This document shows, piece after piece, positions 1 to 47,190 of a DNA stretch of 47,190 nucleotides (position 1 is the stretch's first letter; each line of letters opens with the position of its first letter). Where the stretch lies: NCBI GenBank assembly GCA_025455485.1, contig JALOMJ010000008.1, positions 1 to 47,190 of the forward strand, written 5' to 3'. The notes beneath the pieces were generated by a model. The model made no database searches. It saw nothing but the letters and a program-made list of their open reading frames with translations, and had not been told where the DNA came from. Position numbers and translations under genes: made by a program. Origin of the DNA: Bacteroidia bacterium. GTDB taxonomy: Bacteria; Bacteroidota; Bacteroidia; B-17B0; Aurantibacillaceae.

Positions 1-699
1 CAATGGGGCAACATTACCAGTGGCACCGAACTGATCCGTCGAAAGGGAGGGGCAGAAGCTTTTGGATTAACCACCCAATTGGTAAGAAAAGCGGATGGTT
101 CTAAATTCGGTAAAACGGAAGGTGGGAACATTTGGCTGGATAAAAAACGCACATCGCCTTACCGGTTTTTTCAATACTGGATCAACACCAGTGATGAAGA
201 CGCCAAAAACTTCATTCGCATTTTCACCTTCTTACCAAAACAGGAAATTGAGTCGCTTACAACTGAACACGAAAAGGATCCCGGAAAACGCATTTTGCAA
301 AACAAGTTGGCGGAAGAACTAACCACTTTGGTGCACAGCAAAGAAGATTACCAAACAGCTTTGGCTGCCAGCAAGGTTTTGTTTTCAGGAAGCCTCAGCG
401 ATTTTCAGAAGCTGGATGAAAGCACCTTTCTTGAATTGTTTGAAGGGGTGCCGCAAATCCAACTGAGTTACGAGGAGTTGAAAAATGCAATTCCTGTTGT
501 TGATTTGTTGTCTGAAAAATCGAAAATAGCACCCAGCAAAGGCGAGGCAAGAAAATTGATTCAGGGTGGAGGTGTAAGTATCAATAAAGAAAAAGTGGAA
601 AGTCAGGAAGTGCTGGTGAACTCCACCCACCTCATTAACAACAAATACATCATCATACAAAAGGGCAAAAAAAATTATTTCCTCTGTCTGGTAAATTAA
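1..699 (+). CDS. tyrS: Tyrosine--tRNA ligase, C-terminal part (5' end outside window)
   Basis: Class I aminoacyl-tRNA synthetase that charges tRNA-Tyr in the cytoplasm. The frame is open from base 1, and its first residues read DQWGNI-type sequence (QWGNITSG), the tyrosine-binding region of bacterial TyrRS. The KMSKS-loop equivalent KFGKT follows near position 108, and the C-terminal 60 or so residues form the S4-type RNA-binding domain (IAPSKGEARKLIQGGGV). A TTG at 79 is internal, because homology continues upstream of it. The catalytic N-terminal half lies outside the window. The stop codon is 1 bp before rpoN, so the two genes are probably co-transcribed. Confidence 0.95.
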   Translation, partial: QWGNITSGTELIRRKGGAEAFGLTTQLVRKADGSKFGKTEGGNIWLDKKRTSPYRFFQYWINTSDEDAKNFIRIFTFLPKQEIESLTTEHEKDPGKRILQNKLAEELTTLVHSKEDYQTALAASKVLFSGSLSDFQKLDESTFLELFEGVPQIQLSYEELKNAIPVVDLLSEKSKIAPSKGEARKLIQGGGVSINKEKVESQEVLVNSTHLINNKYIIIQKGKKNYFLCLVN

Positions 700-700
700 C

Positions 701-2200
701 ATGGCTCTCAAGCAGACGCAATATTTAAAACTCTCACAAAAACTTTTGCCACAGCAAATTTTGCTGATGAAGTTGCTTCAGTTACCTACCATGGCCCTTG
801 AAGAAAGAATTAAAGAAGAGTTGGAGGCCAATCCGGCATTGGAAGAGGATGGCGACCTCAGCAGTGATGAAGAGTTATTCAGTAACGAGGGCTCCGAAGA
901 AACAGAACTGATCACAGAAGACGACACAGAAGAGAGTGGAGAAATGAGCGATGCTGAATTAAAAGAAAGTGCCAACGTGGAGATGGAAGATTTTATGGAT
1001 GAGGGCGAACTCGATGCCTATAAATACGAGATCAGCAATAAGGGTGCCGACGATGAGTCGCGCGAGTTTGTGGTGGTGGAAGGACCGGCTTTTCGCGAAC
1101 AACTTGAACAACAACTCGGTTTAAAGGAGTTATCAGAACAAGCCTACACAGTTGGCCTTTACCTCATCGGTTGCCTTGACGAAGATGGTTACATGCGCCG
1201 TGAGATTGAATTTGTTGTTGATGATCTGGCCTTCAATTACAATATCACCAGCAGTGTTTCGGAGGTTGAAGCGATTTTAAAGTTGGTGCAGGGTTTTGAC
1301 CCACCGGGGGTTGCTGCCCGAAACCTTCAGGAATGTTTGCTGCTTCAATTAGAACGTAAAAGCGAAAAAACGCGTGAAGTGTTATTGGCCATCGACATGA
1401 TTAAACACCACATGGAGGAGTTTTCGAAAAAACACTACGATAAAATTTTAAAACGCCTGCACATTGAAGAGGAAGACCTGAAGGATGTTATTGAAGTTAT
1501 CCGTCACCTGAACCCAAGGCCTGCCAACAGCGGTGAAAGTAAGGAAAACACCATGAGTGCTGTGGTGCCCGATTTTATTGTTAACGTTAGCGACGGTATT
1601 CCTGAATTGAGTATTAACGGACGAAATCTTCCTGATTTAAAGATCAGTAAAGATTACAAAGACATGTTGGCAGAATACACCAAATACAAAGACAAAAGCA
1701 GCAAGGAGGCCGTGGGTTTTGTAAAAAGCAAAATAGAAAGCGCATCCTGGTTCATTGAGGCTTTGCAACAACGCTACGCCACCATGTCTATTTGCATGAA
1801 GTGTATACTGGAGTTTCAAAACGAGTATTTTGTAACAGGCGATGAAAACAAATTAAAACCCATGATTCTGAAAGATATTGCCACACGCGTAAACATGGAC
1901 CTATCTACCATTTCACGCATGGCCAACAGCAAATACGTGCAAACACCTTACGGCACGTTTTTGCTGAAATCATTGTTCAGTGAAAGCATGAGCAGAGATG
2001 ATGGCGAAGAAGTAAGCAGCCGGGAGATCAAAAACATTTTGAAGGAACTCATAAGCAAAGAGGATAAAAAATCACCCCTTACCGATGATGAACTCTGCGA
2101 AGCCCTGAACACAAAAGGGTATCAGATTGCCAGAAGAACCGTTGCAAAATACAGGGAGCAATTGGAGATTCCTGTAGGCCGAATGCGAAAGGAAGTATAA
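701..2200 (+). CDS. rpoN: RNA polymerase sigma-54 factor RpoN
   Basis: Alternative sigma factor that directs RNA polymerase to -24/-12 promoters and needs an AAA+ activator. The 499 residues match the family length. Region I is the Gln/Leu-rich N-terminus (QKLLPQQILLMKLLQLP), used for activator response. An acidic region II follows (about residues 45-110), then the core-binding domain, a helix-turn-helix around residues 380-410 (DLSTISRMANSKYVQTPYG) and the RpoN box near 477-486 (ARRTVAKYRE), which contacts the -24 element. It starts one base after the tyrS stop and ends 2 bp from a convergent gene. No sigma-54 activator is encoded in the window. Confidence 0.97.
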   Translation: MALKQTQYLKLSQKLLPQQILLMKLLQLPTMALEERIKEELEANPALEEDGDLSSDEELFSNEGSEETELITEDDTEESGEMSDAELKESANVEMEDFMDEGELDAYKYEISNKGADDESREFVVVEGPAFREQLEQQLGLKELSEQAYTVGLYLIGCLDEDGYMRREIEFVVDDLAFNYNITSSVSEVEAILKLVQGFDPPGVAARNLQECLLLQLERKSEKTREVLLAIDMIKHHMEEFSKKHYDKILKRLHIEEEDLKDVIEVIRHLNPRPANSGESKENTMSAVVPDFIVNVSDGIPELSINGRNLPDLKISKDYKDMLAEYTKYKDKSSKEAVGFVKSKIESASWFIEALQQRYATMSICMKCILEFQNEYFVTGDENKLKPMILKDIATRVNMDLSTISRMANSKYVQTPYGTFLLKSLFSESMSRDDGEEVSSREIKNILKELISKEDKKSPLTDDELCEALNTKGYQIARRTVAKYREQLEIPVGRMRKEV

Positions 2201-2202
2201 AC

Positions 2203-4392
2203 TTACTCTAAAACCAGTTTTTTCAATTCACTGCGCGATTCTGTATTTATTTTTAACAGATAAAACCCCTTGGGCAGTTCACTCAAATCAACTATGGTAT
2301 TGGATGCAACATGCTGTTTAAACAGAAGTTCTTTTCCTTCCACGGTGTAAAGGTGGAGCGTGATGTGTTCGGCTGACCCAGTTGTAATGGTAACATGACC
2401 TTTGCTTGGATTAGGAAATACCTCAAAGGCTTGGTTTTTATAGGCTATTCCGGCTATACCAACTTCATAAATAGTCACAATTGTATAAGCGGTATCTTCA
2501 TAGCATGGGTGTGTGGCAATTAATTGAACGGTATAGGTACCATTGCTTGTGTAGGTGTTTGTGGGATTGGGACCGGAGGCAATTTGACCATCACCAAAAT
2601 CCCATGAACACAGAGGATTAAGCGTTGAGGTAGCATTAAACGACACGCTGATGCCGGTATTGGTTTGTGTGAAGGCCGCAATAGAAGCGATGTCAAGTGC
2701 ATTAAAGGCCGTATCACTTATACCTTCACTCAAATTAAAGTACGATCCGCTGGGGGAGTGTTCTAACTTTAAAGCCCTTACCATGTATTCGTGAACACCT
2801 TTGATGACAAGGCAGGAATCGGTATACACATTTCCCGTTATGAGTTGAGTGTTAACTCGGGTGTATTCCGGCACACTATCATTTCTAACATAGAGGTGAT
2901 ATCCTAACACACTACTGTCGGCACTGTGACTCCAAACAATAGTGCAGTGGTTTCCGTTTTTGGTTGCAATGACATTTGATGCCGGCGCCACAATGCTGTT
3001 GCGTAAGGTTGGGTCGCCCATCAGCGCATTGTGTATCCATTTGCCCGTAATGCCGGTTGGGCTGGCAAAGTATAAATTGCCGGGATTATTTTGTGTGAGT
3101 AACAGGCCGTATCCTATATTTTCTCCAAGACCCATGTGGTGCACTTGATAATGCGGACGTCCGGACCACAGGTTGGTTAATATTTTGCCCTGTGCAAGAG
3201 GTGCACGTAAAAAATTATTTTGTGAATCCCAATCGCCAAAATAAGAACCAAACAACATAGTAAAAACGCCTTGAAGGGATGCGGTACTCAATCCTGCGGT
3301 ATTTCCTATTCCGCCGGCGCTGGTGTAACTGCCACCTCCGCAACCATACGACCAGAGGTAAGAACCGGCATTCATGCTTGTAAAGTAGTCGGCAGCCACT
3401 ACGCTGGAAGTGCCTACCAAAGGAGCAAAATTTTTGTGAGCGCTGGCGGCAAACCCCTCGCCACCAAAGTATCCAAAATTATCGTCAATAACGGCGCGCG
3501 CCAGAGGAACATATATTTTTTTTCTGTAGTCGTGGTTTTTGTCGAGGTAGTTTTTAAGCAGTTGCACTTCGTTTAAAGTAAAAGCAGGCAGGTTATAAAA
3601 ATCAACCCGGCCTACCTGTAATTCAATATTTCCGGGAACAAGACTTTGGTCAAATTTTCCATCGCCAGGTATATTGTGATGACGATTAGAGGTAGCAGCC
3701 GTTGAATTTACTGTTACATCGGTCCAAATGCCGTCCATGTCGCCGTAATACACATCGGCGGGCCAGGCGCCAAGGTGGTCGGGGTGCCCGTCAGGATTGA
3801 TGTTACCACTGTAGGGCACAGGGATTCTTCCAAGCAAAAATACAGCTTTGGTATTAACCGGGTCGGTAAAGTAAAGTGATTTTATTTGCGATTTCACAGA
3901 ATCCACAGGGGCATTTCTATTTACATTTAATCTCATTACTGTCCAGCCATCGCCTTCTATATCTGTTATTAAGCGGGCTATTTCAGATGCAAGAGGTGTT
4001 ATAAAGGCGCTATCCACCACCAAAATTAATTTGCCACGGTATTCGGTCGCAGGCACTTCAATGCCGGAATTGATGTAGCCATAGCCGGTATATCCGCTTC
4101 CTACGCGAATTACTCTGTATTCATAGTTGCTGCCCAACGCGACGCTGTTGTCTGTATATTGATTTATGGTGCCACTGAGCGCAGATAGCGGTGCACCCCA
4201 GGCCGTAGCGTTTTTTAATTTCCTGAACACCTGGTATTGTGTGGTGGTGGTGTTGCTGGGCCAACTGAGGCTTATTTGAGCGGGATTAGTTTGCACCGTG
4301 GCGCTTAGCCTTACAGCCATATCTGCGGCGGATTGACCAAAGACTTGAGAGAGAGACAGTATCAGGGCAAAAAAACTAAGGCCTTTATTCAT
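2203..4392 (-). CDS. Secreted C25/caspase-fold-like protein with fibronectin III and PKD domains and T9SS sorting domain
   Basis: 729 residues. An N-terminal signal peptide ends near FGQS. A fibronectin-III-like stretch follows (about 25-110), then a central region resembling peptidase family C25 (gingipain): LILVVDSAF, AVFLLGRIPVPYSG, DGHPDHLGAWPADVYYGD. A second FnIII-like region comes next, then a PKD domain (CSWDFGDGQIASG, about 590-640) and a type A T9SS sorting domain (VFPNPSKGHV to the end). This makes it exported and probably surface-attached or released. The canonical GHG plus Cys catalytic pair of C25 is not evident: the expected strand ends in YGCGGG, so activity is uncertain. It is convergent with rpoN, 2 bp apart. 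Confidence 0.8.
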   Translation of the reverse strand: MNKGLSFFALILSLSQVFGQSAADMAVRLSATVQTNPAQISLSWPSNTTTTQYQVFRKLKNATAWGAPLSALSGTINQYTDNSVALGSNYEYRVIRVGSGYTGYGYINSGIEVPATEYRGKLILVVDSAFITPLASEIARLITDIEGDGWTVMRLNVNRNAPVDSVKSQIKSLYFTDPVNTKAVFLLGRIPVPYSGNINPDGHPDHLGAWPADVYYGDMDGIWTDVTVNSTAATSNRHHNIPGDGKFDQSLVPGNIELQVGRVDFYNLPAFTLNEVQLLKNYLDKNHDYRKKIYVPLARAVIDDNFGYFGGEGFAASAHKNFAPLVGTSSVVAADYFTSMNAGSYLWSYGCGGGSYTSAGGIGNTAGLSTASLQGVFTMLFGSYFGDWDSQNNFLRAPLAQGKILTNLWSGRPHYQVHHMGLGENIGYGLLLTQNNPGNLYFASPTGITGKWIHNALMGDPTLRNSIVAPASNVIATKNGNHCTIVWSHSADSSVLGYHLYVRNDSVPEYTRVNTQLITGNVYTDSCLVIKGVHEYMVRALKLEHSPSGSYFNLSEGISDTAFNALDIASIAAFTQTNTGISVSFNATSTLNPLCSWDFGDGQIASGPNPTNTYTSNGTYTVQLIATHPCYEDTAYTIVTIYEVGIAGIAYKNQAFEVFPNPSKGHVTITTGSAEHITLHLYTVEGKELLFKQHVASNTIVDLSELPKGFYLLKINTESRSELKKLVLE

Positions 4393-4439
4393 CGGGTTTT
4401 ATTTTTAACAACAGTAATTGTGTAACAGCGCAAGGTAAA

Positions 4440-4565
4440 TTAGCGTTTACGGTGTTTATTGAAGCTTGGACAGGTATCGCATTTGTTCTTTTGCAAAAAG
4501 CAAGCGCTTAAAATGAACATGAGAAAACTCAGGGCCAAACCAAAAAGCATACTTCTACGGAACAT
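4440..4565 (-). CDS. Tiny putative lipoprotein (41 aa) with CxxC
   Basis: Short gene read directly from the sequence: start ATG at 4565-4563, stop at 4442-4440. The 41-residue product has an Arg-rich start, a hydrophobic stretch and a lipobox (LSAC). Processing would leave a mature peptide of about 20 residues beginning at Cys, with a CDTCPSF motif and a basic tail (KHRKR). A perfect -7 element TATATTTG lies six bases before the ATG, which supports a real, leaderless gene. It sits just upstream of the C25-like gene and divergent from mlaE. No function is known. The conserved-looking CxxCP suggests a metal or disulfide role, which is inference. Confidence 0.7.
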   Translation of the reverse strand: MFRRSMLFGLALSFLMFILSACFLQKNKCDTCPSFNKHRKR

Positions 4566-4571
4566 GGTAAA

Positions 4572-4579
4572 CAAATATA
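4572..4579 (-). promoter_or_regulatory. -7 promoter element TATATTTG of tiny lipoprotein gene
   Basis: Perfect match to the Bacteroidota TAnnTTTG -7 motif on the minus strand, six bases before the start codon at 4565. Transcription would begin at or within a few bases of the ATG. No clear -33 TTTG was found. Confidence 0.6.
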
Positions 4580-4638
4580 ATGCAATTAATTAGTATTTTT
4601 AGCCTTCATAACCGCGCAGTGTAGCTGAAATTAGCAGT

Positions 4639-5388
4639 ATGGCATTTCAACCAATTAACAGTATAGGCAAATATTTTTCACTGATGTTCAGGGTATTCAG
4701 CAAGCCCGAGAAATTTAGCGTTTATATCCGTCAAATTATTTTCGAAATAAACAATTTGGGCATTTCCTCTCTTCCAATTATTGCCATCATTTCGGTTTTT
4801 ATGGGCGGCATCATTACCATACAAGCTGCGTTTGGATTTGATAATCCTATGGTGCCCATTTATGCAGTTGGGTACACCACAAGAGAAAGTGTTATTTTAG
4901 AATTTAGTCCAACCATCGTATGTTTAATTCTTGCCGGTAAAGTGGGCTCCAACATTGCCTCCGAAATTGGCACCATGCGAATTTCTGAGCAAATTGATGC
5001 TTTGGAAATCATGGGTATCAACTCAGCCGGCTATTTAATTTTTCCAAAAATTGCAGGGGCCGTGTTTATTTTTCCATTTTTAATTGCCATTAGCATGTTT
5101 TTAGGTTTGTGGGGCGGTTACGTGATGGGTATTTCTGCAGGGGCTTGTTCGGCCTATGAATATATTTTTGGCATACAAGCTTTTTTTGAGCCCTGGAAAT
5201 TGTATTATTCTTTCACCAAAGTGGTGGTGTTTGCATTTATTATTACCTCGGTGTCGGCCTATTACGGGTATTACACACATGGAGGCGCTTTAGAAGTTGG
5301 CCGCAGCAGCACAAACGCCGTGGTGTACAGCAGCATTTTGATTTTGATGTTTAGCTTGATCATAACCAATTTGTTCTTTAACCGTTGA
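4639..5388 (+). CDS. mlaE: MlaE/YrbE-family lipid ABC transporter permease
   Basis: Inner-membrane permease of the MCE-type phospholipid transport system that maintains outer-membrane lipid asymmetry. The 249 residues match the family length, with about five or six hydrophobic segments and the conserved cytoplasmic motif EQIDALEIMG (about residues 116-125), which contacts the ATPase. The stop overlaps the start of the next gene by 4 bp, so the permease and ATPase are translationally coupled. The periplasmic MCE substrate-binding protein (MlaD) is not adjacent: the next gene downstream is an unrelated ABC-F ATPase on the other strand. Confidence 0.93.
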   Translation: MAFQPINSIGKYFSLMFRVFSKPEKFSVYIRQIIFEINNLGISSLPIIAIISVFMGGIITIQAAFGFDNPMVPIYAVGYTTRESVILEFSPTIVCLILAGKVGSNIASEIGTMRISEQIDALEIMGINSAGYLIFPKIAGAVFIFPFLIAISMFLGLWGGYVMGISAGACSAYEYIFGIQAFFEPWKLYYSFTKVVVFAFIITSVSAYYGYYTHGGALEVGRSSTNAVVYSSILILMFSLIITNLFFNR

Positions 5389-6143
5389 TTGAGATCAAAA
5401 ACATAAGCAAGGCTTTTGATGGCCGGCAAATTGTAAAGGACGTTTCCTTTAAATTTGAAAAAGGTAAAACCAATTTAATTATCGGAGAAAGCGGTTGCGG
5501 CAAAACCACAATTATTAAGTTAATGGTGGGACTGCATTTGCCGGATGAAGGCGACATTATTTACGACGGACAAAATTTCCCTAAACTTTCAGTAAAAGAA
5601 CAACAAGAGGTTCGTAAACAAATCGGCATGACCTTTCAGGGCGGGGCTTTGTTTGATTCTCAAACCTTGGAGGAAAACGTGATGTTTCCTCTGGATATGT
5701 TTACCAATTTGAGTAGGCATGAAAAACTCGATCGTGTAAATTTTTGCCTCGATCGTGTTCAGTTGACCGGAAAAAATAAACTGTACCCGGCTGAATTAAG
5801 CGGAGGCATGAAAAAGCGTGCAGCTTTGGCCAGGGCCATAGCCAATAATCCGCGGTATTTGTTTTGCGATGAGCCCAATTCCGGTTTGGATCCTAAAACA
5901 GCCATTGTTATTGATAAGTTGATTCACAGCATTACGGAAGAATTTGGCATGACCACAATTATCATTACCCACGATATGAATTCGGTAATAGAAATCGGAG
6001 AGAACATCATGTTTGTACACAAGGGTCAAAATTGGTGGACGGGGGATAAAACACAGGTACTGAACACCAACAATAAGGAGTTGTTTGATTTTGTTTTTGC
6101 CAGCGAATACATGAAAAACCTTTTTTTGGCAGGTAAAAAATAA
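5385..6143 (+). CDS. mlaF: MlaF-family lipid ABC transporter ATP-binding protein
   Basis: ATPase that powers the MlaE permease. The start is TTG at 5385, overlapping the mlaE stop by 4 bp; the sequence then runs directly into the usual N-terminal strand (IEIKNISKAFDG). Walker A is GESGCGKTT (about 34-42), the signature is LSGGMKKRAALARAI (about 138-152), and Walker B is LFCDEPNSGLDP, followed by the H-loop ITHD. The 252 residues are typical of the family. It ends 2 bp from the convergent ABC-F gene. Confidence 0.93.
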   Translation: MIEIKNISKAFDGRQIVKDVSFKFEKGKTNLIIGESGCGKTTIIKLMVGLHLPDEGDIIYDGQNFPKLSVKEQQEVRKQIGMTFQGGALFDSQTLEENVMFPLDMFTNLSRHEKLDRVNFCLDRVQLTGKNKLYPAELSGGMKKRAALARAIANNPRYLFCDEPNSGLDPKTAIVIDKLIHSITEEFGMTTIIITHDMNSVIEIGENIMFVHKGQNWWTGDKTQVLNTNNKELFDFVFASEYMKNLFLAGKK

Positions 6144-6145
6144 AC

Positions 6146-8053
6146 CTACAGTTCTTCCTGTATCTCCAGCCAACGTGTGGATTTTGCGTCCAGTTCCTGA
6201 GTTACTTTAGATACTTCCTCGCTGATTTTTTGAATTTCGTTGTAATCGCTTAAGCCTTCTGCCAGGCGGTTTTCCAGTTCCTTCTTTTTAAGTTCCAGAT
6301 GGGGAATTTCCACTTCAAGGTCCTGCAATTCGCGCTGGGTTTTATAGGAAAGTTTTTTTGCGGGAGCCTCCATTTTTGTTTTTTCAGGTGTTGGAGCCGG
6401 ACTTGTTATTTCTTCAAGAACCGGCATCTCTTTTGCGCTGCCTTCCGATTTTTGATTGCTTTTCCAGAGGCGGTATTCGGTGTAATTTCCCGGAAAATCT
6501 TTTATGGCTCCATCGCCTTCCAGAACAAAGGTGTGGTCCACCAAACGATCGATAAAATAGCGGTCGTGAGATACAATGAGCACACAGCCTTTGAATTCTT
6601 CAAGAAAATCTTCAAGGGTTTGGAGGGTCACAATGTCCAGGTCGTTGGTGGGCTCATCGAGAATCAAAAAGTTGGGATTTTTCATGAGTACCGTGAGCAG
6701 AAATAAACGGCGTTTTTCGCCCCCGCTTAAGGTATGTGCGTAAGAGAACTGAACGTTAGGTGCAAAATTAAAACGGGTGAGCAGTTGTGAAGCGGAAAGG
6801 CTGGAACCGTTAGCCAGGGGAATGTGTTCGGCAATGTCTTTTATGATTTCAATAATGCGTTTGTCATTATTGATTTGCATGCCTCCCTGGGAGTAATACC
6901 CAAACACAATGGTATCTCCTAAAGACACCTTGCCTGAGTCTACAGGTTCTTTTCCCTGAATAATGTTGAGCAGGGTTGTTTTTCCTGTACCATTGTTGCC
7001 TACCACGCCTATTTTTTCACCGGGAATAAAGGTGTAGGTAAAGGGATTAGAGATGATGTTACGCCGTGGGTATTTTTTAGTGATGCGATGCAGCTCCACC
7101 ACCTTTGAGCCCATACGTTCCATTTTGGTGACCAATTCAATTTTTTTCTCAACGCGTTTTTGTTTGGCCTTTTTTTCTATTTCGTAAAAGGCATCCACCC
7201 GCGATTTGGACTTGGTGCCGCGGGCTTTGGGCATTTTGCGCACCCAAACTACTTCCTTACGATAAAGGTTACGTGCTTTGTCGATTTCCGCATCTGCAAT
7301 TTGTTCGCGCTCGGCTTTTTTCTCAAGGTAATAATCAAAATTGCCTTTGTATTCGTACAAATCGTGGTTGTCGATCTCAATGATTCGATCGCACACTTCA
7401 TCCAGAAAATAACGGTCGTGGGTAACCAGTAGGATACTCAAAGACCCATCCTGCAAATAATTTTCCAGCCACTCAATCATCTCAATATCGAGGTGATTAG
7501 TGGGCTCATCCATAATGATGAGGTTGGGACGATTGATTAAGGTGAGGGCGAGGGCCACGCGTTTTTTTTGTCCACCGGACAGGGTTTTTATGATTTGGGA
7601 GGTGTCGGTGATTTGTAAACGGCTTAAAATTTCGAGTATGTTTTTTTCGTAATCCCAGGCACCAATTTCGTTCATGTCGTGCAAGGCTTGTTCTAACAAA
7701 TCGGCGGCTTTAGCGCTGTGATCGGTTTCGCTGAGTTTAATCACCGCGTCGTAATTTCTCTGGCACCTCACGTATTGGTTATCTGCGGTATCAATAAGTT
7801 GCTGGATACTGAGGTTTTCATCGAATTCAAAATTTTGTTCGAGAAAACCTACGCTGATGTCCTTGCGAAACACCACTTCGCCCTCATCGGCAATTTCTAA
7901 GCCTTTTAATATTTTAAAGAGGGTTGTTTTTCCTGAGCCGTTTTTGGCCACCAGGGCCACTTTGTCGCCATAATTAATACCAAAACTGATGTTTTTAAAC
8001 AAAACTTTAGCGCCATAGGTTTTGGAAAGGCGGTTAACGGAGAGCAAATTCAT
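6146..8053 (-). CDS. uup: ABC-F family ATPase, Uup-like
   Basis: Soluble tandem ATPase of the ABC-F class, whose members act on the ribosome rather than in membranes. 635 residues carry two nucleotide-binding domains. The first has Walker A AKNGSGKTT and signature LSGGQKKRVALA, the second Walker A GNNGTGKTT and signature LSGGEKRRLFLL. They are joined by a charged linker (about 240-320) with RGTKSKSR. A C-terminal coiled-coil extension (about 555-635, rich in E, L and K) is the feature that points to Uup rather than EttA. Translation probably starts at the ATG at 8053, five bases after a perfect -7 element, making a leaderless message. Confidence 0.9.
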   Translation of the reverse strand: MNLLSVNRLSKTYGAKVLFKNISFGINYGDKVALVAKNGSGKTTLFKILKGLEIADEGEVVFRKDISVGFLEQNFEFDENLSIQQLIDTADNQYVRCQRNYDAVIKLSETDHSAKAADLLEQALHDMNEIGAWDYEKNILEILSRLQITDTSQIIKTLSGGQKKRVALALTLINRPNLIIMDEPTNHLDIEMIEWLENYLQDGSLSILLVTHDRYFLDEVCDRIIEIDNHDLYEYKGNFDYYLEKKAEREQIADAEIDKARNLYRKEVVWVRKMPKARGTKSKSRVDAFYEIEKKAKQKRVEKKIELVTKMERMGSKVVELHRITKKYPRRNIISNPFTYTFIPGEKIGVVGNNGTGKTTLLNIIQGKEPVDSGKVSLGDTIVFGYYSQGGMQINNDKRIIEIIKDIAEHIPLANGSSLSASQLLTRFNFAPNVQFSYAHTLSGGEKRRLFLLTVLMKNPNFLILDEPTNDLDIVTLQTLEDFLEEFKGCVLIVSHDRYFIDRLVDHTFVLEGDGAIKDFPGNYTEYRLWKSNQKSEGSAKEMPVLEEITSPAPTPEKTKMEAPAKKLSYKTQRELQDLEVEIPHLELKKKELENRLAEGLSDYNEIQKISEEVSKVTQELDAKSTRWLEIQEEL

Positions 8054-8058
8054 GGGCG

Positions 8059-8066
8059 CAAAGGTA
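8059..8066 (-). promoter_or_regulatory. -7 promoter element TACCTTTG of the ABC-F gene
   Basis: Minus-strand match to TAnnTTTG with five bases between its last G and the ATG at 8053. It implies a leaderless or near-leaderless transcript. Confidence 0.6.
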
Positions 8067-8142
8067 ACGAAAGCATTTGTTGCAGAGCTTTAATTCTTAG
8101 GGGATGAAAATTGAATCGCATGCTGCGCCCAAAAAAGCGCAG

Positions 8143-8177
8143 AAAACAAAAAACCCCTCCAGTATTTGGAAGGGTTT
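8143..8177 (-). terminator. Rho-independent terminator of the MORN-like gene
   Basis: On the minus strand, a 10-bp stem (AAACCCTTCC with GGAGGGGTTT, one G-T pair) with a 7-base loop is followed by a T-rich run (TTTTTTGTTTT). It lies 22 bp downstream of the stop codon at 8200. Confidence 0.85.
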
Positions 8178-8199
8178 AGTGAATAGTGTTATGGAAGTA

Positions 8200-8661
8200 T
8201 TAATTTACTTTGTTATAATCCACGGAAGAGAGTTGTTCTCCGTTTTCATCCCAAGAGGTCCATACGCCGGATTTTTGACCATCGTTGTAATTCATCTCAA
8301 AGCGTTTATTGCCTTTATCGTCGAACACCAACCAAGTGCCGCTTTTTTTACCAGTGGTATAAAATGCAATGGCGGTAACGGAGCCGTTTTCGGAATAGCG
8401 GGTCCATTTCTGGTCTTTTTGTCCTTTGGTGAAAAAGCCGGACTCCATTAATGCGCCTGAGGCATAAAAATAAGAGGCTTCACCTTCAATTACACCGCTT
8501 TTAACCGTGAATTGAGATTTAGTATTATCTTGTACTTGAGAAATGGTTCCACTGAATAATTCACCTTCACTGTCAATGTAGAGTCCTTTATCGTTTAAAG
8601 TTTGAGCGTTCAAACATCCAAGGGCAAAAACGCTTGCGAAAATTAAAATGAGCTTTTTCAT
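8200..8661 (-). CDS. Secreted MORN-repeat-like (YwqK-type) protein
   Basis: 153 residues. A signal peptide ends near LNAQ. The rest carries about four degenerate MORN-type beta-hairpin units (SGALMESGFFTKGQKDQKW, ENGSVTAIAFYTTGKKSGTW, KGNKRFEMNYNDGQKSGVW, ENGEQLSSVDY), the pattern annotated as YwqK-family antitoxin or toxin_WG in many genomes. Despite that label, nothing nearby suggests a toxin partner. It is a monocistronic gene with its own terminator, and the product is periplasmic or surface-exposed. Its function is unknown. Confidence 0.8.
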   Translation of the reverse strand: MKKLILIFASVFALGCLNAQTLNDKGLYIDSEGELFSGTISQVQDNTKSQFTVKSGVIEGEASYFYASGALMESGFFTKGQKDQKWTRYSENGSVTAIAFYTTGKKSGTWLVFDDKGNKRFEMNYNDGQKSGVWTSWDENGEQLSSVDYNKVN

Positions 8662-8811
8662 GGTTTCGGTTCTTAATTGATTTATTTCCTTGTACGAAAT
8701 TATTAAAATAACGTTTCAGAAACAATTAACTAACAAAAACTTAACATTAAATTTACCTTATAGGGCAAAACGTTAAAAAAGAATTTACTTTTGATTAAGT
8801 GTAAGACGAAT

Positions 8812-9141
8812 TTAAAGGGATTTGAGACTTAACTCGGTGTTTTGATTTACTTCAGAAGAGAGAAGTTCAACTGGTTGAAAGCCTATGCTTTCGATACTTA
8901 AGTGATAGACCTTATCAGCAGGTAAACTGAAAGTAAATCTACCTTCAAAATTTGCAAAAAACGCCTCGCCGGTTTCTTTCACTACAATGCGCACTGCAGG
9001 AATAGTTTCTCCAAAAACATCGGTGATGGTTCCGCTAATGGCTTTAGTGGCCGAAAAATGTTCGGATTTTCCTTCTTTATCTCCGGCAATACTGAAGAGG
9101 GGAAGAAAAGCGAAGAGGGCTATGTAGAGGATGGATTTCAA
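8812..9141 (-). CDS. Small exported carboxypeptidase-regulatory-like domain protein
   Basis: About 109 residues. A signal peptide ends near FSIAG and is followed by one carboxypeptidase D regulatory-like (transthyretin-type) domain: ISGTITDVFGETIPAV, FANFEGRFTFSLPA, LSIESIGFQPVEL. This beta-sandwich is the N-terminal plug-side domain of many SusC-type receptors, but here it stands alone. The frame can be extended to a GTG at 9147, but that codon overlaps a perfect -7 element (TATTTTTG, 9154-9147). A TTG at 9141 lies five bases after the element and begins an ideal signal peptide (KSILYIALFAF), so it is preferred. Confidence 0.75.
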   Translation of the reverse strand: MKSILYIALFAFLPLFSIAGDKEGKSEHFSATKAISGTITDVFGETIPAVRIVVKETGEAFFANFEGRFTFSLPADKVYHLSIESIGFQPVELLSSEVNQNTELSLKSL

Positions 9142-9146
9142 CGGCA

Positions 9147-9154
9147 CAAAAATA
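9147..9154 (-). promoter_or_regulatory. -7 promoter element TATTTTTG
   Basis: Minus-strand TAnnTTTG match that overlaps the alternative GTG start at 9147 and leaves five bases to the TTG at 9141. It is used here to choose the start. Confidence 0.5.
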
Positions 9155-9224
9155 GACCCCTTATCTACACTAAACTTTAGCCAAATGTTACCAAATTGTT
9201 AAGTGCCCGACCTTAAAAAGAAGG

Positions 9225-9232
9225 TATATTTG
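9225..9232 (+). promoter_or_regulatory. -7 promoter element TATATTTG of trmD
   Basis: Perfect TAnnTTTG with five bases to the trmD ATG at 9238. The nearest TTG upstream is 26 bases away, longer than the usual spacer, so the -33 element is unclear. Confidence 0.6.
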
Positions 9233-9237
9233 CGACC

Positions 9238-9912
9238 ATGCGTATAGACATCCTGAGCGCGGTACCCGATCTTATTGAAAGCGCGTTTTCGCATTCCATT
9301 TTAAAACGGGCCATTAAAAACGGACTGGTAGAGGTGAACCTTATTAATTTAAGGGACTATTCCACCCACAAACAAAAACAAATTGATGATTATGCTTTTG
9401 GGGGTGGGGCAGGCATGGTACTGATGATTGAACCCATAGCTGCCTGTATGGCCGATCTGAAGTCCAAAACCGCTTACGATGAGGTAATTTACATGAGTCC
9501 CGATGGAGAACTACTGAACCAGGGCCTTTGCAACCAGCTTTCTTTAAAAAAGAACCTCATGATTTTATGCGGACATTACAAAGGAGTTGATGAGCGCATA
9601 CGCGAACATCTGATTACCCGTGAGATCAGCATTGGCGATTTTGTATTGAGCGGCGGGGAACTGCCTGCTGCCGTGTTGAGCGATGCCGTCATTCGTTTAA
9701 TTCCGGGCGTGTTGAACGATGAAACCTCTGCCCTGAGCGACTCTTTTCAGGATAATTTGCTGGCACCTCCTGTTTATACGCGTCCGGCTGACTACCAGGG
9801 CTGGAAGGTGCCTGACATTTTACTGAGCGGACACAGCGCAAACATTGATAAATGGAGACATGAGCAGAGTGTTGAGCGAACCAAAAAACGCAGGCCGGAT
9901 ATGCTCAAATAA
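9238..9912 (+). CDS. trmD: tRNA (guanine-37-N1)-methyltransferase TrmD
   Basis: Methylates G37 next to the anticodon using S-adenosylmethionine, which prevents +1 frameshifting. 224 residues of the SPOUT class. Visible motifs: the N-terminal [24 protein letters not shown] (about 52-63), and the trefoil-knot cofactor site [12 protein letters not shown] (about 112-123) with [14 protein letters not shown] (about 131-144). The C-terminal helical domain is complete. It is not in the usual rimM-trmD-rplS cluster here. Its promoter geometry suggests a leaderless message. Confidence 0.97.
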
Positions 9913-9985
9913 GAATAATATTTACACGATAGACGTTTTATATTCTTAAATATTTTAGTTTATTTGATTTTCAAAAACAGAAAAC

Positions 9986-11524
9986 ATGAAGGTTGGGATT
10001 CCAGCGGAAATAGCTCCAAATGAACTGCGGGTTGCGGCCACCCCTAAAACGGTAAAACGACTTCAAAAACAAGGTTTTGAAGTGTTTATCCAGCAAAACG
10101 CCGGTGCAAAAGCCAATTTTTCGGACAAGGAATTTGAGGAAGCAGGGGCTAAAATAGTACCCACCGCAGCCCAAATTTATTCTCAATCGGATATTGTACT
10201 CAAAGTAAAAGAACCAAGTCCTGAAGAGGTCGACCAAATGCGTGAAGGTTTGGTGTTACTGAGTTATTTGTGGCCGGCTCAAAACCCCGCTTTATTACAA
10301 AAGTTAGCCGATAAAAAAGTGAACGCCGTGGCGATGGACGCCATCCCGAGGATTTCGAGAGCACAAAAAATGGACGTGCTTTCCTCCATGGCCAATATTG
10401 CAGGCTATCGCGCAGTGATTGAAAGCTCGTTTTATTTCGGACGATTTTTAAATGGTCAGATTACCGCGGCTGGTAAAGTAGAACCTGCTAAAGTATTGGT
10501 GATTGGAGCCGGTGTAGCAGGACTTGCGGCCATAGGTGCTGCAAATTCTTTAGGCGCCATAGTAAGAGCATTTGATACGCGCAAAGAGGTAGCAGAGCAG
10601 ATTGAATCCATGGGGGCTCAGTTTTTAACTGTGGATATTGAAGAAGACGGAGCCACCGCATCAGGTTACTCAAAAGAAATGAGCAAGGCCTTTATTGATG
10701 CCGAGATGGCTTTGTTTAAGGCTCAGGCAGCCGAAGTGGACATTATCATTACAACGGCTCAGATACCCGGGAAACCGGCACCCAAACTGGTGTTAGAGGA
10801 TCATGTGGCTGTGATGAAACCCGGCTCGGTGATTGTGGATTTGGCGGCTTCATCAGGTGGCAACTGCGCGCTCACGAAAGCCGAAGAAGTTTATACTACG
10901 GCGAACGGAGTCACCATACTAGGCAAATTAAATCAATTGCCCAATCAGGCGTCTCAGTTATACGGCAACAACCTTTGCCACTTGCTTGACGACATGGGCA
11001 AAGCGGAGAAATTTAAAATCGACATGGAAGACGCTGTGGTGTCGAGAGCCATGGTAACGCATAACGGAAAAATCAACTGGCCTCCTCAACCTTTGCCGGT
11101 GAGTTCGGCTCCTGCTAAAAAATCAGCGGCGGTGCAGGCTCAGGAAGTAAAAGATTCAGAAGCACAAAAAACCAAACAACAAGCCACTTCCATGCTCATC
11201 CGTTTGGTGGTGATTGGTGCTCTTTTGCTGTTGCTCGGGCAATTTGCGCCAGGCGATTTTATGCAGCACTTCACGGTATTTGTGCTCGCAGTATTTGTAG
11301 GCTGGCAAGTAATCTGGAATGTATCCCACTCTCTGCACACCCCGCTCATGGCAGTTACCAATGCCATAAGCGGCATCATCATTGTGGGAGGTTTGCTGCA
11401 AACCACCAACGACTTGTCTAATCCCATGACCATTCTGGCATTTATTGCGATTTTGGTGGCCAGCATCAATATTGTTGGGGGCTTTGTGGTAACGCGACGT
11501 ATGTTGAACATGTTCAAAAAATAA
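9986..11524 (+). CDS. pntA: Proton-translocating NAD(P)+ transhydrogenase, alpha subunit
   Basis: Hydride transfer between NADH and NADP+ coupled to proton entry at the inner membrane. 512 residues. The soluble NAD(H)-binding domain I (about 1-370) has the Rossmann motif [15 protein letters not shown] near 172-186. A charged linker follows (about 375-400), then about four transmembrane helices. Both alpha segments are in one polypeptide, as in the enterobacterial form, rather than split into PntAA and PntAB. The start ATG follows an A-rich leader. The gene ends 8 bp before pntB. Confidence 0.96.
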
Positions 11525-11532
11525 TTTAGAAA

Positions 11533-12933
11533 ATGATCGTTAAGGAAATTCAAACGGCAGCTTACCTTTTTGCCAGCATTTTATTCATCTTAAGTTTAGG
11601 AAGTCTCTCTTCTCAGGAATCGGCCAAACGCGGCGTGTTTTATGGCATTGTGGGCATGCTCATTGCCATTTTAGCCACTGTGCTCGGACAAGGGGTTCAG
11701 GGGCACGTGTACATTATTGCGGCAATTGCAGTGGCTTCGGTGATTGGTGTATTGCTGGCGCGCCGGGTGGAGATGACCTCCATGCCTCAATTGGTGGCTA
11801 TTTTGCACAGTTTTGTTGGATTGGCCGCTGTGTTGGTGGGTTACGGTTCTTACCTCGATCCCAAAACCCATTTGTTGGAATCAACAGAACACAGCATCCA
11901 TCTGGTAGAAGTGTTTATTGGTGTATTTATTGGTGCCATTACGTTCACCGGCTCCATAATTGCCTGGGGTAAACTGGAAGGCAAGGTGCGCAGCAAACCC
12001 TTATTGTATCCGGGCCGTCACCTGGTCAACATCGTGCTTTTGCTGCTGTGTATAGCATTGGGTGTGCTTTTCACCGGAGCCGAAGGCACTTCGGGTATGG
12101 TGTATTTATACATTATGACAGCGATTGCATCTTTCATCGGCGTTATGTTGGTAATGGCCATTGGCGGGGCAGATATGCCTGTTGTTGTTTCCATGTTGAA
12201 TTCCTATTCAGGCTGGGCGGCTTCGGCGGCAGGCTTTATGCTGGGCAATGATTTGTTGATTGTAACCGGTGCATTGGTTGGCAGTTCAGGCGCCATTCTT
12301 TCCATCATCATGTGCGAGGCCATGAACCGTTCGTTTTTTGCTGTGATTTTTGGTGGCTTTGGCAATGCCCCTGCGTCTGCCGGAGCAGCAGCTGCCATGG
12401 AAGGCGAAGTGACCTCGGTGAACCATCAGGAAGTGGCACAGCTTTTAAAAGAGGCGAAGTCTTTAGTGATAGTACCGGGTTATGGTATGGCTGTGGCTAA
12501 AGCCCAATACCCGATTTATGATTTGGTGCAAACCTTGCGCAAAGCAGGCAAACAAGTGCGTTTTGCCATTCACCCGGTGGCCGGCCGTTTACCCGGGCAC
12601 ATGAATGTGTTGTTGGCAGAAGCCAACGTACCTTATGATATTGTGCTGGAGATGGACGAAATCAACGAAGATTTGCCCAACACCGATGTGGTGATGGTAA
12701 TCGGCGCAAACGACGTGGTGAACCCCGGGGCACAGGATGACCCTTCGAGTCCGATTTATGGCATGCCGGTGATTGAAGCCTGGAAGGCCGAAAAAGTAAT
12801 TGTCATGAAACGCTCTATGTCGGTGGGTTATGCAGGTGTAGAAAATCCTTTGTTTTACAAATCCAACGCCGATATGCTTTACGGCGATGCCAAAGACAGC
12901 GTAGAAAAAATCCTGGGCTTCTTAAAAGCCTAA
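11533..12933 (+). CDS. pntB: Proton-translocating NAD(P)+ transhydrogenase, beta subunit
   Basis: Partner of PntA. 466 residues: an N-terminal membrane domain with about eight or nine helices (1-270), then the NADP(H)-binding domain III. Domain III is marked by [16 protein letters not shown] (about 312-327), the [18 protein letters not shown] region, and the [14 protein letters not shown] and [12 protein letters not shown] loops near the C-terminus. All family hallmarks are intact. It shares an operon with pntA (8-bp gap). The 146 bp after it show no clear terminator. Confidence 0.96.
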
Positions 12934-13079
12934 GGACTCATTCACGTTTTATCGGCCTTATACTTGCATTAACCTAAGGGATAATGGCTTCGGTCGTAAT
13001 GTTAATTCTATCCTGATGTTTTTTCTTTCTTTTTTTCAAAATCAACGTACACCCCATTAATTTTTAAACAAAATCAACT

Positions 13080-13580
13080 ATGAAAAAATTTGTGTTTTTG
13101 GCTGCGGCCTTTTTTATCTTTAACACTGTAAACGCTCAATGCCCCATTAATAAGGGTCAGGCCCAATTAAATGCGGGCTTCGGACTTTATTCAAGCGGTA
13201 TTCCGGTATATATTGGAATGGATTATGGCGTTCATAAGGATATTACTATTGGAGGGGAAGTCAGTTTCAGAACTTACAATAACAATTGGAACAATGGTAA
13301 TTACCGTCATACCGGTTTGGGTATATTGTTTAATGGCAATTACCATTTTAATCATGTTTTGGAAATTCCCTTGAATTGGGATTTTTATGCGGGCGCTAAC
13401 CTGGGTTTCTTTTTCTGGAATTCTCCGGATGACTACGAAGGCGATGATTTTTCAGATGTTGGCATTGGCTTGCAAGTGGGCGGGCGGTATTACTTTAACG
13501 AGAAGTTGGGCATCAATCTTGAATTTGGAGGCGGTAATGCGCTTTCGGGAGGGAAGATTGGGGTTTCGGTGAAGTTTTAG
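13080..13580 (+). CDS. Small outer-membrane beta-barrel protein
   Basis: 166 residues. A signal peptide ends near VNAQ. The remainder alternates polar and hydrophobic residues with frequent glycine and aromatic residues (GMDYGVHKDITIGGEVSF, WDFYAGANLGFFFW, GIGLQVGGRYYF, GINLEFGGGNALSG) and a terminal strand ending in Phe (GVSVKF), as expected for an eight-stranded barrel inserted by the BAM complex. It is monocistronic. Specific function is unknown. Confidence 0.8.
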   Translation: MKKFVFLAAAFFIFNTVNAQCPINKGQAQLNAGFGLYSSGIPVYIGMDYGVHKDITIGGEVSFRTYNNNWNNGNYRHTGLGILFNGNYHFNHVLEIPLNWDFYAGANLGFFFWNSPDDYEGDDFSDVGIGLQVGGRYYFNEKLGINLEFGGGNALSGGKIGVSVKF

Positions 13581-13822
13581 TTATTAGAATTTTTTACAAG
13601 AATAAATTCCTTACTTTATTTCCTTAGTAAAACCCGCTTCACAAGTGATAGAAACAAAGAGAATTAGAAACTGCTCATAAAACAATAAAAGAGAAACAGT
13701 ACCGGCATCAAATTTTACCTTCGAGAGCGGAACAACCATCCTCAGGATATCCCGACAGAATCAAAACATTAATTGAAAGAATTAAATCTGTAACTTTACT
13801 TTGCAACAAAAATAGTGTGTAA

Positions 13823-14057
13823 ATGACAGTAGCACAAAAAAAACCAATTGGCGCAAAAATTGCTTCAAACAGAAGATAAACATATTCTGAAAGCCATAGA
13901 ACTGCTGTTTAGCCAGGAAGAAGAGAACTTTGAATTAACAACAGTTCAGAAACGTGAACTGGATAAACGCTTGGCTGAAGTTGAAAGCGGGAAAGCCAAA
14001 TTTTTTAGTCTGGCTGAAGTAAAAAAATTGGTGCGTAAAAACGCAAGAAAAAAGTAA
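13823..14057 (+). CDS. Antitoxin of ParE-type module, start frame displaced at an A8 run
   Basis: The conserved-looking part (in frame from a TTG at 13848 to the stop at 14057, 69 aa) is a small charged helical protein (LFSQEEENFELT, SLAEVKKLVRKNARKK). It ends 1 bp before the toxin, the usual antitoxin-toxin order. Upstream, that frame meets a stop at 13830. A good ATG at 13823 lies in another frame and runs into eight A residues (13836-13843). Dropping one A joins them as MTVAQKNQLAQKLLQTE, a natural antitoxin N-terminus. Three explanations fit: initiation at the TTG, slippage on the A run, or a homopolymer error or frameshift mutation. Similar proteins are annotated as addiction-module components. 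Confidence 0.65.
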
Positions 14058-14058
14058 A

Positions 14059-14364
14059 ATGCTTCCGGTAACAGTAAAGGACAGTGCATTAGAAGATATA
14101 CAAACCGCATACGAGTATCTGGAACTACAAGAAAAAAAAGTGGGAGAAAAACTCTTGCAGAAGATAACAGAGTATGTTGATGTTATCTCAACCAATCCCA
14201 ATATTTTTAAGCCCGGCTACCGGGAGGTGAGACAAGTGCGGGTGAAACCCTTTCAGTATCTTTTAAGATATAAAGTTTACAAGGAGTACATTGTTGTTAT
14301 TCAATCGCTCCACTCTAAACAACACCCCAAAAGAAAAAAGCATAAGGGAAGCCCTAACGGCTAA
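14059..14364 (+). CDS. ParE/RelE-family toxin
   Basis: 101 residues of the ParE/RelE fold: VKDSALEDIQTAYEYLE at the N-terminus (tandem helices), EYVDVISTNPNIF in the middle, then the beta-sheet core VRVKPFQYLLRYKVY and YIVVIQSLHSKQHPKR. ParE members poison gyrase and RelE members cut ribosome-bound mRNA; the sequence alone does not decide which. It lies 1 bp after the antitoxin. The last residues (KKHKGSPNG) are encoded by a sequence that partly recurs about 108 bp downstream, so the 3' end may have been altered by that repeat. Confidence 0.85.
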   Translation: MLPVTVKDSALEDIQTAYEYLELQEKKVGEKLLQKITEYVDVISTNPNIFKPGYREVRQVRVKPFQYLLRYKVYKEYIVVIQSLHSKQHPKRKKHKGSPNG

Positions 14365-14483
14365 TTATGATAGCAGAGGATGCCCGACTGCACTATAGAA
14401 AGTTATGGCAACCGGGCTCGATATGACAGATTTAATCAGATTCAATATCATAAGGGCAACCCTTGGATAGCAGAGGCAAATCC
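14341..14483 (+). repeat. Pair of imperfect direct repeats at the toxin 3' end
   Basis: CATAAGGGAAGCCCT at 14341 and CATAAGGGCAACCCT at 14449 are followed, with different spacing, by GATAGCAGAGG (14369 and 14466). Each unit can fold as AAGGGnAnCCCTT. The first unit begins inside the toxin reading frame. They may be remnants of a REP-like element. Confidence 0.5.
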
Positions 14484-16322
14484 TCAATCCATTTCAAACT
14501 GCATCTTACTCAGTTTGGTGTAAAGGCCGTTTTCGTTTTGAATCAGTTCCTTGTGCGTGCCGCTTTCTTTTACGGTGCCGTGTTGCAACACCACAATTTT
14601 ATCGGCGTTTTTAATGGTGGAAAAACGGTGAGCAATCACAACACTGGTGCGGCCTTGCATTAATTTGTCCAAAGCTTCCTGCACCAGTTTTTCGCTTTCA
14701 CTGTCTAAACTGCTGGTGGCTTCATCGAGAATTAATATGCTCGGGTTTTTTAACACCGCACGCGCAATGGCAATGCGTTGCCTTTGTCCACCCGAAAGTT
14801 GTATGCCTCTTTCGCCCACCAAAGTGTTGAACTGATCAGGGAAAGACGTAATAAAATCGTAAGCGTTTGCTTTTTTGGCGGCTTCTTCAATTTCGGCATC
14901 GCTGGCACCGGGCCTGCCGTAAGCAATGTTTTCTTTGATGCTTCCGGCAAATAAAATCACATCCTGAGGCACCAAAGCAATTTGTTTTCGAAGTTCGGTA
15001 AGGGAAAGCGTTTTGCTGTCCTTTCCATCAATCAAAATTTTACCCTGCATGGGATCGTAAAAGCGCAATATCAGGGAAGCGATGGTGGATTTGCCTGAGC
15101 CGCTGGAGCCCACCAAAGCAACGGTTTCGCCGGGGGCCACTTTAAAACTCACATGTTGAAGCACCGTAAAATCGGGACGCGAAGGATAATTAAAATCTAC
15201 GGCCTGGAATTCAATTTCTCCTTTGGCCGCCTGGCTTTTTTCGTTTTGGTTTTTTAGTTCAATACCTTCAATGTCTCCATCAATCAATTCAAACACCCTG
15301 TCGGTAGCGCCCAGCGCCCTTTGTATGGAGGCAATTTGTTCCGGCAAGCCACCCAGTGAGGCCGCCACAAACAGGGCCAGCATCATAAATTTTCCGAATT
15401 CATCGGCGCTGATCTTGCCTTCGAGTTTGGCATCTACCATTAAAAACAGAATAAAAAACACAGTTCCAAACACACAGGTGATAACAAAAGCAAAAAAGGA
15501 ACCCCTGAAAATACCATACTTAATGCCCACGCTGCGAATCTCTTCCGTTTTATTGCCATAACGCAAAATTTCATAAGCCTCGTTGGTGAAGGTTTTTACG
15601 TTGCTGATGCCGGTTAAACTCTCCCCTACAATCACGTTAGCCTCGGCAATTTTATCCTGAAAAAATTTGGAGTAGGTGCGTATGCGTTTGGCGAATAAAA
15701 TAGAGACAATGGTGAGGGGTGGAATGATAAAAATGAACCATTTGGCAATACTCCAGTCAATGTATAAAATCATTAGGATCAATCCCCCGACTCCAACAAT
15801 ACTTTGGCGAATGAGTTCGGCAATGTTTACGGTAAATGCTTCTGAAATCACGTTAATATCTGTAGCCAAACGGCTGCTGAGTTCAGCCACCTGATTTTTG
15901 GAGAAAAAGCCCATGGGTTTTTGGATGATGCGCTGGTAAGCCTCGTTTCTGAGGCCTTTGAGCAGATTTTCGGTGACCTGAGTGAAAAAATACACCCTTC
16001 CGAAGGAAAAAAGGCCTTGAATCAGTAAAATAATGAGCAAAAAGAAGCCCAATTCGTATAATTTGGTCTTTAATTGATCCTCGGGGAGGCTATTATCCCC
16101 AAAAAACCCAAAAAGTGCCCCGGATTGCAGGGGGAAAAGCAGGCCAACAGCAGCGGTACCCACCAAAAAAAACATGCCGGCCAAAAATTTCCATTTTTGT
16201 TTGCGGATGTAAACAAATAGTCGGAAGGATTTTTTGATGTTTTTCCAGCTCAGTTTAACCTTGGGCAGGTCTTCTTTCCTTGGAGCGCCTGTAGTATTGC
16301 GGGATTCCTCGCGTTTTGCCAT
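14484..16322 (-). CDS. MsbA-like ABC exporter (fused permease and ATPase)
   Basis: Homodimeric type IV exporter half: an N-terminal six-helix transmembrane domain (about 30-320 of 612) and a C-terminal ATPase with Walker A GSSGSGKST, signature LSGGQRQRIAIARA, Walker B ILILDEATSSLD and H-loop IAHRFST. Substrates of this family include lipids, lipid A and drugs, and specificity cannot be read here. The frame extends to 16364, but a perfect -7 element (TAAATTTG, 16338-16331) lies inside that extension. The ATG at 16322, eight bases after it, gives the typical MAKREESR start and is preferred. The gene is probably single. Confidence 0.92.
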   Translation of the reverse strand: MAKREESRNTTGAPRKEDLPKVKLSWKNIKKSFRLFVYIRKQKWKFLAGMFFLVGTAAVGLLFPLQSGALFGFFGDNSLPEDQLKTKLYELGFFLLIILLIQGLFSFGRVYFFTQVTENLLKGLRNEAYQRIIQKPMGFFSKNQVAELSSRLATDINVISEAFTVNIAELIRQSIVGVGGLILMILYIDWSIAKWFIFIIPPLTIVSILFAKRIRTYSKFFQDKIAEANVIVGESLTGISNVKTFTNEAYEILRYGNKTEEIRSVGIKYGIFRGSFFAFVITCVFGTVFFILFLMVDAKLEGKISADEFGKFMMLALFVAASLGGLPEQIASIQRALGATDRVFELIDGDIEGIELKNQNEKSQAAKGEIEFQAVDFNYPSRPDFTVLQHVSFKVAPGETVALVGSSGSGKSTIASLILRFYDPMQGKILIDGKDSKTLSLTELRKQIALVPQDVILFAGSIKENIAYGRPGASDAEIEEAAKKANAYDFITSFPDQFNTLVGERGIQLSGGQRQRIAIARAVLKNPSILILDEATSSLDSESEKLVQEALDKLMQGRTSVVIAHRFSTIKNADKIVVLQHGTVKESGTHKELIQNENGLYTKLSKMQFEMD

Positions 16323-16330
16323 AAGAAATG

Positions 16331-16338
16331 CAAATTTA
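16331..16338 (-). promoter_or_regulatory. -7 promoter element TAAATTTG of the ABC exporter
   Basis: Minus-strand TAnnTTTG match eight bases before the ATG at 16322. It excludes the longer open frame as the translated start. Confidence 0.55.
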
Positions 16339-16403
16339 GCAGGAATATCGACAGGGCTTGTCACCGGAATGTAATCAAAATGAGCCCGGGATTAGAAATA
16401 AAA

Positions 16404-16434
16404 TTTGCCGAAAACAAAATATGCCCTATATTTG
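16404..16434 (+). promoter_or_regulatory. Bacteroidota-type promoter of rpmH
   Basis: TTTG at 16404-16407 and TATATTTG at 16427-16434 with a 19-bp spacer, the full -33/-7 consensus. The ATG of rpmH is about 40 bp downstream, leaving a short conventional leader. Confidence 0.8.
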
Positions 16435-16474
16435 CATCCCTTTTTAAAAGTATTACCATCAAAACAACATAGAA

Positions 16475-16630
16475 ATGAAACGTACTTTCCAACCATCGCA
16501 GCGCAAGAGAAAAAACAAACACGGTTTTATGGAGCGCATGGCTTCGGCTAACGGACGCAGGGTATTGGCTTCACGCCGCGCCAGGGGCCGTAAAAAATTA
16601 ACTGTAAGCAGCGAAAAAACGCATAAATAA
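16475..16630 (+). CDS. rpmH: Large ribosomal subunit protein bL34
   Basis: 51 residues, highly basic, beginning [18 protein letters not shown] and containing the hallmark [21 protein letters not shown] region of bL34. The C-terminal extension ([10 protein letters not shown]) is typical of Bacteroidota. It has its own full promoter upstream and a terminator directly after, so it is transcribed separately from the DUF177-rpmF genes. The usual rnpA neighbour is absent. Confidence 0.96.
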
Positions 16631-16650
16631 ATTCAGAATTTGTTCTGAAG

Positions 16651-16681
16651 AGCCGTCGCTAACCAGTGGACGGCTTTTTTT
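16651..16681 (+). terminator. Rho-independent terminator of rpmH
   Basis: Seven-base stem AGCCGTC with GACGGCT (16651-16657 and 16669-16675), 11-base loop, followed by seven T residues. It sits 20 bp after the rpmH stop. Confidence 0.88.
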
Positions 16682-16753
16682 GTGTCCGGCCCTTCCATCC
16701 AATCCAAGCCCTTGCTTTTCCTCTGAAAATCACCCCATTTCCTGTTAATAAAT

Positions 16754-16783
16754 TTTGAGAATCGTACAAAAAGCCTATATTTG
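16754..16783 (+). promoter_or_regulatory. Bacteroidota-type promoter of the DUF177-rpmF operon
   Basis: TTTG at 16754-16757, 18-bp spacer, TATATTTG at 16776-16783. The TTG inside this -7 element (16781) is in frame with the downstream gene but lies upstream of the expected transcription start, so it cannot be the translation start. Confidence 0.8.
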
Positions 16784-16804
16784 CAGTCCTTTTTTGAAAG
16801 GGAA

Positions 16805-17326
16805 ATGGGTAAAAGTCCTTACACGATACAGTTTGGCGGATTGCCCGCAGGTTTACACGAATACGAATTCAAAGTAGACCACACGTTCTTTAAACGCTTT
16901 GAGTCCAACGAGATCGAAAAGGCCGATCTGGATGTAAAAGCCCTGCTGACCAAGCAAAACAACCTCTTGCAATTGCAGGTGGATATTGAAGGCACAGTAG
17001 GTGTAGATTGCGACCGCTGCATGAAGTACTTTGATTATCCCATTGAAACTTCAGAAAGCCTGGTCATAAAACACGGAGAGCCTGCAGAGAGCACCGATGA
17101 AATTCTGGTGATTCCTGAAGGGCAAGAAGAGTTTGATGTGGCTCAGTACCTCTACGAGTATATTGTGCTTGCGATACCGGCCCGCCGCGTGCCCTGTGAA
17201 ATTGATGAGGAAGAGTTTGTGTGCGATCAGGAAATGATTGACAAACTGGAGAAGTTGAATGTAGCGCCAACAAAAGAAGAAACGAAAAACCCCTTGTGGG
17301 AACAACTGAATAAATTAAAAAACTGA
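16805..17326 (+). CDS. DUF177 (YceD-family) large ribosomal RNA accumulation protein
   Basis: 173 residues from the ATG at 16805, the first start after the promoter. Family members sit next to rpmF across bacteria and are linked to 23S rRNA accumulation. It shows the CxxC pair in VGVDCDRCMKYFDYP (about 68-82) and a second Cys pair in ARRVPCEIDEEEFVCD (about 133-148), plus the C-terminal DPRWAKL-like helix in the form NPLWEQLNKL. rpmF begins 22 bp downstream in the same operon. Confidence 0.9.
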   Translation: MGKSPYTIQFGGLPAGLHEYEFKVDHTFFKRFESNEIEKADLDVKALLTKQNNLLQLQVDIEGTVGVDCDRCMKYFDYPIETSESLVIKHGEPAESTDEILVIPEGQEEFDVAQYLYEYIVLAIPARRVPCEIDEEEFVCDQEMIDKLEKLNVAPTKEETKNPLWEQLNKLKN

Positions 17327-17348
17327 AATAAAATAAAAACAAGAAGCC

Positions 17349-17534
17349 ATGCCAAATCCTAAACGAAAATTATCAAGATCCCGCAGAGACTCACGTCGCG
17401 CCACTTATAAAGCGCCTTCCATGACAATAACCAAAGACTCGACTACAGGTGAAGCTCACCTGATGCACCGCGCACATTGGTTCGAAGGTAAACTTTATTA
17501 CAAGGGCAACGTGGTGATGGAAAAAACCGCTTAA
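17349..17534 (+). CDS. rpmF: Large ribosomal subunit protein bL32
   Basis: 61 residues starting [18 protein letters not shown], the conserved N-terminus of bL32. The central Cys residues of zinc-binding bL32 are absent, so this is a C-minus form. It follows DUF177 by 22 bp and is closed by a strong terminator, which separates it from the histidine kinase and plsX downstream. Confidence 0.96.
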
Positions 17535-17558
17535 GCGCGGTTTCATTCAAGGCGTTCT

Positions 17559-17583
17559 AAAGCAGACTTCGGTCTGCTTTTTT
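17559..17583 (+). terminator. Rho-independent terminator of the DUF177-rpmF operon
   Basis: Stem AGCAGAC with GTCTGCT around a TTCG tetraloop (17561-17578), followed by T residues. The very stable tetraloop makes this a confident terminator. Confidence 0.92.
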
Positions 17584-17613
17584 GTTTTACGAATAAACCT
17601 TAGTTTAGGCGGG

Positions 17614-18861
17614 GTGAAAAAGGCATTTAAAGCGTTTATAGAACTGGGTATCCAAGCAACCCACTCTGTTGTTGAGCAGCGACGAATCAAAACAGTCAAT
17701 CTGCTGAACGCTGTTATATTGCTGTTTCTGTTAATAGGCTTAAGCCATTATCTTTTTATAGGAAATGATTATCCTTTATTGCCCGAGTTGGTATTTATGG
17801 GACTGGCAGCGGCCTCCATTGTTTGCAGTTATTACAAAAAAACGCAGTATGCCTTTTTACTTTTTACATGTAATGCTAACCTCTCTATTTTTTTTATCAA
17901 CCAATATTATCCCTTTGAGGTAGGCTCCTACTTGTTTTATTTTCCGTTGATAGTGAGTGTTATTTTACTAAACAACGTTACATCACGAAGTTGGATGGGG
18001 TTTTTACATTTGGGCATTTCGGCTTTATCGTTTATGTTATCTCTTTTGTTAGATCTAAAAGCTTGGCAACTGCAGGGCTTAACTCAGGAGGCCATTCAGG
18101 TAATGTGGTATTATAACATTGTTATGGCCGTGGTATTAACCGCCATGGTGAGTGGCATATTAAACCGTTTGATTGTGGTTCAAAACCAAGAAATTACCGC
18201 ACAAAATGAGGGATTAAGCAAAGCTAAAGAAGAAATAAAGGCCTCTCTGAAAGAAAAAGAAGTGTTGTTGGCAGAGCTCAACCACAGAGTAAAAAACAAT
18301 CTGGCCATTATTTCGGGATTATTGAATTTGCAGTTGGAAAACAGTGGCAACAGTGAAACCAAACAGGTAATTAACGACAGCAAAAACCGCATATTAAGCA
18401 TGGCATTGGTGCATAGGATGCTATATAATCATCCACAGTTGAAGGAAATAGATTTGCGTGATTATTGTAAAGAGCTCATCAGAGAAGTATTGAATTCATT
18501 TAATTTGCAAAATAAGGTGGAACTCAGGGAAAATTACGATTCGGTTTGTCTTCCGGTGAATAAATCCATTCCATTTGGTTTGATTCTTAATGAGATTGTC
18601 ACCAACAGCATTAAATACGTCTTTCTGAATCAAAACCATCACAAGCACCACTTTGAACTCAGCGTTTCATTGGTCGACGCTGATGTGGTGATGGTCGCAA
18701 AAGATTCGGGAAAAGGCTTTCCAAGGGATTTTAATGAGGAGCAGGACGGCAAGTCATTGGGATTATTTTTGATTAAAACCCTGGCTCAGCAAATGGATGG
18801 GCAGGCGGTTTTTTCTAACGAGGATGGGGCGCGTGTAAAACTCACTTTTTCATTGAATTAA
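17614..18861 (+). CDS. Membrane histidine kinase, HisKA_2 type (orphan)
   Basis: 415 residues from a GTG start. About six hydrophobic helices fill residues 28-190. A short charged helix follows (about 195-220), then the HisKA_2 phosphoacceptor motif LNHRVKNNLAIISGLL with H224. The ATPase has an N box (LNEIVTNSIKY), a G1 box (KDSGKGFP) and a G2 box (SLGLFLIKTL). No extracytoplasmic sensor domain of any size is present, so the membrane part itself would be the sensor. There is no response regulator in the window. A near-match -7 element (TAGTTTAG, 17601-17608) lies five bases before the GTG. The gene separates rpmF from plsX, which are usually adjacent. Confidence 0.88.
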   Translation: MKKAFKAFIELGIQATHSVVEQRRIKTVNLLNAVILLFLLIGLSHYLFIGNDYPLLPELVFMGLAAASIVCSYYKKTQYAFLLFTCNANLSIFFINQYYPFEVGSYLFYFPLIVSVILLNNVTSRSWMGFLHLGISALSFMLSLLLDLKAWQLQGLTQEAIQVMWYYNIVMAVVLTAMVSGILNRLIVVQNQEITAQNEGLSKAKEEIKASLKEKEVLLAELNHRVKNNLAIISGLLNLQLENSGNSETKQVINDSKNRILSMALVHRMLYNHPQLKEIDLRDYCKELIREVLNSFNLQNKVELRENYDSVCLPVNKSIPFGLILNEIVTNSIKYVFLNQNHHKHHFELSVSLVDADVVMVAKDSGKGFPRDFNEEQDGKSLGLFLIKTLAQQMDGQAVFSNEDGARVKLTFSLN

Positions 18862-18943
18862 TCTTTAAAATCGTGAAACGGGCAGCCGCCGAATCAAAAA
18901 TTAAAATTGTATAATTGTACCACTAAAAAGGTTAGTAAATCGA

Positions 18944-19882
18944 ATGAAGATTGGTTTTGATATTTCGGGTGGAGATTACGCTCCTAAAAACTGTTTAGAA
19001 GGTGCTTTGATGGCCCTGAAGGAATTGCCTGCGGATGTTATTCTGGTGTTAATTGGGGATAGCGAAGTGGCAAAATCCTTTTTTTCAAAACACCAGGTGG
19101 ACCCTCAGAGAATTCAGTACGTGCACACCACCGATGTTATTGAAATGGGAGAACACCCCACCAAAGCCTTTTCACAAAAGCCCAACAGCAGCATTTCAGT
19201 TGGGTTTAAGCTCTTAAAAGAAAAACAAATAGATGCGTTTGCCAGTGCCGGCAACACCGGGGCCATGTTGGTAGGGTCTATGTTTACCGTAAAAGCCATT
19301 CCGGGGGTTATTCGTCCTTGCATTACCTCTATTCTACCCAAAGAAAACGGAGGCTTTGGTATTGTGTTGGATGTGGGTACCAATGCCGATTGTAAACCGG
19401 ATGTGCTGTATCAATTTGGTATTTTGGGCTCCATTTGCGCAAAAGAGGTGTATAAAATTGATAACCCTAAAGTTGGCTTATTAAACATTGGTGAAGAGGC
19501 CGAAAAGGGCAATTTGGTTACGCAAGCCGCTCATGCTTTAATGAAAGACAGTAAGGACTTTAATTTTATAGGCAATGTTGAAGGGCGAGATGTGTTTTCC
19601 GACAAAGTTGATGTTGTTGTGTGTGAGGGTTTTGTTGGCAATATCTTACTTAAAACTGCTGAGGCACTGTATGAGTTGATACAAAAGCGTAAACGCAGTG
19701 ATGCTTATTTTGATAAATTTAATTATGAGCTTTATGGCGGCACACCGGTGCTGGGCATTAACGCCAACGTGTTAATAGGGCACGGCATTTCTTCGGCGCT
19801 GGCCTTTAAGAACATGTTGTTGCTGGCAAAAGATGTTGTGGATGCCAAACTCAACGACAAAATCCTACAAAATTTTCAGTGA
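18944..19882 (+). CDS. plsX: Phosphate acyltransferase PlsX
   Basis: Converts acyl-ACP to acyl-phosphate in membrane phospholipid synthesis. 312 residues. It shows the N-terminal MKIGFDISGGDYAPKN, FASAGNTGAML (about 101-111), DVGTNADCKPD (about 143-153) and the C-terminal GHGISSALAFKNML region. The stop (TGA) overlaps the ATG of fabH as TGATG, so the two are translationally coupled. Confidence 0.96.
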   Translation: MKIGFDISGGDYAPKNCLEGALMALKELPADVILVLIGDSEVAKSFFSKHQVDPQRIQYVHTTDVIEMGEHPTKAFSQKPNSSISVGFKLLKEKQIDAFASAGNTGAMLVGSMFTVKAIPGVIRPCITSILPKENGGFGIVLDVGTNADCKPDVLYQFGILGSICAKEVYKIDNPKVGLLNIGEEAEKGNLVTQAAHALMKDSKDFNFIGNVEGRDVFSDKVDVVVCEGFVGNILLKTAEALYELIQKRKRSDAYFDKFNYELYGGTPVLGINANVLIGHGISSALAFKNMLLLAKDVVDAKLNDKILQNFQ

Positions 19883-20886
19883 TGATTAGAGCAGCCATTA
19901 CAGCAGTTGCCGGGTTTGTGCCCGAAAACATACTTACCAACAAGGATCTTGAAAAGATGATTGATACCACTGATGAGTGGATCACAACCCGCACGGGGAT
20001 AAAAGAACGACACATTGAAAAGGACGTGAATAAAGCAACGTCCGACATGGGTGCAGAGGCAGTAAAACTGCTGTGTAAAAAACGGGGCATTCAGCCTGAA
20101 GAAATTGATCTGTTAATTTGCGGTACCGTTACAGGCGACATGATTTTTCCGGCCACAGCCAATTTAATTGCAGCCAAAATTGGTGCAAAAAACGCCTGGA
20201 GTTTTGATGTAGGAGCTGCCTGTTCAGGATTTATTTATAGTTTAACCACCGGGGCACAATTTATTGAAACCGGGCGTTATAAAAAAGTAGTGGTAGTGGG
20301 TGCCGACATGATGAGTCGGATAATTGACTACACAGATCGCGCCACTTGCGTGATTTTTGGAGATGGAGCCGGAGCAGTGCTTCTGGAACCAACAACAGAG
20401 GAGTTTGGTGTTATGGATTTTATTTTACACTCTGATGGAAACGGTGCCACACATCTTCACATGAAAGCAGGTGGTTCTTTGCGTCCGCCTAGTCATGAAA
20501 CGGTTGATCAAAAGCAACATTTTGTGTATCAGGAAGGACAACCGGTGTTTAAACATGCTGTGGTGAACATGGCGGAAGTAAGCGCCGCCATCATGGAAAA
20601 AAACAATTTGAAGTCAGAGGATGTGAGTTGGCTAGCCGCTCATCAAGCCAATAAACGCATCATAGATGCCACATCTCAGCGCATGGGATTAGATGACAGC
20701 AAAGTGATGATGAACATCGAACGCTATGGCAACACCACTTCGGGCACCATTCCGCTTTTGCTGTGGGATTATGAAAAACAACTGAAGAAAGGAGATGTTA
20801 TTATTCTTTCTGCTTTTGGCGGAGGGTTTACCTGGGGCGCCATTTACTTGAAATGGGCTTACGATGGGGCCAAGGTGGGCAAGTAA
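19882..20886 (+). CDS. fabH: 3-oxoacyl-ACP synthase III FabH
   Basis: Starts fatty-acid chains by condensing acyl-CoA with malonyl-ACP. The Cys-His-Asn triad is intact: C114 in GAACSGFIYS, His in WLAAHQANKRI and Asn in RYGNTTSGTIP. 334 residues from the ATG at 19882, which shares its A with the plsX stop; a GTG just before (19879) is a less likely start. This conserved pairing supplies both the initiating ketoacyl synthase and the first phospholipid-specific acyl donor. A terminator follows. Confidence 0.96.
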   Translation: MIRAAITAVAGFVPENILTNKDLEKMIDTTDEWITTRTGIKERHIEKDVNKATSDMGAEAVKLLCKKRGIQPEEIDLLICGTVTGDMIFPATANLIAAKIGAKNAWSFDVGAACSGFIYSLTTGAQFIETGRYKKVVVVGADMMSRIIDYTDRATCVIFGDGAGAVLLEPTTEEFGVMDFILHSDGNGATHLHMKAGGSLRPPSHETVDQKQHFVYQEGQPVFKHAVVNMAEVSAAIMEKNNLKSEDVSWLAAHQANKRIIDATSQRMGLDDSKVMMNIERYGNTTSGTIPLLLWDYEKQLKKGDVIILSAFGGGFTWGAIYLKWAYDGAKVGK

Positions 20887-20912
20887 AGAATAAGTAAAGA
20901 CAAAAAAATTTT

Positions 20913-20943
20913 AACCCGAAACGCGCAACGTTCCGGGTTTTTT
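20913..20943 (+). terminator. Rho-independent terminator of plsX-fabH
   Basis: Stem AACCCGAAACG with CGTTCCGGGTT (one internal mismatch), five-base loop, then TTTT. It is located 27 bp after the fabH stop. Confidence 0.88.
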
Positions 20944-20979
20944 GCTGTTATCCGGATTAAGTTTTCACAAAAATTTTCA

Positions 20980-20987
20980 TATATTTG
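20980..20987 (+). promoter_or_regulatory. -7 promoter element TATATTTG before the 180-aa T9SS protein
   Basis: Perfect TAnnTTTG match 22 bp before the ATG at 21010. The -33 region is only TTTTC-like. Confidence 0.5.
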
Positions 20988-21009
20988 ATTAAGGATCAAA
21001 TCAAAAACC

Positions 21010-21552
21010 ATGAAAAAGAATATTTACATAACAATGTTTTGGCTGCTTTTTTCGCTTTCATCTAAAGCCCAAGTGTATATTTCAAGTTCTGATTCTCTTA
21101 TCTGCGCTGGAGAAACTGTAACCCTTACGGCCTTAACCCCTCTGATGTACAATTGGTGTTATTGGAAAGTTGGCAGTTCTGCAAGCTCCAAGACCATTGC
21201 TATTCATCCTGACTCGGATACCCTTCTTATGGTTGAATGTTTTGATGTATCTGCGAATAAGCTGTCCGCCAGTTTTACACAAACGGTTTCACTTTGCACC
21301 AATATTAGAGCCGTGGAGTTTACAGAAGCTGTTTACCTTTACCCGAACCCAAGCACAGGTACCCTAAAGCTAATTGGTGTAAGCGCACTTACACCAATTC
21401 GTGTATATGATTTGTTAGGCAGGCTCTGTCTTGAGACAAAAGCAGGGGAAGGAACAACTGAGCTCAATCTTTCCGGTAAGCCTCAGGGCATATACTTCGT
21501 AAATTTCGAGCACAAAAATCAAATGATACTAAGGAAGATCAGTCTGGAGTAA
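21010..21552 (+). CDS. Small secreted T9SS cargo protein
   Basis: 180 residues. A signal peptide ends near SKAQ, then an Ig-like stretch of about 75 residues (SDSLICAGETVTLTAL, with paired Cys residues) and a type A T9SS sorting domain (LYPNPSTGTLKL to ILRKISLE). The short passenger looks like a single adhesin-like Ig module. It is exported through the inner membrane by Sec, then across the outer membrane by the type IX system, whose machinery is not in the window. Confidence 0.82.
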   Translation: MKKNIYITMFWLLFSLSSKAQVYISSSDSLICAGETVTLTALTPLMYNWCYWKVGSSASSKTIAIHPDSDTLLMVECFDVSANKLSASFTQTVSLCTNIRAVEFTEAVYLYPNPSTGTLKLIGVSALTPIRVYDLLGRLCLETKAGEGTTELNLSGKPQGIYFVNFEHKNQMILRKISLE

Positions 21553-21586
21553 TCCGGCACCGCTTTCCATATATAAGCCTTTTGGT

Positions 21587-22774
21587 TTACTTAACTACTC
21601 CAAGCTCCTTGCCGACTTTAGTGAAGGCTGCAATCGCCTTATCCAAATGTTCTTGTTCGTGAGCCGCGCTAAGTTGTACGCGAATTCTGGCCTTGTCTTT
21701 AGGAACCACAGGGTAAAAGAAGCCAATAGCGTAAATACCTTCTTCAAGCAATTTATCGGCAAACACTTGCGAGAGTTTGGCATCGTATAACATCACCGGC
21801 ACAATGGCGCTGTCGCCTTCGCGAATTTCAAAGCCCGCTGCTTGGATTCCTTTTTTGAAATAGTTTACGTTCCATTCCAGTTTATCACGAAGCGCTGTAC
21901 TTTCGGACAATAAATCAAACACTGCAATGCTGGCTCCAACAATACTTGGTGCTAGGGAATTGCTGAATAAATACGGTCGTGAGCGTTGGCGCAGCAAGTC
22001 AATAATTTCTTTTCTGCCGCTGGTAAAACCGCCCATGGCTCCACCCAGGGCTTTTCCGAGGGTTCCGGTAATGATGTCAACACGACCCATTACATTTTTG
22101 GCTTCAATGGTGCCTCTGCCGGTTTTCCCGATGAACCCGCTGGCATGACACTCGTCCACCATCACCAAAGCATTGTATTTATCGGCGAGGTCGCAAATTT
22201 TATCAAGGGGAGCAACAAAACCATCCATGCTGAACACCCCGTCGGTAACAATAATCCGGTGCCGCTGGGCCTGAGCTTTTTTTAGTTGTTCTTCCAGATC
22301 AGCCATGTCGCAGTTTTTGTAACGGTAACGCTGGGCTTTGCAAAGTCGCACCCCATCGATGATGCTGGCATGGTTGAGTTCGTCGCTAATAATGGCATCG
22401 TTCTCATCAAACAAAGGCTCAAACACCCCACCGTTGGCATCAAAAGCTGCGGCGTAAAGGATGGTATCTTCGGTGCCCAAAAAAGCAGCGATTTTTTGTT
22501 CCAGGGTTTTGTGAATGTCTTGTGTACCGCAGATAAAACGTACGCTGCTCATGCCAAATCCGTGCGTATCCAATGCCTTTTTAGCGGCATCCAGCACTTT
22601 GGGGTGAGAGGACAATCCAAGGTAATTGTTCGCGCAAAAGATAATCACGTCTTTACCATTCACTTTTACGTTGGCACCCATAGGCGTGGTGATGATGCGT
22701 TCGCGTTTGTATAAGCCGTTGTCCTGTATTTCTTTTAGGGTGTTTTGCAGTTGTTGTTGTAATCCTCCGTACAT
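21587..22774 (-). CDS. kbl: Glycine C-acetyltransferase (2-amino-3-ketobutyrate CoA ligase)
   Basis: PLP enzyme that cleaves 2-amino-3-ketobutyrate with CoA to glycine and acetyl-CoA in threonine degradation. 395 residues, almost the length of the E. coli enzyme. It is a class II alpha-oxoamine synthase: N-terminal [23 protein letters not shown], the PLP-ring aspartate in [10 protein letters not shown] (about D207) and the Schiff-base lysine K241 in [10 protein letters not shown]. The threonine dehydrogenase partner (tdh) is not adjacent. The -7 element TATCTTTG (22798-22791) lies 16 bases before the ATG. Serine palmitoyltransferase-like homologues exist in this phylum, but the motifs fit Kbl best. 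Confidence 0.9.
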
Positions 22775-22790
22775 GATTAAAATATTTCAG

Positions 22791-22798
22791 CAAAGATA
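22791..22798 (-). promoter_or_regulatory. -7 promoter element TATCTTTG of kbl
   Basis: Minus-strand TAnnTTTG match 16 bp before the kbl ATG at 22774. Confidence 0.5.
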
Positions 22799-22892
22799 AA
22801 TTCTAATTGGTATTTGGGCCGGTTTGTTTCTAATTTATTTATTACGAATGGTTATCCAACTGGCAAACTAGCTTTTTGTATCTTAGCGTTTT

Positions 22893-24752
22893 ATGCGAAC
22901 ATTTTCGGCTTTGTTTTCTCTTTTTCCTTTTCTCCTGTTTTCACAAAGTGGTCCTGCCGGTGTTGGAAGCTCAACAAACAATTCGCTTTGGTTAAAAGCC
23001 GATGCCGGAAGCAGTTCTACGGTGAATGGCTCTGCAATTTCCTTCTGGAACGATCAATCAGGCAATGGAATTCATGTTACCCAAACATTAGCAGCCCAGC
23101 AACCCTCCTTTGCGACAAATGTTTTGAATGGATTTCCGGCCATACAATTTGATAATGTGAACGGGCCTAATGTTAATGATAAGTTGATTGGGCCCGATTC
23201 TCCTTTATTAGACAATACAAGCGGATACAGTTTTTTTATGGTTACCCGTCCGCAGAATGTTGATAATAATGCAAGGGTAATTGTTTCCAAACGTACCGGT
23301 GTTGCCATTAATCAATCGTTCATGCAGTTTTTTTTTACAGGAAACAGGTTTTACACCGATATACAAAGTAACAATGAACGGTATAATACCGTAGCCACCT
23401 TCACTGCCAACAACAATTTTTTAATCGATCAATTTTACGATGGCACCTTGGCTATGGCTTCGCGCTGCAGAACCTATGTGAACGGAACACTGGATGTTAC
23501 TTCAGGAGAAACCAATACCCTCGTGCCTGATAATGTTTCGCCGTTGGTGATTGGAAGCACCGATGCCACAGATCCCCGGCCCTTTGGCGGCTATATCTCA
23601 GAAATTATCATCTACAGAACTGCCTTGAACGATGCCTCGCGAATTATTGTAGACAATTACCTTTCTGCAAAATATAACATAACATTGCTTTCAAATGATA
23701 AATATCAGGGTGATACGCCTGCCAATGGAGATTTCGATTATGACGTTTGCGGTGTTGGCCAGGAGAGTAGTGGAAGCTCCACTTCCTTTTCCAGCAGTAT
23801 TTCCGGGGGGTTTGGTTTAAGTGTGAACAGTGGATTGGACAATGGCGACTATATTTTAGCAGGTCACAATTCTTTTACAAACGATGCCACTTATTCAGAT
23901 GTTGGCGGAATGACCGGCGCTTTAAATGCACGGTGGACCCGCGTTTGGTACGTGGATGTAAGCAATGCTTTAAGCAACATCAATGTTAATCTCGAATTTG
24001 ATTTAAGCGATGGCGGTGTCGGCGCTATAAGTCCCGGACCAGCTTCAGATTATAAACTTTTGTACCGAAATGTCCAAACCGGTAACTGGACGGAGCTGAG
24101 CACCGCGAGTTCAGTAAGTGGAGATAAAATTATATTTTCAGGTATAACACTCACGAATGATGGGTATTATACCATAGGCACCCATCAGTTTAACGCCAGC
24201 CCCTTACCTGTTGAACTTCTTTTTTTTGAGGCTACCGTTTGTAAGTCGGGTGTGTGTTTACAATGGGCCACTGCTTCAGAAAAAAATGCCGATTATTTTA
24301 GCATTGAACGCAGCAAAAATGGAATTGATTTTGAATTTGTAGCGCAAATCAAAGCGGCAGGAAACAGTGCACGTGAAATCAATTATCTGGAAACTGATTT
24401 TAATCCCTTGGATGGTATCAGTTATTATCGCTTAAAACAATTCGATAAGGATGATGCTCTACAGCTTATTCTGATTCGAAGCATTGATTTTCGTGAGGAG
24501 GGCACTTTGTATGTTTTCCCCAACCCAAACTCAGGGGAATTTAATCTTAATCTAAATGCAAACTCAGGAGAAGAGGTGCTAGTAGTCATCGTTGATGCTG
24601 CAGGCAAACAAGTGTATTCTAAAGTAATTTTAAAAAAGGATGGCGAAAACTATCTGGGACTGGATTTAACGGGCAGCATTCAACCCGGTTTATATTGGGT
24701 GCTTGCCAGTTCACGGCAGAAGTTCTATCGGTCAGTGCTTCTTATTAAATAA
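22893..24752 (+). CDS. Large secreted T9SS protein with LamG-like N-terminal domain
   Basis: 619 residues. A signal peptide ends near LLFSQ. The first domain (about 25-265) has the WLKADAGS, ISFWNDQSGNG and FPAIQFDN pattern common in Bacteroidota surface proteins and resembling a concanavalin/LamG fold. A mid domain (about 275-435) with GGFGLSVNSGLDNGDYILAGH follows. The pre-sorting module LPVELLFFEATVCKSGVCLQW with ERSKNGIDF is shared with the protein at 32932-34707. A type A T9SS sorting domain (VFPNPNSGEFNL to SVLLIK) ends it. A near-match -7 element TATCTTAG (22879-22886) is six bases before the ATG. Confidence 0.85.
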   Translation: MRTFSALFSLFPFLLFSQSGPAGVGSSTNNSLWLKADAGSSSTVNGSAISFWNDQSGNGIHVTQTLAAQQPSFATNVLNGFPAIQFDNVNGPNVNDKLIGPDSPLLDNTSGYSFFMVTRPQNVDNNARVIVSKRTGVAINQSFMQFFFTGNRFYTDIQSNNERYNTVATFTANNNFLIDQFYDGTLAMASRCRTYVNGTLDVTSGETNTLVPDNVSPLVIGSTDATDPRPFGGYISEIIIYRTALNDASRIIVDNYLSAKYNITLLSNDKYQGDTPANGDFDYDVCGVGQESSGSSTSFSSSISGGFGLSVNSGLDNGDYILAGHNSFTNDATYSDVGGMTGALNARWTRVWYVDVSNALSNINVNLEFDLSDGGVGAISPGPASDYKLLYRNVQTGNWTELSTASSVSGDKIIFSGITLTNDGYYTIGTHQFNASPLPVELLFFEATVCKSGVCLQWATASEKNADYFSIERSKNGIDFEFVAQIKAAGNSAREINYLETDFNPLDGISYYRLKQFDKDDALQLILIRSIDFREEGTLYVFPNPNSGEFNLNLNANSGEEVLVVIVDAAGKQVYSKVILKKDGENYLGLDLTGSIQPGLYWVLASSRQKFYRSVLLIK

Positions 24753-24776
24753 ACTTTTCTTCCTGAAAATTCAGTT

Positions 24777-24784
24777 TATCTTTG
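24777..24784 (+). promoter_or_regulatory. -7 promoter element TATCTTTG of the VOC gene
   Basis: Perfect TAnnTTTG match seven bases before the ATG at 24792. The leader would be only a few bases. Confidence 0.6.
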
Positions 24785-24791
24785 TTTCGCA

Positions 24792-25856
24792 ATGAGTGAT
24801 TATATTATTTCTGGAATTCAGCAAGTGGGCCTAGGCGTTGCCAACGTACACGAAGGCTTTAACTGGTACAACCGCATGTTTGGCATGGACATTCCGATTT
24901 TCGAGGAAGCCGCCGAGGCCAATCTGATGTTGCCATACACCGGCGGTCAGCCCCACAAACGCCACGCTATTTTGGCCATCAACTTGAAGGGCGGCGGAGG
25001 ATTTGAAATCTGGCAATACACCAGTCGCGTGCCGCAGGCCGCTAAATTTAAAGCACAACTGGGCGATCTGGGTTTGTTTTGCGCAAAACTAAAAACGGAT
25101 AATGTGAATGCAAGTTATTCTGAATTGCGAGCCAGGGGTGTAAAATTGCTGGGCGACATTAGCAGCAATCCTCAGGGAAAAAAACATTTCTTCCTGGAAG
25201 ACCCTTTTGGGAATTTATTTGAGATCATCGAAGACACTGTTTGGTTTGGAAAAGGCCTACAACACACCGGAGGCCCGATAGGCATGGTGATTGGAGTGAG
25301 CAACCTTCAAAAATCTATACAATTTTACAACGCTATTTTGGGTTACGATAAAGTGCTGTATACGGGAGAGGACAGTTATGCCGATTTATCCGTATTGCCG
25401 GGAGGCGCTGTAACGGCCAAACGCGCCCTGCTTACACACAGTCAAAAACGTGTGGGTCCTTTCTCCAAATTGTTTGGTAATTCATACATCGAACTGGTGG
25501 AAGCGAAGAATTACACCCCAAGAAAAATTTTTGAGAACCGTTACTGGGGCGATTTGGGTTTTATTCATCTGTGTTTTGACATAAAAAACATGGCGGCACT
25601 TAAGCTCAAATGCGAAGCCTCGGGTCACCCTTTTACAGTAGACGGAGGCGCGGGATTTGAAATGGGCGAAGCGGCCGGGCATTTTACTTATATCGAAGAT
25701 CCGGATGGCACCTTGATCGAATTTGTAGAGACCAAAAAAATTCCCATCCTCAAAAAGTTCGGCTGGTACCTCGACCTGCGCAAACGCAAACCCGAAAAAC
25801 CCTTACCGGATTGGATGCTGAAAAGCATGGCGATGAATAGGAAGAAGGTGGCTTAA
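24792..25856 (+). CDS. Double VOC-superfamily protein (glyoxalase/dioxygenase fold)
   Basis: 354 residues with four beta-alpha-beta-beta-beta modules, that is two vicinal-oxygen-chelate domains (about 1-135 and 150-325). The modules start at IQQVGLGVANVHEGFNWYN, LGLFCAKLKTDNVNASYSEL, PIGMVIGVSNLQKSIQFYN and GFIHLCFDIKNMAALKLK. End-strand glutamates are visible (FEIIE, YIELVE, LIEFVE). The first-strand His that binds metal in many members is seen only in the fourth module (FIHLCF), so metal binding may be altered. No neighbour suggests a substrate. It could be a ring-cleaving dioxygenase-like or isomerase-like protein; the reaction is not assigned. Confidence 0.75.
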   Translation: MSDYIISGIQQVGLGVANVHEGFNWYNRMFGMDIPIFEEAAEANLMLPYTGGQPHKRHAILAINLKGGGGFEIWQYTSRVPQAAKFKAQLGDLGLFCAKLKTDNVNASYSELRARGVKLLGDISSNPQGKKHFFLEDPFGNLFEIIEDTVWFGKGLQHTGGPIGMVIGVSNLQKSIQFYNAILGYDKVLYTGEDSYADLSVLPGGAVTAKRALLTHSQKRVGPFSKLFGNSYIELVEAKNYTPRKIFENRYWGDLGFIHLCFDIKNMAALKLKCEASGHPFTVDGGAGFEMGEAAGHFTYIEDPDGTLIEFVETKKIPILKKFGWYLDLRKRKPEKPLPDWMLKSMAMNRKKVA

Positions 25857-25923
25857 CCCACTGCTTTTAATTTTTTTTGGCCGCTTAAAGAACCTTGCAG
25901 CGTGAGGTTCATTTTCTTTTCAA

Positions 25924-25931
25924 TACCTTTG
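25924..25931 (+). promoter_or_regulatory. -7 promoter element TACCTTTG of dusB
   Basis: Perfect TAnnTTTG match with four bases to the in-frame CTG at 25936. This is the same spacing seen before ATG starts elsewhere in the window. Confidence 0.5.
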
Positions 25932-25935
25932 TCTC

Positions 25936-26925
25936 CTGCCCAAAATAGGACATATTCAACTTCCTGAATTTCCGCTTTTGCTCGCGCCTATGGAGGATGT
26001 GAGTGATCCCCCTTTTCGTTACGTGTGTAAACAATACGGGGCGGATTTGATGTACACCGAATTTATCAGCAGTGAGGGTTTGATTCGCGATGCCATTAAA
26101 AGCCGAAAAAAGCTGGATATTTTTGATTACGAACGTCCCATTGGGATACAAATTTTTGGAGGGGATGAAGAAGCCATGGCGCTTTCGGCAAAAATTGTGG
26201 ATGCCACACAACCCGATTTGGTGGACATTAATTTTGGCTGCCCTGTGAAAAAAGTAGTGTGCAAGGGCGCAGGCGCCGGTGTTTTAAAAGATGTGGACCT
26301 GATGGTGCGTTTAACCAAAGCCGTGATCAAAAGCACCACTTTGCCTGTAACCGTAAAAACCCGTTTGGGTTGGGATGAGAGCATGATCAACATCATGGAA
26401 GTGGCCGAGCGCTTGCAGGACATAGGCGTAAAAGCCCTTACCATTCACGGGCGAACACGTGCGCAGATGTATAAAGGCTCGGCGAACTGGAACCGCATTG
26501 CTGAGGTAAAAAACAATCCCCGCATAAAGATTCCCATTTTTGGCAACGGCGATGTGGATAGTCCTGAAAAAGCCCTGGAATACAAAAACAAATACGGGGT
26601 GGATGGTATCATGATAGGTCGCGCCGCCATTGGCTATCCATGGATCTTCAATGAAATCAAACATTATTTCGCTACCGGAGAACACCTTCCTAAACCAGAA
26701 ATTTCCAACAGAGTAGAGGTGTGCAAAACCCATTTGCTGAAATCGGTGGAATGGAAGGGCGAAAAATTAGGAGTCTTGGAAATGCGCAACCATTATGCCA
26801 ACTACTTTAAGGGCATTCCTAATTTTAAAGACACTAGAACAAAATTGGTTACCATAAATACCCTGAACGAGTTGCTTGATGTGCTTCACGCGATTACGGC
26901 CACGCCTGAGTTTCAGACTTTATAA
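25936..26925 (+). CDS. dusB: tRNA-dihydrouridine synthase, DusB type, probable CTG start
   Basis: FMN enzyme that reduces uridine to dihydrouridine in tRNA. TIM-barrel motifs are intact: LLAPMEDVSDPPFR (FMN site), DINFGCPVKKVVCKGAGAG with the catalytic Cys, VKTRLGWD, LTIHGRTRAQMYKG and GNGDVDSPEKA, then GVDGIMIGRAAIG. The first canonical start in frame is a TTG at 25978, but that removes the conserved N-terminal strand. Coding similarity continues upstream as PKIGHIQLPEFPLLLAPM, typical of DusB. The only plausible start between the in-frame stop at 25903 and that strand is CTG at 25936, four bases after a -7 element. The start assignment is inference; the function is secure. Confidence 0.85.
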   Translation: MPKIGHIQLPEFPLLLAPMEDVSDPPFRYVCKQYGADLMYTEFISSEGLIRDAIKSRKKLDIFDYERPIGIQIFGGDEEAMALSAKIVDATQPDLVDINFGCPVKKVVCKGAGAGVLKDVDLMVRLTKAVIKSTTLPVTVKTRLGWDESMINIMEVAERLQDIGVKALTIHGRTRAQMYKGSANWNRIAEVKNNPRIKIPIFGNGDVDSPEKALEYKNKYGVDGIMIGRAAIGYPWIFNEIKHYFATGEHLPKPEISNRVEVCKTHLLKSVEWKGEKLGVLEMRNHYANYFKGIPNFKDTRTKLVTINTLNELLDVLHAITATPEFQTL

Positions 26926-26994
26926 AGTTCGCACATCTACTTTAGTTTTCCGACTGCATTTAAGTTTGCCGGCACTTCATTTGTTAGGATTGAT

Positions 26995-27002
26995 TATATT
27001 TG
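26995..27002 (+). promoter_or_regulatory. -7 promoter element TATATTTG before the giant exported protein
   Basis: Perfect TAnnTTTG. Its last three bases form a TTG (27000) in frame with the gene, which therefore cannot be the start. The ATG at 27018 is 15 bases further on. Confidence 0.55.
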
Positions 27003-27017
27003 GTTAAACAATTGCTT

Positions 27018-30000
27018 ATGAAGATGTATCGCCTAAGATGTCTTTTTTTGCCGGTATGTATTTTTTTGAGCTTTTGTGTTCAGTCACAGAAAGTAACCCA
27101 ATTTTCGAGCGATACCGTAAAGTTCATGGGTGATTTGAGGGCTTTTTTTATTGAAAACTCGGCCAATAAGGAACTTGCAGAAGACTATATCAAAGGCATT
27201 GAAAAATTATGGAAGGACAATGTGATTGCAGGGTATTACAAAGAAATTGCCATTACTACTGCCAACACCATGCTAGGCAAACGCATGAAACCCTATCCCT
27301 ATTTTCAAGGGTATTTTAACACGGTTGTGAATTGTATACAGTCTCAACACAGTTTTGAGAATTTTGAAAACTGGCAATTGTGTATTGATAAGATACTTAC
27401 TTCAAAATCAAACCGGGGTGTTCAGGAGTTTTTGAACATGAGTGAAAATTTGTTTCGTGATAATACCTTTTACAAAACACCTTCCTATAGGTATTATACC
27501 CGCGAGCCCAATTTTGTGTGTGAATACGATTCCATTCCACTGTTGCGTTTCACGGAGATTACCCTTGTTGGGGCAAACCCCCGCGGTGATAGCATGGCTA
27601 TTGAGGAAACTCAGGGCATTTATTTGCCAACAAGCGGACGATTTATAGGCAAAGAAGGAACCGTTAGTTGGGAAAAAGTGGGGCTTGATGCTACTGTTAA
27701 CGCAAAATTGAAGCGATACACCATTGATTGTAAAACCGGAACATACTCCAGCGACAGTGCTGTGTTTACAGGAAAACAATTTTTTGACAAACCTCAGCTT
27801 GGAAAATTAACCGATCGTATCATAACTGAGAATAGCGATGATTCGTATCCCCGGTTTGATTCTTACAGCAAACGTTTGTTGGTTAAAAACATCTATCCTG
27901 ATGTGGATTATGACGGTGGATTCAGTATGCGGGGGGCCAAATTTGTAGGGTCCGGTTCAGGCAGTAATCCGGCGCGCATTATTTTTCGTCTGGATGACAA
28001 AAAATTTTTGGAGGTTACCGCAAAGGCATTTGGCATGAGTGCTGAAAAAATTGTGGCCAGTCCGGGTACCATTAAATTTTTTCTTGGAAAGGATACCATT
28101 TACCATCCCGGCTTGAGTTTTAACTATCAAATTGAAAAACGATTGGTAACGATTTTAAGAGGCGAGGACGGGTTACAAAAAACACCATTTTTAAACACGT
28201 TTCACATGGTGGACATGTATTTTGAACAGATTGTTTGGAACATTGATGAGCCCACCCTGGCGTTTAATTTTTTGCCGAATAATTTTCAGGGAGAAGCATT
28301 CTTTGAGTCGGCTGATTTTTATAACAAAGAAAAAGCTGATGCCATTAGAATGGGAGAAAAAATTTCGCCCATTACCCGCATGATTGAGTATTACAACAAG
28401 GCCGGCAAACCTGAAAGTTTTAGTGTGAGAGATTTTGCCATCGACATCAAATTTATGGCCAACGATTTAAGGCCCATTATTTTTAGAATGGCCATTTTTG
28501 GATTAGTGTATTTTAATCCGGAAACCGATATGATTTCAGTGAAACAAAGGTTGTTTGATTATGCTGAGAACGCCAAACATAAGCACGATTATGATATCAT
28601 TACTCTGCATTCGGTTAATCCCGGCAAAGACAATGCCAACATGAATCTGCTCAATTTTGATTTAACCGTGCATGGTGTAAAAATGGTGTTGTTGAGCGAT
28701 ACGCAAAAAGTGTTTATGTTTCCCCGAAACGGAGAGATTGTGCTTAAGAAAAACAGAGACATGGAGTTCAGCGGAACATTGTCGTCGGGTAAATTTGAAT
28801 TTATTGGTAAGGATTTTAAGTTCGATTACAAAGATTTTAAAGTGAAAATGAACACGATTGATTCCATAAAGATTTTTGTACAGTCTTTAGAGCCGGATGT
28901 GAACGGGAATTATCCATTTAAAAAAGTACAAACGCTTATTGAAAATGTAAATGGTGAATTGAGGATAGATGCCCCGAAGAATAAAAGTGGTTATGGTAAA
29001 GCACCAAGTTTTCCGATTTTTGAAAGCTTTAAGGAGAGTTTTACCTTTTACGACAAGCGCCAGATATTCAAAGGCGTTTATAATCGCGATAAGTTTTATT
29101 TCCGTTTGCATCCTTTTAAAATTGATAGTTTGGATAACTTCCGCAATGAGCGCTTACGATTTAAAGGCGTGTTTGCTTCAGCCGATATTTTTCCTGATTT
29201 CGAAGAAACGCTCACCTTACAAAAAGATTATTCCCTTGGGTTTATTCGTCAGAGTCCGCCGGATGGATTCCCGGTTTATAAAGGCAAGGGAAATTTTAAT
29301 AAAGAAATACGACTTAGCAACAAAGGATTGAGGGGAGGGGGCGACCTGAGCTTTTCATCCAGCCTATCCAAAGTGCCTGATTTGATTTTTTTTCCCGATA
29401 GCGCAAATGGCAATGCTAATACATTTGATGTTAAAGAGGGAGACAATCCCGAATTTCCTATGGTGCATGGCGATACCGTGCGCTTGCATTTTATGCCCTA
29501 TCAGGATTTATTGCAAGCCTTTGATTTAAAAAGACCGTTTAGTACCTACAAGGAGAAAATTGATTTCAGAGGGCGATTTGATTTGAGCTTTAAAGAACTT
29601 ACCGGAAATGGTAAAGTGGATTTTGAGAAAGCCTCGCTCACCGCCGGTAAAATATTGTTTGTGAAACGCCGGTTCTTTAGTGATACTGCCAATTTCCAGC
29701 TCAAGGCCTTTAATGAAGAAGGGTTTACGTTTAGTACCGTTAACGTAAACGCGAAAATAGATTTGGACGAACGTGTTGGAGAATTTATCACAAACGGTGA
29801 GGGCTCGTATGTGAAATTTGATAAAAACCAATACATTGCTTTTATGGACCGTTTTAAATGGTACATGGATGCGGAAGAAATAGAATTGGGCGATGAAACT
29901 AAAAAAATGGATCCCGAGGAAGCAGAAAGCGGACTCGACCTTGAAGGGCCGGAGTTTATCAGTGTTCATCCCAATCAGGATTCGCTTCGCTTTTTTTCGC

Positions 30001-31508
30001 CGGCTGCAAAGTACAATTTGCGTAAGTACATTATTAAGTGTAAAAACGTGCCTTATATTAATGTAGCCGATGCCAGGGTGTTTCCTAAAAACGGCGACGT
30101 AACGATTTTTAAAAACGCGGTAATGGATACCCTACGTGAATCGTCTATCCTGGCTAACACCGTAACCAGATACCACACCATCCGTAATACTACGGCCAAT
30201 TTGTATGGAAGACGAAGTTATCTGGCATCAGGCGATTACCAATACGTGGATGAAAACGAAAAACCCTATCTCATCCATTTTAATACGATAAAGCCCGATG
30301 CTACAGGGCAAACCATCTCTGAGGGATTAATACCGGAGAAGGATAACTTTAAATTCAACGATTATTTTTCGTTTGCAGGAAAGGTATTTCTGCAAGCCAC
30401 CCAGGAGTTTTTAACCTTTGATGGCGGTACCAAAATCATACACAACTGTAACCGCATTGGTAAATCGTATTTAAAATTTGCAGGAGAAATTAACCCAAAA
30501 GAAATTTTGATTCCCATACCGAAGAAAGCACTTGATATGAGAGGTTTGCCTGTAGGCACCGGATTGTTTTACAGTTTAGACAGCAATAAAGTTTACCCAT
30601 CTTTTCTTTCCATGCAGGGTTCACGCATAGCCAAGGATTTAATTGAAGCCGATGGATTATTGACATTCGACAAGGAAACAAAAAAATACGAAATATCGAA
30701 TAAAGAAAAACTTGAGGAAATGAGTTTGCCCGGCAACTATGTGAGTTTAAATACCGACAACTGTGAAATTTTTGCAGAGGGTAATTTCAACATCAGTAAC
30801 GATTTGGGGCAAATAAAATTAAAATCAGTAGGGAATGCCCAGTACGATGTGCAAAAAGACAATGCCTTGTTTAGCCTGATGATGATTGTTGATTTTTATT
30901 TCGACAACGGCATTCTCAAACGCATGTCGAAAGACCTTGAATTGTATGTCGGCAGTTTAAATCCTGTCCCATTTGAAGGCGACTTGTTTAACCATGGTAT
31001 TATTGAATTGCTGGGCAAAGAACGCGGCGACCGCGCGCTTTCAGAATTAAACCTGTATGGCAACTATAAAAAATTTCCGGATGAGTTGGAGAAAAGCCTT
31101 GTTTTTAACGAAGTGAAATTACGTTACAATGAGGATAGCAAGTCTTACATTTCTGAAGGCAAATTGGGATTGGGCAATGTGTTGAAGTCAGAAATTTTTC
31201 GTTACCTCGATGGGGTCATTCAAATTAAAAAATTGCGTGGGGGCGATGCCTTGGATATTTATCTTGAAGCCGACCCTAACACCTGGTATTATTTTACCTA
31301 TTTCAAAGGCACCATGCTGGCCATTAGCAGCAATGCCGCTTTTAATACCGATTTACAAGAGTTGAAAGCCAAAAGCAAAAAAATGAACGTTGAAAGGGGC
31401 CCATCTTATCGTTTCGACCTCACCAATAAAAAGAAAAAGGATTTGTTTTTAAATAAGATGAAACAATTGGGTGTCATGGGGGAAGAAGAAAAAAAGGAGG
31501 AAGATTAA
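27018..31508 (+). CDS. Giant exported protein of unknown function (1496 aa)
   Basis: Not recognised as a named family. The ATG at 27018 begins a clear signal peptide (MKMYRLRCLFLPVCIFL, cut near VQSQ). No transmembrane segment, T9SS sorting domain or known repeat is visible after it. The protein is rich in Lys, Asp, Phe and Tyr with many short alternating strands (FEFIGKDFKFDYKDFKV, YVSLNTDNCEIFAEGNF), suggesting a long beta-rich structure. The C-terminal 100 residues contain GGDALDIYLEADPNTWYYF and end in a lysine/glutamate tail. It is the largest gene in the window, transcribed alone, with its own promoter and the promoter of the next gene just after it. It probably faces the periplasm or outer membrane. 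Confidence 0.75.
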   Translation: MKMYRLRCLFLPVCIFLSFCVQSQKVTQFSSDTVKFMGDLRAFFIENSANKELAEDYIKGIEKLWKDNVIAGYYKEIAITTANTMLGKRMKPYPYFQGYFNTVVNCIQSQHSFENFENWQLCIDKILTSKSNRGVQEFLNMSENLFRDNTFYKTPSYRYYTREPNFVCEYDSIPLLRFTEITLVGANPRGDSMAIEETQGIYLPTSGRFIGKEGTVSWEKVGLDATVNAKLKRYTIDCKTGTYSSDSAVFTGKQFFDKPQLGKLTDRIITENSDDSYPRFDSYSKRLLVKNIYPDVDYDGGFSMRGAKFVGSGSGSNPARIIFRLDDKKFLEVTAKAFGMSAEKIVASPGTIKFFLGKDTIYHPGLSFNYQIEKRLVTILRGEDGLQKTPFLNTFHMVDMYFEQIVWNIDEPTLAFNFLPNNFQGEAFFESADFYNKEKADAIRMGEKISPITRMIEYYNKAGKPESFSVRDFAIDIKFMANDLRPIIFRMAIFGLVYFNPETDMISVKQRLFDYAENAKHKHDYDIITLHSVNPGKDNANMNLLNFDLTVHGVKMVLLSDTQKVFMFPRNGEIVLKKNRDMEFSGTLSSGKFEFIGKDFKFDYKDFKVKMNTIDSIKIFVQSLEPDVNGNYPFKKVQTLIENVNGELRIDAPKNKSGYGKAPSFPIFESFKESFTFYDKRQIFKGVYNRDKFYFRLHPFKIDSLDNFRNERLRFKGVFASADIFPDFEETLTLQKDYSLGFIRQSPPDGFPVYKGKGNFNKEIRLSNKGLRGGGDLSFSSSLSKVPDLIFFPDSANGNANTFDVKEGDNPEFPMVHGDTVRLHFMPYQDLLQAFDLKRPFSTYKEKIDFRGRFDLSFKELTGNGKVDFEKASLTAGKILFVKRRFFSDTANFQLKAFNEEGFTFSTVNVNAKIDLDERVGEFITNGEGSYVKFDKNQYIAFMDRFKWYMDAEEIELGDETKKMDPEEAESGLDLEGPEFISVHPNQDSLRFFSPAAKYNLRKYIIKCKNVPYINVADARVFPKNGDVTIFKNAVMDTLRESSILANTVTRYHTIRNTTANLYGRRSYLASGDYQYVDENEKPYLIHFNTIKPDATGQTISEGLIPEKDNFKFNDYFSFAGKVFLQATQEFLTFDGGTKIIHNCNRIGKSYLKFAGEINPKEILIPIPKKALDMRGLPVGTGLFYSLDSNKVYPSFLSMQGSRIAKDLIEADGLLTFDKETKKYEISNKEKLEEMSLPGNYVSLNTDNCEIFAEGNFNISNDLGQIKLKSVGNAQYDVQKDNALFSLMMIVDFYFDNGILKRMSKDLELYVGSLNPVPFEGDLFNHGIIELLGKERGDRALSELNLYGNYKKFPDELEKSLVFNEVKLRYNEDSKSYISEGKLGLGNVLKSEIFRYLDGVIQIKKLRGGDALDIYLEADPNTWYYFTYFKGTMLAISSNAAFNTDLQELKAKSKKMNVERGPSYRFDLTNKKKKDLFLNKMKQLGVMGEEEKKEED

Positions 31509-31530
31509 ACGACCAATTTTTAGCAGCCGC

Positions 31531-31560
31531 TTGCATTTTAAAGAAATTATTATATATTTG
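31531..31560 (+). promoter_or_regulatory. Bacteroidota-type promoter of the 362-aa T9SS protein
   Basis: TTG at 31531-31533, 19-bp spacer, TATATTTG at 31553-31560. The ATG at 31603 follows after a leader of about 35 bases. Confidence 0.75.
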
Positions 31561-31602
31561 ATTAACAGTTAAATCTAAACCCTGTTTATAAAACTTAAAA
31601 CA

Positions 31603-32691
31603 ATGAGAGCTCAACTACTAGTGGTTTTTACATTTCTTTTTAGTGTTGCAGCCATGGCAACGCACAACCGTTCCGGAGAAATACTTTACAAACGTGTAGC
31701 GCCCTTTGGCACGCTTAACACGCCTATCTATACTTATTCCATTACCGTTATAAAGTACACTGATGATGGGCCCGCTGTTGCCGACCGATGTGTTGATACC
31801 GTTTATTTTGGGGACGGACAAAAGGGAGTGGCTCCCCGTATCAATGGGGGTACCACACTGGGTTGCAGCTGTTCGGGCAGCATACAATGCGGACAATTAA
31901 TCGTTCAGCAGAACAATTACGTTGTGAAAAAGAACATTTATTCTATTCTTCATACGTATGCGGGCGCCGGCTCCTATCTTATATTTAGTTCAGACCCCAA
32001 CCGAAATCCCGGCATACACAACATTCCTAACTCCTCAGCCGTACCTTTTTATATAGAATCCCAATTAATCATCACACCAGGAACCGCAGCTAACAGCTCA
32101 CCGATATTCGGATCAGACCCAATCAATCAGGCAACACTGGGCATTTGTTTTGTTGAAAACCTTATGACAACCGATGCGGATGGCGACAGTCTTTCTTATG
32201 AGTTGATACCCTGTGCAGCGCCCGGGTATTTTTACCCTGAAACCGGAGGTGGTTCTACAAGTTTGGACCAAAGCGGCACCTTTAGCTGGTGCGTGCCACA
32301 AGTTATAGCTGAATACCAGGTAGCTTACAAAGTGAAAGAATGGCGGAAAAACGGCTCTGGCGTCTATCAGTTCAATGGTTCTGTTATCCGCGACCAGCAG
32401 ATATTAGTGAAAGCGGGAACTGTAGAACTTAATGAGCTTAGGCCCATAGATCTATTTTCTGTATTTCCGAGTCCTGTATCCTCTCAACTCATCATTACCA
32501 ACGAAGGAATCATTTCTGGTCGGGTTAAAATTGAACTGTATGACCTTCAAGGGAAACACCTAGAAAGAGACACGGAATTTTCCAGCACTTCTCAATGGAT
32601 TATTCCAATGCAAGATTTACCCTCTGGACTTTATCTTCTTAAAATTTCAGATGGGAAATCTGTAAAAAGCATCAAGATCATCAAGGAGTAG
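31603..32691 (+). CDS. Secreted T9SS protein with gliding-protein-like N-terminal domain
   Basis: 362 residues. A signal peptide ends near AAMA and is followed immediately by THNRSGEILYKRV, the opening seen in many large Bacteroidota gliding-associated or adhesin-like surface proteins. The passenger (about 20-270) has DTVYFGDGQKG, NPGIHNIPNSSAVPFYIES and DADGDSLSYELIPC, which resembles the repeated modules of those proteins cut down to one copy. A type A T9SS sorting domain follows (VFPSPVSSQLII to IKIIKE). It has its own promoter. Its role is inferred to be surface adhesion or matrix. Confidence 0.82.
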   Translation: MRAQLLVVFTFLFSVAAMATHNRSGEILYKRVAPFGTLNTPIYTYSITVIKYTDDGPAVADRCVDTVYFGDGQKGVAPRINGGTTLGCSCSGSIQCGQLIVQQNNYVVKKNIYSILHTYAGAGSYLIFSSDPNRNPGIHNIPNSSAVPFYIESQLIITPGTAANSSPIFGSDPINQATLGICFVENLMTTDADGDSLSYELIPCAAPGYFYPETGGGSTSLDQSGTFSWCVPQVIAEYQVAYKVKEWRKNGSGVYQFNGSVIRDQQILVKAGTVELNELRPIDLFSVFPSPVSSQLIITNEGIISGRVKIELYDLQGKHLERDTEFSSTSQWIIPMQDLPSGLYLLKISDGKSVKSIKIIKE

Positions 32692-32931
32692 TGTGCTTTT
32701 ATTAACCAGGCACTTTACACTCTCGAACAACATTATAATTCACCTGACATTTGACTGGGCGGGCATGATTAGCTAGCTGGGTTAAATGAATTTAAGCACC
32801 TTATTCTCACTTTTGGAAACAAGTCTTTAGAGGTTAAACTCTGGTTAGTATCCCCAACTTGTTTTCAGTGGAAAGTGATAGGTCAAGAGTTTAAGAACAA
32901 TTTAAAGGCAAAAGGCCAATGGACTGCGACT

Positions 32932-34707
32932 TTAGCGACAAAATTTTTCTACTTTTTTAATTTTTTGTTCACTTCCTGTATTAAAAAGGAGAAAGTAAAC
33001 CCCGTCTGCTAATTCGGTGATAGAAATTTCAAGAGCAGGGCTGTTATTCCCTTCAACCCGTTTAATCAGTTTCATGTCGCTTGAATAAATATAAACCCCT
33101 TCGTGAATGATTTGATCTGAAACCAAATTAAAATTCCCATCTGAACTTGGATTAGGGTAAACAGTAAAAATAGTTTCCTCTCCCCTGTGAATGGAAATAA
33201 TTTTAGAATAGTCATAATGTCCATCAAAATCTTCCTGACGAATTCGGTAATAATTTACCCCTGCGAGTGGCGCATCATCAAGGAACTCATAACTATTTAT
33301 TACTAGCGAATTCCCTTTGCCTTTCCTTGTTCCTATTTCGGAAAAAACACCCAAACTGCTCATTCGTTCAATGACAAATTGTTTATTTTGTTTTTCACTG
33401 GCCGTTTGCCATTCAAGCAGAATATGCTTACCCTGTTCTTTACCATAAAAATGAATAAGTTCTACAGGCAAGGTGCTTATTCCGGTAACCGTTATCCTCA
33501 TGTGATCTACCCTTGCTGTTCCGTTACTTACTGAGGCGCTTAGCACGGCTCCAAAATTGCTTGCATTAATTTCAGCTACGCTCCACGTTGTTCCCCATAA
33601 ATTTGAAGAGGAGCCATAGCTGGTGTAGGTATCCACGGTATTCCACGGGAATACGGTATAGGCCAAATTGCTTCCGGTCTCTAAGCCTCCCTTTACCAAA
33701 CGCACCGAATTATCAAGCTCTCGTATGCAGGTTAAATTGGTGTAAATGACAATTTGCCGGTTGGGTGTTCCTGCAAAAGTATAAGAAGGGGCCACAGTAC
33801 CCGCTGCGGTGATCGATTGTTGTGAAATTTGAGTGCAAATTCCACTGGCAGTTGCGGTGGGGTTGGCCGTATAGGTGTCCAAAACTTCGGTAAACCCGGC
33901 ACTTACAGAATAAGTATTAGTTCCACCAGGAGTTCTATTAGGTGTGGTATTATTGCCACAGTGAATAGCCGACACCACCATGCCGCCACCGGTAGTGGCA
34001 AGGGTTGGACTTACCGCCAATGTTGTGGCCGTGGCAGAAGTAGTAAATATTTGCGTTGAAGTAAATGGCAGCATTTGATCGACCCCCGCGTACACCGCAC
34101 TGGCATAAAAATTCACCACATCCGCACTCACGGCGCCGGCAGCGAAATTAGGTACAAAGGAGGTATTGCTGGCTGCTGCAATACCGGATTCCAGTAACAC
34201 CCAATATTCCATTTTTGCAGCAAAACTGGTAACAATTCCACCTTCTACGATTTGTGTCATACTCTGACCCCCATAGGTTAAACCGGTAATGTCTCTTAAT
34301 GTACCATTTTCACCGGAGTATATTAAGAGCAGCATTCGGTTGCTGCCCGGAGAAATTGTTTTTGTTAACCCTGCTGTCCATCCATTTAGCGTGGTAACAA
34401 CGGTGGGACTGAGCGTGCTTTTCTCAATATCCAATTGTATTCCGGTAATAGACGTGGTTACAGGCAGGCTAAACCCAAAATTGGTGGCAGAAAGGTAATT
34501 GGTTAAACCTTTGTTTGTAACCGAGGCATGTTGGTTATCACTGGAGGCCACAAAATTAGGGTTCGACCAGGAAAACGTTCCAACAGAGGTTGAGTTGGTG
34601 TGTGTTGCGGAATTATTCGGACCAAAGGTTTGGGCATGCTGAATAAAGTTCAACGTTAATCCTAAGACAAAAGTTGTTGAGTATTTAAATGGCGCATAAA
34701 ACTTCAT
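32932..34707 (-). CDS. Large secreted T9SS protein
   Basis: 591 residues. A signal peptide ends near IQHAQ. The passenger is Thr/Ser/Ala-rich and of low complexity in places (TTSITGIQLDIEKSTLS, GLTYGGQSMTQIVEGG, TATTLAVSPTLATTGGGM). The pre-sorting module LPVELIHFYGKEQGK with LLEWQTASEKQNKQFVIER parallels that of the protein at 22893-24752. A type A T9SS sorting domain (VYPNPSSDGNFNLV) ends it. The passenger fold is not recognised. About 240 bp before and after it hold no other gene. Confidence 0.82.
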   Translation of the reverse strand: MKFYAPFKYSTTFVLGLTLNFIQHAQTFGPNNSATHTNSTSVGTFSWSNPNFVASSDNQHASVTNKGLTNYLSATNFGFSLPVTTSITGIQLDIEKSTLSPTVVTTLNGWTAGLTKTISPGSNRMLLLIYSGENGTLRDITGLTYGGQSMTQIVEGGIVTSFAAKMEYWVLLESGIAAASNTSFVPNFAAGAVSADVVNFYASAVYAGVDQMLPFTSTQIFTTSATATTLAVSPTLATTGGGMVVSAIHCGNNTTPNRTPGGTNTYSVSAGFTEVLDTYTANPTATASGICTQISQQSITAAGTVAPSYTFAGTPNRQIVIYTNLTCIRELDNSVRLVKGGLETGSNLAYTVFPWNTVDTYTSYGSSSNLWGTTWSVAEINASNFGAVLSASVSNGTARVDHMRITVTGISTLPVELIHFYGKEQGKHILLEWQTASEKQNKQFVIERMSSLGVFSEIGTRKGKGNSLVINSYEFLDDAPLAGVNYYRIRQEDFDGHYDYSKIISIHRGEETIFTVYPNPSSDGNFNLVSDQIIHEGVYIYSSDMKLIKRVEGNNSPALEISITELADGVYFLLFNTGSEQKIKKVEKFCR

Positions 34708-34936
34708 GACCGATTGGTTCGAATTTAAAAAAATATTTAATTTAAGATTCCATACTTATGGATGAATATATTAAACTACTTATGTGCATTAGGTATCTTA
34801 AGCCAAACACCAATGATAAGTTAAAGGGGCAATACTGTTTAGCCAAACAGGTAAAGAAAAGAAGCCTAAACTGTTAAATATTAACTTAGATGAACGAACC
34901 TTTGGTACAACAAATGGGGAGTATTACATTCTGCGA

Positions 34937-35944
34937 CTACCAAAACAACCTACTAAGTCTAATCAGGTAAACGGCCGTTCTTCTTAAACCATCGGGCGCG
35001 TTTTCCCGGTTAATAACTGCATAGCCTGCATTGGCATTAATGCGCCACATTTTGTTAATCTTATAAGAAAGGCCCATAGTTAAATTAAGGGTTAGGCCGT
35101 TTGAGTTAGACACCTCAAAAATACTTTCATCCTGAAGTCGAATGCTTGAATTGTTTACACGGTAAATTGGCAAAATACCCAGGGCAATCACAAATTTTTT
35201 GATAGAAACTGTTCGTTCAACCCTTAACATGAAATCAAGCCCATTGTGAATCTTTCTACTTGAAGCAAAGTTTTTTCTTTGACTATTTAAAGGGTCGTAA
35301 CCCGGCATGGCAGGGTCAAGCACCAAGTTATCGGTAATAAATTCGTTACCATTTCGACCAAAATTTTGTTGGGTACCAATTGCAAAATTCCATTTGCGGG
35401 TAGAAATGGTGAGGCCAGCCAAAGCCCCAAAAAATCCCATGCTGGTTTGATACACCATTGGAAGCGGAGCTCCTGCATATTTTGTGTTTCCCGAATTTGT
35501 TGGAATAACAATACCCAAAGTGTAGGCCATGCGAAGGTGTTTTCCAGATTTAAAGATATTCTGTAAATGAATAGTCAAATCCCCTAAACCAAATACTTTG
35601 CCTAAAACCCCTTCTGTGTTGATAAAGGGCAATTTAAGCCCCAGAGATAGTTTCTCTTTTAATCTCAAAGACCCTCGCAAATTAAGCGAATAAATTGAAG
35701 TACCCCCATCTCCGAAGCCAATACCTGCCTCAGCCGAAAGATTATACCGTTCGCCGTAGATGCTTACATTTAAAAGTTCATCTAGCTCTGCTTTAGTATA
35801 ATCGGTTCCGGAAACTGTGTCGGCTGTGGTTGCTGAATAAAGAGTACCTATGGTGCATATTCCTGGATCACTGCAGGCCTGCGCTTTTAGTTCTTGAGTG
35901 GCAACGCCAAGTAAAATAGAAATATAAAAAATACCTTTTCTCAT
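34937..35944 (-). CDS. Outer-membrane beta-barrel protein coupled to YfiR-like gene
   Basis: 335 residues. A signal peptide ends near LKAQ. The body is a series of amphipathic strands (YNLSAEAGIGFGDGG, LRGSLRLKEKLSLGLKLPF, MGFFGALAGLTISTRKW, INKMWRINANAGYAVI) and the last residues are RLSRLFW, an aromatic barrel-closing end. Two Cys are near the mature N-terminus (ACSDPGICTIG). The ATG shares its A with the stop of the preceding gene (TAATG), so it is translationally coupled to the YfiR-like protein. It may form the outer-membrane part of that system; transport of a solute is the alternative. Confidence 0.78.
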   Translation of the reverse strand: MRKGIFYISILLGVATQELKAQACSDPGICTIGTLYSATTADTVSGTDYTKAELDELLNVSIYGERYNLSAEAGIGFGDGGTSIYSLNLRGSLRLKEKLSLGLKLPFINTEGVLGKVFGLGDLTIHLQNIFKSGKHLRMAYTLGIVIPTNSGNTKYAGAPLPMVYQTSMGFFGALAGLTISTRKWNFAIGTQQNFGRNGNEFITDNLVLDPAMPGYDPLNSQRKNFASSRKIHNGLDFMLRVERTVSIKKFVIALGILPIYRVNNSSIRLQDESIFEVSNSNGLTLNLTMGLSYKINKMWRINANAGYAVINRENAPDGLRRTAVYLIRLSRLFW

Positions 35945-36444
35945 TACTTTAACACGGCAAATCGCTTAAGTTGATCGGAAACTAAAAATCCGCATTTATT
36001 TATCACCGAAGTGTATATTTCAAACTTTAATTTTCCTTGGTCTTCAAAAAAATTAATTGAAGGACACACGAATTCTTTTGCTTTCATTTCTGTAATGACT
36101 AATATTTTTTTAGTGCAAGCAAAAGAATTAATTTTTGAACACAGATTAGTGTGCTTTTTGGCCAAAAACACCACATTTAAGCCACCAGTTGTATCTACAC
36201 CATTAAGTTGGGTGATTCCAATATTCTTGAATTGAATATTTTTTTTCTTTACAATGGTGTTTAATGCATCAACAAGCTTAGGATCATTAACAATGCCAAT
36301 ATTTATAACATTATTCTGAGAACCTGTCCATTCAACATATTTAACAACGTGTAATAAAACGCCTGCATAAACTTCTGCCTTGCTTTGAGCTATTCCTTTT
36401 TGGGAAATAGCCGTTAATATGAAAATGAATAATAGTCTTTGCAT
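35944..36444 (-). CDS. YfiR/DUF4154-family periplasmic protein
   Basis: 166 residues. A signal peptide ends near GIAQ. The mature part opens AEVYAGVLLHVVKYVEWTG, the DUF4154 (YfiR) signature, then IGIVNDPKLVDAL, LNVVFLAKK, ILVITEMKAKEFV, INFFEDQGKLKFEIY and a final helix SDQLKRFAVLK, matching the family over its full length. In Pseudomonas YfiR is a redox-controlled periplasmic inhibitor of the diguanylate cyclase YfiN. Several Cys are present here (NLCSKINSFACTKK, FVCPS, NKCGF). It is coupled to an outer-membrane barrel and divergent from a membrane SpoIIE phosphatase. Confidence 0.85.
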   Translation of the reverse strand: MQRLLFIFILTAISQKGIAQSKAEVYAGVLLHVVKYVEWTGSQNNVINIGIVNDPKLVDALNTIVKKKNIQFKNIGITQLNGVDTTGGLNVVFLAKKHTNLCSKINSFACTKKILVITEMKAKEFVCPSINFFEDQGKLKFEIYTSVINKCGFLVSDQLKRFAVLK

Positions 36445-36582
36445 TAAACAAAATAATTCATCGCTGACCTTATAAATATTGTAACATAAAAGGTGCTACA
36501 AGTTAGTAAATTTGTCCGTAACTTGTATGTTTCACAAAGCATTCAGCTATAACGCTCTTACAAATCTATAGGCCATATTTTA

Positions 36583-36590
36583 TATACTTG
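36583..36590 (+). promoter_or_regulatory. Near-consensus -7 element TATACTTG of the SpoIIE phosphatase
   Basis: One mismatch to TAnnTTTG, seven bases before the ATG at 36598, in the 153-bp gap shared with the divergent YfiR-like gene. Confidence 0.4.
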
Positions 36591-36597
36591 CAACAGA

Positions 36598-38097
36598 ATG
36601 AAGTTATCCACAAATCATAGAATATTACTGAGTATTTCTATTCTAATTGTTTTTTATTGTATTACGGGGTACATCAGTATAAAAAACCTGGTTGAAAGTA
36701 GAAATAAAACCACCAAAAACTCTCAAATAATTCAGCCATCAATCATTTTGTTGAGCGAATTGGAATTAATGATCGTAACATCAAAAAATTACAGTTCTTC
36801 TTGGTTGAATTTCGATATCAGAGAACACGCCGATAAAAAAAAACTTATACGAATACACAAAAGCAGTTACCCTCAGCTAATCAATAAAATAAAAGTCATT
36901 TCTGCTGTTTGGGATGATCTGGAAAATAAAAGCGCACTTAAGCTAATACTGGCCGGTTGCGACACCCTGTTGAGTTCGCAAAAGAAAATAATGAGTTCAT
37001 TAAGCACCATGAATGCTTACAACGATTTTCTGTTACGAGTGGCAGTGGAAGGTTTTTTGGACGATGTTGATTATAGAACCGTTACCACCGTTGAACAGCT
37101 TCATGCATTACTAGTGAGACTAAAGTTGCAGTCCGAGGCCGAAGAGGTAGTTATTTTAAAAGCTTTCACCTCTATTAAAACAACAAATATAGTGTTAACC
37201 ATCCTATCCATTATAATCAGCTTAGTGGTAGCGTTTTCTGTGTACAGATTATTAAAAATAGAAGAACAAAAAAATGTTCTCGCAAAGGAACATGCTATAA
37301 GTCAATTGCAAAGGCTTCTTCTAGCCGAAAAAAACAAGGAAATTACGGATAGTATATCCTATGCAAAACGACTTCAGCAATCGATACTCCCTTCGATAAA
37401 CGCAATTAAGAAACGGTTTTCAAATCATTTTATTGTTTATAAACCAAAGGACATTGTTTCGGGCGATTTTTACTGGTTTAAGGAAATTAGCGATAAAGAG
37501 GTGTTAATTGCAGCGGCGGACTGCACGGGACACGGAGTGCCGGGGGCCTTTGTAAGTTTTGTTTGCAATAGTAGTTTAAACAGTGTTATTTCAGAATTAG
37601 GCATTACGAATCCCGGATTAATTCTTGATAAAACATCGGAGTATGTTCAAACGGCATTTTCTCAGTACGGAGAACTGGATGTAAAGGATGGAATGGATAT
37701 TGCCCTATGTAATTTTATACGAAGCGATACCGGAGTCCAGTTAAATTATTCAGGTGCTAATAATTCGATTTGTGTAGTAAAGAAAAACAAACTAACAGTT
37801 TTAGAAGCAACCAGACAACCCATTGGATCTGGCAAGGCAAAAGAGAAGTTTATTACGCACTCTATACTTTTAGACAAGGGAGATATGGTGTATTTATTTA
37901 CGGATGGATTCATAGACCAGTTCGGCGGACCTAAAAGCAAAAAGTATAAATCAAAAAATTTCTATTCCTTTTTGCAAAACATTTCGACAGAAAAAATTGA
38001 TCATCAAGAGCTGCTGGTGAACAAAGAATTTGCTGACTGGATGGGCTCAAACTTTCAAGTAGATGATGTGATGGTGATAGGAATTCAGATCGACTGA
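36598..38097 (+). CDS. Membrane-bound SpoIIE/PP2C-type serine phosphatase with periplasmic sensor
   Basis: 499 residues. TM1 (about 8-28), a mostly helical periplasmic domain of about 165 residues, TM2 (about 197-219), a short coiled coil (EEQKNVLAKEHAISQLQRLL) and a SpoIIE phosphatase domain (about 255-499). Metal-binding aspartates are in place: DCTGHGVPGAF, KDGMDIALC, FTDGFIDQFGG and VDDVMVIGI. Such enzymes usually dephosphorylate anti-sigma-factor antagonists (partner switching), but no such partner is in the window. Divergence from the YfiR-like/barrel operon suggests that the periplasmic domain reads the state of those proteins, which is inference. Confidence 0.88.
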   Translation: MKLSTNHRILLSISILIVFYCITGYISIKNLVESRNKTTKNSQIIQPSIILLSELELMIVTSKNYSSSWLNFDIREHADKKKLIRIHKSSYPQLINKIKVISAVWDDLENKSALKLILAGCDTLLSSQKKIMSSLSTMNAYNDFLLRVAVEGFLDDVDYRTVTTVEQLHALLVRLKLQSEAEEVVILKAFTSIKTTNIVLTILSIIISLVVAFSVYRLLKIEEQKNVLAKEHAISQLQRLLLAEKNKEITDSISYAKRLQQSILPSINAIKKRFSNHFIVYKPKDIVSGDFYWFKEISDKEVLIAAADCTGHGVPGAFVSFVCNSSLNSVISELGITNPGLILDKTSEYVQTAFSQYGELDVKDGMDIALCNFIRSDTGVQLNYSGANNSICVVKKNKLTVLEATRQPIGSGKAKEKFITHSILLDKGDMVYLFTDGFIDQFGGPKSKKYKSKNFYSFLQNISTEKIDHQELLVNKEFADWMGSNFQVDDVMVIGIQID

Positions 38098-38538
38098 GGA
38101 CATTCTATTTAGAACCACTAAATTCTGATGGCTAAAATCAAATTGCTTTAAAATTAGAATCACAAACGTTTCAGAAGAATCTTTTAATATAAAAATTAAA
38201 GGATTTGAGCAATGTAGTATGAAGTGAGAGAAGTAAATTTTTCCTCTGTAGATGAACCAAATACGGTATAAAAACACCTTCCCCACACTTTATTCGCTTG
38301 ATCCTACGGATGCTAAGCGTTTGATGCTTCATTGTAAAAACAAAATTCTTGTAAACATTTATTTTACAAGGCTTTAGGTGCTTTTGCTGTGAGTTCTTTA
38401 GTATTAGCTGCACTGATCCTATTTAGCAAGGTTTTTTGTTCTTGGAAGAATTTTAAGAATCTGTTTCCAAAGGATTGCTAAGAGGGATTATCTAACGATG
38501 ATCCCAGGGGGCATGTCAGGGTAGTAAATGCAAAAGGC

Positions 38539-38562
38539 AGCACCCTGCGGGTGTTGTTTTTT
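38539..38562 (+). terminator. Plus-strand terminator hairpin within the inverted-repeat element
   Basis: Eight-bp stem CAGCACCC/GGGTGTTG (one G-T pair) with a TGC loop, followed by six T residues. It would stop transcripts from the SpoIIE gene side. Confidence 0.6.
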
Positions 38563-38613
38563 AGTTTTGCTTCCGTTCACAGAAAGACTGCGTCTTTCGC
38601 TCACTGCAGCAAA

Positions 38614-38639
38614 ACAAAAAAGCCACGCTTTTGCGTGGC
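38614..38639 (-). terminator. Minus-strand terminator hairpin within the inverted-repeat element
   Basis: Stem GCCACGC/GCGTGGC with a four-base loop, followed on the minus strand by TTTTTTGTTTT. It would stop transcripts from the helix-turn-helix gene at 38845-39042. Confidence 0.7.
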
Positions 38640-38844
38640 CTTTTGCATTTACCCGTGATCCCGCTGGGAACTTAAACATCCTCTGAATATCACTATTTAC
38701 AAGGCTTTCGGAAGAAGCTTATTGCTTGCTAACCGAATTGTTGTAATAAAAATTACAGTTATTTGAAGCCATTTAAAGAACTAAATCGTGAAGTAAAAAT
38801 AGTACAGAGATGTACTAATTGCAAATAAATAATGACAAATTTTA

Positions 38845-39042
38845 TTACCTGATGATCTTGGTAATCTCCTCCTGGGTGATCCCAAAATAAATGCTGAGCT
38901 CGTTTATAGTGAGCAGCTGGTGACTCTCTTTTTTCAGCTTGACTTTGATCTTCCGGAGAAGGTTACGAGAGTATCGTTCACTTTTGCCTGTAAGAAGCAT
39001 GATGTCTTTGGGGTAAACACAAATTCGATTGGGAATGCTCAT
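38845..39042 (-). CDS. Small helix-turn-helix DNA-binding protein
   Basis: 65 residues, basic, with two helix-turn-helix-like stretches: YPKDIMLLTGKSERYSRNLL (split here by its turn at TGKSE) and LLTINELSIYFGITQEEI. Family not named. The start ATG at 39042 lies 16 bp from a perfect inverted repeat at 39059-39079, the expected place for an autoregulatory operator. The gene is followed by the minus-strand terminator inside the repeat element and lies next to the divergent nuclease/DUF5675 cassette. A regulatory role for the cassette is inference. Confidence 0.65.
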   Translation of the reverse strand: MSIPNRICVYPKDIMLLTGKSERYSRNLLRKIKVKLKKESHQLLTINELSIYFGITQEEITKIIR

Positions 39043-39058
39043 ACACTATCTATGCTTC

Positions 39059-39079
39059 ATCTATACACTTTGTATAGAT
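39059..39079. promoter_or_regulatory. Palindromic operator-like site
   Basis: ATCTATACA, a 3-bp spacer (CTT), then the exact reverse complement TGTATAGAT. It is centred 27 bp upstream of the small helix-turn-helix gene and about 138 bp upstream of the nuclease gene. A degenerate third half-site-like CATACACTATCTATG occurs at 39040-39054. Confidence 0.65.
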
Positions 39080-39194
39080 ATGACCTGAACAAAAGTAGTT
39101 TGACTTCCATTGGTAATCAATAGCAAAAACAACCCAAAACAGCACAAACATTATTAGAAGGGCATGCGCTGGTTAAAGCCTTCAGAGGCCACTC

Positions 39195-39202
39195 TATCTT
39201 TG
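39195..39202 (+). promoter_or_regulatory. -7 promoter element TATCTTTG of the nuclease cassette
   Basis: Perfect TAnnTTTG match four bases before the ATG at 39207, implying a leaderless first cistron. Confidence 0.6.
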
Positions 39203-39206
39203 TGGC

Positions 39207-39728
39207 ATGAAACACCTATTTCTGTTTTTTACTTGTTGTGTTTTACTTGCAAGTGCACAAAAACCTGCTTTGGTTACTCGTGTAGTGGATGGAGACACCT
39301 ACGATTTGTTTTACAACAGCAAACGGGTAAGGGTTCGGATTGCACACATTGATGCACCAGAGCTGAAGCAAGCTTTTGGAAAAGAAAGTGCATTGCAGGT
39401 AAACCAACTCCTTTACCGCAGAATAGTGATTTTTGATAGCCTGGGAAAAGACTTATACGGCCGTGTAGTCGGAAACCTGCTATTGAATGGTAAACGGGTT
39501 GACAGTTTACTGGTGAGATTTGGATTGGCATGGTACAAGCCCGCGTATGGAGAAGATCCCATCCTGGCCAGCTGCATGTTGTTAGCTGTGAATGAAGGTA
39601 AAGGACTTTGGGCATGTGGCGTTGAGGTGGTTTGTCCGCCGTGGCTTTACAGAACTTACAATTACGAAAACCGCTTGAGGTATTGCAGAGGGTGTTCAAT
39701 AAATAATCAATCAACCTTTAAAAATTAG
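39207..39728 (+). CDS. Secreted thermonuclease-family (SNase) nuclease
   Basis: Staphylococcal-nuclease fold enzyme that cuts DNA and RNA with calcium. 173 residues. A signal peptide ends near LASAQ, so it acts outside the inner membrane. Catalytic residues align with SNase: D30 (VVDGDT), R44, D49 and E52 (VRIAHIDAPE) and R86 (DLYGRVVG). A C-terminal extension (WACGVEVVCPPWLYR, then CRGCS) carries four Cys. It is the first gene of a cassette whose next gene starts 5 bp downstream. Confidence 0.9.
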   Translation: MKHLFLFFTCCVLLASAQKPALVTRVVDGDTYDLFYNSKRVRVRIAHIDAPELKQAFGKESALQVNQLLYRRIVIFDSLGKDLYGRVVGNLLLNGKRVDSLLVRFGLAWYKPAYGEDPILASCMLLAVNEGKGLWACGVEVVCPPWLYRTYNYENRLRYCRGCSINNQSTFKN

Positions 39729-39733
39729 GAACC

Positions 39734-40483
39734 ATGGCAAGACAACGTGGAATTATCAAACTGAAAGGTACTATCGGGGATATTACTTTTTACAAAACCC
39801 AGGACGGCAACCTGGCCCGTGAAAAAGGCGGGGTAGATGGAGATCGCATCGCAAACGACCCGGCCTTTGTGCGCACCCGTGAGAATGGGGCGGAATTTGG
39901 CTCAGCTGCTAGCGCTGGCAAACTCCTGAGGGATGCCATCCGGCCTATGCTGATGAGTGCTGGTGACAACCGTGTTGCCTCTCGACTCACACAGGTGATG
40001 ACGGAAATAAAAAATGAGGATACCACCTCAGCACGTGGACTGCGTAATGTGGGCGTGGCAATTGTAAACGCAACTGCCAAAGCTTTCCTAAAAGGCTTCA
40101 ACTTTAACATTCGTGCCATCCTTGGTGCGATTTTGTTTAAGCCTTACAACTTTACTGCAGGTACCGGTGTAATTACCATTGGGGGTTTGGTGCCCATCAA
40201 TGATATTGCTTTTCCTTCAGGTGCTACTCACATGACAGTGAAAGGTGCCTGGGCAAGGGTGGACTTTGCTACCGGACAAAGTGAGGTGCATCAAACCAAC
40301 GCAGTGAATGTGCCCATTGATGCCACACCAAACAACATGGTGCTAACCCCGGCAGCAGTGCCTGCAGGAGCAGGAACCGATTTGCATCTTTTGCAGATTG
40401 AGTTTTTTCAAGAAGTGAACGGCGTGCAGTACTCCCTTAAAAACGGAGCTTACAATGCACTGGCCATTGTAGAAGTGCCTTAA
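39734..40483 (+). CDS. Conserved MARQ-type protein of unknown function
   Basis: 249 residues with no signal peptide or transmembrane segment. The N-terminus MARQRGIIKLKGTIGDITF and the motif KGGVDGDRIANDPAFVRTRENG are recognisable from a Bacteroidota family I know only as hypothetical. The first half is helical and basic (AGKLLRDAIRPML, RLTQVMTEIK). The second half is beta-rich and Thr/Val-rich (VITIGGLVPINDIAFPSGATH, FFQEVNGVQYSLKNGAY). This two-part design, with many conserved Gly and Asn, would fit a self-assembling structural protein, but that is inference. It starts 5 bp after the nuclease gene behind an AGGA-type site and ends 1 bp before the DUF5675 gene. Confidence 0.8.
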   Translation: MARQRGIIKLKGTIGDITFYKTQDGNLAREKGGVDGDRIANDPAFVRTRENGAEFGSAASAGKLLRDAIRPMLMSAGDNRVASRLTQVMTEIKNEDTTSARGLRNVGVAIVNATAKAFLKGFNFNIRAILGAILFKPYNFTAGTGVITIGGLVPINDIAFPSGATHMTVKGAWARVDFATGQSEVHQTNAVNVPIDATPNNMVLTPAAVPAGAGTDLHLLQIEFFQEVNGVQYSLKNGAYNALAIVEVP

Positions 40484-40484
40484 G

Positions 40485-40919
40485 ATGGAACTGGAATTAT
40501 TACGGGAGTATTTTCCTGAAGGAACGAATGGAGAAATTTGGCATGATGGCAAGCTGATTTGTAAATCGATTGAGTTGCCCTGGAAAGAAAATGCCAGACG
40601 AATATCCTGCATACCGGAGGGTAAATACCCCGTGGTAATCAGTTGGCACAAAACATTTGGTTGGGTGTTGGCCTTACTTGATGTACCGGATAGAAAAGGC
40701 ATACTCATGCATGCAGCAAACAATGCCGGCAAGGAATTAAAAGGTTGTATTGGACCTGTAACACAAATTACCGGAGAGGGAAGTGGTACAAAATCTAAAA
40801 TTGCCTTGAAGAAAATTCTAAATCTACTTTGTGAAGAAGAGGAATCAGAAAATCATTTTATCACCATTAAAAGCAAAAATCATGAATCTATTACAACGAT
40901 TAAAGTCTCCAACGCCTAA
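40485..40919 (+). CDS. DUF5675-family protein
   Basis: 144 residues. Family hallmarks: LELLREYFPEGTNGEIW, CKSIELPWKENARRISCIPEG (broken here at the loop after KEN), LDVPDRKGILMHAANN and ELKGCIGPV. Its His76 (LMHAAN) and Cys88 (KGCIGP) resemble the His/Cys arrangement of YkuD-type L,D-transpeptidases (HG...SHGC), suggesting but not proving a peptidoglycan-acting enzyme. No signal peptide, so if it acts on the wall it needs help to cross the inner membrane. It starts 1 bp after the MARQ gene; the next gene overlaps its end by 38 bp. Confidence 0.82.
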   Translation: MELELLREYFPEGTNGEIWHDGKLICKSIELPWKENARRISCIPEGKYPVVISWHKTFGWVLALLDVPDRKGILMHAANNAGKELKGCIGPVTQITGEGSGTKSKIALKKILNLLCEEEESENHFITIKSKNHESITTIKVSNA

Positions 40920-41118
40920 ATTTTTTAAAGTGCTGAGGACTATTGGACTCAGTTTAGCAGCCGCGGGGGGTGCCTTGTTGGCGGCACCGGTAGCTTTACC
41001 GGTTGGACTGGTTAGCCTGGGCGGTTACCTCATTGTAGCTGGAAGTGTGGCCACAGCAGTAAGCCAAGCGGCGGTGAAGGGCGGAGATCCTAACGAACCA
41101 AAAACAGAGAACCCTTAA
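40882..41118 (+). CDS. Small two-helix membrane protein, holin-like
   Basis: 78 residues from the ATG at 40882; the frame is open to 40831, but the extension overlaps DUF5675 further and lacks a good start context. A basic N-terminus (RLKSPTPKFFKVLR) precedes two adjacent hydrophobic helices (IGLSLAAAGGALLAAPVAL and GLVSLGGYLIVAGSVATAV) and a charged tail. Size and topology match phage holins or pore-forming small proteins, with no sequence-level family match. It is part of the nuclease/DUF5675 cassette. Confidence 0.7.
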   Translation: MNLLQRLKSPTPKFFKVLRTIGLSLAAAGGALLAAPVALPVGLVSLGGYLIVAGSVATAVSQAAVKGGDPNEPKTENP

Positions 41119-41119
41119 G

Positions 41120-41323
41120 ATGGCTGAGACTGAAAAGAAGGATGATTTGTTCGTTCGGGTGAAAGCGACCAGGTCGCCGAAGCCAAAAACGGATACTGAA
41201 GGCAGTGATCAGGTGGAATCGATCGCGGTTGAGGTGAACCAAAGCGAAACAGCTGAAGGCCGGGTGATAGAACTCAACATTCATATTCAGGACAGATCAG
41301 TGAAACCACAAAACACGCATTAA
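41120..41323 (+). CDS. Small charged hypothetical protein of the cassette
   Basis: 67 residues, mainly charged and polar (KKDDLFVRVKATRSPKPK, then an acidic VESIAVEVNQSE stretch), without a signal peptide or transmembrane helix. No family recognised. It starts 1 bp after the two-helix protein and ends 7 bp before the next membrane protein, so it belongs to the same transcript. Its real-gene status rests mainly on that tight packing. Confidence 0.55.
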   Translation: MAETEKKDDLFVRVKATRSPKPKTDTEGSDQVESIAVEVNQSETAEGRVIELNIHIQDRSVKPQNTH

Positions 41324-41330
41324 ACAAAAG

Positions 41331-41510
41331 ATGTCAACCCAGCACCATATAGAAAGCGGCACAGTATTCGGCACTGTAACGGGCACGGCCTTAACCGTAG
41401 TTGCGAACATAGGTTCTCAAGATGTTATTAAGACAGTGATACTGGCTGCGATTGGTGCGGTGGTGAGTTTTGGGGTTTCATTGTTTTTGAAATGGATCTT
41501 TCGACGATAA
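41331..41510 (+). CDS. Small membrane protein (59 aa), holin-like
   Basis: Read directly from the sequence: ATG at 41331, stop at 41508-41510, 59 residues. Two hydrophobic segments (GTVFGTVTGTALTVVANIG, less hydrophobic, and VILAAIGAVVSFGVSLFL) and a basic C-terminus (KWIFRR), again like small holins. It is the last gene before a strong terminator, closing the cassette. Confidence 0.65.
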   Translation: MSTQHHIESGTVFGTVTGTALTVVANIGSQDVIKTVILAAIGAVVSFGVSLFLKWIFRR

Positions 41511-41534
41511 AAGGCTAAAAGTTTAAGAGAAAGA

Positions 41535-41567
41535 AAAAAGTCACTGAAAGGTGACTTTTTGTTTTTA
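41535..41567 (+). terminator. Rho-independent terminator of the nuclease cassette
   Basis: Ten-bp stem AAAAAGTCAC with GTGACTTTTT around a six-base loop, followed by GTTTTT. It begins 25 bp after the stop at 41510. Confidence 0.9.
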
Positions 41568-41734
41568 CAAAATTTCACAAAACTAAACCTTCGAATTTAT
41601 CCCCTTATAATCTGGAGTGGTATTTTGAGAATAATTTAAAATCAGTCGTTTTAGTAGTGTGATTTTCGATCAACCCGACTTGTGTTAAATTTAGATACAA
41701 GTTCAGAAATCACACACTATAATTTAAGTCATTA

Positions 41735-43384
41735 TTATTCTTTGATGAATTTAATCGATTCATTGATGCCATCTCCACTTATGGTGAACGTATAAAAGCC
41801 TGGTTTTAACTTTTGAACATCAAGTTCTGTTGAAATTTGTTTTAATTCTCCTTCAGCAAGGGTTTGACCTAATAAATTGAGAATTGAAAAATACAGCTGA
41901 CTCTTAATGTCAGGCACCATGACTACCAAATTACTTTGCACTGGGTTTGGATATAACTTTAACAGCATTTTATAATTTGGGTTTTCAGGAACGGCAACAG
42001 AAATACTAGCTGCTTTTGTAAGAAACATGTCAGAGAGACCTTGCAAAGTTGAGAGGGTATGGGTACCGAAAACCGTAGAGTTATCAAAAGAGCCGCCAAC
42101 ATATATTTCCCCTAAAGGGCCCACACTTAGCTGTGCTATTTCGTCGTTGAATTTTCCTCCACCTTGCAGTGCAGTGATGATTTGGCCATTACTGTTATAC
42201 CCAGCGAGAAAAACGTTTTGCGTAGTGCTATCGTTAGTAAGCGGAAATGATCCAACCATAACGGTTGAGCCTTTGTAGTTTCCACACACATATACATTAT
42301 TGTTGTAATCCATAGCAATATCTTTGCTCCAAGTGTACTCGCTGCCTCCTTCATTTGTAGCCCAAAGAACATTTCCATTGCTATCATATTTGGCTAGAAA
42401 GTAATTTGTACCAGTGGTTGAAAGTGTATGAGTGTCAATTATGACACCAGGTGCACTGAAAGTTCCGCAAAAATAAGAGTTCCCTGATGCATCTGTTGTG
42501 AGTGCGCCAGGATGAACCATGTTGTTTATTGGATTGACTTTTTTTACCCAAATATTCTGACCAGAGTTCGAAAATTTTGCTGTATAGCCACAGTAATTGG
42601 TGCTGGTTGGGGCACCAGAAATCGTATTTGTTCCAAAACTTAAGGTGTTGCTATTGAAACCGCCGCTAATAAAGATATCACCTGATTGAGAGAGGTCAAT
42701 CGAATTGGCATAATCAGACGCCGGACCTCCACTTTTTGTGGCCCACAGAAGGTTACCAGCAATATCGAATTTCATCATAAAAATATCTTCCAAACCAGAC
42801 GAAACTAAGGTAGAACTCTCAATAACAAGAGGTGCATTATCAGAAAATACTCCGGCAAGGTATATGCCACTGTTGTCTGAGGTAATTTTACAGTTAGTTG
42901 CAGAACCTGAAGAAGAAGATTTTACCCAGACTATATTCCCCTGAGCATTCATTTTCATAATAAAGAATTGAAAAAAACTTGAATTGGTTACTGTAAATCC
43001 GCCAATTGCCATTGAGGGGCTTCCAATAATCCCTGCCACATAGATATCACCCGAAGCATCAACAGCAAGGTCAGTGAAACCATCGCTCCCGTTGCCGCCG
43101 GCGAATAAACTCCACATTGCTGCCCCGGTTCCATCTACTTTAAACATAAAACCGTCTGAAAAAACATTATTACTAGTGGAGGAGAAGGAACCAAAGCTCA
43201 AAGTATTTGAATAGGCTCCTACCATATAAGCGTTTCCGTTCTGGTCATTGGCGAGGCCAGAGATTTGTGGTAAACTGCCACCAGTGGAATTCTCAGCCCA
43301 GACCCAGTTTGTAGTTTGGCATATTAGAGTTGTATAGGTAATAGAATATACCAGAACTAATATTAATACTCTTAGTTTAAACAT
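41735..43384 (-). CDS. Secreted T9SS beta-propeller protein with SBBP-type repeats
   Basis: 549 residues. A signal peptide (MFKLRVLILVLVYSI) leads to a series of about seven repeats of roughly 55 residues (DQNGNAYMVGAYSN, DASGDIYVAGIIGS, DNSGIYLAGVFSD, SQSGDIFISGGFNSN, DASGNSYFCGTFSA, DYNNNVYVCGNYKG, GPLGEIYVGGSFDN), the SBBP pattern of beta-propellers. A type A T9SS sorting domain follows (LYPNPVQSNLVV to SIKFIKE). It is surface or secreted cargo. A second T9SS gene lies upstream on the same strand, 91 bp away. Confidence 0.87.
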   Translation of the reverse strand: MFKLRVLILVLVYSITYTTLICQTTNWVWAENSTGGSLPQISGLANDQNGNAYMVGAYSNTLSFGSFSSTSNNVFSDGFMFKVDGTGAAMWSLFAGGNGSDGFTDLAVDASGDIYVAGIIGSPSMAIGGFTVTNSSFFQFFIMKMNAQGNIVWVKSSSSGSATNCKITSDNSGIYLAGVFSDNAPLVIESSTLVSSGLEDIFMMKFDIAGNLLWATKSGGPASDYANSIDLSQSGDIFISGGFNSNTLSFGTNTISGAPTSTNYCGYTAKFSNSGQNIWVKKVNPINNMVHPGALTTDASGNSYFCGTFSAPGVIIDTHTLSTTGTNYFLAKYDSNGNVLWATNEGGSEYTWSKDIAMDYNNNVYVCGNYKGSTVMVGSFPLTNDSTTQNVFLAGYNSNGQIITALQGGGKFNDEIAQLSVGPLGEIYVGGSFDNSTVFGTHTLSTLQGLSDMFLTKAASISVAVPENPNYKMLLKLYPNPVQSNLVVMVPDIKSQLYFSILNLLGQTLAEGELKQISTELDVQKLKPGFYTFTISGDGINESIKFIKE

Positions 43385-43474
43385 TGTCTAATAACGATAA
43401 TATTGTAAAAATAGTATATTAAGAATAAAGAGCGAAAGGCGTTCCTTTCACTCTTATTAAGGACACCAAATCGT

Positions 43475-45826
43475 TCACTTTACAATGTCAATTTTTCCGT
43501 CTGCTTGAAAACTTGAAGAACTTACTTTCCAGAAGTAGATGCCTGAATCTAAGGCTGACAAATCTACATTGATATTATGTTCCCCTTCTGAAAGTATTAT
43601 GTTTGAGGCAACAATCTTCACGAGCTTGCCACTATAATCATAGAAGTTAATATCGAAGTTGTCAGCTTTAAGGTTATTGATCTTAATTTTGACCTGATCA
43701 TTGGCAGGTACAGGGAAAACAGTTACAAAATTCACAAACTTATTTGTTTCCTCCCCTAAATTAGTAAGGACAGTTCTGGAATAAGCATCGTCAATGTATA
43801 AGTAGGTCCATTCGGAAGATGAACTGCAAGGATTACTGAGTGTAACCGTCAGTTTGTAGTACTTACCCACCAGCGTCGGGCCATTATATGAGAAGTAGGA
43901 TTTATATCCGCTGTAACTGGAAGGGTTTGCAACACTGCATGCTGTTGTAGGAGGGCTTCCGCCCCAAACAGAACTTGGAACGCAATAACCGTTGAGGTTT
44001 TCGTATGTTAGGCCAGACAAATTTGGTACAGCTTTAGTTTCATTTAAGATATTCCCTATATATGTGCCAGAGCTGTTGACTTCATCAACTATAACATTCA
44101 TTAAAGAAACGTTACCTGTGCTTCCGCTTACCCTGAAGCCAATAGATGAGGCACCTACATTGTTTGGAGAGCCAATACTGTGTGAGTAACTAAAATAATT
44201 TTGTGGATTATTGTAATCGTAAATTTGAAGACTGATTGACGGGGGTACCTGAGCTAAGACGCGAATATAAGTTGTCATGCTAGACTCACGCCCGCAGCAA
44301 TCGATAATAGTTAGTGTAACTTGGTAATAGCCTGGGTAAGTATAAAGAGATTGTTCATATTCATCATAAGAATCTCTGATATCCAAATTGTTTATTGCAC
44401 CACTACCTGCTGCTGACAATACACTACCATAGTAACTGAATGTCCCGGGACCGCCTATTGGCTCGCAATCGACGTTCATGGGAGTTAGGGTTAAATTGGC
44501 CTCACAAGGGCTTACTCCATCAATAAAAGTTGCGCTGAGTTTAATCGGATTGCAGTTGTACACTTCTTGCCAAACGCCATTACAGGTATTGCTTGCTGCT
44601 GTTCCGTTTATAGTCATGCCGGTGAGAGTCACTACAGGGTTACCAGCGAAGTTTGTATAATTTTCCCCATCAAGTTGATCAGGTAAGGTATATACGCCCG
44701 CTGAAATCGAGTTATAAGCAAGGGATTCATAACTTGTTGTGTTGGAGTTGGGGTTTACATTATTCATTTGTGTGGCGTTTACCACACTGGACGTTACGTC
44801 ATATTCGATTAAATAACGATTCCCGGCGTAGTCTCCAATTCCGCAAACCTGCCCGCTTTTTGAATACTCAAGGAAAGAGTTAGGAAGAGAGTACGGAGAG
44901 ATATTCAATGCGGTTTGGCTACTTGAGGTAACGTTACACAAATCGAAGAAAGGTGTACCTGACACGTTTCCAGCTACGTATAAATCTGGGGTACCAGAAC
45001 CTACTAATTCAAGACCAACAACTTCACCACCAGTATATGAGTAAACTAATTCAGAGCTCGCAGCATATGTGCTTGCATTTGACAGATTAAGTACTGCAAC
45101 TTTACCTGTTAGCGCATCATTGAATGCCAACCATAAGCCATTTTCCGAAAGTTCCAGTTCTGTAGGGAGACAACCGATGCTACCAGTATAACCGATACTA
45201 CTTGGAGAACTAATGCCGCTTGAACTAATGACACAATGTTTAATTTCCGATGTACCTACAGAAGGTTGATATACATAGTAAAGCTCATAAGTTGAACTCG
45301 CTCCAGAGCCCGTTTTTTTTGAAACAGCAATACCTGCACCATTGTATGTTAGATTTTCTACAACAAAGGCAGAACCGGAATTGGAAATTATTGATGGTGT
45401 AGTAGATGAACAATCGACTATAATGTAAACAACTGCTGTTCCCGTCATATTTGGATTACTTCTGTTATAAAAGACATAATACTTATCACACTCCCCCGGC
45501 ATTGGCACAATTACGATTTCACCTCCCCACCTGTTATATGAATTTCCTCCATTGGAGTGTGTACCTAGTTGACTGATTGTGCTACCAGTTGCATCAAAAA
45601 CATAATCGTCAACAACGTAAAACCTTAGGTTACCGTTTAAATCATAAACACCGTTAGATACAAAATAGCTTCCAGAACTGGGAGCCCCTGTATATAAAGA
45701 GTTAATTGAGGCAGGGCTAGAACTTACGTCAAATGTCTTAGGGGGCATTGCCCATTTATTCATTTGAGAATAAAGCCCTAAGCTAAAAAGGAATAGGGCA
45801 AACAAAGTTATAATCTTTTTTTTCAT
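43475..45826 (-). CDS. Large secreted T9SS protein with propeller-like N-terminal region
   Basis: 783 residues from the ATG at 45826, where a textbook signal peptide begins (KKKIITLFALFLFSLGLYSQ, with K/I run split by its core); the frame is open to 45880 but adds only polar residues. The N-terminal half (about 30-370) has propeller-like strands (GGEIVIVPMPGECDKYYVFY, then SENGLWLAFNDALTGKVAVL). A beta-rich Ser/Thr/Asn-rich middle follows, with CGRESSMTTYIRVLA. A type A T9SS sorting domain (VFPVPANDQVKIKI to KIDIVK) ends it. A long intergenic region lies upstream. Confidence 0.85.
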   Translation of the reverse strand: MKKKIITLFALFLFSLGLYSQMNKWAMPPKTFDVSSSPASINSLYTGAPSSGSYFVSNGVYDLNGNLRFYVVDDYVFDATGSTISQLGTHSNGGNSYNRWGGEIVIVPMPGECDKYYVFYNRSNPNMTGTAVVYIIVDCSSTTPSIISNSGSAFVVENLTYNGAGIAVSKKTGSGASSTYELYYVYQPSVGTSEIKHCVISSSGISSPSSIGYTGSIGCLPTELELSENGLWLAFNDALTGKVAVLNLSNASTYAASSELVYSYTGGEVVGLELVGSGTPDLYVAGNVSGTPFFDLCNVTSSSQTALNISPYSLPNSFLEYSKSGQVCGIGDYAGNRYLIEYDVTSSVVNATQMNNVNPNSNTTSYESLAYNSISAGVYTLPDQLDGENYTNFAGNPVVTLTGMTINGTAASNTCNGVWQEVYNCNPIKLSATFIDGVSPCEANLTLTPMNVDCEPIGGPGTFSYYGSVLSAAGSGAINNLDIRDSYDEYEQSLYTYPGYYQVTLTIIDCCGRESSMTTYIRVLAQVPPSISLQIYDYNNPQNYFSYSHSIGSPNNVGASSIGFRVSGSTGNVSLMNVIVDEVNSSGTYIGNILNETKAVPNLSGLTYENLNGYCVPSSVWGGSPPTTACSVANPSSYSGYKSYFSYNGPTLVGKYYKLTVTLSNPCSSSSEWTYLYIDDAYSRTVLTNLGEETNKFVNFVTVFPVPANDQVKIKINNLKADNFDINFYDYSGKLVKIVASNIILSEGEHNINVDLSALDSGIYFWKVSSSSFQADGKIDIVK

Positions 45827-46590
45827 ACTATTGGCATTAGTTTGCCTACTCTTGTTAGGGTTTTCGGCGATCCCCTTCAATATATATTTCCTGAGTTCTC
45901 TTTAGTATTACAAATAGTTTGCATTAATATCAGATCTTACAAACCTTTTTCTCGACTTTGACAATTGTGTCCTATTTTGTGACTATCAATATTAAATTTG
46001 CACCTTTTCAATACAAAATGATTTGGAATCATGGTTAGGAGCCATTGTAGGTTCACGCTTATAAGGTTTACCCACGAGTTAGTTGGGCGAACTTGGTAAC
46101 ACATAATATTTATGTATACGTGCACTAGGGATACACGCGATATTTACAATAGTTTATCATAACAAAGAATTTGGGACTAATGTAAGACCACCACCTGCAT
46201 TGAAACTTAAGTAATAGAATGGCAATTCTAGTACCGGGATAAGAAATTTACCCGTTTCGGATTTAATGGGGGAAGGCCCTTTAAGAATATGAGAATGTTA
46301 AACTGCATTAAGTAATTTGTTAATAATGAATCTAAAGCATTAACTATGAGAAGCATACGAACAAATAGAAGAAAACTCTGTTAGAGAACTATTTAATGTA
46401 GAGACAGGAAAAGAATGAAAAGAGAAGCGTTAAAATTGAGAGTAATTTCAAAACAAAATTAGGTAGAACTACCTGTAAGAAAGAGTAAAATTACCTATAT
46501 ATAGACTAGGTATAATTACCTATGGCCTGTTAAAAAATCAGGCACATTATGATTGAGATAACGAAATAACTTTCGTTTTTGGGAAACTGA
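45827..46590. other. 764-bp intergenic region without a supported gene
   Basis: AT-rich, stops in all frames, no convincing short gene. It contains the cluster of TAGGTA/TACCTA motifs at 46460-46522 and a small GCCTG/CAGGC hairpin right after it (46525-46543) that lacks a T tail. Confidence 0.6.
46460..46522. promoter_or_regulatory. Cluster of TAGGTA/TACCTA operator-like motifs
   Basis: AGGTAG-AA-CTACCT (46461-46474) is a perfect palindrome. TACCTA recurs at 46492 and 46517 and TAGGTA at 46507, forming further inverted pairs with 9- and 4-bp spacers. It looks like a multi-site binding region for a dimeric protein. Confidence 0.5.
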
Positions 46591-47025
46591 TCAGGACTGT
46601 TTTTTGAGCATTTTTTGTACCATAAGCTGACGAACCTGATGTATGAGGGTAAACTGCTTTTTGAGGGATTCTTCCTGTTTATCAAGTTCGTTGAAGTAGT
46701 GGATGATTTTTACCAGCTTATCAGGAGCTTGGTTGAGGTTGATGTTTGCATGGTGCAAAGCCATTGTGAATTCATCTATACGGATGTAAGGAATGACTGA
46801 ACCAATGAGTAGAGGGCGAAAGTAGCCACCCACCCAAAGTGCCTTACAAAGTGTGTAGAAGTGTTCACGTTCTCTGTAAGAATCTGCCAGGAAAACAAAG
46901 CAATTGGGGCACCAGTTGGCTAATGGTTTACCGGTGTTAAGGCCTTTGTTCAGGATAAAGAAGTGTGGTTGCTGGTACAAGTTGCCGTACCTGTGGCATT
47001 TGATTTTGTTTTGTAATGCATTCAT
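46591..47025 (-). CDS. DUF6943-like protein of unknown function
   Basis: 144 residues. The core FFILNKGLNTGKPLANWCPNCF (split at its turn after KGL) and the later LCKALWVGGYFRPLLIG with SVIPYIRIDEF match what I recall of the Bacteroidota DUF6943 family. A CPNC pair could bind metal. The C-terminal third is a charged helix (LVKIIHYFNELDKQEESLKK). No signal peptide. Members tend to sit in accessory regions, consistent with its place beyond two T9SS genes. The family name is from memory, not a search. Confidence 0.6.
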   Translation of the reverse strand: MNALQNKIKCHRYGNLYQQPHFFILNKGLNTGKPLANWCPNCFVFLADSYREREHFYTLCKALWVGGYFRPLLIGSVIPYIRIDEFTMALHHANINLNQAPDKLVKIIHYFNELDKQEESLKKQFTLIHQVRQLMVQKMLKKQS

Positions 47026-47112
47026 AAAGCTTAGGTATAAGGGTTAGTTTCCCTTCCTTAGCTTTTTGACCTGCCTGCTTATTTGCTTACAAAGAAAAAA
47101 ACGAAAAAACCG

Positions 47113-47180
47113 GACAAGCGAGCCGGAAAAAAGCTAAAAAAGAAAGCTTTTTTGGATAAGCTTGGCGGTGCGCGCTTGTC
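47113..47180. repeat. Inverted repeat GACAAGCG near window end
   Basis: GACAAGCG at 47113-47120 and CGCTTGTC at 47173-47180 are separated by 52 bp. That spacer itself contains AAGCT/AGCTT repeats and A/T tracts. It lies upstream of the DUF6943-like gene. Function unknown, and the window ends before its context is clear. Confidence 0.4.
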
Positions 47181-47190
47181 AAGGTTTTTG

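Follow-up and report, generated by a model that had tools for sequence, protein, structure and literature searches.

tRNA-integrated islands and integrative mobilizable elements with tyrosine recombinases have been reviewed (PMC5704250), and type 10 secretion systems, with which a part of the present locus can be compared, are known from elsewhere (PMC9527704, PMC10847048). The window, i.e. the whole analysed stretch of 47,190 nucleotides from a Bacteroidia genome, contains a cassette which the earlier note described as six tightly packed genes flanked by a divergent small helix-turn-helix (HTH) gene. The ORF calls confirmed this arrangement, including the coordinates and the exact spacing of 5 bp, 1 bp, an overlap, 1 bp and 7 bp, with a divergent HTH gene of 65 aa beside the six-gene operon. 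Our favoured, probable explanation is an integrative genomic island of Bacteroidota, inserted at tRNA genes, of which the cassette forms the end module with an HTH-controlled operon. The relevant features are as follows.

38613 to 38645, minus strand: terminator-like hairpin just outside the core, of the type found after a tRNA gene (reverse-complement reading)
38655 to 38669, plus strand: att-like core GTGATCCCGCTGGGA, the last 15 nt of a tRNA-Lys gene as reverse complement, the only match in the window
38845 to 39042, minus strand: HTH protein, 65 aa, near-obligate partner of MARQ
39047 to 39066, no strand: two direct repeats with 11-bp spacing, TATCTATGC / CATCTATAC, probable operator
39195 to 39202, plus strand: -7 promoter box of the Bacteroidota type, TATCTTTG, 4 bp before the SNase ATG
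39207 to 39728, plus strand: SNase-family nuclease with an apparent signal peptide (PF00565)
39734 to 40483, plus strand: MARQ, 249 aa (assessed by six genome copies, an AlphaFold2 model and dN/dS)
40485 to 40919, plus strand: DUF5675, L,D-transpeptidase fold in the model (PF18925)
40882 to 41118, plus strand: TM1, small membrane protein of 78 aa, start overlapping DUF5675
41120 to 41323, plus strand: small acidic protein, 67 aa, differing among loci
41331 to 41510, plus strand: TM2, small membrane protein, 59 aa
41735 to 45880, minus strand: cargo slot between TM2 and DUF6943, two large proteins
46591 to 47025, minus strand: DUF6943, conserved far-side gene (PF22105, E 3.5e-41)
47176 to 47190, plus strand: left arm of the terminal hairpin EL; the contig stops inside the hairpin, which would continue on contig C125

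The six-gene operon is part of a longer unit. Where the earlier note let the unit end at 41510, the module continues through the cargo slot to DUF6943 and the terminal hairpin; its complete order is the tRNA-Lys-matching 15-mer (38655), HTH-SNase-MARQ-DUF5675-TM1-acidic protein-TM2, cargo slot, DUF6943 and a conserved hairpin at the contig end. Moreover, the whole cassette occurs a second time in the same genome, where it matches window positions 38817-41499 at 80% DNA identity. Between both copies dN/dS amounts to 0.02-0.17 at a dS of about 0.75-2, all genes being under purifying selection. Hence, the second genome copy with its low dN/dS marks the cassette as more than a chance assembly.

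In the window, about 180 bp separate the 15-mer from the HTH gene on its outer side. The 15-mer has only one other exact copy in the genome, the 3' end of a tRNA-Lys gene on contig C125 in the same relative orientation. The window end and C125 overlap exactly over 99 bp, and beside the tRNA-Lys gene C125 encodes a tyrosine recombinase (C125:25847-27112; PF17293/PF13102/PF00589) with arm-binding, SAM-like and catalytic domains. Taken together, the overlap, the core copy and the adjoining recombinase imply a tRNA-integrated island of approximately 55 kb, in which restriction/defence genes are carried. We infer the continuation of the window into C125 from this single overlap. Assemblers leave such overlaps at branch points, and an alternative successor contig is therefore possible. 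Given this join, the tRNA 3' end occurs as a direct repeat at both island limits, and a site-specific recombinase is located next to one att site. The lack of an integrase claimed previously is true for the window itself; the enzyme is probably encoded at the opposite end of this island. No conjugation genes (relaxase, type IV secretion) were recognised among the C125 ORFs listed, ten of which were scanned with Pfam. Parts of the hairpin region next to the core (38519-38660) are repeated at other places in the genome.

The order of core, HTH with 11-bp repeats, MARQ operon, cargo, DUF6943 and terminal hairpin recurs in many genomes of Bacteroidota, and the recurrent module is often found beside tRNA or tmRNA genes. 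Such a gene is present within 1 kb at 14 of 98 loci, and the tRNA-to-MARQ distance is constant (283-382 bp) in seven loci with differing tRNAs. The core of the window is also situated 186-242 bp outside the HTH gene in 14 of the 86 HTH loci, compared to 0.75 expected, and integrases are clustered 1-2 kb upstream (7/15). The core is absent from 72/86 HTH loci, most of which have no nearby tRNA or integrase. On the right side, within 7 kb, 10 of the 11 tRNA-adjacent loci have no copy of the tRNA 3' end; in locus L083 the copy is situated between the tRNA and the HTH gene and not on the right. Nor was an excised form found in these ten loci. Furthermore, some HTH-MARQ loci of marine Flavobacteriaceae have common neighbours across species, which suggests vertical inheritance there.

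At the far side of the module, DUF6943 is downstream and convergent in every locus having both this gene and the MARQ module. The terminal hairpin is conserved among loci and matched no Rfam family in the nine loci searched. The cargo in between varies, and the contents of slot and island often appear defence-type; the two cargo proteins of the window (41735-43384 and 43475-45880) look secreted, with C-termini resembling type 9 sorting tails by eye. Two candidates for mobility signals were rejected. The inverted repeats of the MARQ elements in genome G030 were not found around the window or other cassettes, which speaks against reading the window as a transposon, and a flank repeat in locus L063 considered as att site proved to be the relic of a second AbiE operon, with no other strong flank repeat detected. 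The G030 repeats are common to an insertion sequence, whose transposase looks ISL3-like by eye.

The core of the module is the pair of HTH and MARQ, although DUF5675 and TM1 are lysis-type genes. HTH and MARQ behave as an obligate pair: of 28 sampled genomes that have the HTH, 27 also contain MARQ, and in many loci the two occur without any lysis gene. The joint occurrence of MARQ, DUF5675 and SNase, which the earlier note suggested to search for, was not borne out: SNase is rare, DUF5675 is optional and its gene often absent, and HTH with MARQ is the steady pair. Tandem direct repeats of 11 bp exist in 47 of 68 HTH-MARQ intergenic regions (shuffle mean about 2) and are probably the operator. 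The palindromic site proposed for this regulator does exist in the window (TCTATACA-CTT-TGTATAGA at 39060-39078), but other loci keep the 11-bp direct repeats instead. The size of the HTH protein, its location at the att end and the repeats would also fit an Xis-like excision factor. Regarding the postulated leaderless promoter and strong terminator, the -7 box only 4 bp before the ATG makes a leaderless SNase transcript plausible on a sequence reading, and downstream of TM2 there is a terminator-like hairpin (about 41538-41566); the box is kept in the second cassette copy.

MARQ is an uncharacterised, strongly conserved protein, which is present in 35 of 392 sampled Bacteroidota genomes and in six copies in the source genome. 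The structure prediction proposed earlier yielded an AlphaFold2 model with pLDDT 87, in which the C-terminal half is a single Ig-like fold, and fold searches returned weak Ig/FN3-type matches to this half (best Z 6.0). The N-terminal part gave no fold-search match, which does not by itself establish a new fold. None of 18 MARQ proteins matched DUF6266 (PF19781) at the Pfam threshold, and profile-profile comparison with the N-terminal region of DUF6266 reached a score of 30.9 with 91 columns in register (P 8e-4), the best of 60 shuffled decoys scoring 24.1. MARQ is probably a sister of DUF6266. Its C-terminal half is more variable (46% mean pairwise identity vs 58-61% for the N-terminal parts), the acidic proteins vary, and two cassettes of genome G001 are mosaic, as might be expected from the suggested bacteriocin or contact-toxin unit with MARQ as toxin, the acidic protein as immunity factor and the membrane proteins for release. 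We consider such a unit very unlikely, because the variable half is one Ig-like fold with no swapped toxin domains, many loci have no acidic or release genes, and dN/dS of MARQ between the cassette copies is 0.023.

Among the other products, the secreted nuclease (PF00565, E 9e-15) retains catalytic-type residues, i.e. equivalents of R35, D40, E43 and R87 in the alignment to thermonuclease. It heads the operon in the window and a few other loci, which had invited the idea of a unit for DNA uptake or digestion of extracellular DNA. This idea appears extremely improbable, since hardly any other locus has SNase and no competence gene adjoins. DUF5675 (PF18925, E 1.6e-28) is predicted from its model to have the L,D-transpeptidase (YkuD) fold and would be a putative wall enzyme: 34 Ldt-type rows were matched at Z 7.0-9.0, the next row being at 3.2, and H76 and G87-C88 are conserved, with no Pfam YkuD match up to E 1. 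Relatives of TM1, which matched no holin family, are located in lysis regions of Bacteroidota phage contigs, and in phage contig L174 DUF5675 and TM1 overlap in the same order as in the window. The resemblance to a lysis module noted before is therefore sustained, and a lysis or release function of the operon can tentatively be inferred, which we see as a serious possibility somewhat short of probable.

The same genes allow two further readings. In many lineages the order MARQ-DUF5675-TM1-TM2 with overlapping starts is kept, which, together with the Ldt fold, the phage lysis context of TM1 and the comparable systems known elsewhere, could indicate a release system that belongs to the host and works like type 10 secretion, where leaderless MARQ cargo exits via TM1/TM2 and DUF5675 and the island setting is incidental. 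Nevertheless, many MARQ loci have no wall enzyme or membrane genes, genome G030 contains ten solitary MARQ genes and the activity is putative, so that we regard this reading as possible but not likely. A decayed tailed prophage could account for the phage relatives of DUF5675 and TM1 and for a terminal hairpin also found in one tailed-phage contig. However, MARQ had no match among 2.9 million viral contigs nor in phage records, TM2 had no relative in viral contigs and the HTH family was found there only once, which disfavours this origin. Purifying selection on all genes and a gene order repeated in many genera without virion genes also make a prophage remnant highly improbable.

Returning to the integrative island as the preferred reading, the window contig would join C125 to form an element of approximately 55 kb whose mobility depends on recombination at the tRNA gene. 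The HTH protein might bind the 11-bp repeats as repressor and/or excision factor, so that excision and MARQ operon transcription are linked. This operon would yield MARQ together with a phage-type envelope-opening set (DUF5675, TM1, TM2 and, in the window, also the secreted nuclease), whose permeabilising or lytic action on the cell may let out MARQ or island DNA. The cargo, often defence genes, would be swapped between TM2 and DUF6943. In its boldest form, which we rate as distinctly unlikely, these loci would represent a separate class of capsid-less integrative elements, in which the HTH on its repeats couples excision to the MARQ and lysis operon, the element or MARQ leaves by opening the host, and end module and hairpin bracket an exchangeable anti-phage slot.

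The combination of MARQ, HTH with 11-bp repeats, DUF6943, terminal hairpin and tRNA-derived core is a searchable signature pointing to an apparently undescribed island family, and its cargo slot is a place to look for uncharacterised anti-phage genes. It also becomes testable why a non-viral element carries lysis genes of phage type at its end. Moreover, the unknown-function families DUF5675, DUF6266 and DUF6943 gain a context; in the literature searched, two papers refer to DUF5675 in passing and none to the other two.

Compared to known protein families, MARQ resembles DUF6266 in the N-terminal region, length, architecture and, in some genomes, gene neighbours, but it differs by staying below the Pfam threshold and by C-terminal parts without significant alignment. 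The DUF5675 model matches LdtMt1/YkuD at Z 8-9, whereas the protein is a single small domain whose transpeptidase activity is putative. With Bacteroidota phage lysis cassettes the locus shares the TM1 family and the DUF5675-TM1 overlap, whereas the context of MARQ, TM2 and DUF6943 was not seen in viral contigs and no tail genes adjoin. As in type 10 secretion systems, the gene of a leaderless protein has phage-derived membrane and wall-enzyme genes as neighbours; unlike there, no spanin was identified, the wall enzyme is optional, and holin and secretion are putative. Compared to tRNA-integrated islands and integrative mobilizable elements, the ORFs examined showed neither conjugation nor virion genes. 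Finally, the tRNA 3'-end core as direct repeat, the integrase beside the tRNA gene and the variable restriction/defence cargo are features of tRNA-integrated islands, from the reviewed examples of which the present locus is set apart by its fixed end module of HTH with 11-bp repeats, MARQ, lysis-type genes, DUF6943 and hairpin.

The cassette at 39207-41510 is probably an end module of a genomic island integrated at a tRNA gene, with the integrase at the other end. The open reading frames of the window agree exactly with the earlier note, both for the six tightly packed genes and for the helix-turn-helix (HTH) gene that diverges from them. Pfam confirmed SNase and DUF5675, and no family matched MARQ, TM1, TM2, the acidic protein or HTH. 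The unit extends beyond these six genes, and the order of its parts is fixed. Its main features, with two taken from other contigs, are:

38655-38669: tRNA-Lys-derived core, a 15-mer match
38845-39042, minus strand: HTH gene
39047-39066: direct repeats in the HTH-MARQ intergenic region
39734-40483, plus strand: MARQ gene
46591-47025: DUF6943 (PF22105)
L062:8264-8455, in a compared locus: example of the conserved terminal hairpin EL
C125:25847-27112, on another contig of the same genome: tyrosine recombinase with arm-binding, SAM-like and catalytic domains, adjoining tRNA-Lys(TTT)

A search of Bacteroidota genome contigs found MARQ relatives in at least 566 stretches, and of 392 Bacteroidota genomes sampled, 35 have one. 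None was found among 50,697 phage records or 2.9 million viral contigs. HTH is a near-obligate partner of MARQ, which was present in 27 of the 28 sampled genomes bearing HTH, and the two genes are divergent in nearly all loci. TM1/TM2 and acidic proteins are frequent at MARQ loci, and several marine Flavobacteriaceae retained HTH-MARQ alone. Of the two families that the earlier note proposed to search for together with MARQ across Bacteroidota, DUF5675 is occasional and SNase rare. Hence, the core of the unit is HTH plus MARQ, to which the lysis-type genes are attachments. On a contig from a viral collection (L207:1-1906), the HTH gene points away from an SNase gene and towards a tyrosine recombinase gene that lies convergent to it at a distance of 14 bp. 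Genome G030 harbours ten scattered copies of a shortened MARQ gene (L046-L055) in small elements of about 890 bp each, bounded by terminal inverted repeats (GGATCAGGCTCAAAAG...); identical repeats bound a 1.43-kb IS there, whose transposase was judged ISL3-like by eye, and MARQ seems to be the passenger of a non-autonomous IS.

The genome of the window contains six MARQ genes, and the copy on contig C162 has the entire cassette, the match spanning window positions 38817-41499 with 80% DNA identity. With dS at roughly 1 to 1.5, dN/dS is 0.023 for MARQ and 0.016 for TM1, which shows that both copies are old and under selection. Two mosaic cassettes of genome G001 (L029, L030) have almost identical DUF5675 and TM2 (dS 0.14-0.19) and distant MARQ genes (dS 2.4), a pattern that would fit gene conversion from one island to another. 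At L066:3633-7201, a pair of head-to-head cassettes with HTH genes face to face represents an inverted duplication that includes DUF6943.

On the right side, DUF6943 is downstream of and convergent with MARQ at all loci in which the two were found together (42 hits, 41 loci). It often lies about 50 bp past TM2; elsewhere cargo intervenes, namely AbiE, AbiTii, Abi_2, TIR+DUF2971, NB-ARC/TPR, Fic or a GH108 endolysin, and in the window two large proteins judged by eye to be secreted. A conserved 78-aa reading frame (YAFNRYLRKSxFxHSP) occurs between TM2 and DUF6943 in L036, L037, L064 and L074. L063 carries an intact AbiE right of the cassette and, left of it (5005-5239), what is left of another AbiE operon that has lost an internal segment. 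In about 54 loci the single hairpin EL follows in constant orientation past DUF6943, or past the MARQ operon in loci without DUF6943, and is succeeded by a promoter-like TTGACCTTG..TAnnTTTG. EL also occurs in viral contigs (L271, L272), with instances in a tailed-phage contig and beside a Fic/HsdR island.

On the left side, 14 of 98 loci scanned have a tRNA or tmRNA gene no more than 1 kb from the end, and few such genes lie in other parts of these loci. At seven HTH-less loci the distance from the tRNA 3' end to the MARQ start is 283-382 bp, and the tRNAs vary (Glu, Lys, Asp, Phe, Glu, Met, Leu). The 15-mer GTGATCCCGCTGGGA matches the 3' end of tRNA-Lys in reverse complement. Of 86 HTH loci, 14 carry it at 186-242 bp outside the HTH gene (up to 3 mismatches allowed; 0.75 loci expected from random segments), although their flanks are otherwise unrelated. 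In the window, a terminator-like hairpin stands on its outer side, as past a tRNA gene, and the sole other exact copy in the genome lies on C125, where it forms the 3' end of tRNA-Lys(TTT).

The window contig stops in the left arm of EL, and its last 99 bp exactly match the end of C125 in reverse complement, where the remainder of EL is found. Should the two contigs really join through this overlap, the island would reach from 38655 to the tRNA-Lys of C125, about 55 kb, and the core would be its direct repeat. It contains a type IIG restriction enzyme, a GmrSD-type protein, a PLD-type nuclease, DUF2971 and a PD-T4-10-like protein; no virion or conjugation genes were recognised among the listed island ORFs, some of which were scanned. 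Several large adjacent secreted proteins inside it (C125:34712-46362), two with the start MKLRVFYSFASLILFIS, look like tandem paralogues.

The palindrome regarded earlier as the operator did not hold as a conserved feature; across loci this role falls to direct repeats (~TATCTATRC) spaced exactly 11 bp apart in the HTH-MARQ intergenic region. They were found in 47 of 68 loci versus about 2 in shuffled sequence, with 84 pairs at 11 bp, 40 at 22 bp and 14 at 33 bp. Such spacing would suit a small protein binding cooperatively along a single DNA face. Different tandem repeats, for example AGGTAAAACATAGGTAAAACAT, with a period likewise of about 11 bp, lie between tRNA and MARQ in the HTH-less loci L033, L036, L061, L062, L091, L095 and L098. 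We propose that the integrase would sit at the tRNA end of the island, HTH with its repeats would serve at the opposite end in repression, excision or both, and the operon would provide MARQ and envelope-opening proteins.

That the operon acts by lysing or permeabilising the cell is a tentative reading. The MARQ model (pLDDT 87, good confidence) comprises an N-terminal hairpin, helices and an Ig-like C-terminal sandwich, and fold searches returned only weak Ig/FN3-type matches to the C-terminal half. The N-terminal region of MARQ gave an in-register alignment to DUF6266 (score 30.9 vs at most 24.1 for 60 column-shuffled decoys), and DUF6266 genes lie near MARQ and its HTH in three genomes (G129, G278, G297). 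DUF5675 is predicted to adopt an L,D-transpeptidase fold (34 Ldt-type matches with Z 7.0-9.0, the next falling to 3.2), and H76 and G87-C88 are kept in most members. The main rival is a release system owned by the host and resembling type 10 secretion (PMC9527704; PMC10847048), which is compatible with the island setting as well. Regarding the likeness to a lysis module put forward earlier, DUF5675 and TM1 are of phage-lysis type and may serve such a role in the cassette; MARQ was not found in the phage records and viral contigs searched. TM1 relatives occur in Bacteroidota phage contigs. They adjoin a small membrane protein with a weak likeness to holin superfamily III, and many of them an M15 peptidase too. 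Bacteroidota phage lysis regions share the TM1 family with the cassette and, in phage contig L174, also the overlapping DUF5675-TM1 gene order of the window.
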